Source: Pantoea sp. At-9b (GTDB taxonomy: Bacteria; Pseudomonadota; Gammaproteobacteria; Enterobacterales; Enterobacteriaceae). Taken from it: DNA of 64,000 nucleotides. A program made the translations under genes and the position numbers. Below the pieces are notes generated by a model that was not told the origin of the DNA, did not search any database, and saw only the letters and a list, made by a program, of their open reading frames with translations. Where the stretch lies: positions 310,001 to 374,000 of the forward strand of contig NC_014837.1 of the NCBI RefSeq assembly GCF_000175935.2, in the 5' to 3' direction. Below, piece by piece: positions 1-64,000 of the stretch; position 1 is the first letter of the stretch, and every line of letters starts with the position of its first letter.

Positions 1-1124
1 GTATAGAGACGGCTGAAGCGATCGATAAAACGCTCGACCGGTGCGCGATGGCTTTCCGCTTCCTCAATCAGTTGCAGGATACGGTCGATGGCGCTGTGGC
101 CGGGTTCAGAAATCACCTGCAACCTGACCAGACGATCGACGCTGGTGGCTCCGGCCATAACCGTCTCGCCAGGCTGGCGTGCTACCGGCACTGATTCGCC
201 AGTTAATGCGCTTTCGTCAAAGCTGGCGGCGCTGGCAAGTAACTCGCCATCGGCAGGCAAACGGCCACCCGCCGCGACTTCAATCACATCTCCGGGACGT
301 AACTCCGCCAGCGCCACCTGCTCACGCAGTGCGCCGCGCACGCGGGTGGCGGTATCGGGGCGCAACGCCATCAGCGCGGTCACACCGCGACGGGCGCGCG
401 TGGCGGCATAGGCTTCCAGACGTTCGCCCAGTTGAAACAGCAGCAAAACCATCGCGGCTTCGGCATGTGCACCAATCACCAGCGCACCGCCAGCGGCGAG
501 CGTCATCAGGGTTTCGATGCTGAAAGGGGAACCGCTGCGCAGCAGACGCCAGGCGCTGCGGGCAACCGGCAGCAGGCCGACTAAGGTGGTGATGACAAAC
601 AAGCGATCGCCCCACAGCGGGGACGTCAGGCTGAGCAGCCAGCTGGCAAGCATCAACAGTGCCAGCAGCAGCAAACCGGCGTTTTCCCGCAAGCGAGCGG
701 GCTGGGTTTGCACATCGGCGGCGATCAGGCTGAAACCGGCGCTTTTGACCGCCTGTTCAATCGCCGGACGGATATCGTTTTCGGCATCGACCACCAATTT
801 CTCACTGGCGAAGATGACACGGGCGTTGCGTACCTGTGGCAGTTTTTGTACGGCGGTTTCGATTTTGCGTGCACAGCTCGGGCAATCCATCCCGGCAATT
901 TGCCAGCGGAATTGATGGGCGCTGGGGCCGGGCCTGTCGCTCTCTTCGTCGGTGTCGCCACCGCCGGGACTGCCGTTATCGCAGCAGCTACAGTTGCTGT
1001 CTGGCGTCACCGGCTGTGCGGCGGAAATCTGTAGCGTCACCGGGCGTGCACGGCTGATGCCGCAAAGCGGCTGCGGTTTGTTATGGCTTTTGCCACAACG
1101 GCAGGCGTGGGTATGTTGATGCAT
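1..1124 (-). CDS. zntA: Zn(II)/Cd(II)/Pb(II)-exporting P1B-type ATPase ZntA (3' part outside window)
   Basis: This is a partial gene: reading from ATG at 1124 leftwards, the frame is open to base 1, giving the first ~374 residues. The N-terminus is His/Cys-rich (HQHTHACRCGKSH, then CSCC), followed by a heavy-metal-associated domain with GMDCPSC, early membrane helices, and the actuator TGES motif (ALTGESVPV). The phosphorylation site DKTG and the CPC helix lie beyond the window. The family exports zinc, cadmium and lead from the cytoplasm using ATP. GGAGG precedes the start codon. A ZntR-type operator lies directly upstream, as in E. coli. The metal-binding CPSC differs from the E. coli CAAC spacing residues but keeps both cysteines. 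Confidence 0.95.
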   Translation of the reverse strand, partial: MHQHTHACRCGKSHNKPQPLCGISRARPVTLQISAAQPVTPDSNCSCCDNGSPGGGDTDEESDRPGPSAHQFRWQIAGMDCPSCARKIETAVQKLPQVRNARVIFASEKLVVDAENDIRPAIEQAVKSAGFSLIAADVQTQPARLRENAGLLLLALLMLASWLLSLTSPLWGDRLFVITTLVGLLPVARSAWRLLRSGSPFSIETLMTLAAGGALVIGAHAEAAMVLLLFQLGERLEAYAATRARRGVTALMALRPDTATRVRGALREQVALAELRPGDVIEVAAGGRLPADGELLASAASFDESALTGESVPVARQPGETVMAGATSVDRLVRLQVISEPGHSAIDRILQLIEEAESHRAPVERFIDRFSRLY

Positions 1125-1165
1125 GTAACCTCCGGATTCAGGGACGGACGAAGGTCCGTACCCTG

Positions 1166-1197
1166 ATGCTACACTCTGGAGTGCACTCCAGAGTCAA
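1166..1197 (-). promoter_or_regulatory. zntA promoter with ZntR (MerR-type) operator
   Basis: A perfect 22-base palindrome, ACTCTGGAGT GC ACTCCAGAGT, occupies 1173-1194. Read on the minus strand, TTGACT (1192-1197) and TAGCAT (1166-1171) are separated by 20 bases. Such over-long spacing is typical of MerR-family promoters, where the regulator untwists DNA to align the two hexamers. The E. coli ZntR site has the same arms with a CG centre. Zinc-dependent activation of zntA is inferred from this match. Confidence 0.92.
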
Positions 1198-1218
1198 GCG
1201 CGGAAGATGACTTTTTCT

Positions 1219-1848
1219 TCAATTGAGCCACAAAGAGCGCACGATCATAAAATGACCGGCAAAGTAGCAGGCCGCAACGATGGCGCTATCGGCGCGGAAA
1301 CGACGGCGATAGTGGGTGATAAACCAGACGATATTTGCCAGCAGCAGCAGCCCGGCACCGACCAGCAGCGAGAAGCTGTAATCCGTCGGACGGAAGAAGT
1401 AGTTTTCAGCCGCCATCCAGGTCATCACCAGCGTCATGCCGATAAAGGTACACACCGGCCAGCGTAACTCTTCCAGCTTGGTCCAGATGATGCCAATCAA
1501 TATCACGCCGATGATCAATAGCGTGAGCGGCACCGGCCAGAAGAAGCTGACCGTCATGTGTGCGGCAAAGCTGATGGTGTAGAGCAGATGCGAGAGAAAG
1601 AAAGCACCCAGCGCATACAGCATCTGCTGGCGTGGCAGCAGCGTCAACGCATCGCCAACCAGTGTGGCAACCAGGCCTGCGAGAATCAGGTAATCGGTGG
1701 GGTTAAAGGTAGGCGCTTGCCAGGCCCAGGCCACCAGCAGCAACAGGGTGACGGGTTTAAATAACCAACGCTGCCACTGCGGGCCGCGGTAAGTTGCATC
1801 GACATAGAGCCAACCGGAAAAAAGTACGGCAAGGAAAGACCAAAGCAT
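1219..1848 (-). CDS. yhhN: Lysoplasmalogenase family membrane protein YhhN
   Basis: 209-residue TMEM86/YhhN-family protein with about eight hydrophobic segments from the N-terminus ([13 protein letters not shown]) onwards. Characterised animal members hydrolyse the vinyl-ether bond of lysoplasmalogens; the bacterial role is unclear. ATG at 1848 is the first start of the frame and is followed directly by a membrane helix. It is next to zntA and divergent from yhhM, as in E. coli. Family assignment is firm, enzymatic activity is not shown by the sequence. Confidence 0.9.
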
Positions 1849-2012
1849 GTTTTCTCCCTTTTCTGGACGTGATGTCCGCCAGTCTGATGAATTTTCCCAA
1901 AAACGCGATCCCAGTGTAAGTTACCGGCGGTGAATGTGACAATCGGGCAACTCTGGTTGTATGCTTGGCCCTCTTAACCTTTCCGACATTAACGCAAAGC
2001 ACGAGAGAAAAC

Positions 2013-2369
2013 ATGAGCAAACCACCGCTACTCTTTTTTATCGTACTGGCGATTATTGCTGTTTTGGCGACCCGTCAGTTTATCAAGCAACGCCGTGAAA
2101 CGGCGGTGAACGATGCCTCCCCGATCCAAACCCTGAGCGTCGAAATCAAAACCAAGCGAGAATATCCGTCACCCAATCGCCGTTCGCGCCAGCGTGAAGT
2201 GATTGCCGGAGAAGATATGCGTTATGAAGCCTGGTTCCATCCGCTGAATGGGGCGGGAGATTTTAAGCTGGTGATCAATGCCGGGGATTATCATCAGATG
2301 GATAAAGGGGTGAAAGGCGAGCTGAAAATGCAGGGCAGCCGCTTTGTCAGTTTTACCCCGGCACAGTGA
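2013..2369 (+). CDS. yhhM: DUF2500 family protein YhhM
   Basis: 118-residue protein with one N-terminal membrane anchor (LLFFIVLAIIAVLA, about residues 5-18) followed by a basic linker and a soluble domain. It matches E. coli YhhM, a protein of unknown function. The frame opens earlier at 1965, but ATG at 2013 is chosen because GAGAGAAA lies just upstream and the membrane helix then starts at the N-terminus. Divergent from yhhN, convergent with yhhL. Confidence 0.88.
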   Translation: MSKPPLLFFIVLAIIAVLATRQFIKQRRETAVNDASPIQTLSVEIKTKREYPSPNRRSRQREVIAGEDMRYEAWFHPLNGAGDFKLVINAGDYHQMDKGVKGELKMQGSRFVSFTPAQ

Positions 2370-2382
2370 TCATGCAGAAACA

Positions 2383-2652
2383 TTATCCTTTGGGATAATG
2401 TTTCTTTTGCCACGCCAGCAGTTCAAACACGCCAAAGAAGAAAATCTTTAATTGCGTGGCACGTCCCAATTTTGGCGCTTCCTTTGGCTGCGTGGCGCGC
2501 AGCAATACCAGCTGCAAACCATGCATAATCACCATAAAGAACAACGCTACATGCACGAAATAGCGTAGCGGGGTGGGGAACGGCTGGACCAGATTTAACA
2601 ACAAAAAGGCCCAGACGCAGATCATTAATAAACGTCCCAGATTAAGCCACAT
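2383..2652 (-). CDS. yhhL: DUF1145 family membrane protein YhhL
   Basis: 89-residue protein with three probable membrane helices (MWLNLGRLLMICVWAFLLL; YFVHVALFFMVIMHGLQL; a weaker C-terminal one). The start ATG at 2652 overlaps the rsmD stop by one base (TGATG), so the two are translationally coupled as in E. coli. A longer frame exists upstream but lies inside rsmD. Function unknown. Confidence 0.88.
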   Translation of the reverse strand: MWLNLGRLLMICVWAFLLLNLVQPFPTPLRYFVHVALFFMVIMHGLQLVLLRATQPKEAPKLGRATQLKIFFFGVFELLAWQKKHYPKG

Positions 2653-3242
2653 CACGCATCTCCTTGTTGGCGTTGATATAAACGATAAGCCACCTGTCCG
2701 GCAATTTTCTCGCGGTACAAATCCCAACTCGCAGGCACCGGCGGTACACCCTGTTCCACTTCGCTTTCGACGTAGATCAGCGCTTCCGCCGCCAGCCAGC
2801 CGTTTTGCTCCAGCAGCGCCAGCGTCTCCTGCAACAGCCCCTTGCGGAACGGCGGATCGACAAACACTACGTCAAAGGGTTCGCCCGGCTGGCTCAGCCA
2901 TTGCAGCGTATTGGTCTGCACCACCTTGCCATGGCTGGCACGCAGCGTTTGCAGGTTTTGCATTAATTGCTGGGCGACCGGGCGCTCCAGTTCCAACAGG
3001 GTAGCAGAGGCGGCAAAGCGCGACAGCGCTTCGAGGCCGAGCGCGCCGCTACCGGCAAAGCAATCCAGGCAGCGTGCCTGCTGAATATCCGGGGCCAGCC
3101 AGTTAAACAAGGTTTCGCGTACCCGATCGGTGGTCGGACGTAGGCCAGCGCTGTCGGGCACCGGCAATTTACGGCCGCGCCATTGACCGCCAATGATGCG
3201 GATCTGACCAGCAGCGCCGCTGCTGCGGGGGGATTTACTCAT
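2652..3242 (-). CDS. rsmD: 16S rRNA m2G966 methyltransferase RsmD
   Basis: About 196 residues. It methylates N2 of guanine 966 in 16S rRNA during 30S assembly using S-adenosylmethionine. Visible motifs: IRIIGGQWRGRKLP near the N-terminus, the SAM-binding DCFAGSGALGLEALSR, and the catalytic FVDPPFRKG. ATG at 3242 is preferred; an in-frame GTG three codons upstream (3251) is the alternative. Divergent from ftsY and coupled to yhhL. Confidence 0.95.
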   Translation of the reverse strand: MSKSPRSSGAAGQIRIIGGQWRGRKLPVPDSAGLRPTTDRVRETLFNWLAPDIQQARCLDCFAGSGALGLEALSRFAASATLLELERPVAQQLMQNLQTLRASHGKVVQTNTLQWLSQPGEPFDVVFVDPPFRKGLLQETLALLEQNGWLAAEALIYVESEVEQGVPPVPASWDLYREKIAGQVAYRLYQRQQGDA

Positions 3243-3472
3243 TTTGCTCACAACTCGTCATAATTTGTTGCGTAGTTTAACGGGCGTGGAAGGCAGAAGA
3301 AACGTAAAAAAGGGTGCTGTGGTGCGCTGGCTGGAAAGTGTTAGACTAGTGAGTTGGTATGGCGCGCGTAATGCACTGATTTTTTCGCGGCTGAAGCCTT
3401 CAAATTGAATTTTTTTATCCCCTGGGAACAGCGTGCTACCGGGAATAAGCCATCGAGGAGTGTGGTTACACA

Positions 3473-4837
3473 ATGGCAAAAGAGAAAAAACGCGGCTTTT
3501 TTTCCTGGCTAGGCTTTGGCAAAGAAGAAGAGACGCAACAGCCTGCCGAAGAGCAGCAACAACCCGCTGAGGTGGCGCAGGAGCCAGCCGTTGAAGAGAG
3601 CGCGTTAGATCGCGCCGAAGCGCAGGCGGAAGAAACCGTTGCCGTCACCGAGCAGGTGGCTGAGCAGCCGGTTGCCGCGCCGGAGGTTGTTGTCGCAGAA
3701 GAAGCCCTGCCAGAAACGCAGCAGCAACCGGAGCTTGAGCCGGTAGCCGAAGCCACGCAGGACGAAGAAGACAGCCCGCTCAGCGATGAAGAGCTGGAAG
3801 CGTTGGCGTTGGCAGAAGACGCACCCGAAGCGGAGCCGGAGGTCGTTGAGGATACCGTCAGCGATCTGCCACTGGCCGCCGCCCCAATGGTGGCGCAGGA
3901 GCAGGAGCGCCCCACCAAAGAGGGCTTCTTTGCCCGTCTGAAACGCAGCCTGGTAAAAACCCGTGCCAATCTGGGTTCTGGCTTTATCAGTCTGTTCCGC
4001 GGCAAAAAAATCGATGACGATCTGTTTGAGGAACTGGAAGAGCAGTTGCTGATTGCGGACGTTGGGGTTGAAACCACGCGTCGCATCATCACGAATCTGA
4101 CGCAGCAGGCAGACCGCAAACAACTGCGTGATGCGGAAGCGCTGTATGGCCTGTTGAAAACCGAGATGGCCGGGATTCTCGACAAAGTGGATGCGCCGCT
4201 GGATGTCTCCGGAAAAACACCGTTTGTTATCCTGATGGTTGGGGTCAACGGGGTCGGTAAAACCACCACCATCGGCAAGCTGGCGCGCCAGTATCAGGCC
4301 GAAGGCAAATCCGTGATGCTGGCGGCGGGCGATACCTTCCGTGCGGCTGCGGTAGAGCAATTGCAGGTCTGGGGTCAGCGCAACAACATCCCGGTTATCG
4401 CGCAGCATACCGGTGCGGATTCCGCGTCAGTGATTTTTGACGCCATCCAGGCTGCGAAAGCGCGTAACGTCGATGTGTTGATCGCCGATACCGCCGGACG
4501 TCTGCAAAACAAATCGCACCTGATGGAAGAACTGAAGAAAATCACCCGCGTGATGAAGAAACTGGATGAAGATGCGCCGCATGAAGTGATGCTGACCATC
4601 GATGCCAGCACCGGGCAGAACGCCATCAGCCAGGCGAAACTGTTCCATGAAGCGGTGGGCCTGACCGGCATCACCCTGACAAAACTGGATGGCACCGCGA
4701 AAGGTGGTGTGATCTTCTCGGTTGCCGATCAGTTTGGCATTCCGATTCGTTATATCGGTGTCGGGGAAGGCATCGAGGATTTACGGCCGTTTAAGGCCGC
4801 AGACTTTATTGAGGCACTGTTTGCCCGAGAGGACTAA
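3473..4837 (+). CDS. ftsY: Signal recognition particle receptor FtsY
   Basis: 454 residues. SRP receptor GTPase that docks SRP-ribosome complexes at the inner membrane. An acidic Glu/Ala/Gln-rich A domain (about residues 10-140) precedes the NG domain: G1 GVNGVGKTTT near residue 257, DTAGR near 338, TKLDGTAKGG near 402. Shorter than E. coli FtsY (497 residues) mostly through the variable A domain. First gene of the conserved ftsY-ftsE-ftsX cluster, 5 bases before ftsE. Confidence 0.98.
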   Translation: MAKEKKRGFFSWLGFGKEEETQQPAEEQQQPAEVAQEPAVEESALDRAEAQAEETVAVTEQVAEQPVAAPEVVVAEEALPETQQQPELEPVAEATQDEEDSPLSDEELEALALAEDAPEAEPEVVEDTVSDLPLAAAPMVAQEQERPTKEGFFARLKRSLVKTRANLGSGFISLFRGKKIDDDLFEELEEQLLIADVGVETTRRIITNLTQQADRKQLRDAEALYGLLKTEMAGILDKVDAPLDVSGKTPFVILMVGVNGVGKTTTIGKLARQYQAEGKSVMLAAGDTFRAAAVEQLQVWGQRNNIPVIAQHTGADSASVIFDAIQAAKARNVDVLIADTAGRLQNKSHLMEELKKITRVMKKLDEDAPHEVMLTIDASTGQNAISQAKLFHEAVGLTGITLTKLDGTAKGGVIFSVADQFGIPIRYIGVGEGIEDLRPFKAADFIEALFARED

Positions 4838-4842
4838 TTGGG

Positions 4843-5511
4843 ATGATTCGCTTTGAAGAGGTCAGTAAGGCATATCTGGGCGGACGTCAGGCGCTCCAGG
4901 GGGTGGATTTTCATCTGCGCCCCGGCGAAATGGCGTTTCTGACCGGCCACTCTGGCGCGGGGAAAAGTACCTTACTGAAACTGATTTGTGGTATTGAGCG
5001 CCCGAGCGCCGGGAAAATCTGGTTCAGTGGGCACGACATCTCCCGGCTGCGGAATAGCGAAGTGCCCTTTTTGCGTCGTCAGATTGGCATGATCTTCCAG
5101 GATCACCACCTGCTGATGGATCGTTCGGTGTATGACAACGTGGCGATCCCGCTGATTATCTCGGGAGCCAGCGGTGAGGATATTCGTCGTCGCGTCTCGG
5201 CGGCGCTGGATAAAGTAGGCCTGCTCGACAAAGCGAAAAGTTTCCCGATTCAGCTCTCTGGCGGTGAACAGCAGCGCGTCGGCATTGCGCGTGCAGTGGT
5301 GAATAAACCCGCCGTGCTGCTGGCGGATGAACCGACCGGTAACCTTGATGAAGCGCTGTCGGAAGATATTCTGCGCCTGTTTGAAGAGTTTAACCGCGTG
5401 GGTGTGACGGTGCTGATGGCTACCCACGATATGGGCCTGATCGCCCGTCGTAACTATCGCATGATGACGCTCAATCAGGGACGCCTGCACGGAGGCCATG
5501 ATGGTCAATAA
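4843..5511 (+). CDS. ftsE: Cell division ATP-binding protein FtsE
   Basis: 222 residues. ABC-type ATPase that with FtsX regulates septal peptidoglycan hydrolases through EnvC-type activators. Walker [10 protein letters not shown] near residue 36, signature LSGGEQQR near 140, Walker [11 protein letters not shown] near 160, H-loop ATHD. Five bases after ftsY; its end overlaps the start of ftsX, indicating co-translation. Confidence 0.98.
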
Positions 5512-6484
5512 ACGCAATAAGCGCGCACCCGCGCCGAAAGCGAAACAGCCTTCGAAAAGCAAAGCGCTGAAGGGCGGCTGGCAGGAGCAGTGGCGCTATG
5601 CGCTGCGCGGCACGCTGTCCGACATGTGGCGTCAGCCGTTGGCGACGTTGCTGACGGTGATGGTGATTGCTATCTCGCTGACGCTGCCCAGCGTCTGCTA
5701 TATGGTGTGGAAAAACGTCAGTCAGGCGGCGACCCAGTGGTATCCGGCACCGCAGCTGACGGTGTATCTCTCCAAAACGCTGGATGACACGGCGGCAGAG
5801 AACGTTACTACGCAACTGAAACAGTTGGATGGCGTGAAAAATGTCGATTATCTGACGCGAGAAGAGGCGCTTAACGAGTTCCGCAACTGGTCTGGTTTTG
5901 GCGGCGCGATGGATATGCTGGAGCAGAATCCGCTACCGGCGGTGGCGATTATCACGCCGAAGCTGAATTTCCAGAGTGCCGATACGCTGGCGAGCCTGCG
6001 TGATCGCGTGTCGAAAGTGCAGGGCGTGGATGAAGTCCGTATGGACGATAGCTGGTTTGCCCGTCTGGCGGCGTTGTCCGGGCTGGTGGGACAAATTGCC
6101 GAGATCATTGGCTTGCTGATGGTCGTTGCGGTATTCCTGGTGATAGGTAACAGCGTCCGCCTCAGTATCTTTGCACGCCGTGACACCATCAACGTGCAGA
6201 AATTGCTGGGGGCCACTGACGGCTTTATTCTGCGTCCGTTCCTGTATGGCGGAGCAATGCTGGGCTTCAGCGGTGCGGTGCTGTCACTGATCCTGTCTGA
6301 GGTGCTGGTGCTGCGTCTGCAATCGGTGGTCGCCCAGGTGGCGCAGGTGTTTGGCACCAGCTTTGATCTGGAAGGCTTTTCCTGGGATGAAGCGCTGTTG
6401 TTGCTGTTGATTGCCGCCATCATCGGCTGGATTGCTGCCTGGCTGGCGACGGTACAACATTTACGCCGATTTACGCCCCAGTAA
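5498..6484 (+). CDS. ftsX: Cell division protein FtsX
   Basis: 328 residues. Integral membrane partner of FtsE. N-terminal basic cytoplasmic segment, first helix around [20 protein letters not shown], a large periplasmic domain that in E. coli binds EnvC, then three C-terminal helices ([14 protein letters not shown] onwards). Two adjacent ATG codons exist (5498 and 5501); GGAGG at 5491-5495 fits 5501 better. Overlaps ftsE by 11-14 bases. The basic N-terminal tail is about 24 residues shorter than in E. coli. Confidence 0.97.
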
Positions 6485-6514
6485 ACGCCTGACACATTTT
6501 TTTGGTATAATAGT

Positions 6515-6549
6515 CCTCTGCTGCCGACAAACGGGTGCAGAGGATTTTT
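6515..6549 (+). terminator. Rho-independent terminator after ftsX
   Basis: CCTCTGC (6515-6521) pairs with GCAGAGG (6537-6543) across a 15-base loop and is followed by ATTTTT. It would separate the ftsYEX transcript from the rpoH promoters; read-through is possible given the large loop. Confidence 0.6.
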
Positions 6550-6598
6550 CTCCGCTTCCCTTCCTGTCATCTGTGTGTAAAATATTCACTGTTACAAT

Positions 6599-6626
6599 GG
6601 AACTTGTGGATAACTTGGATCTCTAA
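6599..6626 (+). promoter_or_regulatory. Sigma-E type rpoH promoter with overlapping DnaA box
   Basis: GGAACTT (6599-6605), 16 bases, then TCTAA (6622-6626) match the sigma-E -35 and -10 consensus. The E. coli rpoH P3 promoter has the same arrangement. The spacer contains TGTGGATAA (6605-6613), an exact minus-strand DnaA box (TTATCCACA); DnaA also binds this promoter region in E. coli. The start codon is about 107 bases downstream of the -10. Confidence 0.85.
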
Positions 6627-6732
6627 GTTCGGGTAGCACAGATTGCTTTCAGATTTCCAGCAACGTTGACGTAATGTATCGTTTGCTCATGGGAACGTGC
6701 AGCAATATTCCACTGAATTTGTGAGGGTTTGA

Positions 6733-7590
6733 ATGACCAAAGAAATGCAAACTTTAGCTATTGCTCCTCTTGGTAACCTGGAATCGTATATTCGGGCTGC
6801 CAACGTCTGGCCGATGCTGTCGGCAGAAGAGGAAAAAGCGCTGGCTGAACGGCTGCATTACCAGGGCGATCTGGATGCGGCTAAGACGCTGATCCTGTCT
6901 CATCTGCGCTTTGTTGTTCATATCGCTCGTAACTATTCCGGTTACGGCTTGCCACAGGCAGACCTGATTCAGGAAGGGAACATCGGCCTGATGAAGGCGG
7001 TGCGTCGCTTCAATCCTGAAGTTGGTGTGCGTCTGGTGTCGTTTGCCGTGCACTGGATTAAAGCTGAGATTCACGAATACGTACTGCGTAACTGGCGTAT
7101 CGTGAAGGTCGCTACCACGAAAGCACAGCGTAAGCTGTTCTTTAACCTGCGTAAAACCAAGCAGCGTCTGGGCTGGTTTAACCAGGATGAAGTCGAGATG
7201 GTAGCGCGCGAGCTGGGCGTGAGCAGCAAAGATGTGCGTGAAATGGAATCGCGCATGGCGGCACAGGATATGACTTTCGACATGTCGGCTGACGACGAAA
7301 ACGGCGAAAGCAAGACCATGGCTCCGGTGCTGTATCTGCAGGATAAAACCTCTGACTTTGCCGACGGTATTGAAGAGGACAACTGGGATGCACACGCCGC
7401 CGACAAACTGACCGACGCGATGCAGGGCCTGGACGAGCGTAGTCAGCACATCATCCGTGCGCGCTGGCTGGATGAAGAGAACAAAACCACGTTGCAGGAA
7501 CTGGCCGATCAATACGGTGTTTCCGCAGAGCGTGTACGCCAGCTGGAAAAGAACGCCATGAAGAAATTACGTATGGCGATTGAAGCCTGA
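6733..7590 (+). CDS. rpoH: RNA polymerase heat-shock sigma factor RpoH (sigma-32)
   Basis: 285 residues. Directs RNA polymerase to heat-shock promoters. Region 2 is visible ([37 protein letters not shown]), the RpoH-specific box QRKLFFNLR lies near residues 132-140, and region 4.2 helix-turn-helix [21 protein letters not shown] is near the C-terminus. Own promoters upstream, including a sigma-E type. Heat control of translation by mRNA structure is known for E. coli and likely here, not tested. Confidence 0.99.
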
Positions 7591-7608
7591 TAAGGCACTG
7601 TCAGAAAG

Positions 7609-7633
7609 GGCGACTCAGCGAGTCGCCTTTTTT
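7609..7633 (+). terminator. Rho-independent terminator of rpoH
   Basis: GGCGACT (7609-7615), loop CAGCG, AGTCGCC (7621-7627), then six T. Located 18 bases after the rpoH stop codon. Confidence 0.93.
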
Positions 7634-7644
7634 ATGCCTGCGAT

Positions 7645-8031
7645 TTAGCGCGTCCAGCCATCGGCCTGAGCGCGGAAGCCGCAAGCCTGCATAAACGCCG
7701 CCCGCACGGCCTGATCATCGTCGCCATCATCGGCCACCCACCACGCTGCCAGTGCGCTGTTCTGTGCCAGCGTCTCCTCCAGCAAATATTTCCCCACACC
7801 ACGTCGGCGCGTCACTTCCCGTACCTGAAGATGCGTAATTTTTCCCTGCACGCCCTGAATGGTCAGTTGCAGTGCTGCCAGCAGACGATCATTAAAGCGT
7901 GCGGCATACATGCGCTGCGTTTCGCTTAGCCGGGATTCCAGTTGCGAAATATCGATCTCCGGCCAGACTTTGGTCAGGTCGATTCGATCCTGCGTCGTCA
8001 ACGATGTTAAGCGCTGAATAGTGAGCTTCAT
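7645..8031 (-). CDS. panM: PanD maturation factor PanM/PanZ (GNAT fold)
   Basis: 128 residues from ATG at 8031. In E. coli this protein triggers autocleavage of the aspartate decarboxylase PanD and, bound to coenzyme A or acetyl-CoA, feeds back on pantothenate synthesis. The acetyl-CoA loop RRRGVGKYLLEE and the N-terminus MKLTIQRL match the family. An in-frame start ten codons upstream (8061) is less likely because homologues begin at MKLT. Convergent with rpoH and next to livK, but the livJ gene that lies between rpoH and panM in E. coli is absent. Confidence 0.9.
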   Translation of the reverse strand: MKLTIQRLTSLTTQDRIDLTKVWPEIDISQLESRLSETQRMYAARFNDRLLAALQLTIQGVQGKITHLQVREVTRRRGVGKYLLEETLAQNSALAAWWVADDGDDDQAVRAAFMQACGFRAQADGWTR

Positions 8032-8435
8032 TCCCCGTACCTGTACTAGTGCAAAGGGCATAGTGTAGCGAATTTAGACAGTCAGAGCGCTGTCACTTTT
8101 TTTTGATGAAAATAGGTCAAACAACAGCCTGTTTGCCAGGATAATAGTTGAACAGGGCGATGGTTGATTAAATAGCCAGCATAATTAGCTGGCAAGTCGG
8201 CGAAAATACGGCCATAACAACCAGACGATTCTGCTGTTCAACCCGGCTATAACTGAATATGTCAGTTGATTTACAGAAGAAACTTCCTGTTTAATAACCT
8301 GAAAAATAAAGCCTTATTACCAATAAATGCCAGAAAAGTGCGCTAACTCATTATTCCAGAATCAGTTTTCCTCTTTCACTGGCAGAAAATAATCCAAACC
8401 ACAACAGACACGACACAACAGATGGGGAAGTTCGC
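8032..8435. other. Intergenic region between panM and livK
   Basis: About 400 AT-richer bases hold the divergent promoters of panM and livK. I see no confident hexamer pairs, coding region or structured RNA. In E. coli the liv genes are controlled by Lrp; no clear Lrp site could be assigned by eye. Confidence 0.5.
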
Positions 8436-9563
8436 ATGAAAATGAGTAAAGGACGCGCATTATTGGCGGGCTGCGTGGCGCTGGCGATGAGCCATGCGGC
8501 GCTGGCAAAAGACATCAAAATTGCCATCGTCGGCGCAGCAACCGGCCCGGTAGCCCAATACGGCGACATGCAATTTACCGGTGCGGCACAGGCCATTAAG
8601 GACATCAACGCGAAAGGCGGTGTCAACGGCGATAAACTGGTCGGCGTAGAATACGACGACGCCTGCGACCCGAAACAAGCGGTAGCGGTTGCCAACAAAG
8701 TTGTGAACGACGGCATCAAATACGTTATCGGCCACCTGTGCTCCTCTTCTACCCAGCCAGCGTCTGACATCTATAACGACGAAGGCGTGCTGATGATTAC
8801 CCCGGCAGCGACTGCACCGGAACTGACCGCGCGTGGTTATGCTGACGTGCTGCGCACCACCGGCCTGGATTCCGATCAAGGCCCGACGGCAGCAAACTAC
8901 ATCCTCGACACCATCAAACCAAAACGTATCGCTGTGGTGCATGACAAGCAGCAGTACGGCCAGGGTCTGGCGGAATCCGTGCAGAAAACCCTGAAAGCCA
9001 AAGGCGGCAACGTGGTGCTGTTCGAAGGCATCACCGCTGGCGATAAAGATTTCTCTACCCTGATTGCCCGTCTGAAGAAAGATAACGTCGACTTCGTTTA
9101 CTACGGTGGTTACTACCCGGAGCTGGGCCAGATTCTGCGTCAGGCCAAAGCAGCAGGTCTGAATGCTGGCTTTATGGGACCGGAAGGGGTGGGCAATGCC
9201 TCACTGTCTAACATTGCCGGTGATGCTTCTGAAGGTCTGTACGTGACGCTGCCGAAGCGCTACGACCAGTTGCCGGACAACAAAGCGATTGTGGACGCCA
9301 TCAAAGCCAATACCGCACCGAACCGCAAAGATCCGACCGGTCCGTTTGTCTGGACCACTTATGCCGCGATTCAGTCGCTGGTGGCCGGTATCGAGCGTAG
9401 CAAGAGCGACGAGCCTGACGCGATCGCGAAGAACCTGAAAGAAGGCGCGCCAGTGCCGACGGTGATGGGCAACCTGAGCTGGGACCAGAAAGGTGACCTG
9501 AAAGGCTTCGAGTTCGGCATCTTCAAATGGCATAAAGACGGCTCATCAACCGCGATCAAGTAA
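8436..9563 (+). CDS. livK: Branched-chain amino acid ABC transporter, periplasmic binding protein (LivK/LivJ type)
   Basis: 375 residues with a signal peptide ([24 protein letters not shown], cleavage after about residue 24). Mature protein is a type I periplasmic binding protein ([20 protein letters not shown]) with the conserved cysteine pair (DDACDP...GHLCSSS). Position before livHMGF favours LivK. LivJ and LivK are similar, and only one binding protein is present here, so ligand range (Leu only or Leu/Ile/Val) is undecided. Confidence 0.93.
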
Positions 9564-9587
9564 TCGTTGCATCCAGCACGATCGCAG

Positions 9588-9610
9588 GGGCGGCCTTCAG
9601 GCCGCCCTTA
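9588..9610 (+). terminator. Hairpin between livK and livH
   Basis: GGGCGGCC (9588-9595), loop of four, GGCCGCCC (9600-9607), followed only by TTAATC. A strong 8-bp stem without a full T-run; it may stabilise or attenuate so that the binding protein is made in excess over the membrane genes. Attenuation is inference. Confidence 0.65.
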
Positions 9611-9682
9611 ATCAAACCGGTTAATTTACCGCCAGTCGCGGTAACGATTTACCATCACGGACGTGTTTCTAAGGTACTTGTT

Positions 9683-10609
9683 ATGTCCGAGCAGTTCCTC
9701 TATTTCCTCCAGCAGATGTTCAACGGAGTGACCCTGGGCAGCACCTACGCGCTGATCGCCATTGGGTACACGATGGTTTACGGCATTATCGGCATGATCA
9801 ACTTCGCCCACGGCGAGGTGTACATGATCGGTAGCTATGTCTCCTTTATCGTCATCGCCGCGCTGATGATGATGGGCATCGACACCACCTGGCTGATGAT
9901 TGCCGCCGGTTTTGTCATGGCGATCATTATCTCCAGCGCCTACGGCTGGAGCATCGAACGTGTGGCGTATAAGCCCGTGCGTTCCTCCAAGCGCCTGATC
10001 GCGCTGATCTCCGCCATCGGGATGTCGATCTTCCTGCAAAACTACGTCAGCCTGACGCAAGGTTCGCGCGACCTCGCGCTGCCGAGCCTGATCACCGGGC
10101 AATGGACGTTAGGTGAAAGCAACGGCTTTGCTGCCACGCTCTCCACCATGCAGTTAATGATCTGGGTAGTGACCTTTATCGCCATGTTGGCCCTGACGGT
10201 ATTTATCCGTTATTCACGGATGGGACGTGCCTGCCGTGCCTGTGCAGAAGACCTGAAAATGGCCAGCCTGCTGGGTATCAATACCGATCGCGTGATTTCC
10301 CTGACCTTTGTGATTGGTGCGGCGATGGCGGCGGTAGCGGGCGTGCTGCTCGGGCAGTTCTACGGCTCTATCAACCCGTTTATCGGCTTTATGGCCGGGA
10401 TGAAAGCCTTTACTGCCGCAGTGCTGGGCGGTATCGGCAGCATTCCAGGCGCGATGATTGGCGGCCTGGTGCTGGGTATTGCTGAAGCGCTGACTTCTGC
10501 CTATCTCTCCACCGAATATAAAGATGTGGTCTCCTTTGCGCTGCTGATTGTGGTGCTGCTGGTGATGCCAACCGGTATCCTTGGCCGTCCGGAGGTGGAA
10601 AAAGTATGA
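9683..10609 (+). CDS. livH: Branched-chain amino acid ABC transporter permease LivH
   Basis: 308 residues, hydrophobic throughout, with about eight membrane helices. Typical LivH segments: [32 protein letters not shown] at the N-terminus and [26 protein letters not shown] near the C-terminus. Forms the heteromeric channel with LivM in the inner membrane. Its stop overlaps the livM start (ATGA). Confidence 0.97.
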
Positions 10610-11877
10610 AGCGCCTCGGACTGGTTAACGCCGTTATCTCTACGGTGATGTTGCTGGTGCTTGCCACCTTCTTTATGGGCATGCGCCTTGATCTTGATGG
10701 CACCAAACTGGTGGTATCGAATGCCGGGACGGTACGCTGGAACTGGATTTTTGTCGGTTGCGGCGTGGTATTTCTGTTCCAGTTGCTGCGCCCGTTATTC
10801 CACGGCAAATTCAAACGCAGCGGCAATGGCCTGGTGCTGCCGGGCTTTGATGGTTCGACACCGAAGCAGAAGCTGCTCATGGTGTTGATGATTGTGGCGG
10901 CGGTGATTTGGCCGTTCCTGGTTTCGCGCGGCAGCGTCGATATCGCCACGCTGACGCTGATCTACGTGATGTTGGGCCTCGGTCTGAACGTAGTGGTGGG
11001 GTTGTCGGGGCTGTTGGTGCTGGGCTATGGCGGCTTCTACGCCATTGGTGCCTATACCTTTGCTTTGCTGAATCACTATTACGGTTTTGGTTTCTGGCAG
11101 AGCCTGCCGCTGGCGGGACTGGTGGCCGGGGCGTTTGGTTTGTTGCTTGGCTTCCCGGTGTTGCGCTTGCGCGGTGACTATCTGGCGATTGTTACCCTCG
11201 GCTTTGGCGAAATCGTCCGTATCCTGCTGCTGAATAACACCGCGATTACCGGCGGTCCAAACGGTATCGCGCAGATCCCGAAACCGACCTTCTTCGGCCT
11301 GGAGTTCGGGCGTAAGGTCAGTGAGGGCGGCTGGGGCACCTTCCACGAGGTGTTCGGCATGAAATACGATCCCAATGACCGCGTGATTTTCCTCTACCTG
11401 GTCGCGCTGCTGCTGGTGGTGCTGACGCTGATTATCATCAACCGCTTGCTGCGCATGCCGCTGGGTCGTGCCTGGGAAGCGCTGCGTGAAGATGAAATCG
11501 CTTGCCGTTCGCTCGGCCTCAGCCCGACGCGTATCAAGCTGACGGCGTTTACCATCAGCGCTGCTTTTGCGGGTTTTGCCGGTACGTTGTTTGCCGCGCG
11601 TCAGGGCTTTGTCAGCCCGGAATCCTTCACCTTTGTCGAGTCGGCGTTTGTGCTGGCGATCGTGGTGCTGGGCGGTATGGGATCGCAGTTTGCGGTCATC
11701 CTCGCCGCCGTGTTGTTGGTGGTATCGCGTGAGCTGATGCGTGACCTCAACGAATACAGCATGCTGGTGCTGGGTGGCTTAATGGTGCTGATGATGATTT
11801 GGCGACCGCAGGGGCTGCTGCCGATGAAACGTCCGCAGCTGAAACTGAAACAGGGTAAAGCAGGAGAGCAGGCATGA
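10606..11877 (+). CDS. livM: Branched-chain amino acid ABC transporter permease LivM
   Basis: 423 residues with about ten membrane helices. The conserved permease loop appears as [21 protein letters not shown] near residue 290, followed by [12 protein letters not shown]. Partner of LivH. Starts inside the livH stop and ends overlapping livG (ATGA), so livH-M-G are translationally coupled. Confidence 0.97.
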
Positions 11878-12641
11878 GTCAGCCTTTATTAGCCGTAGAA
11901 GGCCTGATGATGCGTTTTGGTGGCCTGCTGGCGGTCAACAACGTGGCGCTGGAACTGCGCGAGCAGGAAATCGTCTCGCTGATTGGCCCGAACGGCGCGG
12001 GTAAAACCACGGTGTTCAACTGCCTGACCGGTTTCTACAAACCTACCGGCGGCAGCATCAAACTGCGCGATCAGAATCTGGCCGGGTTACCGGGGCAGAA
12101 AATTGCGCGGATGGGCATTGTGCGTACCTTCCAGCACGTGCGCCTGTTCCGTGAGATGACGGTGATTGAAAACCTGCTGGTAGCGCAACATCAGCATCTG
12201 AAAAGTGGCGTGTTCTCCGGGTTATTTAAGACCCCGGCGTTCCGCAAAGGCGAAAGCGAAGCGCTGGATCGTGCCGCCACCTGGCTGGAGCGTATCGGCC
12301 TGCTGGAGCTGGCGAACCGTCAGGCGGGTAACCTCGCTTATGGTCAGCAACGTCGTCTGGAGATTGCGCGCTGCATGGTCACGCGCCCGGAAATCCTGAT
12401 GTTGGATGAACCGGCTGCCGGTCTGAACCCGAAAGAAACGCATGAACTGGACGAACTGATTGCCGAACTGCGCGGTACGCACAAGGTGTCGGTGCTGTTG
12501 ATCGAACATGATATGAAGCTGGTGATGGGCATTTCTGACCGCATCTATGTGGTCAATCAGGGAACGCCGCTGGCCAACGGCACGCCGGAAGAGATTCGTA
12601 ACAACCCGGACGTGATCCGTGCCTATTTAGGAGAGGCGTAA
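11874..12641 (+). CDS. livG: Branched-chain amino acid ABC transporter ATPase LivG
   Basis: 255 residues. Walker [10 protein letters not shown] near residue 38, signature variant [13 protein letters not shown], Walker [15 protein letters not shown]-loop IEHDM. The AYGQQRR signature and AAGLNP are typical of LivG. One of two ATPases energising LivHM. Confidence 0.97.
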
Positions 12642-12642
12642 C

Positions 12643-13356
12643 ATGGCCAACCCGATGTTAACCATTGAAAGCGTCAGCGCCCATTACGGTAAAATCCAGG
12701 CGCTGCACAACGTTAGCCTGTATATCAATCAGGGGGAGATTGTCACCCTGATTGGTGCCAACGGTGCAGGCAAAACGACGCTGCTCGGTACGCTGTGCGG
12801 TGAGCCACGTGCGACGGCAGGCACCATTACGTTTGATGGCAAAACCATTACCGACTGGCAAACCGCACGCATCATGCGTGAGGCGATCGCCATTGTGCCG
12901 GAAGGGCGTCGGGTGTTTTCGCGCATGACCGTGGAAGAGAACCTGGCGATGGGCGGCTTTTTTGCCAGCCGTAGCCAGTATCAGGAGCGCATTGAACGCG
13001 TTTATGATCTGTTCCCGCGTCTGGCGGAGCGTAAAGTGCAGCGCGCCGGCACCATGTCCGGTGGTGAACAGCAGATGCTGGCGATTGGCCGTGCGTTGAT
13101 GAGCCAGCCGCGCCTGCTGTTGCTGGACGAGCCGTCGCTCGGTCTGGCGCCGATTATCATTCAGCAGATTTTCGACACCATCGAGCAATTGCGTAAAGAA
13201 GGGATGACCATCTTCCTGGTGGAGCAAAACGCCAACCAGGCGCTGAAACTGGCCGACCGCGGCTACGTGCTGGAGAACGGGCATGTGGTGCTGGAGGACA
13301 GCGGTGAAGCGTTGTTGTCCAACGAAGCGGTGCGGAGTGCGTATTTAGGGGCTTGA
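12643..13356 (+). CDS. livF: Branched-chain amino acid ABC transporter ATPase LivF
   Basis: 237 residues. Walker A GANGAGKTT near residue 37, signature MSGGEQQMLAIGRAL, Walker B LLLLDEPSLGLAP, H-loop VEQNA. The EPSLGLAP motif is characteristic of LivF. Last gene of the liv operon, one base after livG; followed by a hairpin repeat cluster. Confidence 0.97.
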   Translation: MANPMLTIESVSAHYGKIQALHNVSLYINQGEIVTLIGANGAGKTTLLGTLCGEPRATAGTITFDGKTITDWQTARIMREAIAIVPEGRRVFSRMTVEENLAMGGFFASRSQYQERIERVYDLFPRLAERKVQRAGTMSGGEQQMLAIGRALMSQPRLLLLDEPSLGLAPIIIQQIFDTIEQLRKEGMTIFLVEQNANQALKLADRGYVLENGHVVLEDSGEALLSNEAVRSAYLGA

Positions 13357-13359
13357 GTG

Positions 13360-13513
13360 CCCTCACCCTAACCCTCTCCCGCAAGCGGGAGAGGGAATCG
13401 ATCGGGATATTGCATGTCTCCCTCTCCCGCTTGCGGGAGAGGGAAGAGATCGAGCCAAACTTATCTATTGCACGTCTCCTTCTCCCGCTTGCGGGAGAAG
13501 GCCGGGATGAGGG
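13360..13513. repeat. Cluster of three hairpin repeats (CCCTCTCCCGC family) after livF
   Basis: Three palindromes CCCTCTCCCGC-NN-GCGGGAGAGGG lie at 13372-13395, 13420-13443 and 13478-13501 (the third reads CCTTCTCCCGC). The cluster opens with CCCTCACCCTAA (13360) and closes with GGGATGAGGG (13513), which can pair, so the whole unit can fold into one long cruciform. This is a common enterobacterial dispersed repeat type that may also end the liv transcript. The open frame across it is not a gene. Confidence 0.88.
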
Positions 13514-13533
13514 CAACAAGCTGCACTCACCCC

Positions 13534-13573
13534 CTGTCACATTCCCGTCATTAACCTGTTATTTTTCCGTCAT
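13534..13573 (+). promoter_or_regulatory. Tandem Pho box upstream of ugpB
   Basis: Four 7-base repeats at an 11-base period: CTGTCAC (13534), CCGTCAT (13545), CTGTTAT (13556), CCGTCAT (13567), separated by 4-base AT-rich spacers. This is the PhoB recognition layout, two Pho boxes in series. CATGTT at 13584-13589 lies 10 bases past the last repeat, where a -10 would be expected. The E. coli ugp operon is PhoB-activated. Confidence 0.88.
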
Positions 13574-13646
13574 TTTCCCGTGTCATGTTACTTCGCGAAC
13601 AAAAAATGCGTGATTTCGCGCGTACCTACATGCACAGGAAAACATT

Positions 13647-14963
13647 ATGTCCGCTTTTACGCTTCGTCCCCGCCTGATGAGTGCACTGCTCGGTCTGGCA
13701 CTCAGTGGTAATGCACTGGCTGCGACCGAAATTCCTTTCTGGCACTCCATGGAAGGCGAGTTAGGCAAAGAAGTCGATTCTCTGGCACAACGTTTTAACC
13801 AGGCTCACCCAGACTACAAAATTGTCCCGGTCTACAAAGGCAACTATGAACAGAGCCTGGCGGCGGGGATTGCCGCTGTGCGTACCGGTAAGGCACCGGC
13901 CATTTTGCAGGTGTATGAAGTGGGTACCGCGACCATGATGGCGTCCAAAGCCATTGTGCCGGTGCATCAGGTGTTCCAGGACGCCGGTATCGCGTTTGAT
14001 GAAAAACAGTTCGTCCCGACTGTCGCGGGTTACTACAGCGACTCCAGCGGCCATTTAATCTCTCAGCCGTTCAACAGCTCCACCCCGGTGCTGTACTACA
14101 ACAAAGACGCCTTCAAAAAAGCCGGTCTGAACCCGGATCAGCCACCGAAAACTTGGCAGGAATTGGCGAAAGACGCCGACGCACTGCGTAAAGCGGGCCT
14201 GACCTGTGGTTACGCCAGCGGCTGGCAGGGTTGGATTCAGATTGAAAACTTCAGCGCCTGGCACGCCTTGCCGGTGGCGACCAAAAACAACGGCTTTGAC
14301 GGCACCGATGCGGAGCTGGAGTTCAACAAGCCGGTGCAGGTTCGTCATATCCAGATGCTGGAAGATATGAACAAGAAGGGTGATTTCACCTACTTTGGCC
14401 GCAAAGATGAATCCACCGCTAAGTTCTACAACGGCGATTGCGGCATCACCACCGCATCTTCCGGCTCACTGGCGGATATCAAACACTACGCCAAATTCAA
14501 CTTTGGTGTCGGCATGATGCCGTATGACGCCACCGTGCCGAATGCACCGCAGAACGCCATTATCGGTGGTGCCAGCCTGTGGGTGATGAAGGGCAAAGAT
14601 GCTAACACCTACAAAGGTGTAGCGGAGTTTATGCAGTTCCTGGCGCAGCCGGCAATCGCCGCAGAGTGGCACCAGAAGACCGGTTATCTGCCGATCACCA
14701 CGGCAGCGTATGAGCTGACCAAACAGCAGGGCTTCTACGACAAGAACCCGGGTGCAGATATCGCCACTCGCCAGATGCTGAACAAAGATCCGCTGCCGTT
14801 CACCAAAGGGATGCGTCTGGGCAATATGCCGCAGATTCGTACCATCGTGGACGAGGAGCTGGAAAGCGTGTGGACGGGGAAACAGTCGCCGCAGGCAGCG
14901 CTGGATAACTCAGTAAAACGCGGAAACGAACTGCTGCGCCGTTTTGAGCAGCAGGTGAAGTAA
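13647..14963 (+). CDS. ugpB: Glycerol-3-phosphate ABC transporter binding protein UgpB
   Basis: 438 residues with a signal peptide ending ...LSGNALA (about residue 25). Periplasmic binding protein for sn-glycerol-3-phosphate and glycerophosphodiesters. [20 protein letters not shown] at the mature N-terminus and [11 protein letters not shown] are typical of UgpB. Preceded by a tandem Pho box, so expression in phosphate starvation is expected. Followed by a strong hairpin before ugpA. Confidence 0.97.
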
Positions 14964-14973
14964 CCCGCCATAA

Positions 14974-15006
14974 CGGGGCAGACCGCGTGTCTGCCCCGAT
15001 CTTTTT
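14974..15006 (+). terminator. Intra-operon terminator/attenuator between ugpB and ugpA
   Basis: CGGGGCAGAC (14974-14983), loop of five, GTCTGCCCCG (14989-14998), then ATCTTTTT. A 10-bp GC-rich stem with a T-run. It would give more ugpB than ugpAEC message, a usual arrangement for ABC importers. Confidence 0.8.
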
Positions 15007-15023
15007 GCCTGAACGAGTCCGTT

Positions 15024-15914
15024 ATGTCCTCATCATCACGCCCGGTTTTCCGCTCCCGTCTGCTGCCTTATTTGCTGGTACTGCCACAGCTGGTGATTAC
15101 CGCCATCTTTTTTCTGTGGCCTGCCGGTGAAGCGCTTTGGTACTCACTGCAAAGTCTTGATCCTTTTGGTATCTCCAGCACCTTTGTTGGGCTGGATAAC
15201 TTCAGACGGCTGTTCAGCGATGAGTACTACCTGGCCTCGTTCTGGACCACCATTGAATTCAGTACGCTGGTGACGGTGTGCGGCATGTTGTTTTCTTTGC
15301 TGCTGGCGGCGCTGGTGGATTATGTGGTGCGCTTGAAAAAGCTCTACCAGACCTTACTGCTGTTGCCGTATGCGGTCGCACCGGTCGTGGCGGCGGTACT
15401 GTGGATGTTCCTGTTTAACCCCGGACTCGGTCTGTTCAGCCATCTCCTTAACCAGATTGGTTACAACTGGAACTACGCGCAAAACAGCGGTCAGGCGATG
15501 TTCCTGATTGTGCTGGCATCGATTTGGCAGCAGATGAGCTACAACTTCCTGTTTTTCTTCGCGGCGCTGCAATCCATCCCGAAATCGCTGGTGGAAGCGG
15601 CGGCGATTGATGGTGCCGGACCGGTGCGTCGCTTCTTTAACCTGTCGCTGCCGTTGATCACCCCGGTGAGTTTCTTCCTGCTGGTGGTCAACCTGGTATA
15701 CGCCTTTTTCGACACCTTCCCGGTGATCGATGCTGCCACCGGTGGCGGCCCGGTACAGGCGACCACCACGCTTATCTACAAAATTTATCGCGAAGGTTTT
15801 ACCGGGCTGGATCTCTCCTCGTCAGCGGCGCAATCGGTGGTGCTGATGTTGCTGGTGATCGGCCTGACTATCCTGCAATTCCGCTTTGTCGAGCGTAAGG
15901 TGCAATACCAATGA
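15024..15914 (+). CDS. ugpA: Glycerol-3-phosphate ABC transporter permease UgpA
   Basis: 296 residues, six membrane helices expected. The ATPase-contacting EAA loop reads [22 protein letters not shown] near residue 190. Inner-membrane partner of UgpE. The stop overlaps the ugpE start (ATGA). Confidence 0.96.
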
Positions 15915-16756
15915 TTGAGAACCGACGCGGGCTGGATATTTTCAGCCACACGCTGCTGGTGCTGGGCGTGCTGACTATCCTGTTCCCGTTGTATGTCGCC
16001 TTTGTCGCGGCGACGCTGGACAACAACGCGGTGTATCAGGTGCCGATGACGCTGATCCCCGGCACCCATCTGTGGGATAACATCGCGCGCATCTGGACGC
16101 AGGGCGTTAATGGCAGCGGCCCGGCCTTTGGTCTGATGCTGTTCAACAGCCTGGTGATGGCGCTGAGTATCACGGTGGGCAAAATCGCCGTCTCGATGCT
16201 GTCGGCGTTTGCGCTGGTGTGGTTCCGCTTTCCGCTGCGCTCGCTGTTTTTCTGGCTGATCTTCATCACCCTGATGCTGCCGGTGGAAGTGCGTATTTTC
16301 CCGACGGTCGAGGTGATCTCGACGTTGCACATGCTCGACAGCTACAGCGGCCTGACGTTGCCGCTGATGGCCTCGGCGACCGCCACCTTCCTGTTTCGCC
16401 AGTTCTTTATGTCGCTGCCGGATGAACTGATTGAAGCGGCACGTATCGACGGTGCCAGTCCGCTGCGCTTCTTCTGGGACATCGTGCTGCCACTGTCGAA
16501 AACCAATCTGGCAGCGCTGTTTGTCATCACCTTTATCTACGGCTGGAACCAGTATCTGTGGCCGCTGCTGATCATCAATGACGCCAGCCTCGGCACCGCC
16601 GTGGCTGGCGTGCGAAGTATGATCAATACCAGCGGCGGCCCGACGCAGTGGAACGAAGTGATGGCGGCAATGTTATTAACCCTGATCCCACCGGTGGTGG
16701 TGGTTTTAGTCATGCAGCGTGCCTTTGTGCGTGGCCTGGTGGAGAGTGAAAAATAA
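15911..16756 (+). CDS. ugpE: Glycerol-3-phosphate ABC transporter permease UgpE
   Basis: 281 residues, six membrane helices expected. EAA loop [21 protein letters not shown] near residue 175. Second permease of the Ugp importer. Begins within the ugpA stop codon and is followed one base later by ugpC. Confidence 0.96.
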
Positions 16757-16757
16757 A

Positions 16758-17831
16758 ATGGCAGGCGTAACCCTTCAGACCGTCACCAAATCGTATGACG
16801 GCAAAAATCAGATCATTCAGCCGCTGAATATCACCATCAACGATGGCGAGTTTATGGTGATGGTCGGGCCTTCTGGCTGCGGTAAATCCACGTTGCTGCG
16901 CATGGTGGCCGGGCTGGAGCGCGTCAGCTCCGGCGATATCTATATCGATGACAAACGCGTAACCGATCTGGAACCGAAAGATCGCGGCATTGCCATGGTG
17001 TTCCAGAACTACGCGCTCTACCCGCATATGACGGTGGAAGAGAACATGGCCTATGGCCTGAAAATTCGCGGCATGGGTAAAGAGCAGATCCGTCAGCGTG
17101 TACTGGAGGCGGCACGCAGCCTCGAACTGGACCATCTGCTGACCCGCCGCCCGCGAGAGTTGTCCGGCGGCCAGCGCCAGCGTGTGGCGATGGGACGCGC
17201 CATCGTGCGTGAACCGGCGGTGTTCTTATTTGATGAACCGCTGTCAAACCTTGATGCCCGCCTGCGTGTGCAGATGCGGCTGGAGCTGCAACAGCTGCAC
17301 CGCCGTCTGCAAACCACCAGCCTGTACGTGACGCACGACCAGGTGGAAGCGATGACGCTGGCACAGCGCGTGATGGTGATGAACAAAGGTATTGTTGAAC
17401 AGGTGGGTACGCCGGTTGAGGTGTATGAACGTCCGGCCAGCCAGTTTGTCGCCGCCTTTATTGGTGCTCCCGCGATGAACCTGTTACCTGGGCAGATCAA
17501 CAGCGATGGCACCCGCTTTACCCTCGACGCTCTGCATGCCTTGCCGTTGGGGGAAAGTAAGGCGAAGTGGGCGAATCGACCGCTGACGCTGGGTATCCGC
17601 CCGGAACATATTCAGTTAAGCAGCCGCGAGGCGGGCGGTATTCCGCTGGTGGTCGAGACCCTCGAAATGCTCGGTGCTGATAATCTGGCGCATGGTCGTA
17701 TCGGTGACGCGCGATTGGTGGTACGTTTGCCGCACAGCGAACGCCCGCAGGCGGGCAGCAGCTTATGGCTGCATCTGCCGTCGGAGGCGTTACATTTCTT
17801 CGATTCAACGCATGGAAAACGCCTGGAATGA
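16758..17831 (+). CDS. ugpC: Glycerol-3-phosphate ABC transporter ATPase UgpC
   Basis: 357 residues from ATG at 16758, one base after the ugpE stop; an upstream in-frame start at 16719 would overlap ugpE and adds no family residues. Walker [10 protein letters not shown] near residue 37, signature [14 protein letters not shown], Walker [14 protein letters not shown]-loop VTHDQ, then a C-terminal TOBE-type regulatory domain. In E. coli UgpC resembles MalK. Confidence 0.96.
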
Positions 17832-18571
17832 GTAAGCACAACTGGCCGTATCCGCCCATCGTCGCCCATCGTGGCGGCGGTAAACTGGCCCCGGAAAACA
17901 CCCTCGCCGCCATAGATATGGGCGCGCATTATCGCCACCAAATGATTGAGTTTGACGCCAAACTCTCCGACGATCGGCAAATTTTCCTGCTGCATGATGA
18001 CACCCTCGATCGCACCAGCAACGGCTGGGGCGTGGCGGGGGATCTGCCGTGGGAGAAGCTGGCACAACTGGATGCCGGTAGCTGGTTTAGCAATAAATTT
18101 TCCGGTGAGCCCCTGGCGCTGCTGAGCGATGTCGCGGCGCGTTGCCGCCAGCATCAGATGATGGCGAATATTGAGATCAAACCGACCACCGGCAAAGAGG
18201 TGGAGACGGGGCGCGATGTGGCGTTAGCGGCACGTGAATTATGGCAGGGACAAACGGCACCGCTGCTCTCTTCTTTCTCGTATCCGGCGTTGGAAGCCGC
18301 CATGCAGGCGGTGCCAGAACTGCCACGCGGCTTGCTGCTGGATAGCTGGCATGATGACTGGCAAGCGCTGACAGCAAGCCTTGATTGTGTCTCCATCCAT
18401 CTCAACCACAAATTGCTGGATGCCGGACGTACCGCGCTGCTGAAAGCGGCGGGGCTGCATATTCTGGTGTACACCGTGAATCAGCCCGAACGGGCGCGCG
18501 AGTTGCTGAGTTGGGGTGTCGATGCGATCTGTACCGACCGCATCGACATTATCGGACCTGACTTCCGTTAA
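17828..18571 (+). CDS. ugpQ: Glycerophosphodiester phosphodiesterase UgpQ (cytoplasmic)
   Basis: 247 residues, the same as E. coli UgpQ. Hydrolyses glycerophosphodiesters to glycerol-3-phosphate and an alcohol. GDPD motifs: [14 protein letters not shown] near the N-terminus, EFDAKLSDD, and LHDDTLDRT. No signal peptide. Starts inside the ugpC stop (ATGA) at 17828; longer in-frame starts lie inside ugpC. The 3' end overlaps yhhA by four bases on the other strand. Confidence 0.96.
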
Positions 18572-18843
18572 TTGCTGTTCTGCTGGCCCGGCTGCGTTTT
18601 GATAATGCGCTGCTGGGCGCTATCGCGATGTTCCTGCATTTTGCGCTGTAAATCCTGTTTCTGCTGCTGCTGATCCTGTTGCAGCTTTAGTTTCTCCTGC
18701 TGCTGCTGGATTTGCATCTGCGTCTGCATCCGTTGCTGGCTTGGGTTGTAACCCGGTTTAAAGGGTTCGTTGGTGTTATTCAGCATATTCGCCATGCTGC
18801 TTAACGGCAGCAGGGCAGCGAAAACAATCAGCCATTTTTTCAT
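18568..18843 (-). CDS. yhhA: DUF2756 family protein YhhA
   Basis: 91 residues from ATG at 18843. Signal peptide [18 protein letters not shown], then a Gln-rich segment (repeated [23 protein letters not shown]) predicted as an extended or coiled-coil helix. Matches E. coli YhhA, function unknown, but is shorter (about 91 versus 146 residues). Convergent with ugpQ with a four-base overlap, divergent from ggt, as in E. coli. Confidence 0.82.
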
Positions 18844-18971
18844 GGTCACTCCTCCATAGATGCCGCGATGCTGTGTGTCAGGTGTAACTGCGGCTGTCAT
18901 AAGTTTATGCGATATTAAAAAGGGCCAATCCAGGAGTGCACCTAATTTGAGTTAGCTGCTAATCTTTTTCA

Positions 18972-19012
18972 GTGTTTGTAAACACTTGCATCAATGTAAA
19001 CAATTATAAACA
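18972..19012 (+). promoter_or_regulatory. Repeated TGTAAACA motif upstream of ggt
   Basis: TGTAAACA occurs at 18977-18984 and 18995-19002, with TATAAACA at 19005-19012, all within 60 bases before the ggt start. The first copy sits in the near-palindrome GTGTTTGTAAACAC (18972-18985). These may be operator half-sites; I cannot name the regulator. Confidence 0.4.
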
Positions 19013-19033
19013 ACTGAAAAGGATGGTAGTGGC

Positions 19034-20785
19034 ATGAGGATACAAGGCAGTGTACGTCAGCTCGGCTGGGCGTTGTTGATGAGTTTTACCGTGGTGCAGG
19101 GGGCGCAGGCGGCACCAAATAGCGCACCGCCCGTCTCTTATGGCGTGGATAGCGATACCTTCCATCCGGTGAAGGCGAAACATGGCATGGTGGCCTCGGT
19201 GGATGCCACGGCCACTGCAGTTGGCGTGGACATTCTCAAACAGGGTGGTAATGCGGTGGATGCTGCGGTAGCGGTGGGTTTCGCGCTGGCGGTGACCCAT
19301 CCACAGGCCGGAAATCTCGGCGGTGGCGGATTTATGCTGCTGCGTACCGCCTCCGGCCAGACCACGGCCATCGATTTCCGCGAAATGGCTCCGGCGCGAG
19401 CCTCGCGTGATATGTTCCTCGATAAACAAGGCAATGCCGACAGTAAGTTGTCACTGACTTCCCATCTGGCATCAGGTACGCCTGGCACGGTGGCCGGTTT
19501 TGCGCTGGCAGCCCATAAATATGGCACCCTGCCGCTGAGCACCTTGCTGGCCCCGGCGATCAAACTGGCGCGTAACGGCATCATCGTTAACGATGCGTTG
19601 GCCGATGACCTCGCCACCTATGGCAAAGAAAACCTGATCAATCACGACAACAGCCGTGCCATCTTCTACAAAGCCGACGGACAGCCTTATCAGCAGGGTG
19701 ACCGTCTGGTGCAGAAAAACCTCGCGCACAGCCTGCAACTGATTGCGCAGCAGGGGCCGGATGCCTTTTATAAAGGCAAAATTGCCGACGACATTGCCGG
19801 GGAGATGGCACAACATGGCGGCCTGATAGGCAAAGCCGATCTGGCGGCCTATCGCGCCGTCGAACGCAAACCGGTCAGCGGCAGCTATCGTGGCTATCAG
19901 GTCTTCTCGATGCCACCGCCCTCATCAGGCGGGATTCATATCATTGAGATCCTCAATATTCTGGAAAACTTTGACCTGGCGAAGATGGGTTTCGGTAGTG
20001 CCGATGCGATGCAGGTGATGGCCGAGGCGGAAAAATACGCCTATGCCGACCGTTCGGAATACCTCGGTGACCCGGATTTCATTAAGGTGCCGCAGCAGGC
20101 GTTAACCAGCAAAGCCTACGCGAAATCGCTGGCGCAGCAGATTGACGTCAACAAGGCGCGTCCGTCGAGCGAGATCAAACCGGGCAAGCTGGAGCCGTAT
20201 GAAAGCAATCAAACCACCCATTTCTCGGTGGTGGACAAAGACGGCAACGCGGTGGCGGTGACCTACACGCTGAATACCTATTTTGGCAGCGGCATTGTGG
20301 CCGGGCAGAGTGGCATCCTGATGAACAACGAGATGGATGACTTTTCCGCCAAACCGGGTACGCCAAACGTTTATGGTTTAGTGGGTGGTGAAGCCAATGC
20401 GGTACAACCCGCCAAGCGTCCCTTGTCCTCAATGTCTCCGACCATTGTGGTGAAGGATGGCAAAACCTGGCTGGTAACCGGCAGCCCTGGCGGCAGCCGT
20501 ATTATCACTACGGTGTTACAGATGGTGGTCAACAGTATCGATTTTGGTATGAACGTCGCCGAAGCGACCAATGCACCGCGTTTCCATCATCAGTGGCTGC
20601 CGGACCAGTTACGCGTGGAGAAGGGGTTCAGCCCGGATACTTTGCGGCTGCTGGAGAGCAAAGGTCAGCATGTGAAGGTGCTTCCGGCGATGGGCAGCAC
20701 CCAGAGCATTATGATTGGGCCGGATGGGACGCGTTATGGTGCATCCGATCCGCGTTCGGTGGATGATTTGAGCGCGGGGTATTAA
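19034..20785 (+). CDS. ggt: Gamma-glutamyltranspeptidase Ggt precursor
   Basis: 583 residues with a signal peptide (cleavage near VQGAQA, residue 27). Periplasmic enzyme that cleaves glutathione and other gamma-glutamyl compounds, made as a proenzyme that cuts itself into two subunits. The cut and catalytic residue are visible: ESNQ|TTHFSVVDKDGNAV, with Thr394 the new N-terminus and nucleophile. GSPGGSRI forms the oxyanion/substrate loop. Length is close to E. coli Ggt (580). Confidence 0.97.
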   Translation: MRIQGSVRQLGWALLMSFTVVQGAQAAPNSAPPVSYGVDSDTFHPVKAKHGMVASVDATATAVGVDILKQGGNAVDAAVAVGFALAVTHPQAGNLGGGGFMLLRTASGQTTAIDFREMAPARASRDMFLDKQGNADSKLSLTSHLASGTPGTVAGFALAAHKYGTLPLSTLLAPAIKLARNGIIVNDALADDLATYGKENLINHDNSRAIFYKADGQPYQQGDRLVQKNLAHSLQLIAQQGPDAFYKGKIADDIAGEMAQHGGLIGKADLAAYRAVERKPVSGSYRGYQVFSMPPPSSGGIHIIEILNILENFDLAKMGFGSADAMQVMAEAEKYAYADRSEYLGDPDFIKVPQQALTSKAYAKSLAQQIDVNKARPSSEIKPGKLEPYESNQTTHFSVVDKDGNAVAVTYTLNTYFGSGIVAGQSGILMNNEMDDFSAKPGTPNVYGLVGGEANAVQPAKRPLSSMSPTIVVKDGKTWLVTGSPGGSRIITTVLQMVVNSIDFGMNVAEATNAPRFHHQWLPDQLRVEKGFSPDTLRLLESKGQHVKVLPAMGSTQSIMIGPDGTRYGASDPRSVDDLSAGY

Positions 20786-20796
20786 AGGTTTGCACT

Positions 20797-21085
20797 GGCG
20801 TGGTTTCGTTCGCTCCGCGGTGGTTTCGTTCGCCTCGGGCTGATGTAGTTTCAGTTCGCCGGTGCGGCGACCGAGCAAAGGGTGCCTGGCCGCACCCTTT
20901 GCAATCCCGGGCCTCGCGCCAGCCTCCCTCGCCGCTACGCGGTGCCTTCGCTCTTTCACGCTGCCGACGGACCGGCGTCGATTCGCTCCTGCTCAACGCC
21001 GCCTTTCGCCGCATCCATGCGGCTCATCCTGGCAGCGCTCATTCGCTCAGCGAGTCCGGATGGCGCCCCACCCTCGCTGCACGTC
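20797..21085. repeat. Left arm of a diverged ~300-bp inverted repeat
   Basis: Non-coding GC-rich arm. Order from the outside in: two copies of GGTTTCGTTCGC (20802-20813, 20822-20833), TAGTTTCAG, a perfect 11-bp hairpin GCAAAGGGTGC/GCACCCTTTGC (20875-20902) followed by AATCC, then GCCGCATCCATGCGGC plus TCATCCTGGC (21008-21033), then GGATGGCGCCCCACCC. The same modules recur in reverse order and orientation at 21185-21510. Open frames here are low-complexity and not genes. Confidence 0.82.
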
Positions 21086-21118
21086 TTTTACTTATCTGTT
21101 TTCTTCTTTTCGCTTTTG

Positions 21119-21166
21119 ATTTTTATTTTTTATTTTTTATTTTTTATTTTTTATTTTTTGTTTTTT
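21119..21166. repeat. T6A heptamer tract
   Basis: Runs of six T separated by single A at 21125, 21132, 21139, 21146 and 21153, then G at 21160 and another six T. A 7-base period repeat at the centre of the inverted repeat pair, where the loop would lie. It could vary in length by slippage and would act as a poly-U terminator for a transcript of the left arm. Confidence 0.9.
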
Positions 21167-21184
21167 CTTGCGGTCTTTCAGGCG

Positions 21185-21510
21185 GTGGGGTGGGCGGCAT
21201 CCGCAGCGCCGAGCGCAGAGGGAAGGCCAGGACGAGCCGCATGGATGCGGCGAGAGAGCGGAATGAGCCATGGATGGCGAATCCGCGCGGTCCGTATGGC
21301 CTGAGTGATAAGCGAGGGGACAGCGCTATGCGCTGCGCGAGGACGCCGCAAGGCGCGGATTGCAAAGGTCCGCGCCCTCGGACCTTTGCCCGTCCGCCTG
21401 CACGTTACAACTGAAACTCCCTAATGTTTGGCGGGCGGAACCTTCTCGATGTCAGCCCGCACCAGCGGACGGAACCTTCTCAGAGCCAGCCCGCTGCAAT
21501 GGCCGGAACC
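21185..21510. repeat. Right arm of the diverged inverted repeat
   Basis: Inverse of the left arm: 21226-21251 matches 21008-21033 in 25 of 26 positions when complemented. The hairpin GCAAAGGTCCG/CGGACCTTTGC (21362-21389) equals the left one in stem length (11 bp) and loop (6 bases) although four base pairs differ. CTGAAACT and two GCGGRCGGAACC copies (21431-21442, 21465-21476) complete the outer end. Confidence 0.82.
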
Positions 21511-21513
21511 CCC

Positions 21514-22005
21514 CTATTTCAGCCGCGCCATATAATGGGTATCCACCCACTCACCATTACGCATCGCATGGCGGCGCGCAGTGCCCTCAACCGCAAAACC
21601 GAACTTCTGATACAAACCAATCGCGGCTTTATTGTCGGTAAACACCGTCAACTCAATGCGCGTCACCTGCAACCAGTTGTCACACAGATCCACCATCGCC
21701 GCCATCAGCGCGGAACCGACACCACGGCGGTGAAACGCCGGATCAACCCCCATCCCGATAGTCGCAGTATGGCGGCGGCGCATCACCTCCAGCACGCTGA
21801 CGGTGAGTTGTCCCACCACCTGTCCCTCAATGCACGCCACCAGACGTTGCTCCCCCGGGCGAATGTTTTGCAGTCGCTCCTGCCACAGCGCCGGTGATTG
21901 CAACGGCAGGTGCAGGGTATCCGCCTGGGTCTCTGCGTGGCTGTAAAGCTGGAACAGCGCGGCGGCATCAGCGGGGGTGGTGTGACGGACAGTGATCAGA
22001 CTCAT
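21514..22005 (-). CDS. yhhY: GNAT family N-acetyltransferase YhhY
   Basis: 163 residues from ATG at 22005, preceded by AAGGAG; a longer frame to 22050 is less likely. E. coli YhhY acetylates amino groups of some amino acids. Family landmarks: LVACIEGQVVGQLTVSV, then the acetyl-CoA loop HRRGVGSALMAAMVDLCDNWL and RIELTVFTDNKAAIGLYQKFGF. Neighbour of ryhB, as in E. coli, but the yhhX gene found beside ryhB there is absent. Confidence 0.88.
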   Translation of the reverse strand: MSLITVRHTTPADAAALFQLYSHAETQADTLHLPLQSPALWQERLQNIRPGEQRLVACIEGQVVGQLTVSVLEVMRRRHTATIGMGVDPAFHRRGVGSALMAAMVDLCDNWLQVTRIELTVFTDNKAAIGLYQKFGFAVEGTARRHAMRNGEWVDTHYMARLK

Positions 22006-22106
22006 GGTGCGGCTCCTTGTGCAAAATAGAAAAATCCCCTTTAACATCAAGGATTTTTAATTGTTGGTCAATGGAAAATAATTCGCGAAAGGACTTTACA
22101 GACGCG

Positions 22107-22125
22107 AATGATAATGATTATTATT
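22107..22125 (+). promoter_or_regulatory. Fur box at the ryhB promoter
   Basis: AATGATAATGATTATTATT (22107-22125) is close to the Fur consensus and sits directly before the expected ryhB 5' end. TTTACA at 22095-22100 is a plausible -35. Repression by Fe-Fur and derepression in iron limitation are known for ryhB in E. coli and expected here. Confidence 0.9.
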
Positions 22126-22229
22126 GCGATGCGGTCCCGGGACGTCCTCCTGACAAACCGGGAAAGCACGACATTGCTCACATTGCTTCCAGTGTTTCTT
22201 AGCCAGCTCGGGTGCTGGCTTTTTTTTTT
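22126..22229 (+). ncRNA. ryhB: Iron-responsive small RNA RyhB
   Basis: The core AAAGCACGACATTGCTCACA, continuing TTGCTTCCAGT (about 22165-22195), is the E. coli RyhB target-pairing region. The 5' end GCGAT resembles the E. coli start GCGATCAGG. A 5' stem can form between CCCGG and CCGGG. The gene ends in the terminator AGCCAGC/GCTGGCT (22201-22220) plus nine T. About 104 nt, some 14 nt longer than in E. coli through the 5' stem-loop. RyhB with Hfq represses mRNAs of iron-using proteins. Ends are set by alignment from memory, not by mapping. Confidence 0.95.
22201..22229 (+). terminator. Rho-independent terminator of ryhB
   Basis: AGCCAGC (22201-22207), loop TCGGGT, GCTGGCT (22214-22220), then nine T. 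Forms the 3' end and Hfq-binding U-tail of RyhB. Confidence 0.95.
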
Positions 22230-22336
22230 GCCTTTTTCTCCGACATTCGGCAACGATCCCGCTTCCCGCGCCCCGTTTACAATCGCATGACAATTTAATG
22301 ATAGACTCAGCGTATCTCTGACCTCAGGCGCTTACG

Positions 22337-23332
22337 ATGAAGAAAAAAAGACCGGTACTACAGGACGTTGCCGATCGCGTCGGCATCACCAAAATGACCG
22401 TCAGCCGCTACCTGCGCAATCCCGAGCAGGTTTCCGCTGCGCTGCGTGACAAAATCGCCATTGCGCTGGATGAGCTGGGTTATATCCCCAATCGCGCGCC
22501 AGACATGCTCTCTAACGCCACCAGTCGTGCGATCGGCGTTTTGCTGCCATCACTGACTAACCAGGTATTTGCCGACGTGCTGCGCGGGATTGAAACCGTC
22601 ACCGATGAGGCGGGTTATCAGACGCTGGTGGCACACTTCGGCTATAACGCGCAGAAAGAGGAGCTTCAGCTGCGTTCGCTGTTGGGCTGGAACATCGATG
22701 GGGTGATCCTGACGGAACGCACCCATACGCCGGGCACGCTGCGGATGCTGGAAGTTGCCGGCATCCCGGTGATTGAAATGATGGACTCGGTCTCACCTTG
22801 TCTCGATATGGCGGTGGGCTTTAATAACGTCGAAGCGGCGCGTCAGATGACCCATGCTATCCTGAAAAAAGGCCATCGCCACACCGTCTACCTCGGCGCG
22901 CGCCTTGATGAACGTACCCTCCAGAAACAGCAGGGCTACGAGCAGGCGATGCGTGAAGCCGGGCTGACGCCGCATAGCGTGATGATGGAAGATGCCTCGT
23001 CTTTTAGCGCCGGTGCCTTGCTGTTACGTGAGGCGCAACGATGCTACCCGCAAACCGACAGTTTGTTCTGTACCAACGATGACCTTGCGGTCGGTGCCAT
23101 GTTTGAGTGCCAGCGTCAGGGGTTGCGCGTACCGGACCAAATGGCGATTGCCGGTTTCCACGGTCACGACATCACCCAGGTGGTGAATCCTCGCCTGGCG
23201 ACGGTACTGACCCCGCGTGAACGCATGGGGCGGGAATCGGCGGCGATGTTGCTGGCGCGGATTGGCGGCGATCGTTCCGTTACCGTACCCCTGGATGTCG
23301 GGTTTGAAATTGCCGAAGGCGGCAGCATCTGA
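22337..23332 (+). CDS. gntR: Gluconate operon repressor GntR (LacI family)
   Basis: 331 residues. N-terminal LacI-type helix-turn-helix LQDVADRVGITKMTVSRYLRNPEQVS, then a periplasmic-binding-protein-like sensor domain (SRAIGVLLPSLTNQVFADVLRGIE). In E. coli it represses gntT, gntKU and the Entner-Doudoroff genes until gluconate binds. A matching operator lies between gntR and gntK. ATG at 22337 gives the expected length. Confidence 0.97.
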   Translation: MKKKRPVLQDVADRVGITKMTVSRYLRNPEQVSAALRDKIAIALDELGYIPNRAPDMLSNATSRAIGVLLPSLTNQVFADVLRGIETVTDEAGYQTLVAHFGYNAQKEELQLRSLLGWNIDGVILTERTHTPGTLRMLEVAGIPVIEMMDSVSPCLDMAVGFNNVEAARQMTHAILKKGHRHTVYLGARLDERTLQKQQGYEQAMREAGLTPHSVMMEDASSFSAGALLLREAQRCYPQTDSLFCTNDDLAVGAMFECQRQGLRVPDQMAIAGFHGHDITQVVNPRLATVLTPRERMGRESAAMLLARIGGDRSVTVPLDVGFEIAEGGSI

Positions 23333-23426
23333 TTCTGGCGATTTTTTGAGTCAGTTCACACTTTCGTGCTTTTCCCGGTAAAAGGGTTGCCAGCCTGTGA
23401 TCGGGTGCCGACAATGATGATCGAAT

Positions 23427-23442
23427 TTGTTATCGGTAACAT
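23427..23442 (+). promoter_or_regulatory. GntR operator upstream of gntK
   Basis: TTGTTATCGGTAACAT (23427-23442) matches the E. coli GntR operator ATGTTACCGGTAACAT at 14 of 16 positions. It lies 30 bases before the gntK start, so gntKU can be controlled separately from gntR. Confidence 0.85.
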
Positions 23443-23471
23443 TGGCAGATTAACTGCCGGAGCGCAAAACA

Positions 23472-24008
23472 ATGACAACGCCATCCCCGTCGCACCATGT
23501 GTTTATCCTGATGGGTGTGTCCGGCAGCGGAAAGTCTGCCGTCGCCAATCAGGTGTCACACCAACTCAACACCGCCTTTCTCGACGGTGATTTCCTGCAT
23601 CCGCGCAGCAACATCATGAAAATGGCCGAAGGCCATCCGCTGGATGATAACGATCGTCGTCCGTGGTTACAGGCGCTGAACGATGCCGCATTTGCCATGC
23701 AACGTACCCAGGCAATCTCCATCATCGTCTGCTCGGCGCTGAAAAAGTCCTATCGCGACATCCTGCGTCAGGGCAACCAGAACCTGAAATTCATCTACAT
23801 GAAAGGTGATTTCGAGACCATCGAATCGCGCCTGAAAGCACGCAAGGGCCACTTCTTCAAAACGCAGATGTTGGTGACGCAGTTTGAAACGCTGGAAGAA
23901 CCCGGCGCGAATGAACCCGATGTACTGGTGGTTGATATTAATCATTCACTGGATGAGGTAGTTGCGGCCACGGTTGCGACCATCGAGGGAGCAATCAACA
24001 AGGGTTAG
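23472..24008 (+). CDS. gntK: Gluconate kinase GntK
   Basis: 178 residues. Phosphorylates D-gluconate to 6-phosphogluconate. P-loop GVSGSGKS near residues 15-22, then FLDGDFLHPRSNIMKMAEGHPLDDNDRRPWL, typical of thermoresistant gluconokinase. Two bases before gntU, so co-transcribed. Confidence 0.97.
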   Translation: MTTPSPSHHVFILMGVSGSGKSAVANQVSHQLNTAFLDGDFLHPRSNIMKMAEGHPLDDNDRRPWLQALNDAAFAMQRTQAISIIVCSALKKSYRDILRQGNQNLKFIYMKGDFETIESRLKARKGHFFKTQMLVTQFETLEEPGANEPDVLVVDINHSLDEVVAATVATIEGAINKG

Positions 24009-24010
24009 TC

Positions 24011-25351
24011 ATGAGTACCGCAACGCTGGTGTTAACCGCAGCAGGCTCTGTCCTGCTGCTGCTGTTTTTGGTGATGAAAGCGCGTATGCACGCCTTTGTC
24101 GCCCTGATGTTAGTCTCCATTGGTGCCGGGTTGTTCTCCGGTATGCCGCTCGACAAAATTGCTGACACCATGCAGAAAGGCATGGGCGGTACGCTCGGTT
24201 TCCTCGCCATTGTGGTGGCGCTGGGCGCGATGTTCGGCAAAATCCTGCATGAAACCGGCGCGGTCGATCAGATTGCTATCCGCATGCTGAAAACCTTCGG
24301 GGAAAGCCGCGCGCATTACGCGATGGGCATTGCCGGGTTGATCTGCGCGCTGCCGCTGTTCTTTGAGGTGGCGGTGGTGTTGCTGATCAGCATTGCCTTT
24401 GCCGTGGCGCGTCGCACCGGCGATAACCTGGTGAAACTGGTGATCCCGTTGTTTGCCGGGGTGGCCGCTTCCGCCGCGTTCCTGCTGCCGGGGCCAGCCC
24501 CGATGTTGCTGGCATCGCAAATGCACGCCGATTTCGGCTGGATGATTTTGCTGGGTCTGTGCGCGGCAATCCCGGGCATGATTATCGCCGGCCCGCTGTT
24601 TGGCAACCTGATCGCCAAACGCGTGACGTTTAGCGCCCCGCCGGAAGATCATCAGCCGGATGTGGAAGAGGGCAAACTGCCGTCGTTTGGCTTCAGCCTG
24701 GCGCTGATCCTGTTCCCGCTCTTGCTGGTGGGGTTGAAAACCATCGGTGCTCGCTTTACCACGCCGGATTCGCGGTTGTATGAATGGCTGGAGTTTATCG
24801 GCCATCCGTTCACCGCGATTCTGCTGGCCTGTCTGGTCGCGATTTATGGTCTGGCGTACCGTCAGGGCATGGATAAAGAGAAGGTGATGCAGGTCTGCGG
24901 CAGCGCGCTGCAACCGGCGGGGATTATTCTGCTGGTGATCGGTGCAGGTGGGGTGTTTAAGCAGGTGCTGGTGGATTCCGGTGTCGGTCCGGTGCTGGGA
25001 CACGCGTTGATTGGTGCCGGTCTGCCGATTGCGCTGGCCTGTTTTATCCTCTCCGGCGCGGTGCGCGTGATTCAGGGGTCAGCCACGGTCGCGTGTCTGA
25101 CCACGGTGGGACTGGTGATGCCGGTGATTGAACCGCTGCACTACAGTGGCGCGCAGCTGGCGGCACTGTCGATTTGTATCGGCGGGGGTTCCATCATTAT
25201 CAGTCACGTGAATGACGCAGGTTTCTGGCTATTTGGCCGCTTTACCGGCGCAACGGAAGGCGAAACCCTGAAGACCTGGACGCTGATGGAAACCATCCTC
25301 GGCACCACCGGAGCGATTGTCGGGATGATTGCCTTCAGTTTGTTGTCTTAA
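24011..25351 (+). CDS. gntU: Gluconate transporter GntU (GntP family)
   Basis: 446 residues, about 12 membrane helices, beginning STATLVLTAAGSVLLLLFLVMKARMHAFVALMLVS. GntP family symporters take up gluconate with protons; E. coli GntU is the low-affinity form encoded with gntK. The gene order gntR-gntK-gntU is the E. coli one. Confidence 0.95.
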   Translation: MSTATLVLTAAGSVLLLLFLVMKARMHAFVALMLVSIGAGLFSGMPLDKIADTMQKGMGGTLGFLAIVVALGAMFGKILHETGAVDQIAIRMLKTFGESRAHYAMGIAGLICALPLFFEVAVVLLISIAFAVARRTGDNLVKLVIPLFAGVAASAAFLLPGPAPMLLASQMHADFGWMILLGLCAAIPGMIIAGPLFGNLIAKRVTFSAPPEDHQPDVEEGKLPSFGFSLALILFPLLLVGLKTIGARFTTPDSRLYEWLEFIGHPFTAILLACLVAIYGLAYRQGMDKEKVMQVCGSALQPAGIILLVIGAGGVFKQVLVDSGVGPVLGHALIGAGLPIALACFILSGAVRVIQGSATVACLTTVGLVMPVIEPLHYSGAQLAALSICIGGGSIIISHVNDAGFWLFGRFTGATEGETLKTWTLMETILGTTGAIVGMIAFSLLS

Positions 25352-25363
25352 TATTCCACTAAA

Positions 25364-25439
25364 CCGTAGCGGCGCGATTTATCGCGCAGTTCCGTGCGCG
25401 ATGCGGGAAAAATCCGCGCGATAAATCGCGCCGCTACGG
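25364..25439. repeat. Dispersed 24-bp inverted repeat (CGTAGCGGCGCGATTT family), copy 1
   Basis: Perfect 24-bp arms at 25364-25387 and 25416-25439 (starting CCGTAGCGGCGCGATTT) around a 28-base centre. It lies between convergent gntU and yjbB. Two more copies occur in this window (33119-33192 and 45682-45757), so this is a dispersed palindromic repeat family. It may end transcripts from both sides. Confidence 0.9.
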
Positions 25440-25454
25440 AATGTGCTTTATTGG

Positions 25455-27080
25455 TTATTCATCATCCCGGTCGTCATCCGGCTGTTCCAGCACCGTATAT
25501 GCCACGGCACAGAACAGCGAATTCAGACGCTTCATATCTCCCAGCAATCCCAGATGCAGTGAACTGGTCTCGATACTCTGCACGTTTTGGCGATGCAGAC
25601 GTTCAACGTGCGCGTGGGAGAAACGGCGAATCAGAATACGGAAGCGATGTTTGGAACGGCGCAGGCGTTTGGCGCTGGCGACATCGTGGGATAAAAACAC
25701 CGACAGACTCAGGCGCAGGTTATTCAGCAGTTGCTCCTGTAAGGTCTCCAGCTCCTCCAGCCCTTCCTGTGAGAAGGCACGACGAGCGGCCAGCGCTTTG
25801 TCGGCCACGTCAGCGCTCATGCGTTCGATGATGTCGCCCGCCTGTTCCAGGTTGAGCGCCATTTCGATGATCTCAGCCCAGCGGCGCGAATCCTCTTCCG
25901 CTAAATCCTCCTTCTGCATGCGCGCCAGATAGAGTTTGATGGCGGTGTACAACACATCGACATCATCATCCAGCCGCCGCACCGCGCGCTCCTCGCGCAA
26001 CTCGCCGTGCACCACCTTGCTGAAGGTTTCGACCATCTGCTCGACCACATCGCCAATACGCAGCGTTTCACGCGCGGCATTGACCAGCGCCAGTGCCGGG
26101 GTGTCCAGCGCGCTGCTGTCGAGGTGTTTCGGCTTCAGAACGGTATCGAGTTCGGTATCGTCGCTGATCATCCGGTTACACAGACGTGCCATGAGATCGG
26201 CGAAGGGCACCATCGCCAGACAGCGAATCAGGTTGTAAAACACATGGAAGAAGATCACCAACTCTTCGTCGTTTACCGGCAGCTTATCCAGCAAATCGGC
26301 CACCGGATTAACGAACGGCAGAATAATGATGCTGCCAATCAGTTTGAATAACAGGCTGCCCAGCGCGACACGTTTACCGGCCGCGTTAGATCCGCTGGCA
26401 TTAATCATCGCCAGCAGGCCGCTGCCGAGGTTGGCACCAATCACCAGACAGAGCGCGACTTTAAACGAGATCACCCCGGTTGCCGTCAGCGTGGCGGTAA
26501 TCAGCACCGCCGCCAGGCTGGAATAACTGATGATGGCAAACACTGCGCCAATCAGGGCATCCAGCATGACATCGCCGGTCAGGGTAGCAAATAGCACCTG
26601 TACCCCGGCCGCCTGGGTAATCGGGCGCGCGGCCGCGACAATCAATTGCAGCGCCAGCAGGATCAGACCGAGGCCGATACTGGCGCGTCCTAACTGACCG
26701 AGGCGGGTTTGTTTACGACCGAGGAAAAAGATCACGCCAAACAGGATAAACAGTGGCGATAACCACGAGAGATCGAAGGTCAGGATACGCGCCATCACGG
26801 CCGTACCGACGTCAGCGCCCAGCACCACCACTAAGGCGGGCGTCAGGCTGACAAGGTTCTGCGCCACGAATGAGGTAACCAGCATGGTGGTGGCATTGCT
26901 GCTTTGCACCAGGGCGGTGACGCCAATCCCGGCGAGAAACGCCATGGGCTTTTTCTCGACGCTACGGCTCAGCACCCGGCGCAGATCGGCACCATACACA
27001 CGCATAATGCCGGTACGAACAATGTGTGTGCCCCACACCAGCAGGGCCACGGCAGACAACAGATTTAGCAGGGTTAACAC
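25455..27080 (-). CDS. yjbB: Na/Pi cotransporter family protein YjbB
   Basis: 541 residues from GTG at 27080 (AAGGAG upstream). N-terminal half holds two Na/Pi cotransporter repeats with the QSSNATT and ISYSSLAAV motifs; the C-terminal ~200 residues are PhoU-like helices (TLRIGDVVEQMVETF, LNLEQAGDIIERM). E. coli YjbB has been linked to phosphate export when internal phosphate is high. It is downstream of, and on the same strand as, the putative phosphonate/phosphoester cassette, fitting a phosphate balance role. Near-identical architecture to E. coli. Confidence 0.95.
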   Translation of the reverse strand: MLTLLNLLSAVALLVWGTHIVRTGIMRVYGADLRRVLSRSVEKKPMAFLAGIGVTALVQSSNATTMLVTSFVAQNLVSLTPALVVVLGADVGTAVMARILTFDLSWLSPLFILFGVIFFLGRKQTRLGQLGRASIGLGLILLALQLIVAAARPITQAAGVQVLFATLTGDVMLDALIGAVFAIISYSSLAAVLITATLTATGVISFKVALCLVIGANLGSGLLAMINASGSNAAGKRVALGSLLFKLIGSIIILPFVNPVADLLDKLPVNDEELVIFFHVFYNLIRCLAMVPFADLMARLCNRMISDDTELDTVLKPKHLDSSALDTPALALVNAARETLRIGDVVEQMVETFSKVVHGELREERAVRRLDDDVDVLYTAIKLYLARMQKEDLAEEDSRRWAEIIEMALNLEQAGDIIERMSADVADKALAARRAFSQEGLEELETLQEQLLNNLRLSLSVFLSHDVASAKRLRRSKHRFRILIRRFSHAHVERLHRQNVQSIETSSLHLGLLGDMKRLNSLFCAVAYTVLEQPDDDRDDE

Positions 27081-27097
27081 GTAAGCAGGCTCCTTTA

Positions 27098-27132
27098 CCG
27101 TCAGGCTTTAAAGCAGATTGCCAGCCTGACGG
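27098..27132 (-). other. Inverted repeat in the yjbB leader
   Basis: CCGTCAGGCT (27098-27107) and AGCCTGACGG (27123-27132) form a perfect 10-bp stem with a 15-base loop, ending about 18 bases upstream of the yjbB GTG start. There is no T-run, so it is either a leader structure affecting translation or an operator. Confidence 0.5.
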
Positions 27133-27187
27133 AGAGCGCAACCTGTGCAAGATATCGCCGCGCTGCACTGCTGATTTTTCCTGTAAT

Positions 27188-28180
27188 TTAAGCGACCTGG
27201 CGCAACGTCGACATCTCTAACTGTAGTCCAATCTGCATTCCGGCGGGGTGTAAATCTGCCACACTGCGGTTCAGAACATCGACTGAAAGTTCCACATTGT
27301 GCGCCAGCACACGATAACGGATCACGTTGCCCAACAGGCTATGGCTGAGGATGGTGGCCGCAATCCCCGACTCGGGCGCACCAATTAAAATCGATTCCGG
27401 GCGAATGGCCACCTGACCGGTAAACGTCTGGCCGGTCAGCTGTGTTGCCTGTTCGGCGCTCAGCAGGTTGTAGTTACCGATAAAACCGGCGGCAAACAGA
27501 TCGGCCGGTTGAGTATACAGCGCTTCAGCATTGCCGTTTTGCACGATTTTTCCACGGTTCATCAACACAATGCGATCGGACAGGGTTAACGCCTCTTCCT
27601 GGTCGTGGGTCACGAAGATGGTGGTGAGTTTCAGTTCTTGCTGAATATTACGGATTTGCTCGCGTAGATGGCGGCGAATACGTGCATCCAGCGCCGACAG
27701 CGGTTCATCCAGCAGCAGCAGGCGTGGACGTGTCACCAGCGAACGCGCCAGCGCCACGCGCTGACACTGGCCGCCTGAGAGCTGATGGGGATAGCGGCGG
27801 GCGAAGTCGGTCAGCTCCACCAGCGCCAGGGCTTCCATCACCCGTTTCTGGATCTCACTCGCGGCCATTTTCTGCATTTTTAGGCCAAACGCGACATTCT
27901 TTTCCACCGTCATATTCGGGAACAGCGCGTAGCTCTGAAACACCATACCGATGGTGCGCTTCTGCGGCGGCAGCGGCACGATATCCTGACCCTGCAACAA
28001 AATTTTGCCGCTGTCGACGGAGGTCAGCCCGGCAATACAACGCAACAGCGTCGATTTGCCACAGCCGCTCGGGCCGAGCAGGGTGACAAACTCACCCTCA
28101 TCGGCGCTGAAATCGATGTTTTCGAAAATGGTGGTCGGGCCGTAGCTTTTATTTAGCTGTGTAACATTCAGGTAACTCAT
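27188..28180 (-). CDS. ABC importer ATPase of the putative phosphonate/phosphoester cassette
   Basis: 330 residues. Walker [10 protein letters not shown] near residue 36, signature LSGGQCQRVALARS (Cys in place of the usual Arg), Walker B LLLLDEPLSALD, H-loop VTHDQ, and a C-terminal TOBE-like domain. Belongs to the PotA/FbpC/PhnT group. Two bases after the downstream permease, last gene of the five-gene operon. Substrate not determined by sequence; similarity in layout to phnSTUV transporters suggests an organophosphorus compound. Confidence 0.85.
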   Translation of the reverse strand: MSYLNVTQLNKSYGPTTIFENIDFSADEGEFVTLLGPSGCGKSTLLRCIAGLTSVDSGKILLQGQDIVPLPPQKRTIGMVFQSYALFPNMTVEKNVAFGLKMQKMAASEIQKRVMEALALVELTDFARRYPHQLSGGQCQRVALARSLVTRPRLLLLDEPLSALDARIRRHLREQIRNIQQELKLTTIFVTHDQEEALTLSDRIVLMNRGKIVQNGNAEALYTQPADLFAAGFIGNYNLLSAEQATQLTGQTFTGQVAIRPESILIGAPESGIAATILSHSLLGNVIRYRVLAHNVELSVDVLNRSVADLHPAGMQIGLQLEMSTLRQVA

Positions 28181-28182
28181 GG

Positions 28183-28968
28183 TCAGCCTCGTTCAGGATT
28201 GAGGGCGTTCGCCAGCCAGGTGACCAGCAGGACGACAACAAAATAGGAGATCACCAGCGCGCTGGTGAAATGGCCGCTGCCGTTGCGCATGTTGTAGAGA
28301 TAAACCTGCAAAGTTTCATAGCGGGTGCCGACCAGCAGGTTAGCGAATACAAACTCACCTATCAGGAAAGAGAAGGAGAGCAGCACGGCGATAAATACCC
28401 CTTTGCGCAGATTGGGCAGCACCACAAACAACGCCGCCTGCCAGGTACTGGCCCCCAGCAGATGCGCGGCATCAATCAACTCTTTCAGGTTGATGGCCTG
28501 CATATTGTTGGAGATGGCGCGATAGATAAAAGGCAGCGCGATGGTGAAGTAGCAGCCAATCAGAATCCACGGTGTGCCGGTTAGCATCAGCGGTGATGAG
28601 GAGTAGAGCTGCAACAGACCGACCGATGACACCACTGGCGGTACGGCGAACGGCATCAGAATCAGCACGTTCATTACCGCGTCCAGCTTTGGAAAGTAGT
28701 AAGCGATCACAAACATCGCAGGCAGCACCAGCACTAACGAGAACAGCAGCGCACCAAAGCAAATCAGTAACGAATGACCCAGCGCGGTCAGGAAGCGGCT
28801 GTCGCTCCACAGTTCAAAGAACCATTTCAGCGTGTAGCCCTGCGGCAGAATGGTGTTGCTCCAGTCGGAGGAGAGCGCATACAACAGCGTTGCCAGCAGC
28901 GGTGCCGCCAGAATCACCAGCAGCAGCCAAACTATCAGGCGATGGTAAAGTTTTTCGACGCGAGACAT
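28183..28968 (-). CDS. ABC importer permease 2 of the cassette
   Basis: 261 residues, six membrane helices expected, beginning LYHRLIVWLLLVILAAPLLATLLYALSSDW. The EAA-type loop appears as ELIDAAHLLGASTWQAALFVVLPNLRKG. Resembles the PotC/PhnV class. Ten bases after permease 1 and two before the ATPase gene. Confidence 0.85.
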   Translation of the reverse strand: MSRVEKLYHRLIVWLLLVILAAPLLATLLYALSSDWSNTILPQGYTLKWFFELWSDSRFLTALGHSLLICFGALLFSLVLVLPAMFVIAYYFPKLDAVMNVLILMPFAVPPVVSSVGLLQLYSSSPLMLTGTPWILIGCYFTIALPFIYRAISNNMQAINLKELIDAAHLLGASTWQAALFVVLPNLRKGVFIAVLLSFSFLIGEFVFANLLVGTRYETLQVYLYNMRNGSGHFTSALVISYFVVVLLVTWLANALNPERG

Positions 28969-28978
28969 GGGCCGCTCC

Positions 28979-29824
28979 TCAGGACGGTTTGGCGTTGAGA
29001 TAACTGCGGCGCACCAGATACTGCTGCACCACGGTAATCACCGCCATCAACAGCACCAGCAGCATCGCCAGTGCGCCACCGGTATTGGGATCAAGCGAAA
29101 TATCGCCCGACACCAGTGCGGCAATACGTACCGGCACCACGTTAAAGTTACCGGTGGTGAGCGCATAGATAGTGGCGTAAGCGCCCAAGGCATTTGCCAG
29201 CAGAATGACAAAGGTGCCGAGCAGTGCCGGGAACAAGATTGGCAGTCCGATATGCCACCAGTAACGCCAGCGGCTGGCTCCGAGCAGCGCGGCGGATTCC
29301 TGCCAGTCCTGGCGCAGACCATCAAAGGCGGGATAGAGCAGCAGAATGCCGAGCGGGATCTGGAACCAGGTGTAAACAATCACCATGCCGTCGCGCGAGA
29401 ACAGTTTGAAGCTTTCCAGCAAATTGTAATGGCGCAGCAGCAACGTCAGGCAGCCGTTCAGCCCCAGCAAAATGACAAAGGCAAACGCCAGCGGCACGCC
29501 GGCGAAGTTACTGGTCATATTGGTGAATGACATCAAAAAACGCTGAAAGCGTCCGCTGCCCATCTGATGCAGTGAATATCCGGCGACCAGCGCGATGAGC
29601 AGGCCATAGATGCTCGACCAGATGGAGATATCCAGCGACAGGCGAAATGCCTGCAAATAGAACGGCGAGGTCAGGATATCGGTGTAGTTATCCAGTCCCC
29701 AGCTTTCGTTCATGTCGCTCCAGAAGCTGTTGATGGCGATCCATAACAACGGTGCGAGCTGGAACGCCACCCAGAACAGGGCAAACGGCAGCAACAACAG
29801 CAGCGCGATGCTTTTACCCTTCAT
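28979..29824 (-). CDS. ABC importer permease 1 of the cassette
   Basis: 281 residues from ATG at 29824; a longer frame to 29995 lies inside the hydrolase gene and adds no hydrophobic family sequence. Six membrane helices expected, starting KGKSIALLLLLPFALFWVAFQLAPLLW. EAA-type loop QESAALLGASRWRYWWHIGLPIL. PotB/PhnU class. Overlaps the hydrolase gene by 11 bases, so the two are co-translated. Confidence 0.85.
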   Translation of the reverse strand: MKGKSIALLLLLPFALFWVAFQLAPLLWIAINSFWSDMNESWGLDNYTDILTSPFYLQAFRLSLDISIWSSIYGLLIALVAGYSLHQMGSGRFQRFLMSFTNMTSNFAGVPLAFAFVILLGLNGCLTLLLRHYNLLESFKLFSRDGMVIVYTWFQIPLGILLLYPAFDGLRQDWQESAALLGASRWRYWWHIGLPILFPALLGTFVILLANALGAYATIYALTTGNFNVVPVRIAALVSGDISLDPNTGGALAMLLVLLMAVITVVQQYLVRRSYLNAKPS

Positions 29825-30632
29825 GACGCGGCTCCGCCAGCAGCTCACGGCACACCGGTTTGTCATGCTCAACGCCCAACAGGGTGCAGACGATGCCGCA
29901 CAACTCGGTCTGTTGTGGTTGCAGATCCGGCTGTTTCGAAAAGCCTGCACCAAACACAAACAGCGGCACGTTGGTCTCCTCCGGCAGAATCCCACCGTGT
30001 GAGCGATCGTCGTTCATGCCATGGTCGGCGGTGACAATCACCTGATAACCCGCCGCCAGCCAGCCCGGCATCCAGTGCGACAGATACCCATCGGCCATGC
30101 GCGCGCGGTTGCGGTATTGCGGCGATGACAGGCTATGTTTATGCCCGGCATCGTCAATATTCATCGGGTGGATCAGCAGAAAGTCCGGGTCGTGACGCAG
30201 ACGCAGGCTTTCCGCGTCTTCAAACAGGTGGGAATCCGGGTAGCCGTCGTCCCAGTAAAAGTGCCCGTATTGGATGGGCAGGTCAGGCGCGACCGTATGC
30301 CGGTCGCGCGCTGCGTTGAACGGGGTCTGATTATACAGCTCACTCACCCAGTGGTAGGCCGCAGCGGCGGTGGTTAAACCGGCGGCGCGGGCATAATGGA
30401 AGATGCTGCGCTCGTTGCTCAATCGGCTGACGCCATTATGAATAATGCCGCTGCGCACCGGCGGGATGCCGGTGAGAATGCATTCATACAGCGGACGCGA
30501 CAGCGACGGCAGCTCGCAGGTCAGGGTGTAATATTGGCCATTGCCCTGCGCGCATTCGGCAAACAGGTAACCCATTGCATGCTGCGCCACCTGATTGCTC
30601 AGCCCATCCAGTACCACCAGGATTGTTTTCAT
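29814..30632 (-). CDS. Cytoplasmic alkaline-phosphatase-superfamily hydrolase
   Basis: 272 residues, no signal peptide. Metal-hydrolase residues of the superfamily are visible: D9 in VVLDG, a candidate nucleophile Ser45 in ELPSLSRPLYECILTG, D160/H164 in IDDAGH, and ADHG near residue 200 followed by SHGG. The nucleotide pyrophosphatase/phosphonoacetate hydrolase branch shares this layout, usually with Thr as nucleophile. It is embedded between the binding protein and permease genes (10-base gap, 11-base overlap), so it probably cleaves the imported ligand inside the cell. Ligand unknown. Confidence 0.82.
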   Translation of the reverse strand: MKTILVVLDGLSNQVAQHAMGYLFAECAQGNGQYYTLTCELPSLSRPLYECILTGIPPVRSGIIHNGVSRLSNERSIFHYARAAGLTTAAAAYHWVSELYNQTPFNAARDRHTVAPDLPIQYGHFYWDDGYPDSHLFEDAESLRLRHDPDFLLIHPMNIDDAGHKHSLSSPQYRNRARMADGYLSHWMPGWLAAGYQVIVTADHGMNDDRSHGGILPEETNVPLFVFGAGFSKQPDLQPQQTELCGIVCTLLGVEHDKPVCRELLAEPRHEG

Positions 30633-30642
30633 CCCCTTCTCC

Positions 30643-31704
30643 TTACTGCTGCATATTGATGATCACGTTCTCCTGCCACAGACGCGGCAGTGCTTTTGAC
30701 GATTTATCCCAGGCAGCCTGGTCTTTAATCGGACGGGCATTTTTATACTCAGATTCCGGCAGCAATTTGGCCTGCACGTCAGCTGGCAGCGTGAGGTATT
30801 TGGCACGAATCGGACGAGCGTAGCCTTTCGCCAGGTTAGTCTGACCGGCATCAGAGAAGATATATTCGCGTGCCAGTTTGGCGGCGTTCGGGTGCTTGGC
30901 GTATTTGTTGATGATGGTGCTGTAGCCGGACGTTACGGAACCGTCAGAAGGGATCACCACTTCATAGCGGCTTTTGTCGATCTGATCGCGGTAGTTCAGA
31001 CCGTTGAAGTCCCACACCACTGCCAGCTGGATTTCGCCTTTCTCAATGTTGGCAATCACCGGATCGGTCACGCCCAGACGGCCTTGTTTGGCGAGGTCAG
31101 CAAAAAAGTTCAGTGCCGGTTTCAGGTTCTTCTCATCACCGCCCAGCGCGTAGTTGGCCGCCAGTACGCCGTTAGCCGCCTGAGCAGCTACGCCAACGTC
31201 ACCGATAGTGACCACATACTTACCTTTTTTCAGATCGGCCCAACTATGCGGGATATCTTTGATCTGCTGTTTGTCGACGAGGAACGCGATGGTGCCGGTA
31301 TAGGCCAGCATCCAGTTACCTTCTTTATCTTTTGCCCAGTCCGGCACCTGATCCCAGTGTGTCGGTTTGTAAGGCTGTGCCAGCCCCTTCGCGACGGCCA
31401 CCGGTCCAAATGCGGCACCCACGTCACCGATATCGGCGCTGGCGTTCTCTTTCTCTGCGGCAAATTTCGCCAGCTCCTGCGCCGATGACATATCGGTATC
31501 GCTGTGTTTCAGGCCATATTTGCTGCTGATGTCATTCCAGGTATCTTTCCAGTTAGCCCAGCTATCTGGCATACCGACGCTGTTGATTTGACCTTCGCTG
31601 CGCGCGGCTTTTTCCAGCGCGGCGAGGTCGTTGTCGGCAGCCTGCGCGGCTGGCAACGCAAGCAGTACAGCACTGGCTACTACAGAGGCGATTAACGCTT
31701 TCAT
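30643..31704 (-). CDS. ABC importer periplasmic solute-binding protein of the cassette
   Basis: 353 residues from ATG at 31704. Signal peptide MKALIASVVASAVLLALPAAQA. Mature part is a spermidine/putrescine/iron-type (PotD/FbpA/PhnS-like) binding fold with ADIGDVGAAFGPVAVAKG and VVWDFNGLNYRDQ. First gene of the operon, behind a pstS-like Pho promoter. A longer frame to 31860 runs through that promoter and is rejected. Ligand inferred as phosphonate or phosphate ester. Confidence 0.85.
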   Translation of the reverse strand: MKALIASVVASAVLLALPAAQAADNDLAALEKAARSEGQINSVGMPDSWANWKDTWNDISSKYGLKHSDTDMSSAQELAKFAAEKENASADIGDVGAAFGPVAVAKGLAQPYKPTHWDQVPDWAKDKEGNWMLAYTGTIAFLVDKQQIKDIPHSWADLKKGKYVVTIGDVGVAAQAANGVLAANYALGGDEKNLKPALNFFADLAKQGRLGVTDPVIANIEKGEIQLAVVWDFNGLNYRDQIDKSRYEVVIPSDGSVTSGYSTIINKYAKHPNAAKLAREYIFSDAGQTNLAKGYARPIRAKYLTLPADVQAKLLPESEYKNARPIKDQAAWDKSSKALPRLWQENVIINMQQ

Positions 31705-31764
31705 CTCAGTTGCTCCCGGTGTAAGTTGAGGGACATCTTGGTCTAGTCCAGCAAGAACCGAGCC

Positions 31765-31798
31765 AATGTAGCCTTTGCATATGAAGGTTTTATGACTG
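31765..31798 (-). promoter_or_regulatory. Pho-box promoter of the cassette operon
   Basis: On the minus strand CAGTCAT (31792-31798), AAAA, CCTTCAT (31781-31787), ten bases, then TACATT (31765-31770). Repeat length, 4-base A-rich spacer and 10-base gap to the -10 reproduce the E. coli pstS Pho promoter layout. The repeats differ from CTGTCAT at one and two positions. It lies 60 bases before the binding-protein start. Confidence 0.78.
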
Positions 31799-31867
31799 AG
31801 GCGGTAAAATGTGGTGTGGCGCGCTGATCCACATGTCATGCTGCGACGGAATCGTGCCACGGTAAGC

Positions 31868-31896
31868 GTGTCACCAGATTGTCATCGAACTGTCAT
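31868..31896 (+). promoter_or_regulatory. Triple Pho-box repeat before the GntR-type regulator gene
   Basis: GTGTCAC (31868), TTGTCAT (31879) and CTGTCAT (31890) follow each other at an exact 11-base period with 4-base spacers, in the plus orientation. The last two form a near-consensus Pho box. It lies 33 bases before the regulator start and about 70 bases from the divergent Pho promoter. No convincing -10 at the canonical distance was found. Confidence 0.75.
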
Positions 31897-31929
31897 AGTG
31901 CAGCTTCGCCCCAAAATGAGGCTTTAAAG

Positions 31930-32628
31930 ATGTCGTCGAAAACGGCGGACGTAATCGCAGCCGCGCTGCACAGTCGTATTGATGCAGGAGAGTTCGCCAG
32001 CGGGCGCTTACCGGCTGAACGTAGCCTGAGCGAACAATATTCCACTACGCGCATCACCCTACGCGAAGCGCTGGGGTTGCTGGAAGCGCAGGGCGTTATT
32101 TATCGTGAACTGCGCCGTGGTTGGTTTCTCGCCCCGCCGAGACTGGTGTATAACCCGCTGCACCACAGCCATTTCCACGCCATGGCGGCCCAGCAAGGGC
32201 GTATCGCCAGCACCGAGGTGATTGAAGCGCGCAAGGCACCGGTGCAATCATCGGTGGCGCAGCAACTGCAACTGGCCGAAGGTGATGAGGTTTACCTGAT
32301 TCGTCGTCTGCGCCGTATTGATGGGCGCGCCGTGTTGTATGTGGAGCACTATCTTAACCCACACTATTTTCCGGGCCTGCTCGACGAGGATCTCACTCGC
32401 TCTCTGACCGACCTCTATAACCAGCGTTATGGCATTCGTTACGGCGGCGCTCGATTTACCATTCTGCCGGGGCCATTACCGGCGCGTGCCGCGCCGGCAT
32501 TGAATGTGGCCAGCGGTACCCCCGGATTATTGATCACCCGCACCAACCGTGATCAGCACAAACGCGTCATCGACTGTGACTGTGAATACTGGCGCTATGA
32601 CGCGCTGTGCGTGGATGTCGATGTCTGA
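31930..32628 (+). CDS. GntR-family regulator with UTRA domain
   Basis: 232 residues from ATG at 31930; an in-frame TTG at 31879 lies within the Pho repeats and is unlikely. N-terminal winged helix: VIAAALHSRIDAGEFASGRLPAERSLSEQYSTTRITLREALGLLEAQGVIYRE. C-terminal UTRA ligand-binding domain with EGDEVYLIRRLRRIDGRAVLYVEHYLNP. The HutC/PhnF subgroup includes regulators of phosphonate use. Divergent from the transporter operon, which it probably controls; effector unknown. Confidence 0.87.
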   Translation: MSSKTADVIAAALHSRIDAGEFASGRLPAERSLSEQYSTTRITLREALGLLEAQGVIYRELRRGWFLAPPRLVYNPLHHSHFHAMAAQQGRIASTEVIEARKAPVQSSVAQQLQLAEGDEVYLIRRLRRIDGRAVLYVEHYLNPHYFPGLLDEDLTRSLTDLYNQRYGIRYGGARFTILPGPLPARAAPALNVASGTPGLLITRTNRDQHKRVIDCDCEYWRYDALCVDVDV

Positions 32629-32634
32629 CCATAT

Positions 32635-32650
32635 TGTGATTTTGATCACA
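32635..32650 (+). promoter_or_regulatory. CRP site upstream of psiE
   Basis: TGTGA, six bases, TCACA (32635-32650) is a perfect CRP half-site pair, 49 bases before the psiE start. E. coli psiE is controlled by cAMP-CRP and PhoB. I did not find a clear Pho box in this short gap. Confidence 0.85.
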
Positions 32651-32698
32651 CTACCGCATGATAGCGCCAGAGATAACTCGTTTTATTAAGGCGCAAAA

Positions 32699-33109
32699 AT
32701 GACTGAAAAATCAGCGGCGGGGCAACTGATTGCCACGGCTCTGCAATGGGTGCTGAACCTCGGGTTGGTGATCCTGGCGATCATTCTGGTGGTGTTTCTT
32801 GGCAAGGAAACCATTCATCTGGCCAATGTGTTGTTTAGCACCGGCGAACAGGCATCATCATTTCTGCTGATCGAAGGGATTGTGATCTACTTTCTCTATT
32901 TCGAATTTATCGCGCTGATCGTGAAATATTTCCAGTCGGGCTATCATTTCCCACTGCGCTATTTCGTCTATATCGGCATCACCGCGATTATTCGGTTGAT
33001 CATTGTCGACCACAAAAACCCGTTCGACACGCTGTGCTACTCGGCTGCCATTCTTATTCTGGTGGTGACGCTGTGGTTGGCGAACAGCAACAGATTGAAA
33101 CGCGAGTAA
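32699..33109 (+). CDS. psiE: Phosphate-starvation-inducible membrane protein PsiE
   Basis: 136 residues, four membrane helices. The segments [28 protein letters not shown] and [43 protein letters not shown] are almost the same as in E. coli PsiE. Function unknown. ATG at 32699. Sits next to the putative organophosphorus cassette and follows a CRP site. Confidence 0.96.
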
Positions 33110-33118
33110 TTTCACGTT

Positions 33119-33192
33119 CGTAGCGGCGCGACTTATCGCGCGGGCTTTTCCTGCAGCGCGCACGAAATTGCGCGATAAATCGCGCCGCTACG
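33119..33192. repeat. Dispersed CGTAGCGGCGCGATTT-family inverted repeat, copy 2
   Basis: Arms 33119-33141 and 33170-33192 (23 bp, one mismatch) around a 28-base centre, between convergent psiE and the S9 peptidase gene. Same family as 25364-25439. The centre CTGCAGCGCGCACGAAATT is shared with copy 3. Confidence 0.9.
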
Positions 33193-33198
33193 CATCCA

Positions 33199-35235
33199 TT
33201 AGTTACCCATTAGCATTTGCCACAAAAACTCCTCCACCAACGCCGATTTGAATGCAATCTGACCTTTCTCCGGCGCGTTGCCGTGTCCGGCCTCGGTTTC
33301 TTCATACAGCCAGACCTGCTGATGTCCTTGCTGCTGCATGCGCGCTACCATTTTGCGTGCGTGTGCCGGGCTGACGCGATCGTCGCGGGTTCCGGTGGTG
33401 AACAAGGTCGGTGGGTAGATTTTATCCGCCTGTACGTTGTCGAAAGGGGAATAGTGTTGCAGCCATTGCCACTCTTCCGGCTTTTCAGGATCGCCATATT
33501 CAGCGATCCACGATGCCCCTGCCAACCAACGGTGATAGTTCGCCATATCCAGCAGCGGGACTTCGCACACCAGCGCACCGAAGTGTGCGGGATAGTTCGT
33601 CAACATATTGCCAATCAGCAATCCACCATTGCTGCCACCGCGTGCCGCGAGGCGTGCCGGACACGTGATGCCGCGTGTAACCAGATCGGCAGCGACGGCG
33701 GCGAAATCCTCATAAGCACGATGGCGATGCTCTTTTAACGCCGCCTGGTGCCACTGCGGACCATATTCACCACCGCCGCGAATGTTTGCCACGACGTAAA
33801 CACCGCCTTTTTGCAGCCAGGTGGCCCCTTTCGCGCCAAGGTACGTTGGCGTCAGAGAGACTTCAAAGCCGCCGTAGCCATTGAGCAATGTCGGGTGATC
33901 GCCGGTCAGCGGCAGATTTTTGGCACTAACCTGGAAATACGGAATGGGGGTGCCATCCAGCGATCGCGCAAAATGCTGCGTCACGGCAAACTCTGTAGCG
34001 TCAAAGCTGGCCGGGTCCTGCTTCACTTCAACCCGCGTGTGCCGATCAAAATCACCGTAGCTCAGACGCCGTGGTTGTAAAAAGCCGTGACTGATCAGCG
34101 CGTAGCGGTTGCTTTCACTCTCCAGCCCATGCGCGAACACATTGGTGGCATCCGCGAGGGTGATATCTTCAACCTGCCGCCATTGACCCTCTGCCACCGT
34201 CATCACGCTGACGGTTTCCACCACATCGTGGATCTTATCCAGCAGCAGATAATCACGCGTGGCGGAGTAACTTTGTAGCGAGGTGTGGGCATCTGGCGTA
34301 AACAGGGTGGTGAAGTGGCGTTTTCCCTGTTGAAAATCCTCAAGGTTAATCGCCAGCAGCGCACCTGCCGGGTGGACCTCATCCGCTATCTGCCACTGGG
34401 TGGTCAGGGTGATCAGTAGCCACTCTTTGAAAAAACCGGCAGTGGCATCGTCCGGGATGGCGATGTGTTCAAGCTGATCCCGATCGCGCAGCAACCAGGT
34501 TTGATGGCGGTAAAAATCGATCCCGCGGTACACCAACTCTTTCTCAAAACCTGGGGTGTGAATTCGCCAGGCCGAAACCGAGAGATCATCAACCTCGCCC
34601 GCGTAAATTAACGGCGCTGATGCGGGCGAGGTGCCGCGCTGCCAGCGGTGCACACAGCGGGGATAGCCGGAGGCAGTCAAGGTATCGCCACCGGCATCCA
34701 GGCTGAGTAACAAGGTGTTTTCATCGACCCAACTCACCCGGCTTTTGCTGACAGGCAGAAAAAAGCCATCAGTGATAAAGGCTTTGCCGACCAGATCATA
34801 CTCGCGAATCTCGCAGGCATCCCCTCCGCTGGAGAGATAAATCAGCGCGCGCGTATAGTCGGGGTAGAGTGGCTGCGCACCGTGGAAACTCCAGTGGCTG
34901 CCTTCCAGCTGATTGAGTTGATCCAGATCCAGCACAGTTTCCCATTCGGGTTCGGCGCTTTGATAAGAGACCGCGTTCGTGCGCCGCCAGATACCGCGCG
35001 GATGATGCTCATCCTGCCAGAAGTTATACAGGCTATCGCGATAGTGGGTCACCCACGGAATGTTGGATTTGTCGTTCAGCCAATGCAGCGTTGTCTGCTT
35101 TGCCTGTTGGAAGCGGCTGCCCTGGGCGAATTGGGCGGTGGTAAGGCTGTTTTGAGTGGCGACCCAACTGAGTGCCTGTTCGTTAAGTGGTTGTTCCAGC
35201 GCGTTTAACAGATCCTGATGTTGTAGGGATGTCAT
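33199..35235 (-). CDS. Prolyl oligopeptidase family serine peptidase (S9)
   Basis: 678 residues. N-terminal beta-propeller-like region, C-terminal alpha/beta hydrolase with the catalytic triad visible: Ser535 in ARGGSNGGLL, Asp619 in TGTRDDRVSP and His651 in TEAGHGN. No clear signal peptide, so cytoplasmic. The family cuts short peptides after proline. It replaces the maltose genes that adjoin ubiC in E. coli. Distinct from PtrB. Exact specificity unknown. Confidence 0.92.
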   Translation of the reverse strand: MTSLQHQDLLNALEQPLNEQALSWVATQNSLTTAQFAQGSRFQQAKQTTLHWLNDKSNIPWVTHYRDSLYNFWQDEHHPRGIWRRTNAVSYQSAEPEWETVLDLDQLNQLEGSHWSFHGAQPLYPDYTRALIYLSSGGDACEIREYDLVGKAFITDGFFLPVSKSRVSWVDENTLLLSLDAGGDTLTASGYPRCVHRWQRGTSPASAPLIYAGEVDDLSVSAWRIHTPGFEKELVYRGIDFYRHQTWLLRDRDQLEHIAIPDDATAGFFKEWLLITLTTQWQIADEVHPAGALLAINLEDFQQGKRHFTTLFTPDAHTSLQSYSATRDYLLLDKIHDVVETVSVMTVAEGQWRQVEDITLADATNVFAHGLESESNRYALISHGFLQPRRLSYGDFDRHTRVEVKQDPASFDATEFAVTQHFARSLDGTPIPYFQVSAKNLPLTGDHPTLLNGYGGFEVSLTPTYLGAKGATWLQKGGVYVVANIRGGGEYGPQWHQAALKEHRHRAYEDFAAVAADLVTRGITCPARLAARGGSNGGLLIGNMLTNYPAHFGALVCEVPLLDMANYHRWLAGASWIAEYGDPEKPEEWQWLQHYSPFDNVQADKIYPPTLFTTGTRDDRVSPAHARKMVARMQQQGHQQVWLYEETEAGHGNAPEKGQIAFKSALVEEFLWQMLMGN

Positions 35236-35382
35236 GTCATATCCTTAGTGGACTGGTGAACAGCAGCAAGCATAACGGTTTTACAGGGAATTAACTTACA
35301 ACGCATTTGCGGCAACGCTTCGTTATTCGCGCAACGGCGGCGGTGCGTTACACTGGGACACTTTTTTCTGTGGAGAGTTTTT

Positions 35383-35895
35383 ATGTCTCAGGATGCGCTG
35401 GCGCAATTGCGCGCGCTACACTGGCTGCCCGCTTCCTCCCCGTTACTTTCCGCGCCACTGCTCGACTGGCTGCTGGAGGAAGACTCAATGACGCGGCGCT
35501 TTGAGCAGCATTGCCAGCACGTCACGGTACAACTGGTACGCGAAGCCTTTGTCGATGCCAGTGAACTGGAAGAAGAAGGCGAGTTATTACCTGCCGATCA
35601 GCGCTTCTGGCTGCGGGAAATTTTGCTATGTGGCGATAATGTGCCCTGGCTGGCTGGCCGTACCCTGGTGCCGGAAAGCACGCTTAATGGCCCGGAGCAG
35701 ATGCTCCAGCAGCTTGGCACACGCCCGCTCGGACGCTATCTGTTTGCCGACTCCACCCTGACACGTGATTTTATCGATCCCGGTCAGGTGGGCGCGTTGT
35801 GGGGACGCCGCTCGCGTTTACGTCTCTCCGGTAAGCCGCTGTTGTTAACTGAACTGTTTTTACCGGCGTCACCGCTCTATCGCGCGCTGGATTAA
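35383..35895 (+). CDS. ubiC: Chorismate pyruvate-lyase UbiC
   Basis: 170 residues. First step of ubiquinone synthesis: chorismate to 4-hydroxybenzoate plus pyruvate. Family residues: a Trp-rich start (LRALHWLPA), [31 protein letters not shown] and the C-terminal [19 protein letters not shown] with the catalytic Glu. Eleven bases before ubiA. Confidence 0.95.
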
Positions 35896-35906
35896 GGATA
35901 AGGATT

Positions 35907-36791
35907 GTGCAAAAGACCCTGGGAATGAATAAATTACAGGCCTACAGCCGCCTGATGCGTATTGATAAACCGATTGGCACGTTACTGCTGTTGTGGCCCA
36001 CGCTGTGGGCGTTGTGGTTATCAGGCATGGCGATCCCGCCACTCTCGGTGCTGCTGGTATTTGTGCTGGGGGTGATCGTGATGCGTGCCGCAGGCTGCGT
36101 CATCAATGACTATGCCGACCGTAAAGTGGATGGGCATGTGAAACGTACCGCATCACGCCCGCTGGCGAGTGGTCTGGTGACGGAAAAAGAGGCGAAGTTA
36201 CTGTTTGTGGGCTTAGCCTTGCTGGCGTTTGTGCTGGTGCTGACCATGAACCGCATGACGATCATGCTGTCTGTGGTGGGGCTGGCGCTGGCCTGGGTAT
36301 ATCCCTTTATGAAGCGTTATACCCACCTGCCGCAGGTGGTACTGGGCGCGGCTTTTGGCTGGGCCATTCCTATGGGCTGGGCAGCGGTTAGTGAGTCCTT
36401 ACCTTTAGTCTGCTGGCTGGTGTTTATTGCTAATCTGTGTTGGACGGTCGCATATGATACGCAATACGCCATGGTGGATCGTGACGACGATTTAAAAATT
36501 GGCGTGAAGTCGACAGCGATTCTGTTTGGTCGTTATGACAAACTCATCATTGGATTGTTGCAGCTGGCAACGTTGGGCCTGATGGTGCTGGTAGGATTGT
36601 TGTTGCATCTGAATGGGGCGTTTTACTGGTCGTTACTGTTAGCGGCAGGCTTGTTTGTACATCAGCAAAAGCTGATTGCTCAGCGCGAGCGTGAACCCTG
36701 TTTCCAGGCATTCCTCAACAATAACTATGTCGGTCTGGTGCTGTTTATCGGTATTTTGTTGAATACCCAGCCGTTTATTGATTTGTTGTAA
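35907..36791 (+). CDS. ubiA: 4-Hydroxybenzoate octaprenyltransferase UbiA
   Basis: 294 residues from GTG at 35907 (AAGGATAAGGA upstream); ATG at 35925 is an alternative, but the GTG start matches E. coli UbiA in length. Membrane enzyme that prenylates 4-hydroxybenzoate. Both Asp-rich motifs are present: [15 protein letters not shown] and [12 protein letters not shown]. About eight helices. Confidence 0.96.
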
Positions 36792-36810
36792 CCACGCGAT
36801 TTTTGCATCA

Positions 36811-36846
36811 AAAAAGCCGTCACCCCTGGGGATGACGGCTTTTTAT
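36811..36846. terminator. Bidirectional terminator between ubiA and plsB
   Basis: AAAAAGCCGTCA (36811 onward) pairs with TGACGGCTTTTT around a CCCCTGGGG inner stem. The A-run upstream and T-run downstream give terminators in both directions for the convergent genes. Confidence 0.92.
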
Positions 36847-36854
36847 TTAGCCGC

Positions 36855-39278
36855 TTAATCGTGGGCGACGGCGCTCTCAATGGTCAGACGCACGTCACTG
36901 GTGACCAGCTCGGCCAGCATCTGCCACATGGCCTGCGTGCGCTCCACTTCGGCATCTCCGCCGTCGCTGATATAGCCTTCATCACGCAATGTCAGCACCA
37001 GCGCGGAGAACACGGCTTTATCAAAGAACTCAGGGGCGTTGATACCGTGCAACACCGACAGACGCTGTGCCAGCGTGCGGCTCTCTTTTTCCAGCGTGCC
37101 ACGGTTGATGGTGGGCTTGGCACTGAGAATCGAGAAGGTGATCGCAAAACGCTGCAACGTTTCGCGGATACCCGCTGCCAGTAACTGTAGTGTGCGATAG
37201 CGTGCGGTGGTCATTTGCACCTGACCATCCTGTTGCGTGATCAGACCCTGGCGTGCCATTTCGTTGCACAGCGATTGAATCAACTCAGGCAACTCGTTAC
37301 TGCTCCAGCGCAGGAACAGTTCACTTTTCAGCATCGGATAGACCAGGGCGACCTGGCGCAACAATTCCGCTTCACTGATTTCACGGTGTTGCTGCACGAT
37401 CGCGGCAATCAATGACGGCATCACCAACATATGTTGAATGTTGTTGCGATAGTAGGTCATCAACACTGCCTGCTCACGTGGCAGAATGATGATGTCACCG
37501 ATATTGTCCTGCTCGGTCTCAAACTTATTCATGCCCATTGCGTGATCCAGCAGGGCTTCTGCGCTGAGATCCGGCACCGTGGCTTCCGGTGAATAGGGCA
37601 CATTGCGCAACAGTTGGGTGTAGCACTCCAGTTGCTCAATAAGCTGCTCGCGCGTCAGTGAACGTTGACGAGAAGCCAGCAGTGCAGTGACGCACAGGTT
37701 CATGGCGTTGGCGGCCCCTGCATCGTTAATTCGCACCATCAGGCGGTTAGCGATGTCATTCACGGCAGGTGTCATCCATGCCTGGCGCTGGGGTTCGATT
37801 GGATCGATCGCTTCACGCCATTCTGGCACGTGTTTGTTCAGGTAGTTCACCAGCGGCAGGGGTTCACCGAAGTTCACATAACCCTGACCAAGATTGCGCA
37901 GCTTACGCAGGCCGCGCACCATCTGCATGAAGCCTTCTTTCTCTTTCGCCGCGCCGCGCAGTTCTTTGGCGTAGGTGCCGACTTCCATCACATGTTCATA
38001 GCCAATATAAATCGGCACGAAGGTGATTGGACGGCTGCTACCTCGCAGCAGTGCCTGTAACGTCATCGACAGTGTGCCGGTTTTCGGGTCCAGCAAACGA
38101 CCGGTACGTGAGCGGCCACCTTCTACAAAGTATTCAACCGAATAGCCGCGATTAAACAACTCGCCCAGATATTCGCGGAAAACGGTGGAGTAGAGCTTGT
38201 TGCCCTTAAACGTGCGGCGAATAAAGAACGCCCCAAGGCGACGGAAAATCGGCCCGGCTGGCCAGAAGTTCAGGTTGATACCCGCAGCGATATGCGGCGG
38301 CACCAGCCCCTGGTGGTAGAGCACATAAGAGAGCAGCAGGTAATCCATGTGGCTGCGATGGCAGGGGACATAAACAATCTCATGCCCATCCTGCGCCAGC
38401 TGGCGCACACGCTCGCCGCCATTCACGTTGATCCCTTGATAGAGGCGACTCCACATCCAACCCATTACACGGTCGGTGACGCGAATCGCTTCATAGGAGA
38501 AATCAGCAGCAATCTCTTCCATCAATTCGACGGCGTTCTGCTGGGCCTTCTCGTGCGAGATCTTTTTGCTGCGCGCCTCATCTTCGACAGCTTTTTCAAT
38601 CGCTTTGGATTGCAACAGCTTATTGAACAGATCCTGGCGGGCTGGCAAGCGCGGGCCGATTGCCGCCAGACGCTGGCGGGCAAAGTGAATGCGTGCCACG
38701 CGTGCCAGTTTCTGAGCTATCGACTTATCTGTGCCATGTTCGGTCGCCATCTGACGCAGTGAAACCGTCGGCGAGAAGCGCACAAAGCTGTCGCGACCAT
38801 GCCAGAGAATAGCGAAGAATTTCTGTACGCCGTTGAGAATGCGCAGGTGAGGGGTGGATTCCCCCTGCACTTCACGACCCGGCGCACGGCCGAACATCAC
38901 TGACACCGGCAGCATTTGTACATCCAGTTCTGGATTGCTGCGATGCAGATCAAGGTAGTCGTGAAATAACTTCACGGATTCCAGACTCGGCACGAAATAC
39001 GGGAACACGCGCGGTCCATCATGGATAAACACGTGACGCGGCAGTAAAGTGCCGTCAATTTCCAGCGGTGCGAGTGGATCGGGCAGATCGTGTTTCAGAC
39101 ACTGCGAACGCAGCGTGAGGAGATCGGCCTTGGAATCATAAGGCAGCACATACAGGATCGGCCGCGTCGGATCCAGCCCATGTTCGGAGACGGGATCGGC
39201 GGGAATGGCCTTACTCTTTACCAAAATGGAGAGTGGTAAATTCAATAATTTATAATAAAGTTTACGCCAACCTGACAT
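36855..39278 (-). CDS. plsB: Glycerol-3-phosphate acyltransferase PlsB
   Basis: 807 residues from ATG at 39278; the frame extends upstream to 39488, but [29 protein letters not shown] is the E. coli N-terminus. Adds the first acyl chain to sn-glycerol-3-phosphate at the inner membrane. Catalytic HX4D block [19 protein letters not shown], then [19 protein letters not shown] and [14 protein letters not shown]. Divergent from dgkA as in E. coli. Confidence 0.98.
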
Positions 39279-39404
39279 AGACAACTTCAAGCCTCTTGTT
39301 AGCAAAGCGCGGCAAGCATACCAGAAAGTGCCGCGAAGATCTGTGGCTGCACTATCTCCGGCTGCCCAGACATTGACGTCAAAACGAGTAAAGGGTTCAA
39401 CGAC

Positions 39405-39773
39405 ATGGCAAATAACGTCACCGGTATTCTCAGGATAATAAAAGCCGCCGGTTATTCCTGGCAGGGATTGCGCGCCGCCTGGACGCATGAGGCAGCGTTT
39501 CGCCAGGAGGCCGTTGCCGCGTTAGTGGCAATTATAGTGGCGTGCTGGCTGGATGTTGATGCCATTTCCCGCGTACTGATGATTGGTTCCGTAGTGCTGG
39601 TTGTCATTGTGGAAATCCTGAACAGCGCCATCGAAGCGGTGGTCGACCGCATCGGCCAGGAACGTCATCCTCTGGCGGGCCGGGCGAAAGATATGGGTTC
39701 CGCTGCCGTATTGCTGGCTATCTTACTGGCGCTGTTTGTCTGGATCGCGCTGATTTGGTCACATTTGCGATAA
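39405..39773 (+). CDS. dgkA: Diacylglycerol kinase DgkA
   Basis: 122 residues, three membrane helices. Recycles diacylglycerol to phosphatidic acid. The kinase signature [33 protein letters not shown] is complete with the catalytic glutamates. Divergent from plsB with 126 bases between, upstream of lexA. Confidence 0.97.
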
Positions 39774-39835
39774 GGATTCCGGATTCATCAACTCGCTGAT
39801 TTTTCCCTCAGTTTTGGTTTTCATTTCGCCAATAC

Positions 39836-39870
39836 CTGTATATACTCACAGCGACTGTATAAACAACCAG
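39836..39870 (+). promoter_or_regulatory. Two LexA (SOS) boxes upstream of lexA
   Basis: CTGTATATACTCACAG (39836-39851) and CTGTATAAACAACCAG (39855-39870), both CTG-N10-CAG, three bases apart. Same tandem layout as the E. coli lexA promoter, giving autorepression and SOS induction of lexA-dinF. Confidence 0.97.
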
Positions 39871-39878
39871 GGGGCGGG

Positions 39879-40493
39879 ATGAAAGCATTAACCAGCAGGC
39901 AGCAACAGGTCTATGATCTGATTCGCGACCATATTAACCAGACGGGCATGCCGCCAACGCGTGCGGAAATTGCTGCGCAGCTGGGCTTCCGCTCACCGAA
40001 TGCGGCAGAAGAACACCTGAAGGCGCTGGCACGTAAAGGGGTGATTGAAATCGTCTCCGGTGCTTCACGTGGCATTCGCTTATTGATGGAAGAAGAAGCC
40101 AGCGAAGGGCTGCCGTTGATTGGCCGTGTCGCGGCGGGCGAACCTTTACTGGCGCAGGAACACATTGAAGCGCACTACCAGGTCGATGCCAATCTGTTCA
40201 AACCTACCGCTGATTTCCTGCTGCGTGTTAGCGGCATGTCGATGAAAGATATCGGTATTATGGATGGCGACCTGCTGGCCGTACATAAAACGCAGGAAGT
40301 GCGTAACGGCCAGGTGGTGGTGGCACGTATTGATGATGAAGTGACGGTGAAGCGTTGGAAAAAGCAGGGCGCGATTGTGCAACTGCTGCCGGAAAACAGT
40401 GACTTCCAGCCGATTGTTGTCGATACCCGCGAGCAGTCCCTGACAGTAGAAGGGCTGGCGGTCGGCATTGTGCGCAACGGCGAGTGGCTCTGA
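39879..40493 (+). CDS. lexA: SOS repressor LexA
   Basis: 204 residues (E. coli 202). Winged helix [31 protein letters not shown]; autocleavage site Ala86-Gly87 in RVAAGEPL; catalytic Ser121 in SGMSMKDIG and Lys158 in EVTVKRW. Represses DNA-damage genes until RecA filaments promote its cleavage. Two LexA boxes precede it. Confidence 0.99.
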
Positions 40494-40512
40494 TACCTTG
40501 ATTCCCCCCGCT

Positions 40513-40550
40513 ACGGCAGCCTTTCTGCGCTGCCGTGGTTTAATTTTCTG
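40513..40550 (+). terminator. Hairpin between lexA and dinF
   Basis: ACGGCAGC (40513-40520), loop of eight, GCTGCCGT (40529-40536), followed by GGTTTAATTTTC. A weak T-run suggests partial termination, so dinF would be read at a lower level from the lexA promoter. Confidence 0.55.
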
Positions 40551-40584
40551 ACAAGACTGTTGTGCAGCAAACCGGGATGGGCTG

Positions 40585-41910
40585 ATGCAGCTGTTTTCCT
40601 CCTCTGATAAAGCACTCTGGCGGCTTGCGCTGCCGATGATTCTTTCCAATATCACCGTTCCGCTGCTCGGCGTGGTTGATACCGCCGTTATTGGTCATCT
40701 TGATAGCCCCATTTATCTCGGTGGGGTGGCGGTGGGGACGACTGCGACCAGCTTCATCTTTATGTTGCTGCTGTTTCTGCGCATGAGCACGACCGGGTTG
40801 ACCGCCCAGGCTTTTGGCGCGGGCGATAAAACGGCCCTGGCACGGGCGCTCACCCAACCGCTATTAATCGCCTTGGTGGCCGGGGTGCTGTTTATTTTGC
40901 TGCGCACACCAGTCAGCAATCTGGCCGCTGCGCTGATGGGGGGCAGCCTCGCGATTCAGCAGCAGGCGCAACTTTTTATCCAGATTCGCTGGCTCAGCGC
41001 CCCCGCCACGCTGGCAAATCTGGTGATTCTCGGTTGGTTGCTGGGCGTGCAGTATGCGCGTGCGCCTGTGCTGCTGCTGGTGGTAGGGAATCTGGTCAAT
41101 ATTCTGTTGGATCTGCTCTTTGTGCTGGGCCTGCACTGGGGAGTGGCGGGCGCGGCAGCGGCGACGGCACTGGCAGAATACGCCACCCTGGCCGTCGGAT
41201 TATGGATGGTGGCCCGGGTATTGAAGCTGCGCGGTATTGATTTCTCTACGCTGAAGCAGAGCTGGCGCGGTGATGCTGCTCGCTTGTTTCGCCTCAACCG
41301 CGACATTATGTTGCGTTCTTTTCTGCTCCAAATCTGCTTTGCATCACTGACGATACTTGGGGCGCGCATCGGCCCGGATGTGGTGGCGGTCAATGCCGTG
41401 CTGTTGATGTTCCTGACCTTTACCGCTTACGCACTGGATGGTTTTGCGTATGCCGTAGAAGCCTGTTCTGGCGAGGCGGTCGGCGCGAAAGATCGCAGCC
41501 GATTATTGCTGATCTGGCATGCCGCCTGCCGTCAGGCGGGGTTGGTGGCACTGGTATTTGCGGCGATTTATGCGTTATTTGGCGTACATATCGTGGCGCT
41601 GCTGACTTCACTGGAAGAACTACGGCAAGTGGCCGATCGCTACCTGATGTGGCAGGTAGTGATGCCGTTAGTGGGCGTGTGGTGCTATCTGTTGGATGGC
41701 ATGTTTATCGGTGCGACGCGCGGTCGGGAAATGCGTAACAGTATGGCACTGGCGGCACTGGGTTATGGCCTGTCGTTACTGACGCTCCCCTGGTTAGGTA
41801 ATCATGGCTTATGGCTGGCGGTGACGGTGTTTCTGGCCATGCGCGGGCTGACGCTGTGGTGGATTTGGCATCGCCATTGGCGTGCTGATAGCTGGTTTGC
41901 GGCACATTAA
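40585..41910 (+). CDS. dinF: MATE family efflux transporter DinF
   Basis: 441 residues, about 12 membrane helices. Starts LFSSSDKALWRLALPMILSNITVPLLGVVDTAVIGHL, the conserved MATE/DinF opening. Cation-coupled exporter; E. coli DinF gives some protection against oxidative stress and bile salts. Downstream of lexA, so expected to be SOS-inducible. Confidence 0.96.
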   Translation: MQLFSSSDKALWRLALPMILSNITVPLLGVVDTAVIGHLDSPIYLGGVAVGTTATSFIFMLLLFLRMSTTGLTAQAFGAGDKTALARALTQPLLIALVAGVLFILLRTPVSNLAAALMGGSLAIQQQAQLFIQIRWLSAPATLANLVILGWLLGVQYARAPVLLLVVGNLVNILLDLLFVLGLHWGVAGAAAATALAEYATLAVGLWMVARVLKLRGIDFSTLKQSWRGDAARLFRLNRDIMLRSFLLQICFASLTILGARIGPDVVAVNAVLLMFLTFTAYALDGFAYAVEACSGEAVGAKDRSRLLLIWHAACRQAGLVALVFAAIYALFGVHIVALLTSLEELRQVADRYLMWQVVMPLVGVWCYLLDGMFIGATRGREMRNSMALAALGYGLSLLTLPWLGNHGLWLAVTVFLAMRGLTLWWIWHRHWRADSWFAAH

Positions 41911-42074
41911 CGATAACCCTTTGGATACAGAATAATCCGTAAGTGTGCTAACCCTTCTGCATTGTCTACTATAATTATCCTTATCATCGCAAATAAGTAG
42001 CGCGTTATGTTGGTTTTACCCGCTGGATATTGGGTATTCCACTACCACCACTCTGCATGACATGGAGAAAGGTT

Positions 42075-42287
42075 ATGAACAAAGACGAAGTGAGCGGAAA
42101 CTGGAAACAATTCAAAGGGAAAATGAAAGAAAAATGGGGCAAGCTGACGGATGACGATATGACGGTCATTGAAGGTAAACGCGATCAGCTTGTGGGTAAA
42201 ATTCAGGAACGCTACGGCTACGCAAAAGATCAGGCCGAGCGAGAAGTTAAAGACTGGGAAAGTCACAACAAGGATTATCGCTGGTAA
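42075..42287 (+). CDS. yjbJ: CsbD family stress protein YjbJ
   Basis: 70 residues from ATG at 42075, preceded by GGAGAAAGG; earlier in-frame starts are outside the family. Hydrophilic, MNKDEVSGNWKQFKGKMKEKWGKL followed by DQLVGKIQERYGYAKDQAEREVKDWE, nearly as in E. coli YjbJ, an abundant stationary/osmotic stress protein of unknown activity. Confidence 0.94.
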   Translation: MNKDEVSGNWKQFKGKMKEKWGKLTDDDMTVIEGKRDQLVGKIQERYGYAKDQAEREVKDWESHNKDYRW

Positions 42288-42337
42288 CGGACCCGTTTAA
42301 GGACGATGCTCCTGCCCTCCGATCGTGATGATCGGGC

Positions 42338-42370
42338 TGGCACAAGGATGTGCCATCTATCCTTTTTTAC
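42338..42370 (+). terminator. Probable terminator after yjbJ
   Basis: TGGCACA (42338-42344), loop AGGA, TGTGCCA (42349-42355), then TCTATCCTTTTTT. It ends 50-80 bases after yjbJ, overlapping the 3' end of the convergent zur gene. Confidence 0.55.
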
Positions 42371-42878
42371 CGCGCTTCTTACTTTCTACCTGATGATCGT
42401 GATCGCAGCTTTCGTGATGCGTACAGGCTTCCACTTCAACACAATTCTCACACAACCCATGTGCTTCAATCACGCTGTGACGCAAGGCAAAACCAGCCTG
42501 CTCGGCGAGGCCCGCAATGATCTTTTCCACGCCATGCGCATGCTTTTCACTGACCGCCGCACAACGATCACACACCAGCATCACTGAAGTATGTGCCGGT
42601 TCGTCGAAATGATGGCAAACCACGTAGCTATTATTGGATTCCACACGGTGGATAAATCCCTGCTCCAGCAGGAAATCCAGGGCACGATAAATTGTCGGCG
42701 GCTTTGCCTGGGGTTCACTGACACGCAACTGATCCAGCAAATCATAGGCGCTGATCGATCCATTCTGTTCGGCCATCAGGCGCAGTACTTCGGCGCGTTG
42801 TGAGGTCAGACGCACGCCGCGTTGCAGGCATAACGTTTCTGCCTGGGTGAGCAGTTGGTCGGGCGACAGATTTGACAT
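42357..42878 (-). CDS. zur: Zinc uptake regulator Zur (Fur family)
   Basis: 173 residues from ATG at 42878; the frame runs further to 43028 with Lys-rich non-family residues. Represses zinc import genes when zinc is plentiful. Winged helix LTSQRAEVLRLMAEQNGSISAYDLLDQL, AKPPTIYRALDFLLEQGFIHRVESNNSYV, CDRC and CENCVEVEACTHHE zinc ligands. The C-terminus is His/Lys-rich. Confidence 0.96.
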   Translation of the reverse strand: MSNLSPDQLLTQAETLCLQRGVRLTSQRAEVLRLMAEQNGSISAYDLLDQLRVSEPQAKPPTIYRALDFLLEQGFIHRVESNNSYVVCHHFDEPAHTSVMLVCDRCAAVSEKHAHGVEKIIAGLAEQAGFALRHSVIEAHGLCENCVEVEACTHHESCDHDHQVESKKRGKKG

Positions 42879-43327
42879 AAGCGTTCTCCAGGTGGCGAGT
42901 GATGTTATTTTATCACACAAATTTTTACGCTGCTGTGATTGCTTTTTCTTCTTAACATGATCAGTAAAATTACCTTTTTTCATCAGGTTAGCCGCGTCAT
43001 AAGTCTCCTTCTTTTCTTCGCCTGTCATCGTCGTTTCTTGTTGCTACGGCATCATTAAATTGGCTAATCGGTTTTTGCTTTGCAACTCACCGACTTAGCG
43101 TCTAAGGTTCAAAAGGGCTTAAGTAATATCTGGCCTTAATTTAAGTACCGTTTATTTTTTTGCATAAATACACGACAGATTGCTGCATCAGTAGTCAATT
43201 CTGCGAATAGCAGTGCTATTTCCTTTCATTTCACAGCAATAAATCGTTAGCCCAGGTTCACAATAAGGGGCTGGTAAATTGTTACGTCGCTGACGTGGTC
43301 ACGACATTTAAAGGTGATGGCAGGCAC
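42879..43327. other. Long AT-rich gap between zur and the TraF-like gene
   Basis: About 450 bases with the divergent promoters of both genes and no coding region. I find no clear operator. Its length suggests a long leader or several regulatory sites for the outer membrane protein gene. Confidence 0.5.
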
Positions 43328-44578
43328 ATGGTGAAGACATTATTCAGACGCAAAAAAATTGCTTATATTGTTGTTTTGAATGCCGTATTTCTTTCCTCTT
43401 CGGCCCTGGCAGCAGGCACATGGTACGACGCTCGTAATGATGCAATGGGGGGAACGGGGGTCGCTTCTTCCACCTGGAGTTCTGCGGTACTGGCAAACCC
43501 GGCCTTAATGACCAAAGCAAAACCTGATGATGACGTGAGTATCATTTTCCCCTCAGCCGGGATTCAGGTAACAGATAAAGATAAATTGATTAATCGTGTT
43601 GATGATATTACCGACACGGTTGACCGTTATCAGAACGTAATCGATAACTTAACCTTCCAGGATTACCTCAACGGCTATCCACAACTGAAAGCCGCTGCGG
43701 GTGATATGGCGAGTCAGCTTCGCGATCTGCGTGGCAACAAAGCGGACGGTTCGGCAGGTGTTGCGCTGGCTGTTACGGTGCCCAATGAAACGCTGCCCTT
43801 CGCTTTTGTCACCAAAGCTTATGGCACGGCACATATCCGCGCTAACGTGTCACAAAGCGATATCGATTATCTGCAAGGCGTTGCCGATGGCACGGTTATT
43901 CCGGTGCCGGGTGATGAGGATAAACTGACGTCCAGTGCCAACGGTCTGGCGGCGTTAGTGACCGATTACGGTATCGCCATGGCACACCAGTTCAGTATTG
44001 CCGGACATCCGGTCTCTGTAGGTATTACGCCGAAACTGCAAAAAACCTGGCTATATAACTACACCGCCAGTGTGTATAACTACGACAAAAGCGATATCAA
44101 CAACAGCCGCTATCGCAGCTCAGATACCGGTTTTAACGTCGATGCCGGTATCGCCACGGACTTCGCCGATAACTGGACGTTCGGCCTGACCGGGCAAAAC
44201 CTGATTTCACGTGATATTGAGACCAAAGAAGTGAATGGCTACCGTGATACGTACCAAATCCGCCCACTGGTTACCACCGGTCTGGCCTGGAACTATGGTG
44301 CCTTCACGCTGACAGGTGATGTCGATTTGACGCAAACGAAGCGCTTTAAATCGGAAGACAGCAGTCAATACGTTGGGGTTGGTGGTGAATATCGGGTGCT
44401 GGACTGGCTGCAATTACGTGCCGGTTATCGTGCAGATATGAAGTCAAATGACGCCAATGTGTTCACCGCTGGTTTTGGTTTGTCACCGTTTAACAATACC
44501 GTTCACCTTGATCTGGCCGGTTCGGTTGGCGACGACAATACCTGGGGTGCGATGTTGCAGCTCGGCTTTAACTTCTGA
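43328..44578 (+). CDS. TraF-like (TraF_2) outer membrane beta-barrel protein
   Basis: 416 residues from ATG at 43328; an in-frame GTG at 43295 is less likely because the signal sequence follows the ATG. Signal peptide [13 protein letters not shown], then [31 protein letters not shown], the typical start of chromosomal conjugal-transfer TraF-like/FadL-like barrels. Alternating beta strands follow, ending [23 protein letters not shown] with a C-terminal Phe. No conjugation genes are near, so a housekeeping surface role is likelier. Confidence 0.8.
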
Positions 44579-44676
44579 TCAATCCTCTTCATCCCGACGG
44601 GCGGCTGTGTCGCCCGTCAATCCTGTGTTATCATTGCGCAGAATCTCATCACTTAACCCCGGATTTACTGCGTTTC

Positions 44677-45672
44677 ATGACCGATACCTTCTCTTCGCAA
44701 CGTTTTTCCATTGCCCCGATGCTCGACTGGACCGATCGTCACTGTCGCTATTTTCACCGTCAACTAAGCGGTGACACGCTGCTTTACACCGAAATGGTCA
44801 CCACCGGTGCGATTATTCATGGCAAGGGTGATTATCTGGCCTTTAGTGAAGATGAACATCCGGTTGCGCTGCAACTGGGGGGGAGCGATCCGGCGGCGCT
44901 GGCGCAGTGCGCGCAGCTCGCGGAAGCGCGGGGTTATGACGAGATCAACCTCAATGTCGGTTGCCCGTCCGATCGCGTGCAGAATGGCCGATTTGGTGCC
45001 TGCCTGATGGGCGAAGCGGCGTTGGTGGCGGATTGTATTAAAGCGATGCGGGATGTGGTGAGCATTCCGGTCACGGTAAAAACCCGTATCGGTATTGATG
45101 ATCAGGATAGCTACGCCTTCCTGTGCGATTTCGTCGGCACCGTGGCGCAGCAGGGTGGTTGCGACACCTTTATTATCCACGCACGTAAAGCCTGGCTGTC
45201 GGGTCTTAGTCCAAAAGAGAACCGCGAGATTCCACCGCTCGATTATCCGCGTGTCTATCAATTGAAACGTGATTTCCCGCAGCTGACCATGGCCATCAAT
45301 GGCGGTATCAAGTCGTTGGCAGAAGCGAAAGTCCACCTGCAACATATGGATGGTGTGATGATGGGGCGTGAAGCCTATCAAAACCCTGGCATTTTGGCGC
45401 AGGTTGATCGTGAGTTGTTTGGCCGTGATACCCCAGCGGTCGACCCTGTAGCGGTCGTGCGCAGCATGTATCCGTATATTGAGGCAGAGCTGGCGAAAGG
45501 AACTTACCTTGGCCATGTCACGCGTCATATGCTGGGCCTGTTCCAGGGGATTCCCGGTGCGCGCCAGTGGCGTCGTTATCTCAGCGAGAACGCGCATAAG
45601 CCAGGCGCAGATGTTCGTGTGCTGGAAGCGGCACTGGCACTGGTCGCGGATAAAATTCCTCAGGAAGCCTGA
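44677..45672 (+). CDS. dusA: tRNA-dihydrouridine(20/20a) synthase DusA
   Basis: 331 residues. FMN enzyme reducing U20/U20a in tRNA D-loops. [16 protein letters not shown] at the N-terminus, catalytic Cys96 in [40 protein letters not shown] and NGGI for the flavin site. ATG at 44677 lacks the extra N-terminal residues of the E. coli form. Confidence 0.97.
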
Positions 45673-45681
45673 TTTTTCCCA

Positions 45682-45757
45682 CCGTAGCGGCGCGATTTAT
45701 CGCGCGGATTTTTCCTGCAACGCGCACGAAATTGCGCGATTAATCGCGCCGCTACGG
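45682..45757. repeat. Dispersed CGTAGCGGCGCGATTT-family inverted repeat, copy 3
   Basis: Arms 45682-45705 and 45734-45757 (24 bp, one mismatch), 28-base centre, between dusA and the pspG promoter. The centre resembles copy 2 (CGCGCACGAAATT). Confidence 0.9.
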
Positions 45758-45780
45758 GGATGGTTCAACGGTTTTATTCA

Positions 45781-45805
45781 CACCAAAATTTGGTGAATTT
45801 CACCA
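45781..45805 (+). promoter_or_regulatory. Overlapping palindromes, candidate PspF enhancer
   Basis: CACCAAAATTTGGTG (45781-45795) and TGGTGAATTTCACCA (45791-45805) are both perfect 15-base palindromes sharing TGGTG. They lie about 65-90 bases upstream of the sigma-54 -24 element, the usual place for enhancer-binding protein sites. Assignment to PspF is inference. Confidence 0.55.
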
Positions 45806-45867
45806 CTCCCACGCTACATTTCATCAAGCACATCTAATAATTTCAATGTCTTAGCAATAAGTCGGTG

Positions 45868-45884
45868 TTGGCACGCATCTTGTA
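45868..45884 (+). promoter_or_regulatory. Sigma-54 promoter of pspG
   Basis: TTGGCACG, four bases, TTGTA (45868-45884) matches the sigma-54 consensus TTGGCACR-N4-TTGCW except T for C in the -12 element. It ends 34 bases before the pspG start. The E. coli pspG gene is sigma-54/PspF dependent. Confidence 0.85.
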
Positions 45885-45918
45885 ATGCACTCCCTGTAAC
45901 CTACACAGGAGAACCTTC

Positions 45919-46185
45919 GTGGAAATATTATTTGTTATCGGCTTCTTTCTCATGCTGTTGTTGACCGGTGTGTCGCTGTTGGGGGTGATTGCCGCGCTGA
46001 TTGTTGCAACGGTGCTGATGTTCCTCGGCGGGTTGTTTGCACTTGTTATTAAATTGTTGCCATGGCTGGTGTTGGCGGTGGTGGCCGTGTGGCTGTATCG
46101 TGCCTTTACCACGCCAGAGGGTGATGCGAAGCTGAACCGACTGAAAAGAAAAATCAGTAGGTTAGAGAGGGACAGTTGGCGCTAA
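45919..46185 (+). CDS. pspG: Phage-shock envelope stress protein PspG
   Basis: 88 residues from GTG at 45919, preceded by AGGAG. Hydrophobic N-terminal two thirds (EILFVIGFFLMLLLTGVSLLGVIAALIVATVLMFLGG and KLLPWLVLAVVAVWLYRAF), then a basic tail. Matches E. coli PspG in the membrane part; the tail is longer. Effector of the phage-shock response to membrane damage. Confidence 0.93.
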   Translation: MEILFVIGFFLMLLLTGVSLLGVIAALIVATVLMFLGGLFALVIKLLPWLVLAVVAVWLYRAFTTPEGDAKLNRLKRKISRLERDSWR

Positions 46186-46325
46186 ATGCGGGAGCGATCA
46201 CAGAGTTGGCAATGCTTAGCTGAAATCTGCAATTAAACATATTTTTTACTTATGTTTTCTGTCAGGATGTTTGCCGTTGAGTCGAAACAAATTCATCGCC
46301 GCTGTCCCTACACCAGCGCGAACTA

Positions 46326-46360
46326 TAAAAAAGAAAAAGGGGCTTCCTACGGGAAGCCCC
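46326..46360 (-). terminator. Terminator of qorA
   Basis: On the minus strand GGGGCTTCC pairs with GGAAGCCCC (46339-46347 / 46352-46360) and is followed by TTTTTCTTTTTT. It lies 16 bases after the qorA stop. Confidence 0.9.
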
Positions 46361-46375
46361 GTTTGCTTTCTGGCG

Positions 46376-47359
46376 TCAGGGAATCAGCAGGCTTGACCCC
46401 AGGGTCGCACGGCTTTCCAGCACCTTGTGAGCCTGAGCCGCATCGCTCAAAGCAAATTTCTGCTGTTCTGGCACATTGATTTTAATCGCATGGCTGGCAA
46501 TCAGTGAAAACAGCTCAGCACTGGCGCTGTCGAGTTCCTGGCGGTTGGTGATGTAGCCAAACAGCGAAGGTCGGGTGACAAACAGTGAACCCTTCTTGTT
46601 CAGAATCCCCAAATCCACCCCGGTGACCGGACCGGAAGCATTGCCAAAACTCACCATCAGGCCGTGACGACGCAGGCTGTCCAGTGATGCTTCCCAGGTA
46701 TCTTTACCGACCGAGTCATAAACCACCGCCACTTTTTTGCCGTCGGTCAGTTCACTCACTCGCTGGGCAATATTTTCATCGCGATAGTTAATGGTGGCCC
46801 AGGCACCTGCTTCTTTGGCAATCTGCGCTTTTTCAGCGGAACCGACGGTGCCAATCAGGTGTGCGCCCAGGGCTTTTGCCCACTGGCAGGCAATCAGGCC
46901 GACGCCGCCTGCCGCAGCATGGAACAGGAATGTCTCATCCGCTTTGACTTTATAGGTCTGGCGCAACAGATATTGCACGGTCAGTCCTTTCAGGAACGAG
47001 GCCGCGCCCTGTTCAAAGCTGATGCGTTCCGGCAAAATCACCAGGCGGTCCTCATGCACATTGTGCACCTCGCTATAAGCCCCCAGTGCTGACTGGCAAT
47101 ACACCACGCGATCGCCTGCTTTGAAGCGCGTTACGGCAGAGCCGACTTTTTTTACCACGCCCGCCGCTTCGGTACCCAGACCAGACGGTTTCGCCGCTAC
47201 CGGATACAATCCGCTACGCACATAGGTATCGATATAGTTAATACCAATCGCCCGATTTTCCACCTGCACTTCATGCTCAGCGGGGTCGGCAAGATCAAAA
47301 TCCACCCATTGTAGTACTTCAGGGCCGCCGTGTTCGTTGAACTGAATACGCTTTGCCAT
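46376..47359 (-). CDS. qorA: NADPH:quinone oxidoreductase QorA
   Basis: 327 residues, medium-chain dehydrogenase/reductase without zinc ligands. NADPH-binding motif AAAGGVGLIACQWAKALGAHLIGTVGSAEK near residue 145; N-terminus MAKRIQFNEHGGPEVLQW. Reduces quinones in the cytoplasm. Divergent from dnaB as in E. coli. Confidence 0.95.
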   Translation of the reverse strand: MAKRIQFNEHGGPEVLQWVDFDLADPAEHEVQVENRAIGINYIDTYVRSGLYPVAAKPSGLGTEAAGVVKKVGSAVTRFKAGDRVVYCQSALGAYSEVHNVHEDRLVILPERISFEQGAASFLKGLTVQYLLRQTYKVKADETFLFHAAAGGVGLIACQWAKALGAHLIGTVGSAEKAQIAKEAGAWATINYRDENIAQRVSELTDGKKVAVVYDSVGKDTWEASLDSLRRHGLMVSFGNASGPVTGVDLGILNKKGSLFVTRPSLFGYITNRQELDSASAELFSLIASHAIKINVPEQQKFALSDAAQAHKVLESRATLGSSLLIP

Positions 47360-47433
47360 TCTGACTCCTGTGATTGTTCATCCTGTGACGTTATACTTGC
47401 CCGTCACTCCAAAAGATCGGTAATGCATTCACT

Positions 47434-48840
47434 ATGGCAGGAAATAAACCCACCAACAAATCGAACGAAACCCGCGACCGCCAGCTGGAGGGCGTGAAAA
47501 TGCCGCCGCATTCCATTGAAGCGGAGCAGTCGGTACTCGGTGGGTTGATGCTGGATAATGAGCGCTGGGACAACGTCTCCGAGCGTGTCGTGGCGGAAGA
47601 TTTCTTCAACCGCTCGCACCGGCTGATCTTCTCCGAAATGCAGAACCTGCTGGAGGCCGGGCAGCCTATCGACCTGATTACGCTGTCTGAATCGCTCGAA
47701 ACGCGCGGTGAGCTGGAGATGGCGGGGGGCTTTGCCTATCTTGCCGAACTGGCGAAAAACACCCCAAGCGCCGCCAACATTGGCGCCTATGCTGACATCG
47801 TCCGTGAACGCGCCGTGGTGCGCGAAATGATCTCGGTCGCCAATCAGATTGCCGATGCCGGTTACGATCCGCAGGGGCGCAGCAGCGAAGACCTGCTCGA
47901 TTTTGCGGAATCCAACGTCTTCAAGATCGCCGAACAGCGTGCCAACAAAGATGATGGCCCGAAGAACATCGAGCAAATTCTGGAAGCCACGGTATCGCGT
48001 ATTGAATCGCTGGTTTCCACGCCACACGATGGTGTGACCGGGGTGGATACCGGTTATCAGGATCTGAACAAAAAAACCGCCGGTTTGCAGGGGTCAGATC
48101 TGATTATCGTGGCGGCGCGTCCGTCGATGGGTAAAACCACCTTCGCCATGAACCTGTGCGAAAACGCCGCCATGCTGCACGAAAAGCCGGTGCTGATTTT
48201 CAGTCTGGAAATGCCCAGCGAACAGATCATGATGCGTATGCTGGCTTCATTATCACGTGTTGATCAGACGCGTATCCGTACCGGTCAGCTCGAAGATGAG
48301 GATTGGGCGCGTATTTCTGCTTCTATGGGCATCCTGTTGGAAAAGAAGAACATGTTTATTGATGATTCTTCCGGCCTGACGCCGACAGAAGTGCGTTCGC
48401 GTGCACGCCGTATCTATCGTGAAAACGGGGGGTTGAGCATGATCATGATCGACTACCTGCAATTGATGCGCGTGCCTTCGTTATCCGACAACCGCACGCT
48501 GGAAATTGCGGAGATCTCGCGCTCGCTGAAAGCGTTGGCGAAAGAGTTGAACGTGCCGGTGGTGGCGCTGTCGCAGCTTAACCGCTCGCTGGAACAGCGT
48601 GCCGACAAACGCCCGGTGAACTCGGATCTGCGTGAATCTGGCTCGATCGAACAGGATGCTGACCTGATCATGTTTATTTACCGTGATGAGGTGTATCACG
48701 AAAATAGCGATCTGAAAGGGATCGCCGAGATCATCATTGGTAAACAGCGTAACGGACCGATTGGCACAGTACGTTTGACCTTCAATGGTCATTGGTCGCG
48801 TTTTGATAACTACGCAGGCCCGCAATACGACGACGAATAA
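47434..48840 (+). CDS. dnaB: Replicative DNA helicase DnaB
   Basis: 468 residues. N-terminal helical domain (PHSIEAEQSVLGGLMLDNERWD), linker, and RecA-like ATPase with Walker A ARPSMGKTTFAM near residue 230, Walker B MIMIDYLQLM and SQLNRSLEQRADKRPVNSDLRESGSIEQDADLIMFIYRDE. Hexameric 5'-3' helicase of the replication fork. In E. coli alr follows; here it does not. Confidence 0.99.
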   Translation: MAGNKPTNKSNETRDRQLEGVKMPPHSIEAEQSVLGGLMLDNERWDNVSERVVAEDFFNRSHRLIFSEMQNLLEAGQPIDLITLSESLETRGELEMAGGFAYLAELAKNTPSAANIGAYADIVRERAVVREMISVANQIADAGYDPQGRSSEDLLDFAESNVFKIAEQRANKDDGPKNIEQILEATVSRIESLVSTPHDGVTGVDTGYQDLNKKTAGLQGSDLIIVAARPSMGKTTFAMNLCENAAMLHEKPVLIFSLEMPSEQIMMRMLASLSRVDQTRIRTGQLEDEDWARISASMGILLEKKNMFIDDSSGLTPTEVRSRARRIYRENGGLSMIMIDYLQLMRVPSLSDNRTLEIAEISRSLKALAKELNVPVVALSQLNRSLEQRADKRPVNSDLRESGSIEQDADLIMFIYRDEVYHENSDLKGIAEIIIGKQRNGPIGTVRLTFNGHWSRFDNYAGPQYDDE

Positions 48841-48968
48841 TCCTCTTTTCCCCTCTGCATGCACGATCTGTGCATGCATTTCACGTCATCAGAAAATAGT
48901 GTTGGACAACCCCGCCTTTAATCAGGTTATCTGTAGCAAAGCGCACCCCTTTACGCTCTGGAAGCAGA

Positions 48969-49460
48969 ATGACTCAGGTAGACGATTACGACCTTAAGAT
49001 ACTGACATTATTACAATCTAACGGCCGCCTCACCAACCAGGAACTCAGTGATTTAGTTGGCCTTTCGGCGTCCCAATGTTCACGCCGCCGCATCAATCTT
49101 GAGCAGGCAAACTTGATTCTTGGCTATCACGCCCGCTTATCACCCGATGCTATTGGCCTCGGCATGGTGGGATTGATTGAAGTGCGACTGATTAACCACA
49201 CCCCCGATTACGAAGAGAGTTTTCACCGCATGGTGGAGCAGGAAACGGCCATCGTCGATGCGTTCAAAACCACCGGTGATGCGGATTACCTGCTGAAAGT
49301 TGCGGTGGCCGATCTGGCTTCACTCAGTGCGTTAATCAGCCAATTGGTGTCGGGCCATCAAAGCGTGGCCCATGTGAAAACCTCGGTCGTGTTGAGCCGT
49401 TTAAAAGAGAACGGTTTGATGATAATTCCCGAGCACAAAACGCGCCAAAAAAGTGCGTGA
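48969..49460 (+). CDS. Lrp/AsnC family transcriptional regulator
   Basis: 163 residues. N-terminal helix-turn-helix DYDLKILTLLQSNGRLTNQELSDLVGLSASQCSRRRINLEQANLILGYHARLS, C-terminal RAM ligand-binding domain with FKTTGDADYLLKVAVADLASL. Stands with a YitT-family membrane gene in place of alr. Probably controls that gene in response to an amino acid; ligand unknown. Downstream inverted repeats could be its sites. Confidence 0.88.
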   Translation: MTQVDDYDLKILTLLQSNGRLTNQELSDLVGLSASQCSRRRINLEQANLILGYHARLSPDAIGLGMVGLIEVRLINHTPDYEESFHRMVEQETAIVDAFKTTGDADYLLKVAVADLASLSALISQLVSGHQSVAHVKTSVVLSRLKENGLMIIPEHKTRQKSA

Positions 49461-49488
49461 TGTGCTAGTCTGGTGCAATTATTGCCAA

Positions 49489-49659
49489 TCAAATGCAAAA
49501 AACGCGCACCAGATAACAGATTTGTGCATGGATTACTGATTTAACCTCCAGGCCGTGCACAAAAACCTGCAATAAAGCGCCTTAGTTATCAATTGGATAA
49601 TCACTGGCACCCATCGGCGACGACACGACGTCGCCGATGTGGTGCGTTTTTTGCATTTG
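49489..49659 (+). promoter_or_regulatory. Inverted-repeat leader between the Lrp-type gene and the YitT gene
   Basis: TCAAATGCAAAAAACGC (49489-49505) is repeated as its exact complement at 49643-49659, 137 bases away. Between them a 10-bp hairpin CATCGGCGAC/GTCGCCGATG (49612-49639) is followed within six bases by a run of six T, like a terminator. Either a looped operator pair or an attenuated leader. Confidence 0.55.
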
Positions 49660-49688
49660 AAGCGCATCAATTGCAATGAGAAAAATCC

Positions 49689-50303
49689 ATGGATAACGTT
49701 GTCGAACCCACCAAAATTCCCCATTCCCGCATCGAAGATGCTCTGGCGATAGTGCTTGGCACTTTGATGGTCTCCTTTGGCGTAATTATGCTGAAGCAGG
49801 CTGGCGCACTGACCGGCAGCTCTGCCGGGATTGCTTTCTTAATTAGCTACCTGACGCCGCTTTCGTTTGGCAGCGCCTTTTTTCTGATTAACCTGCCGTT
49901 TTACTGGCTGGCCGTGCGGCGCATGGGCTGGGAATTTACCCTGAAAACGTTCTGCGCAGTGGGGCTGGTGTCGCTGTTTACCCATCTACACCCACTGTTC
50001 ATCCATTTTTCCTCACTAAATCCGTTTTATGCGACATTGTTCGGTAACGTGGTAATGGGGATTGGGTTTATAGTGTTGTTTCGTCACAAGGCCAGCCTCG
50101 GCGGCGTCAATATTTTGGCGCTCTGGTTGCAGGACCGTATCGGTCTGCGCGCCGGGAAACTGCAAATGGCGGTGGATACCTGCGTGGTGCTGGCTTCGCT
50201 GTTTGTCGTCTCCGTCCCTATGCTGCTGGCCTCGATAGCGGGTGCGGTGATCCTGAATCTGATCATCGCCATGAATCACCGCCCCGGCCGCTACAGGGTC
50301 TGA
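49689..50303 (+). CDS. YitT family membrane protein
   Basis: 204 residues, five or six membrane helices, with the YitT opening EDALAIVLGTLMVSFGVIMLKQAGALTGSSAGIAFLISYLTPLSFGSAFFLINLPFYWLA. Transport role suspected for the family but no substrate known. Follows an Lrp-type regulator; tyrB starts 48 bases later and may be co-transcribed. Confidence 0.85.
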   Translation: MDNVVEPTKIPHSRIEDALAIVLGTLMVSFGVIMLKQAGALTGSSAGIAFLISYLTPLSFGSAFFLINLPFYWLAVRRMGWEFTLKTFCAVGLVSLFTHLHPLFIHFSSLNPFYATLFGNVVMGIGFIVLFRHKASLGGVNILALWLQDRIGLRAGKLQMAVDTCVVLASLFVVSVPMLLASIAGAVILNLIIAMNHRPGRYRV

Positions 50304-50351
50304 CGATGCATCATTACCTGACTTTTTTGACCAATCATGGAGATCTGCACC

Positions 50352-51545
50352 GTGTTTCAAAACGTTGATGCCTATGCCGGCGATCCGATTCTGTCGCTGA
50401 TGGAAACCTTCAAGCAGGACCAGCGCGCAAATAAAGTGAATCTGAGCATCGGCCTCTATTATAACGAGCAGGGCATCATTCCTCAGCTGCAGGCCGTAGC
50501 CGCAGCGGAAGAACGCCTGCAAGCGGCCCCGCATCAGGCTTCGCTGTATCTGCCGATGGAAGGTTTTGGTCCCTACCGTAACGCCATTGCACCGCTGCTG
50601 TTTGGCAGCGAGCACCCGATGCTGAAAGCGGGCCGTATTGCCTCCATTCAGACGCTGGGTGGCTCCGGTGCGCTGAAAGTGGGTGCGGATTTCCTGAAAC
50701 GTTACTTCCCGAACTCCAACGTATGGGTCAGCGATCCAACGTGGGAAAACCACATTGCGATTTTCAACGGCGCAGGTTTTGAGGTCAGCACTTACCCGTG
50801 GTATGACGCTGACACCAACGGCGTGAAATTCGATGCCTTTATCGCTGCGCTGAAAACCCTGCCGAAGCAAAGCATCGTGCTGCTGCATCCGTGCTGCCAT
50901 AACCCGACCGGTGCTGATCTGACCAATGCACAGTGGGATCAGACAGTTGAAGTGCTGAAAGCACAGGAACTGATTCCGTTCCTCGACATCGCGTATCAGG
51001 GCTTTGGCGCGGGCATGAACGAAGATGCGTATGCGATTCGTGCTGTTGCAGCCGCGGGCCTGCCTGCGCTGGTCAGCAACTCGTTCTCAAAAATCTTCTC
51101 TCTGTATGGCGAGCGCGTCGGTGGACTTTCCATCGTGTGCGATAGCGCAGAAGAAGCCGGTCGCGTGTTGGGTCAGTTGAAAGCCACCGTGCGTCGTAAC
51201 TACTCCAGCCCGCCGAACTTCGGTGCGCAGGTGGTTTCCTGCGTGTTGAATGATGAAGCGCTGCTGAACAACTGGCTGGCGGAAGTGGAAGCGATGCGCC
51301 TGCGTATCATCGAAATGCGTCAGGCGCTGGTTGCGGTGCTGCGTGAGAAGCTGCCGGGCCAGAACTTCGATTACCTGCTGAAACAGCGCGGTATGTTCAG
51401 CTACACCGGTCTGAGTGCTCAGCAGGTCGATCGCCTGCGTGATGAGTTCGGCGTTTATCTGATTGCCAGTGGCCGTATGTGCGTGGCGGGATTGAACAGC
51501 CGCAACGTACATCAGGTAGCAGAAGCCTTTGCCGCGGTGATGTAA
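50352..51545 (+). CDS. tyrB: Aromatic amino acid aminotransferase TyrB
   Basis: 397 residues from GTG at 50352 (GGAG nine bases upstream); an ATG at 50337 is in frame but [16 protein letters not shown] matches E. coli TyrB from its second residue. PLP enzyme for the last step of Tyr, Phe and Leu synthesis. PLP lysine in [29 protein letters not shown]. No TyrR box or clear promoter seen in the 48-base gap to the YitT gene. Confidence 0.96.
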
Positions 51546-51557
51546 CCCGCGATAAAT

Positions 51558-51584
51558 CGCCAGCCTTCGGGCTGGCGTTTTTTT
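51558..51584 (+). terminator. Rho-independent terminator of tyrB
   Basis: CGCCAGCC (51558-51565), loop TTCG, GGCTGGCG (51570-51577), then seven T. Thirteen bases after the stop codon. Confidence 0.96.
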
Positions 51585-51668
51585 CACGTCTTTTCAGACC
51601 GTTTTTTCCTTTACCTTTCGCCGTCATGCTGCACACTTAAACCGTGTGTTTAATTCAGGATTCAGGGC

Positions 51669-52085
51669 ATGTGGCACCAACAAACCTTAACGCTTAGCGC
51701 CAAACCTCGTGGTTTTCATCTGGTCACCGACGAAATCGTCGGGCAGTTACGCGCCCTGTCGGATGTGCGTATCGGTCAGTTGCATTTGTTGCTACAGCAC
51801 ACTTCTGCCTCACTGACTCTGAATGAAAATTGTGATCCCACGGTACGCAGCGACATGGAGCAACATTTTCTGCGTCATGTGCCGGAAAATGCCCCCTATC
51901 AGCACGATTATGAAGGTGCAGATGATATGCCCGCGCACATTAAGTCGTCGCTGCTCGGCGTATCCTTGTTGCTACCGATTAGCCGTGGGCGGCTAATGCT
52001 GGGAACGTGGCAGGGGATCTGGCTCGGTGAGCATCGGGTTCACGGCGGCGCGCGGCGCATTGTCGCCACCTTACAAGGGGAGTAA
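51669..52085 (+). CDS. yjbQ: YjbQ family protein (UPF0047)
   Basis: 138 residues, matching E. coli YjbQ ([30 protein letters not shown] type core, and [12 protein letters not shown]). The family has reported thiamine phosphate synthase-like activity in E. coli; physiological role unsure. Two bases before yjbR. Confidence 0.94.
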
Positions 52086-52087
52086 AC

Positions 52088-52438
52088 ATGAACACTTCGG
52101 ATCTACTGACATATTGCATGAGCAAGCCGGGCGCGGAACAAAGCGTGCACAGTGACTGGAAAGCCACGCAGATTAAAAGCGATGGGATTTTGTTTGCGAT
52201 GGTGCATGAGGTGAAAGGGCGTCCGGCGGTTTCGCTGAAAGCCACCCCGGCGCTGGCCGAGTTATTGCGTGAAGAACATAACGATGTGTTTCCCAGCGAG
52301 CATCTGAACAAATCCCACTGGAGCACGCTGTGGTTAGACGGCTCCCTGAAAGATTCACAGATTTACTATCTGGTGGATGCTTCCTGGCAACGGGCTGACG
52401 CCACGCGCGCGGCGGGCGTCAGCCATGAAGAGGATTAA
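52088..52438 (+). CDS. yjbR: MmcQ/YjbR family DNA-binding-fold protein
   Basis: 116 residues. YjbR fold with CMSKPGAEQSVHSDWKATQIKSDGILFAMVHEVKGRPAVSLK and SKSHWSTLWLDGSL-like C-terminus (NKSHWSTLWLDGSLKDSQIYYLVDAS). Function unknown. Its end overlaps the convergent alcohol dehydrogenase gene by four bases. Confidence 0.92.
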   Translation: MNTSDLLTYCMSKPGAEQSVHSDWKATQIKSDGILFAMVHEVKGRPAVSLKATPALAELLREEHNDVFPSEHLNKSHWSTLWLDGSLKDSQIYYLVDASWQRADATRAAGVSHEED

Positions 52439-53499
52439 GCCGCAGCTTCCTCACGCAGGGTGTTGATATCAATTACAAAACGGTATTTCACGTCGCTTTT
52501 CAGCATACGCTCATAGGCTTCGTTGATTTGGTTCATGGCGATCAGTTCGATATCTGAAGTGATACCGTGCTTACCACAGAAGTCCAGCATTTCCTGGGTT
52601 TCTGCGATACCGCCAATCAGCGAGCCAGCAATGCTGCGGCGTTTGAAGATCAGGTTAAACACCTGCGGTGCCGGGTGATCGTGCTCGGGTGCGCCAACTA
52701 ACGTCATGTTGCCATCGCGTTTCAGCAGGGCAATAAACGGGTTGAGATCGTGCTGCGCCGCCACGGTGTTGAGGATGAAGTCAAAGCTGTTGAGGTGCTG
52801 AGCCATCTGATCCGCATCCTTCGAGATCACCACTTCGTCAGCGCCAAGGCGTTTACCGTCTTCAATTTTTGACGGCGAGGTGGTGAACAGCACCACATGT
52901 GCGCCCATGGCGTGCGCCAGCTTCACCCCCATATGACCCAGACCACCGAGACCAACGATGCCCACTTTCTTGCCCGGGCCGACATTCCAGTGGCGCAGCG
53001 GGGAATATGTGGTAATACCGGCACACAGCAGTGGGGCCACGCCTGCCAGATCGAGGTTTTCCGGCACGCGCAGTACAAAGCTCTCATCGACTACCATGCT
53101 GGTGGAGTAGCCGCCATAGGTGATGGCTTTGGTTTCGCGATCTTCACCGTTGTAGGTGCCAACAAAACCGTTTTCACAGTACTGCTCCAGACCTTCCTGG
53201 CAGCTCGGACAGCTACGGCAGGAATCAACCATACAGCCAACGCCCACCAGATCGCCCACTTTATATTTGTGGGTGTGTGCGCCAACCGCAGTGACGCGGC
53301 CAACGATTTCATGACCCGGCACGACCGGGAAAAGGGTGTTTTTCCATTCGTTACGCGCGGTATGCAGGTCAGAGTGGCAGACGCCGCAGTACAACACTTC
53401 AATCTGCACATCATGAGCGCGCAACTCGCGCGGCTTATAGTCGAACGGGGCGAGTTTGGATTTCGCGTCCTGTGCGGCATAGGCATGCGTAATATTCAT
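52435..53499 (-). CDS. Zinc-dependent NAD(P)-dependent alcohol dehydrogenase (YahK/CAD type)
   Basis: 354 residues from ATG at 53499 (GGAGACACC upstream); the longer frame is not family sequence. Catalytic zinc motif CGVCHSDLH and GHEIVGRV; structural zinc cysteines CRSCPSCQEGLEQYC; cofactor loop GLGGLGHMGVKLAHAMGAHVV. Closest in style to broad-range aldehyde reductase YahK. Inserted between yjbR and uvrA. Confidence 0.9.
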   Translation of the reverse strand: MNITHAYAAQDAKSKLAPFDYKPRELRAHDVQIEVLYCGVCHSDLHTARNEWKNTLFPVVPGHEIVGRVTAVGAHTHKYKVGDLVGVGCMVDSCRSCPSCQEGLEQYCENGFVGTYNGEDRETKAITYGGYSTSMVVDESFVLRVPENLDLAGVAPLLCAGITTYSPLRHWNVGPGKKVGIVGLGGLGHMGVKLAHAMGAHVVLFTTSPSKIEDGKRLGADEVVISKDADQMAQHLNSFDFILNTVAAQHDLNPFIALLKRDGNMTLVGAPEHDHPAPQVFNLIFKRRSIAGSLIGGIAETQEMLDFCGKHGITSDIELIAMNQINEAYERMLKSDVKYRFVIDINTLREEAAA

Positions 53500-53722
53500 G
53501 GTGTCTCCAGTTACGATGTGTCGTGAGTTTTTTGCGGGGTCCCCTCCGCGTAGCGGGAGGGACAAAGGCGCGTTGAGTGCGCCAAAAAGGAACTGTGTAA
53601 GGATAGTCACCCGGTGGGAAAGCGTATATGCCTGAAGATGTCTGATTCTTGCCTGTTTCTGCATTTCTCTGGGGGATCTGGCAGAAACAATCAGGCCCGC
53701 AATCGCGGGCCTGGGAGGGAAA

Positions 53723-56551
53723 TTACTTTTTTAACATTGGCTTAAGGAAGCGTGCCGTATGTGATTTCTCACATTCCGCGACGGTTTCCGGTGTACCTGC
53801 CACCAGGATTTCACCGCCGCCGCTGCCGCCTTCCGGACCGAGATCGACGATCCAGTCCGCCGTTTTGATCACATCAAGATTGTGCTCAATCACCACGATG
53901 GTATTGCCCTGATCGCGTAGCTGATGCAGTACTTCCAACAGCTGTTGGATATCGGCAAAGTGCAGACCGGTGGTCGGTTCGTCGAGAATGTACAGCGTCT
54001 GGCCGGTGCCACGTTTCGACAGCTCACGCGCCAATTTAACGCGCTGCGCTTCACCGCCGGACAGCGTGGTAGCAGACTGTCCAAGACGGATATACGACAG
54101 GCCCACATCCATCAGCGTTTGTAGCTTGCGCGCCAGCGCAGGGACGGCATCAAAGAAGTCACGCGCTTCTTCGATGGTCATCTCCAGCACTTCATGAATG
54201 CTTTTGCCTTTGTATTTAATCTCCAGCGTTTCACGGTTATAGCGTTTGCCTTTGCACTGATCGCAGGGGACGTAAATGTCGGGCAGGAAGTGCATTTCGA
54301 CTTTAATCACGCCATCGCCCTGGCAGGCTTCACAACGTCCACCGCGCACGTTAAAGCTGAAGCGTCCAGGGTTATAACCACGCGAACGCGACTCTGGCAC
54401 ACCGGCAAACAATTCGCGCACCGGGGTGAAGATACCGGTATAGGTCGCCGGGTTGGAACGCGGTGTACGGCCGATCGGGCTTTGATCGATATCGATCACT
54501 TTGTCGAAATGCTCCAGACCAGCGATCTCACGATATGGCGCGGGTTCGCCACTGGTGGCACCGTTTAACTGACGTTGGGCAATCGGGAACAACGTATCGT
54601 TAATCAACGTCGATTTACCGGAACCGGAGACACCGGTGATACAGGTAAACAAGCCAACTGGCACCGTCAGCGTCACGTCTTTCAGGTTATTGCCGCGCGC
54701 GCCTGTCAACTTCAGCACCTTGGCCGGATCTCCTTTGATGCGCTCTTTTGGCACGGCAATTTCCCGTTTGCCGCTCAGGTACTGACCGGTGAGGGAATCT
54801 TCATGCGCCATAATGGCGTTCACATCACCTTCTGCGACCACCTGGCCGCCGTGCACACCTGCGCCAGGGCCGATATCAATAATATGGTCGGCGGCACGGA
54901 TCGCATCTTCATCATGTTCGACCACAATCACCGTATTGCCGAGGTCGCGCAGATGGATCAGCGTACTCAGCAGGCGTTCGTTGTCGCGTTGATGCAGGCC
55001 AATTGACGGTTCATCCAGCACGTACATCACACCCACCAGACCGGCACCAATCTGGCTGGCCAGACGGATACGCTGGGCTTCACCGCCGGACAGCGTTTCT
55101 GCGGAGCGTGACATGGAAAGGTAATTTAACCCGACGTTGACGAGGAAGCTCAGGCGATCGCCAATCTCTTTCAACACTTTCTCAGCAATTTTGGCACGCT
55201 GACCGCTCAGTTTGAGATCGCGGAAGAAATCCATCGCATGGCCGATGCTCATGTCAGAGATGGTCGGCAGGTTGGTGTTTTCCACAAATACGTGGCGTGC
55301 TTCACGGCGCAGACGGGTGCCTTCACAGCTGGCGCAGGCGCGGTTGCTGATAAATTTCGCCAGCTCCTCACGTACCGCGTTCGATTCCGTCTCTTTGTAG
55401 CGGCGCTCCATATTGTGCAGCACGCCTTCAAACGGATGGCGGCGCACCGAGGTGTCGCCACGGTCGTTGATATATTTGAATTCAATATTTTCTTTGCCGG
55501 AGCCGTACAAAATAACCTGCTGCGCTTTGTCGCTCAGGCTGTTAAACGGTGCTTCGACATCGAAATCCAGATGTTCAGACAGTGAACGCAGCATCTGGAA
55601 ATAGTAGAAATTGCGGCGATCCCAGCCGCGAATCGCACCGCCCGCCAGCGACAGCTCCGGGTTTTGCACCACGCGATCGGGATCGAAATATTGCTGCACA
55701 CCGAGGCCGTCACAGGTTGGACAGGCACCTGCCGGGTTGTTGAACGAGAACAGACGCGGTTCCAGTTCACGCATGCTGTAACCGCACACCGGGCAAGCAA
55801 AGTTGGCGGAGAACAGCATCTCTTCGGCGCTGCTGTCATCCATATCGGCAACAATCGCTGTGCCGCCGCTCAGTTCCAGGGCGGTTTCGAACGATTCGGC
55901 TAAACGTGTCGCGAGATCATCACGCACGCGGAAGCGGTCAATCACCACTTCGATAGTATGCTTCTTCTGCAGCTCCAGCTTCGGCGGATCGGAAAGATCG
56001 CAGACTTCGCCGTCGATACGGGCGCGGATATAGCCCTGCGAAGCAAGGTTCTCCAGCGTTTTGGTGTGTTCGCCTTTGCGATCCTTCACCACCGGAGCCA
56101 GCAGCATCAGGCGACGACCTTCTTCCTGGGCCAGCACCTGATCCACCATCTGACTGACGGTTTGCGCCGCCAGGGTGACGTCATGATCCGGACAGCGCGG
56201 TTCGCCTACGCGGGCGAACAACAGACGCAGATAGTCGTGGATTTCCGTAATGGTGCCGACGGTCGAGCGCGGGTTATGGGATGTGGATTTTTGCTCAATT
56301 GAGATGGCGGGCGAGAGACCTTCAATATGGTCAACGTCCGGCTTCTCCATTAAAGAAAGAAACTGGCGCGCATAGGCAGAGAGCGACTCCACATAGCGAC
56401 GCTGACCTTCCGCGTACAGCGTATCAAACGCCAGAGAGGATTTACCGGAGCCTGACAGACCGGTGACCACAATGAGTTTGTCGCGAGGGATGATCAGGTT
56501 GATGTTTTTCAAATTATGGGTGCGGGCACCACGAACTTCGATCTTATCCAT
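53723..56551 (-). CDS. uvrA: Excinuclease ABC subunit UvrA
   Basis: 942 residues. Damage-recognition ATPase of nucleotide excision repair. Two ABC modules with Walker [10 protein letters not shown] (near 31) and GVSGSGKST (near 640), two LSGGEAQR signatures, and zinc-finger cysteine pairs CPVC...CPTC and CEAC...CDQC. Divergent from ssb with a LexA box between. Confidence 0.99.
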
Positions 56552-56633
56552 TCACCTTTCCCGGATTAGCAGCACTCGCCGCGCCTTGCCGACGGCGGCC
56601 AGAAGAAACGCGTATTATGGCACAAAAAATAGA

Positions 56634-56649
56634 CTGAATAAATATCCAG
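56634..56649. promoter_or_regulatory. LexA box between uvrA and ssb
   Basis: CTGAATAAATATCCAG (56634-56649), CTG-N10-CAG; on the other strand CTGGATATTTATTCAG, close to the E. coli uvrA box. It would place uvrA, and one ssb promoter, under SOS control. Confidence 0.9.
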
Positions 56650-56764
56650 TATTTTGTGTTTTTTTGTGTATTCTGGAAGCCAGCTCGAAAGTGGGAACCG
56701 CGATCCAGACGTGCTAGAATTGATCGTTTAGTATTGACGCATTAACTCATCGGGAGACAGCAAC

Positions 56765-57313
56765 ATGGCCAGTCGTGGCGTTAACAAAGTGATTCTTGTC
56801 GGGAATCTGGGTCAGGATCCGGAAGTACGTTATATGCCAAATGGTGGCGCAGTTGCCAACATTACGCTGGCTACGTCAGAAAGTTGGCGTGATAAACAAA
56901 CCGGTGAAAACAAAGAGATCACCGAATGGCACCGTGTTGTGCTGTTTGGCAAACTGGCGGAAGTTGCCGGTGAATACCTGCGTAAAGGTTCACAGGTCTA
57001 TATCGAAGGCCAGCTGCGTACCCGTAAATGGCAGGACCAGGGCGGCCAGGAACGTTACACGACGGAAATCGTGGTGAACGTGGGCGGCACCATGCAGATG
57101 CTGGGTGGCCGTCAGCAGGGCGCGAGCACCGGTGGTGCGCCGATGGGCGGCCAGGGCGGCGGCAACAACAATGGCTGGGGTCAGCCACAGCAGCCACAGC
57201 AGCCGCAGGGCGGCAACCAGTTCAGCGGTGGCGCACAGCAGCGTCCGCAGCAGCAGAGTGCACCGGCGAACAACGAACCGCCGATGGATTTTGATGACGA
57301 CATCCCGTTCTAA
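56765..57313 (+). CDS. ssb: Single-stranded DNA-binding protein SSB
   Basis: 182 residues. OB-fold domain ([42 protein letters not shown]) to about residue 112, Gly/Gln/Pro-rich linker, and the acidic tip MDFDDDIPF that binds partner repair proteins. Binds ssDNA as a tetramer in replication and repair. Confidence 0.99.
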
Positions 57314-57343
57314 GATCAGAACGCGTTGCAGATGGATTTTGAA

Positions 57344-57367
57344 AGAGGCCAGATGGCCTCTTTTTTT
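57344..57367 (+). terminator. Rho-independent terminator of ssb
   Basis: AGAGGCC (57344-57350), loop AGAT, GGCCTCT (57355-57361), then six T. Confidence 0.95.
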
Positions 57368-57451
57368 ATGCTCTTTTTCTCGCCGATGACATCCAGTTGA
57401 CCCTGATCTGCTGATATTGGCCCGTTGCGCGGGCCAGATGCCGTTACGGTC

Positions 57452-58843
57452 TCAGAGCGGTTTGGTGTCTACCATCGTGCCGATGGGCGCGGGGTTTTTC
57501 TTCTTTCTTAAGTGATAACTTACGGCCAGCACCACCAGCCAGACGGGGATGAGCCAAACTGAAATCGCAATGCCCGGCGTGATAGACATAATCACCAGGA
57601 TACCGGCCAGGAACAGCAGGCACAGGATATTGGTCACCGGGTAGCCCAGGCTGGGGAAACGGGTTTTCTGTTTAGCGGAGCGCATGGCACGGCGGAATTT
57701 CAGGTGGGTGATACTGATCATCGCCCAGTTAATGACCAGTGCAGAAACGACCAGCGACATCAGCAGTTCGAAAGCTTTGCCCGGCATAAGGTAGTTCAGC
57801 AGCACACACAGCGCGGTTACCAGTGCCGAGACGCTGAGCGCGTTGAAAGGAATTCCGCGCCGGTTAATTTTTAACAATGCGGCCGGTGCATTCCCTTGTT
57901 TCGCCAGACCAAACAACATGCGGCTGTTGCTGAACACGCAGCTGTTATAAACGGAAAGCGCAGCAGACAACACCACGGCGTTAAGCAAGGTCGCGACCAG
58001 ATTACTGTCAAGTGCATGGAAAATCAGGACGAACGGGCTGCCCCCTTCGACCACTTTCTGCCACGGATAAAGCGACAGCAGCACAGCCAGCGCGCCAACA
58101 TAGAACAGCAGGATGCGATAGATAACTTGGTTGGTGGCTTTCGGAATGCTTTTTTGCGGATTATCGGCCTCGGCGGCGGTAATGCCGATCAGCTCCAGAC
58201 CACCAAATGAGAACATGATCACGGCCATGGCCATTACCAGTCCCTTGATTCCATTAGGGAAAAAACCGCCATGCTGCCACAGGTTTGCCACACTGGCCTC
58301 GGGACCGCCGTGTCCGCTGGCGAGCAGCCAGGCACCGAAACCGATCATACCGACAATCGCCGCGACTTTGATGATTGAAAACCAGAATTCGACCTCACCA
58401 TAAATCTTCACGTTGGTCATATTGATGGCATTGATCGCGACAAAGAATACCGCGGCAGAAACCCAGGTCGGGATTTCCGGCCACCAGTATTGGACGTAAA
58501 TACCGACTGCGGTCAGCTCTGCCATGCTGACCAGCACGTAAAGCACCCAGTAATTCCAGCCTGATACGAAGCCAGCAAAACGCCCCCAGTATTGGTTGGC
58601 GAAATGGCTAAATGAGCCAGCAACCGGTTCGTGAACCACCATCTCGCCGAGCTGGCGCATAATAAAGAAGGCGATCGCTCCGGCAATGGCATAGCCCAGC
58701 AGGACCGAGGGGCCTGCCATTTTTATGGTTTGTGCAATGCCAAGAAACAGCCCGGTGCCGATTGCGCCTCCCAGCGCAATCAACTGAATATGGCGATTCT
58801 TCAAGCCTCTGTGCAGCTGACTTTCTGACTGATGGTTGCCCAT
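57452..58843 (-). CDS. aroP: Aromatic amino acid permease, AroP-like (APC family)
   Basis: 463 residues, 12 membrane helices. N-terminus LHRGLKNRHIQLIALGGAIGTGLFLGIA; ITAAEADNPQKSIPKATNQVIYRILLFYVGALAVLLSLYPW and VLSAALSVYNSCVFSNSRMLFGLAKQGNAP resemble E. coli AroP more than PheP. Proton symport of Phe/Tyr/Trp is expected. A paralogue with altered specificity is possible because it is not in the E. coli aroP location. Confidence 0.82.
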   Translation of the reverse strand: MGNHQSESQLHRGLKNRHIQLIALGGAIGTGLFLGIAQTIKMAGPSVLLGYAIAGAIAFFIMRQLGEMVVHEPVAGSFSHFANQYWGRFAGFVSGWNYWVLYVLVSMAELTAVGIYVQYWWPEIPTWVSAAVFFVAINAINMTNVKIYGEVEFWFSIIKVAAIVGMIGFGAWLLASGHGGPEASVANLWQHGGFFPNGIKGLVMAMAVIMFSFGGLELIGITAAEADNPQKSIPKATNQVIYRILLFYVGALAVLLSLYPWQKVVEGGSPFVLIFHALDSNLVATLLNAVVLSAALSVYNSCVFSNSRMLFGLAKQGNAPAALLKINRRGIPFNALSVSALVTALCVLLNYLMPGKAFELLMSLVVSALVINWAMISITHLKFRRAMRSAKQKTRFPSLGYPVTNILCLLFLAGILVIMSITPGIAISVWLIPVWLVVLAVSYHLRKKKNPAPIGTMVDTKPL

Positions 58844-59233
58844 GCCTACTCCCCGCAGGTATCAATATTTATCTACATGGGATTAGCAATTCCTGGGCCA
58901 GCAAGAGATTCTGTTGAGAGGATGATGGCTAACATAATGATAATAAAGAGTAATTATTTTATTGGCTTATTCACGTTTCGTGCATTAATTGCGCTTTTTG
59001 TGGATTTATCGTGCTTTATTTTGTTTATTTGCACACGATATAAGCGATAAATGTCTGTTTGGTGATGAACTTGAACCAAAAAGGTGCATGACGAGGTGCG
59101 GGTTCGCTCGCCAGTTGCCCGCTGGCTTTAACCTTTTGCCACATTCCTCGCGTCGTGGCACAAAAAGCCGTTCATCCCCACAGCGGCTTCGCCATCCTGT
59201 CAGGCCTAACATAACGGCTTAAAAGGAGTGTGA
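58844..59233. other. Gap between the AroP-like and royal-jelly-like genes
   Basis: About 390 AT-rich bases holding two divergent promoters. No clear TyrR box, hairpin or coding region could be supported. Confidence 0.5.
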
Positions 59234-60364
59234 GTGAACCTCAACCGCCGTACCTTTCTGCTGGCTCTTGGTGCGCTGGGCATAGCGCGCAACGCACAGG
59301 CCTTTACCGCTGAGGACCCGTTACCGCTGGAGCTGGTCCTGGTTTCGCCGTGGATGGCGAATCAGGTGGCGTTAACCCGCGAGAATGTGCTGTTTCTGGG
59401 CTTGCCGCGTTATGCCAAAGATAAACCCACACCTTCGCTGGCGCGGCGCGAAGCGGATGGGCGTCTGCGGGCGTTCCCCGGTAATAGCTGGAATGAATGG
59501 CAGCCGGGTGAGGATGGACGCAATGCGTTTGTCTACCTCAACTCAGTGCATATCTTTGCTGATGATACGGTGTGGTGTGTCGATCAGGGTTCGCTCAGTG
59601 CCGGCATTTTTTCGCCACAGGACGCGGTGCCGCAACCCGGCGCGCAAAAGCTGGTCCAGCTGGATGCACACAGTGGTGACATACTGCAAATCCTGCGTTT
59701 TGATGAGCATATTCTGCCGCCAGGCGCGCAGATGAACGACCTGCGTTTTCACGGCACTGCACTGTATATCACCGACTCTGGCCTGGGTGGCATCATTGTG
59801 CACGATATGGCCAGCGGCAAGACCCAACGCCGATTGTCGGGTAATACGGTGGTGAAAGCGTCAGATAAAGCGCCACCCGCGATGCTGTCGGGCATCAAAG
59901 GCAGCAAAACGTTCCATCCGCCCAATAGCGACATGATTGAAATCACCGCTGACGGTAAGTGGCTTTACTGGGCTGCACCGACCGGGCCGCTTTATCGCGT
60001 GGAAACCCGTTGGCTGCAAAGTGATCTGAGTGATGAAGACATCCTCCCCCATGTGGAGCAGGTGTACGACAACAACTTTTCGGGAGGCTGCTGTATGGAT
60101 GCGGCGGGCAATGTCTATTTCTCGGAAACCGTCACCCACAACATTCGGGTGTTGGCACCGTCAGGTGAAACTCGCGTCATTGCCAGCGATGCGCGGCTGT
60201 TAAGGCCGGATGGCACCTTTATCAGCGCCGATCGTCAGCTCTACATTCCGGTAAAACAGCCGCTGCCTGCGCAACCTGGTGCGGTTGCGCACTTTGCTAT
60301 TTATAAGCTGGCGTTGCCCGATGAGTTTCAGGGCCTCAGCCTGGGTGGAGCGGTTACGGGATAA
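59234..60364 (+). CDS. Major royal jelly/Yellow family protein with Tat-type signal
   Basis: 376 residues from GTG at 59234 (AAAGGAG upstream). N-terminus NRRTFLLALGALGIARNAQAFT is a twin-arginine-like signal. The mature part shows MRJP features: QVALTRENVLFLGLPRY, DDTVWCVDQG, QMNDLRFHGTALYITDSGLGGIIVHD, WLYWAAPTGPLYRV and a beta-propeller spacing. Related to gluconolactonase/SMP-30 propellers. Bacterial function unknown. Its end overlaps the convergent hydrolase gene by 11 bases. Confidence 0.8.
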   Translation: MNLNRRTFLLALGALGIARNAQAFTAEDPLPLELVLVSPWMANQVALTRENVLFLGLPRYAKDKPTPSLARREADGRLRAFPGNSWNEWQPGEDGRNAFVYLNSVHIFADDTVWCVDQGSLSAGIFSPQDAVPQPGAQKLVQLDAHSGDILQILRFDEHILPPGAQMNDLRFHGTALYITDSGLGGIIVHDMASGKTQRRLSGNTVVKASDKAPPAMLSGIKGSKTFHPPNSDMIEITADGKWLYWAAPTGPLYRVETRWLQSDLSDEDILPHVEQVYDNNFSGGCCMDAAGNVYFSETVTHNIRVLAPSGETRVIASDARLLRPDGTFISADRQLYIPVKQPLPAQPGAVAHFAIYKLALPDEFQGLSLGGAVTG

Positions 60365-60893
60365 CCGCCTCTGGCTGCCAGGCGGCCAGCAGCTCTGCGG
60401 TCGGTCGCACCTGCACCGGATTGCCCGGCAGGATCAGATCGGCCCAGACTTCGTTATGTTGGTTGATCAACTGCTGCGCGGATGCCCAGGTGCGATCGGC
60501 CGTGGTATGCGCATCGGCGGCGACTGTGATGCGATAGCCGAGGCTGGCCCCCACCTTGAGGGTGGTATCGACACAATAATCGGTCGCGCAGCCACACATC
60601 ACGAAAGCGCTAATGTTGTGTTGCTCAAGCTGTGCGGCCAGATCGGTCTGCCAGAAGCCGTCACAGGCGGTTTTATTGACGTACAGGGCGTTGGCCGGTT
60701 GTTGTAGCTCAGGCACTATCTGCCAGGCTTCGCTATGCAGCTCCAGGCACGGGCCGACGTGCTGGATAAAAATCACCTGGTCAGCAGCGGCCATCAGTTG
60801 ATTGATGCGCGCGCAACGCCCGGCTCGGTCAAAACGCGGCGTTGCCAGCACGCCGTTCTGCATGTCCACCACCATCACTACATTGCTTCCCAT
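60354..60893 (-). CDS. Isochorismatase-family cysteine hydrolase
   Basis: 179 residues, AAAGGAGG before ATG at 60893. Catalytic triad of the family in place: Asp10 in VVDMQNGV, Lys74 in VNKTACDGF and Cys107 in GCATDYCVDTTLKVG. Such enzymes hydrolyse amides such as nicotinamide or ureido compounds; substrate here unknown. Divergent from the AraC-type regulator. Confidence 0.9.
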   Translation of the reverse strand: MGSNVVMVVDMQNGVLATPRFDRAGRCARINQLMAAADQVIFIQHVGPCLELHSEAWQIVPELQQPANALYVNKTACDGFWQTDLAAQLEQHNISAFVMCGCATDYCVDTTLKVGASLGYRITVAADAHTTADRTWASAQQLINQHNEVWADLILPGNPVQVRPTAELLAAWQPEAVIP

Positions 60894-61022
60894 TATCGCC
60901 TCCTTTTATATGCCTGTATGTCAGTGTCGCGCTGAAGCCACGCCCAGGCAAAACAAATCTGTTTTGCATTTTGCCCGTCTTACGGGGCATGCTGGTTACC
61001 TTGTTAACGATGGAGGTGTGTC

Positions 61023-61853
61023 GTGTCAGTGGTTCCTGCAATCTTCCCGTGCGAGCGTGACCGCGCGCAGTTTCAGCAATTTGCTGAGCTGCCGGGCATT
61101 GAGCTGTACCAGGCGCATATCTCCCGCTATGCCTTTGAGCCGCATACGCACGAAGCGTTTGGCATCGGCACGATTGAGTCCGGCGCGCAGCGTTTTCGCT
61201 ATCGGGGTACGCATTACACCGCCCCAATGCATTCACTGGTGATGATGAACCCTGACGAGCTGCATACCGGCGAATCCGCCTGTGAAGAGGGCTGGCGTTA
61301 CCGCATGATCTACATTCAGCCGGATGAAATGGACAGGCTGACTGGCGATCGTAACTGGTGGTTCAGTGAGGCACTGCGCACCGATGTCCGTCTGGCGCAC
61401 CCCTTTTCGCTGCGGCTGGCGGCCTTGTGGCAGGCCGAGTCGGCGCTGGAACGGGAAGGGTTGTTGGTGGAGTTGCTGGAGTTGATGCGCCCATTGGCGC
61501 AGCGTGGGCAATCCCGACCCATTGAGGCGAGGCACCGATTTGATCAGGTGAAGGCGTATCTGCGTGAAAACCTCGCTGAGCCGGTCCGGCTGGATGAGCT
61601 GGCCGCACTGGCAGGCCTCTCCCCCTGGCATTTTCTGCGCAGTTTCCGTCAGCAGTTTCACGTCACCCCCCATCAAATGTTGATGGCATTCCGTCTGTAT
61701 GACGCCAAGTCACGGCTGGCGCAGGGGGAAAGTGCGGCCTCGGTTGCGGCTGCGGTTGGCTTAACCGACCAGGCACATTTGACGCGTGCCTTTGCCCATC
61801 GCTATGGCATCACCCCTGGCCGCTATCAAAAACAGGTCTGGCCCGCACGCTAA
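61023..61853 (+). CDS. AraC family transcriptional regulator
   Basis: 276 residues from GTG at 61023 (GGAGG upstream). N-terminal cupin-like sensor (YQAHISRYAFEPHTHEAFGIGTIESGAQRFRYRGTHYTA), C-terminal double helix-turn-helix LDELAALAGLSPWHFLRSFRQQFHVTPHQML and QAHLTRAFAHRYGITPGRYQKQ. Followed by an exporter gene 73 bases later, which it may control. Confidence 0.92.
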   Translation: MSVVPAIFPCERDRAQFQQFAELPGIELYQAHISRYAFEPHTHEAFGIGTIESGAQRFRYRGTHYTAPMHSLVMMNPDELHTGESACEEGWRYRMIYIQPDEMDRLTGDRNWWFSEALRTDVRLAHPFSLRLAALWQAESALEREGLLVELLELMRPLAQRGQSRPIEARHRFDQVKAYLRENLAEPVRLDELAALAGLSPWHFLRSFRQQFHVTPHQMLMAFRLYDAKSRLAQGESAASVAAAVGLTDQAHLTRAFAHRYGITPGRYQKQVWPAR

Positions 61854-61926
61854 CCGCAATCTGCTACAAGCTTTTGCGGCTGGGTTCCGCCACACTGCGG
61901 CGGAATATCTCAATCAGGAAAAGATT

Positions 61927-62886
61927 ATGTTGGCTGGAGTTCTGTTCGCGCTGGCGGCGGGGTTGATGTGGGGGCTGATCTTTGTCGGGCCGCTGCTGGT
62001 ACCGGATTATCCCGGGACATTGCAATCCGCCGGGCGCTATGTCGCTTTTGGTTTGATTGCGTTGCCGCTTGCCTGGCTGGATCGTCGTCGTCTGCGCCAA
62101 CTGGTGCGCCAGGATTGGATTGAGGCGTTGAAACTGTCGCTGGTGGGGAATCTGATGTATTACGCCTTTCTCGCCACCGCCATTCAGCGTACCGGAGCAC
62201 CGGTATCCACCATGATTATTGGCACCTTACCGGTGGTGATGTCGGTCACGGCGAATCTGTGTTACGGGCATCTTGAAGGGCGCTTGCCGTGGCGGCGACT
62301 GACACCCGCATTGCTGATCATCGCACTGGGATTAGTGTGCGTGAACGGTGCTGAGTTGCAGGCGCAGGGGGCAGCGCTTGACTGGCCGCGCTATCTCTCC
62401 GGGCTGCTGCTGGCGGTGATGGCGGTGGGCTGCTGGACCTGGTATCCGTTACGTAATGCGCGTTGGCTACGTAACCATCCGCAGCACAAACCCGGCAGTT
62501 GGGCGACCGCGCAAGGCCTGGTAACATTACCGCTGGCGTTAGTGTTTTATCTGCTGGTGTGCGGGCAGATCCACTGGCAGCAGCCCGATTTCGCCTTACC
62601 TTTTGGCCCGCAGCCGATGGTTTTCCTGTGGCTGATGCTGGCGATAGGGCTGTTATGCTCTTGGCTCGGAACCTTGTGCTGGAATGCGGCCAGCCAACGC
62701 CTGCCCACCGTGATCATGGGGCCGTTGATCGTGTTTGAAACGCTATCTGGCTTGTTCTGGACCTTCTTATGGCGGCAAAGCTGGCCGCCCCTGCTGACTG
62801 CCATCGGTATTGGCTGTCTGATTATTGGCGTCATCTCAGCTATGCGTATCAAGCCGCAACCGGTGGTGACCTCACTGGAAATTTAA
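61927..62886 (+). CDS. EamA/DMT-type exporter
   Basis: 319 residues from ATG at 61927 (AGGAAAAG upstream); the longer frame overlaps the AraC gene. About ten membrane helices, two EamA halves: LAGVLFALAAGLMWGLIFVGPLLVPDYPGTLQSAGRYVAFGLIALP and the second from ALDWPRYLSGLLLAVMAVGCWTWY. Drug/metabolite transporter; substrate unknown. Downstream of an AraC-type regulator on the same strand. Confidence 0.88.
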   Translation: MLAGVLFALAAGLMWGLIFVGPLLVPDYPGTLQSAGRYVAFGLIALPLAWLDRRRLRQLVRQDWIEALKLSLVGNLMYYAFLATAIQRTGAPVSTMIIGTLPVVMSVTANLCYGHLEGRLPWRRLTPALLIIALGLVCVNGAELQAQGAALDWPRYLSGLLLAVMAVGCWTWYPLRNARWLRNHPQHKPGSWATAQGLVTLPLALVFYLLVCGQIHWQQPDFALPFGPQPMVFLWLMLAIGLLCSWLGTLCWNAASQRLPTVIMGPLIVFETLSGLFWTFLWRQSWPPLLTAIGIGCLIIGVISAMRIKPQPVVTSLEI

Positions 62887-63794
62887 GCGTGAAACGATGC
62901 CAGTACGTGGTGCTGGCATCCTGATTTGCGTCCACTTTTAAGATTATGACCAGACCAAAAACCTGCCTGTTTTTCCTCATCTGCACCCCAATCACGCCAG
63001 GTTATAACTCTTTATCATGACCACTGGCAGTTTTTTATCATGAAATGTTATATCAGTTGACGGGTTATCCGGGCGAGACGGGCAACATTCGCGCGCAAAA
63101 GATATGGATTAACAGGCAAAAGCGGCTGAAATCGTGGCTGAAGGGGAGCTGATGAGGGGGAAAACACCCCATACGGTCGTCATTTGATTGCTCTCTGGCA
63201 CTGAAAAACCTGCCCCGGAACCATCATTTCTTCAAGGTGCGGCCGCCTGGTTGAGAATCTTCCGTCATCTTCATGCCGGGGAATGTTTAAGCATAACGAT
63301 GGATAGTGAGCGGATATTAACTTATCCGGTATGGACAATCGCTTTATTGTTTAGCATTGATAACGTTTCTCTTCGGGAGTATTCCTGGTGCTTAAAACGC
63401 TAACCACATCTATGGCAATGGATAATATGATCACGTCAGGTTACTGTAGGTCCACTTAAAAGAAGAGTGGATGAGAGGGCGATTCTATTCTGTTGTTCAT
63501 GCATGCTAAACAAAATTACAGTTATTTAGCCAAGTATATTAATGTTGATAAAGTAATTATGAAAGCCCCAATCTCACCTGAATGAGATTGGGAGGGACGT
63601 AAATAGCTTGAAATACGAGACTTTTGCTGATGTGAATCAATTTTACCGCAAAAAAAGAAGCAATTCCGCGATGTAATTTATCAGGAAAAAATGGTGCGTA
63701 TTGTTATGTTTGGAACGCCGAATTAATTGATCTTCATCTCTTCTGGTAAGAACAAATCTCAGCATTAAGTCAAATAACAACGGTCTTACCATGG
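62887..63794. other. Gene-poor region before the transposase fragment
   Basis: Over 900 bases without a convincing gene. The second half (from about 63,300) is clearly AT-richer than the window. It holds a perfect 10-bp hairpin CCCAATCTCA/TGAGATTGGG (63567-63592) and the repeated GTCCACTT at about 62,930 and 63,450. It looks like decayed, possibly acquired DNA. Confidence 0.6.
63567..63592. other. Isolated 10-bp hairpin
   Basis: CCCAATCTCA (63567-63576), loop CCTGAA, TGAGATTGGG (63583-63592). No T-run on the plus strand and a weak one on the minus strand. No adjacent gene explains it. Confidence 0.6.
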
Positions 63795-64000
63795 TTAGCG
63801 ATTATCCGTACCTGAGGGATAGTGATAAACGCTGCGGCTAATATCCAGCAAGCGGCAACTGCGACGTGTGCCTATGTCGAAGGTGGTTTGCAGGAAGTTA
63901 ACAGCCTGGCGTTTTTCATTGGTGGTAAAGAAGTTTTTCAGTACGCTTTGCAGCATCTCCTTATCAGAGCTAAGCGCCTGCAACTCGCGGGTGAGTGTTT
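63795..64000 (-). mobile_element. IS3-family transposase fragment (continues beyond window)
   Basis: On the minus strand the frame is open from base 64000 to the stop at 63795. It reads ...TLTRELQALSSDKEMLQSVLKNFF, like the end of an IS3 OrfA leucine-zipper region, then TTNEKRQAVNFLQTTFDIGTRRSCRLLDISRSVYHY, like the start of OrfB, in one continuous frame. It stops soon after, so OrfB is truncated. The frame has no start codon inside the window that must be used. Exact family within IS3 undecided. Confidence 0.72.

Follow-up and report, generated by a model that had tools for sequence, protein, structure and literature searches.

Several described systems invite comparison with the operon discussed here. 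In E. coli, UgpBAEC-UgpQ couples an ABC transporter for GPC to a cytosolic GDPD and is induced by Pi depletion (PMC5438359), while in Pseudomonas putida BIRD-1, AepSTU (PPUBIRD1_3891 and neighbours, also called PhnD3) has been published as an auxiliary importer of 2-aminoethylphosphonate (2AEP), the passages that describe it as a transporter making no mention of an in-operon hydrolase (PMC8316502). Further comparisons are offered by the PhnSTUV-PhnR type of 2AEP uptake system and by the Campylobacter jejuni solute-binding protein 5t1p and operon cj0727-cj0732. We take 5t1p to be encoded in that operon, whose gene content and control by PhosSR we likewise assume.

Here, we describe an operon of the plant-associated bacterium Pantoea sp. 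At-9b, lying in a window of 64,000 nucleotides (the whole stretch of DNA analysed), which resembles Ugp in joining Pi-controlled ABC import to a predicted cytosolic phosphodiesterase encoded in the same operon, but is built from different parts. UgpQ is a GDPD (PF03009), a family with no match among the operon's proteins in a Pfam scan, and in its place are found a PF01663 enzyme, a substrate-binding protein (SBP) of family PF13343 and a UTRA regulator. The genes concerned are:

25455..27080, minus strand: yjbB, Na/Pi cotransporter-PhoU family (TIGR01013, 434.2 bits, above the cut-off of 306.15)
27188..28180, minus strand: ABC transporter ATPase, 330 aa (PF00005 and TOBE_2; top NCBIfam profile PhnT2, 385.3 bits, cut-off 457.7)
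28183..28968, minus strand: ABC permease 2, 261 aa (PF00528, 53.5 bits; top NCBIfam profile PhnV, 92.5 bits, cut-off 358.7)
28979..29824, minus strand: ABC permease 1, 281 aa (PF00528, 48.4 bits; top NCBIfam profile a sulfate permease subfamily, 60.5 bits of 240)
29814..30632, minus strand: predicted cytoplasmic alkaline-phosphatase-superfamily hydrolase, NPP-like, 272 aa
30643..31704, minus strand: periplasmic SBP, PF13343, 353 aa (PhnS-type NCBIfam profile, 48.5 bits, cut-off 310)
31930..32628, plus strand: GntR/UTRA regulator, 232 aa from ATG 31930 (PF07702, 132.2 bits; PF00392, 51 bits)
32699..33109, plus strand: psiE, the phosphate-starvation-inducible flank (NF002764, 245.2 bits, above the cut-off of 207)

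The original prediction of a divergent GntR/UTRA gene facing an SBP, a hydrolase, two permeases and an ATPase holds, and once coordinates, strands and start and stop codons were rechecked the spacing from SBP to ATPase was exactly as claimed, at 10, -11, 10 and 2 bases, the start of permease 1 overlapping the end of the hydrolase gene by 11 bases. Profile matches likewise confirm the flanking genes as psiE and yjbB, the latter 107 bases downstream of the ATPase gene; neither phnW nor phnX was found among the genes profile-scanned at the locus.

The gene set is no chance array. All six genes are matched by tblastn in 76 of the best 80 of 528 loci, a sample biased to close relatives (70-99% identity) in which presence means a match rather than an intact reading frame, the matches of L053 and L059 being in pieces. 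Across 60 genomes, that of Pantoea sp. At-9b included, the hydrolase occurs in 35 (E <= 0.001) and the SBP in 32 (E <= 1e-100), with both in 32, the hydrolase only in three, the SBP only in none and neither in 25. The operon occurs in Pseudomonas, Pantoea, Rahnella, Vibrio and others, one P. putida locus (L119) having the order GntR, SBP, hydrolase, two permeases, ATPase and HAD phosphatase. By gene order the transporter would be the counterpart of AepSTU, matched by gene numbering and family (GntR 3890, PF13343 SBP 3891 and ATPase 3895 in BIRD-1), and the transporter half of the operon would be partly known already. Nine loci (L161-L169), which appear from inference to be alphaproteobacterial, carry a hydrolase homologue of about 30% identity, eight with an ABC ATPase match; by eye the transporter looks Opp/Dpp-like in L161, L167 and, judged by its neighbour protein, L039, and we treat these homologues of about 30% as another subfamily.

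By profile and by fold, the hydrolase belongs to the alkaline-phosphatase superfamily, as originally proposed, and comes closest to the NPP phosphodiesterases. It scores 53.9 bits on PF01663 (Phosphodiest; gathering cut-off 23) and 21.1 on PF01676 (Metalloenzyme), below the cut-off of 24.3, while profile comparison gives E-values of 1.9e-13 for ENPP7, 2.9e-13 for Xac NPP, 2.1e-10 for PhnA, 4e-10 for ENPP6 and 1.2e-7 for PafA. Fold comparison with VIA-align places it nearest NPPs among the 50 matches listed; PhnA was not one of those 50, which is no evidence of a difference. The residues originally picked out (D9, S45, D160, H164 and A202-D203-H204-G205) are all found in the sequence, and an alignment of 38 hydrolases, the window's included, has D9, S45, N66, D160, H164, D203, H204 and H212 invariant, N66 falling opposite the Asn in the NPP motif GIVHN; Arg46, which adjoins the nucleophile, does not vary within the close family. 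Fold and catalytic frame are common to Xanthomonas NPP and vertebrate ENPP6 and ENPP7, but those enzymes have a Thr nucleophile, are exported and have solved chains of at least 382 residues, whereas this protein has 272 and shows no signal peptide on visual inspection. Characterised NPPs use Thr, and because Ser45 stands in its place, in 38 of the 38 hydrolases, we assign the enzyme to the superfamily without filing it as a classical NPP. Several sulfatase structures were also among the 50 matches listed. Type I sulfatases, however, carry [CS]-x-P-x-R at the nucleophile, a motif that S45-R-P-L-Y misses, and no sulfatase Pfam family matched at E <= 0.01; a phosphoglycerate mutase is rejected on profile scores. 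A best match to either of these families, which the original prediction had named as telling against it, was thus not seen by profile. No description of the in-operon hydrolase was found among the matches listed from the open-licence PMC literature.

Regulation was approached through the divergent promoters, where the following elements can be read:

31739..31750, no strand: putative palindromic GntR/HutC-type operator TGGTCTAGTCCA, perfect match
31765..31770, minus strand: possible -10 element TACATT, following the Pho box at a distance of 10 bases, as read from the sequence
31781..31798, minus strand: Pho box towards the SBP operon, CAGTCATAAAACCTTCAT, three mismatches to CTGTCATNNNNCTGTCAT
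31868..31896, plus strand: a pair of overlapping Pho boxes facing the regulator gene and made up of three 11-base repeats, 31868-31885 with three mismatches and 31879-31896 with one

The Pho repeats claimed for both promoters are thus present, the box facing the SBP operon being the weaker; it keeps its position in other Pantoea loci with 2-5 mismatches. The whole window holds 15 Pho-box matches against 4.67 expected, and boxes with at most two mismatches occur in 48 of 76 orthologous promoters (the 80 loci less L064, L066, L120 and L121). The operon is apparently switched on by phosphate starvation. Proteome data from P. putida BIRD-1 agree for PPUBIRD1_3890 and _3895 (wild-type 3.57 and 4.72, 'not detected' in a phoBR mutant) and are mixed for the binding protein (PMC5082522). 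Of 17 upstream regions chosen, 16 contain TANATTGG and 12 contain TA[CG]ATTGG; a simple sigma-70 scan returned one promoter-like site against 4.4 expected and none at the operon promoter.

The site at 31739..31750 is the only perfect copy of the operator in the window and in the genome, where 11 further sites have one mismatch, and a backward control gave more matches (67 against 12, one strand, up to one mismatch). The pattern was taken from the window first and counted in other loci afterwards; the orthologous intergenic region carries it perfectly at 74 of 76 loci, against 0 of 1520 shuffles, a test that overstates independence because related loci share ancestry. The regulator is nearest TIGR03337 PhnR, at 268.2 bits against a cut-off of 296.75 (292.2 for a P. 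putida orthologue), and at 97.6 bits on PhnF the PhnF-like label given to it earlier falls away. Its start is most likely ATG 31930; the TTG 31879 first assigned is disfavoured because it lies inside a Pho box.

A phosphatase often accompanies the operon. Among the best 80 of 528 loci, a HAD-IB gene lies nearby in 53, and in 11 it is followed directly by yjbB at a spacing of 19-43 bases, which bears out the proposed link to YjbB. On TIGR01490 (cut-off 98.3), whose sister is a HAD histidinol-phosphatase family, three HAD examples reach 162-179 bits, and they stay below the cut-off of that sister family; HAD and PHP partners alike score nearest histidinol-phosphatase families. Pantoea sp. At-9b has an unlinked homologue (C1:1434175, 48%).

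We give roughly even weight, for and against, to a full reading of the locus as a Pi-starvation uptake-and-mineralisation operon. PhoB would drive the SBP operon from the box at 31781-31798, and the UTRA repressor would sit on TGGTCTAGTCCA, just downstream of the presumed start site, with the imported compound or a product as the signal that releases it. The SBP and ABC transporter would take in a small organophosphorus compound intact, and the NPP-like enzyme, with Ser45 as nucleophile and D9/D160/H164/D203/H204/H212 as its two-metal site, would cleave it in the cytoplasm, the likeliest class of substrate being a phosphodiester or phosphonate monoester. Dephosphorylation of the phosphomonoester left by this step would fall to a HAD-IB phosphatase, whose gene lies next to the operon in many relatives, and perhaps in Pantoea sp. 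At-9b to the unlinked homologue, and the Pi so formed may leave through YjbB, this being the likely order of steps. The import-and-hydrolyse role is well supported; diester chemistry we infer. The interpretation first offered is partly supported: the scavenging of phosphorus, the uptake of the compound in intact form, its hydrolysis in the cytoplasm (no signal peptide being visible by eye), the Pho boxes and the YjbB connection stand, while the phosphonate side is not supported as first stated.

The substrate is probably a small phospho- or phosphono-ester, likely a diester, other than 2AEP or glycerophosphocholine. Free 2AEP is disfavoured as the natural substrate because phnWX, on the published account of P. 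putida BIRD-1, is still essential for its use. Glycerophosphocholine is disfavoured as the main substrate because, in the reported growth results, BIRD-1 (which has the cassette by gene order) and glpQ mutants of P. stutzeri DSM4166 and P. fluorescens SBW25, the latter with PhnD3, fail to grow on it (PMC5438359). Some structural relatives of the SBP bind small organophosphates (AfuA, VcA0625, UgpB and P5PA).

A monoester is a doubtful though serious alternative: phosphoethanolamine or another amino-alcohol phosphate would be imported and the hydrolase would free Pi in one step, the HAD enzyme being accessory or parallel. 2AEP, which AepSTU takes up, resembles phosphoethanolamine, the invariant Arg46 of this compact enzyme could bind a dianionic group, and the histidinol-phosphatases nearest the HAD and PHP partners are amino-alcohol phosphate phosphatases; against this, the hydrolase's closest profiles and folds are diesterases, and the further dedicated phosphatase encoded in 53 of 80 loci would duplicate the hydrolase's activity.

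It is improbable that the enzyme itself splits the C-P bond of an imported phosphonate. Among curated profiles, the SBP, ATPase, one permease and regulator come closest to those of the PhnS, PhnT2, PhnV and PhnR types, PhnA (1ei6) belongs to the same superfamily, and a distant homologue (32%, Labrenzia) adjoins TmpA and TmpB, a link seen in that one opened locus and not in the other fetched loci. Every one of those profiles is below its curated cut-off, the PhnSTUV / PhnS2T2U2 equivalog levels included, which leaves the PhnS-T-U-V-like importer unsupported as first stated, and the locus, unlike that type, has an extra hydrolase. TIGR02335 PhnA gives only 21.6 bits against 407.55, removing phosphonoacetate hydrolase as an option. 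The hydrolase has Lys only at residues 2, 165, 233 and 258, hence none between N66 and D160, the stretch in which the PhnA leaving-group pair presumably falls. PhnA is described as using two Lys to stabilise the leaving group (PMC10574752), for which no counterpart exists there, and the phnWX requirement in BIRD-1 also tells against C-P cleavage.

Equally improbable is a plain 2AEP importer, with a hydrolase that is incidental or handles a side product: triple-mutant data, as reported, make AepSTU a functional, auxiliary 2AEP transporter in P. putida (PMC8316502), but an SBP without the hydrolase occurs in none of 60 genomes, PhnW has no match above cut-off in the Pantoea sp. At-9b genome, and four of the 32 genomes with both genes have neither PhnJ nor PhnW above cut-off. 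Many of the carriers fetched belong to genera that we take to be plant-associated. That the system serves to supply carbon or nitrogen, for instance from a host-derived sugar phosphodiester with Pi as by-product, is nevertheless very improbable, the reported uptake and cleavage of xanthosan by Xanthomonas for nutrition and use of agrocinopine via ABC transporters by Agrobacterium (PMC12807533) being outweighed by the Pho boxes that 48 of the 76 promoters carry, the psiE and yjbB flanks and the presence in C. jejuni, which does not live on plants, of a binding protein with 66% identity.

Returning to the Pi-starvation operon, a bolder extension is unlikely to hold in full: the hydrolase would found an undescribed family of compact, cytoplasmic, Ser-nucleophile phosphono-/phospho-diesterases salvaging lipid head-group-like esters such as glyceryl-aminoethylphosphonate or glycerophosphoethanolamine, with import, ester cleavage, a HAD or PHP phosphatase and Pi export by YjbB forming one Pho-controlled route in Enterobacterales, Pseudomonas, Vibrio, enterococcal plasmids and probably Campylobacter. 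The Pi-starvation reading itself, if true, would explain an orphan Pi-responsive operon of Pseudomonas, Pantoea, Rahnella, Vibrio and others, give the Ugp logic of a diester imported and cut inside the cell an unrelated enzyme fold, and tie YjbB to one particular catabolic operon as its relief valve for Pi; AepSTU would be merely auxiliary for 2AEP because its real substrate would be an ester.

The closest SBP paralogue in the Pantoea sp. At-9b genome (33% identity) sits in another importer operon, which encodes a phosphoesterase of unrelated fold with 2zo9/3d03 as best PDB match. We take these structures to be GpdQ and the enzyme to be GpdQ-like; this paralogous importer, together with the hydrolase and HAD arrangement seen in other genera, the GntR operator and the AepSTU counterpart, adds to what the original prediction contained.

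The cassette is very probably an operon for organophosphorus import and hydrolysis under Pi control, and its single most likely form, with about an even chance of being the true one, is a version that takes diesters and relies on a downstream HAD step. Ugp is the known precedent for a system of this kind, from which the cassette differs in its parts, which form a new combination. In the window, the five operon genes are arranged as follows:

30643-31704, minus strand, binding protein (SBP)
29814-30632, minus strand, hydrolase
28979-29824, minus strand, permease
28183-28968, minus strand, permease
27188-28180, minus strand, ATPase

The intergenic gaps from SBP to ATPase are 10, -11, 10 and 2 bases, with a GntR/UTRA regulator gene divergent from the SBP operon, psiE next after the regulator, and yjbB 107 bases beyond the ATPase gene. 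The ATPase/yjbB gap holds a perfect 10-bp inverted repeat (CCGTCAGGCT / AGCCTGACGG, window 27098-27132), possibly an attenuator or processing site. By similarity the window's genome is a Pantoea: the closest named locus, that of Pantoea sp. AS-PWVM4 (L043), matches the region's eight genes at 97-100%.

One scan of genome contigs confirmed 528 loci, of which the 80 best represent the relatives here. A tblastn search with the window proteins matched the full set, regulator plus five operon genes, in 76 of these 80, a match not being proof of an intact gene, and two further loci (L120 and L121) lie on short stretches. In Pantoea ananatis LMG 2665 (L064, 7001-7813) and Erwinia persicina (L066, 7001-7810), the hydrolase stands alone adjoining yjbB and retains its catalytic residues; the same tblastn search found no transporter or regulator match on either stretch. 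Across the 60-genome set, own genome included, 35 carry the hydrolase (E <= 0.001). The binding protein was matched in 32 (E <= 1e-100), every one of them also with the hydrolase, leaving three genomes (G002, G011 and G012) with a hydrolase and no binding protein match. A second binding-protein copy, with a hydrolase match in two pieces, was seen in a same-genus assembly with 4% contamination (G033:C10:789168-791061). A broader alignment was matched by 41 of 398 genomes of the phylum (E <= 1e-25), among them more distant relatives outside the class.

Matches also occur in 198 plasmid records, 179 of them from Enterococcus. The one enterococcal locus opened, on an Enterococcus faecium plasmid (L037:6939-12485), has the binding protein, a hydrolase of 42% identity, two permease genes (one annotated hypothetical) and the ATPase; the regulator was unmatched there, and a glycyl-radical activase gene lies close by. 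On a Labrenzia plasmid (L038:6257-8840), a distant homologue (32%) comes immediately after TmpA and TmpB, both exceeding the NCBIfam cut-offs for these proteins of 2-trimethylaminoethylphosphonate degradation.

In 53 of the best 80 loci, a gene for a HAD-IB phosphatase is located on the same strand as the hydrolase and no more than 6 kb away. In 11 of the 80 (Ewingella, six Rahnella, two Rouxiella and two Enterobacterales without a genus name), the yjbB match begins 19-43 bases past the end of the HAD match. All three HAD proteins tested passed TIGR01490; HAD histidinol-phosphatase was nearest to them, but below cut-off. The E. faecium locus instead encodes, divergently, a PHP protein that is related to histidinol-phosphatases. 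The window genome encodes an unlinked HAD homologue (C1:1434175, 48% identity). Counting this genome, 35 of 36 in the genus have such a homologue, five of them without the cassette, so it is not cassette-specific.

Pho-box-like matches with up to 3 mismatches number 15 across the window against 4.67 expected, including these between the regulator and SBP genes:

31879-31896, towards the regulator, best Pho box, 1 mismatch
31781-31798, towards the SBP operon, Pho box, 3 mismatches

As TTG 31879 falls within the best box, ATG 31930 is the likelier regulator start. TACATT follows 10 bases past the operon-facing box, and the palindrome TGGACTAGACCA (minus-strand reading) another 14 bases on; of 17 upstream regions chosen from Enterobacterales, 16 contain TANATTGG. 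A simple sigma-70 scan found no promoter at the TACATT region, perhaps as expected if this is a PhoB promoter lacking a -35 hexamer. Of 76 orthologous intergenic regions, 74 match the operator pattern perfectly and the other two have one mismatch; none of 1520 dinucleotide shuffles matches it perfectly. Pho boxes with up to 2 mismatches are present in 48 of the 76 (0.25 expected). Most Pseudomonas loci have their best operator site far upstream of the SBP start, on the regulator side, rather than at -47. A closely similar 12-mer appears in papers on DasR and NagR, regulators of the same GntR/HutC class. These promoter motifs suggest direct regulation.

Elsewhere in the window are three overlapping Pho-box-like matches at 11-base spacing (13534-13573, 2 mismatches each) and a minus-strand site (22287-22304, 2 mismatches) upstream of a LacI-type regulator gene at 22337. 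A perfect CRP-like palindrome, TGTGATTTTGATCACA (32635-32650), precedes psiE and would fit the control by PhoB and CRP reported for E. coli psiE.

In P. putida BIRD-1, the gene numbering (GntR, SBP, three genes and ATPase) agrees with the order in P. putida locus L119. In PMC8316502, PPUBIRD1_3891 (PF13343) is named AepS, and AepSTU is judged from a triple mutant to be an auxiliary 2AEP transporter, the single mutant having no effect. PMC5082522 lists wild-type values of 3.57 for GntR 3890 and 4.72 for ATPase 3895, both 'not detected' in the phoBR mutant; PPUBIRD1_3891 is listed as not PhoBR-affected in whole cells (2.69 and 2.31) and as lower in the mutant's exoproteome. In BIRD-1, phnWX was essential for 2AEP use, and the strain did not grow on glycerophosphocholine (PMC5438359). 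Unless expression was limiting, free 2AEP and glycerophosphocholine are therefore both poor candidates for the natural substrate. The window genome has PhnJ (C-P lyase) and no PhnW match over cut-off; among the 32 genomes that carry both the binding protein and the hydrolase, four (G008, G015, G037 and G046) have neither marker.

The same genome carries a paralogous importer operon (L212:4616-10183; G000:C1:3168615-3174182) comprising a LacI-type regulator, a PF13343-family binding protein, two permeases, an ATPase and a metallophosphoesterase with 2zo9/3d03 as best PDB match; its import-and-hydrolyse logic is analogous to that of the cassette, with an unrelated enzyme.
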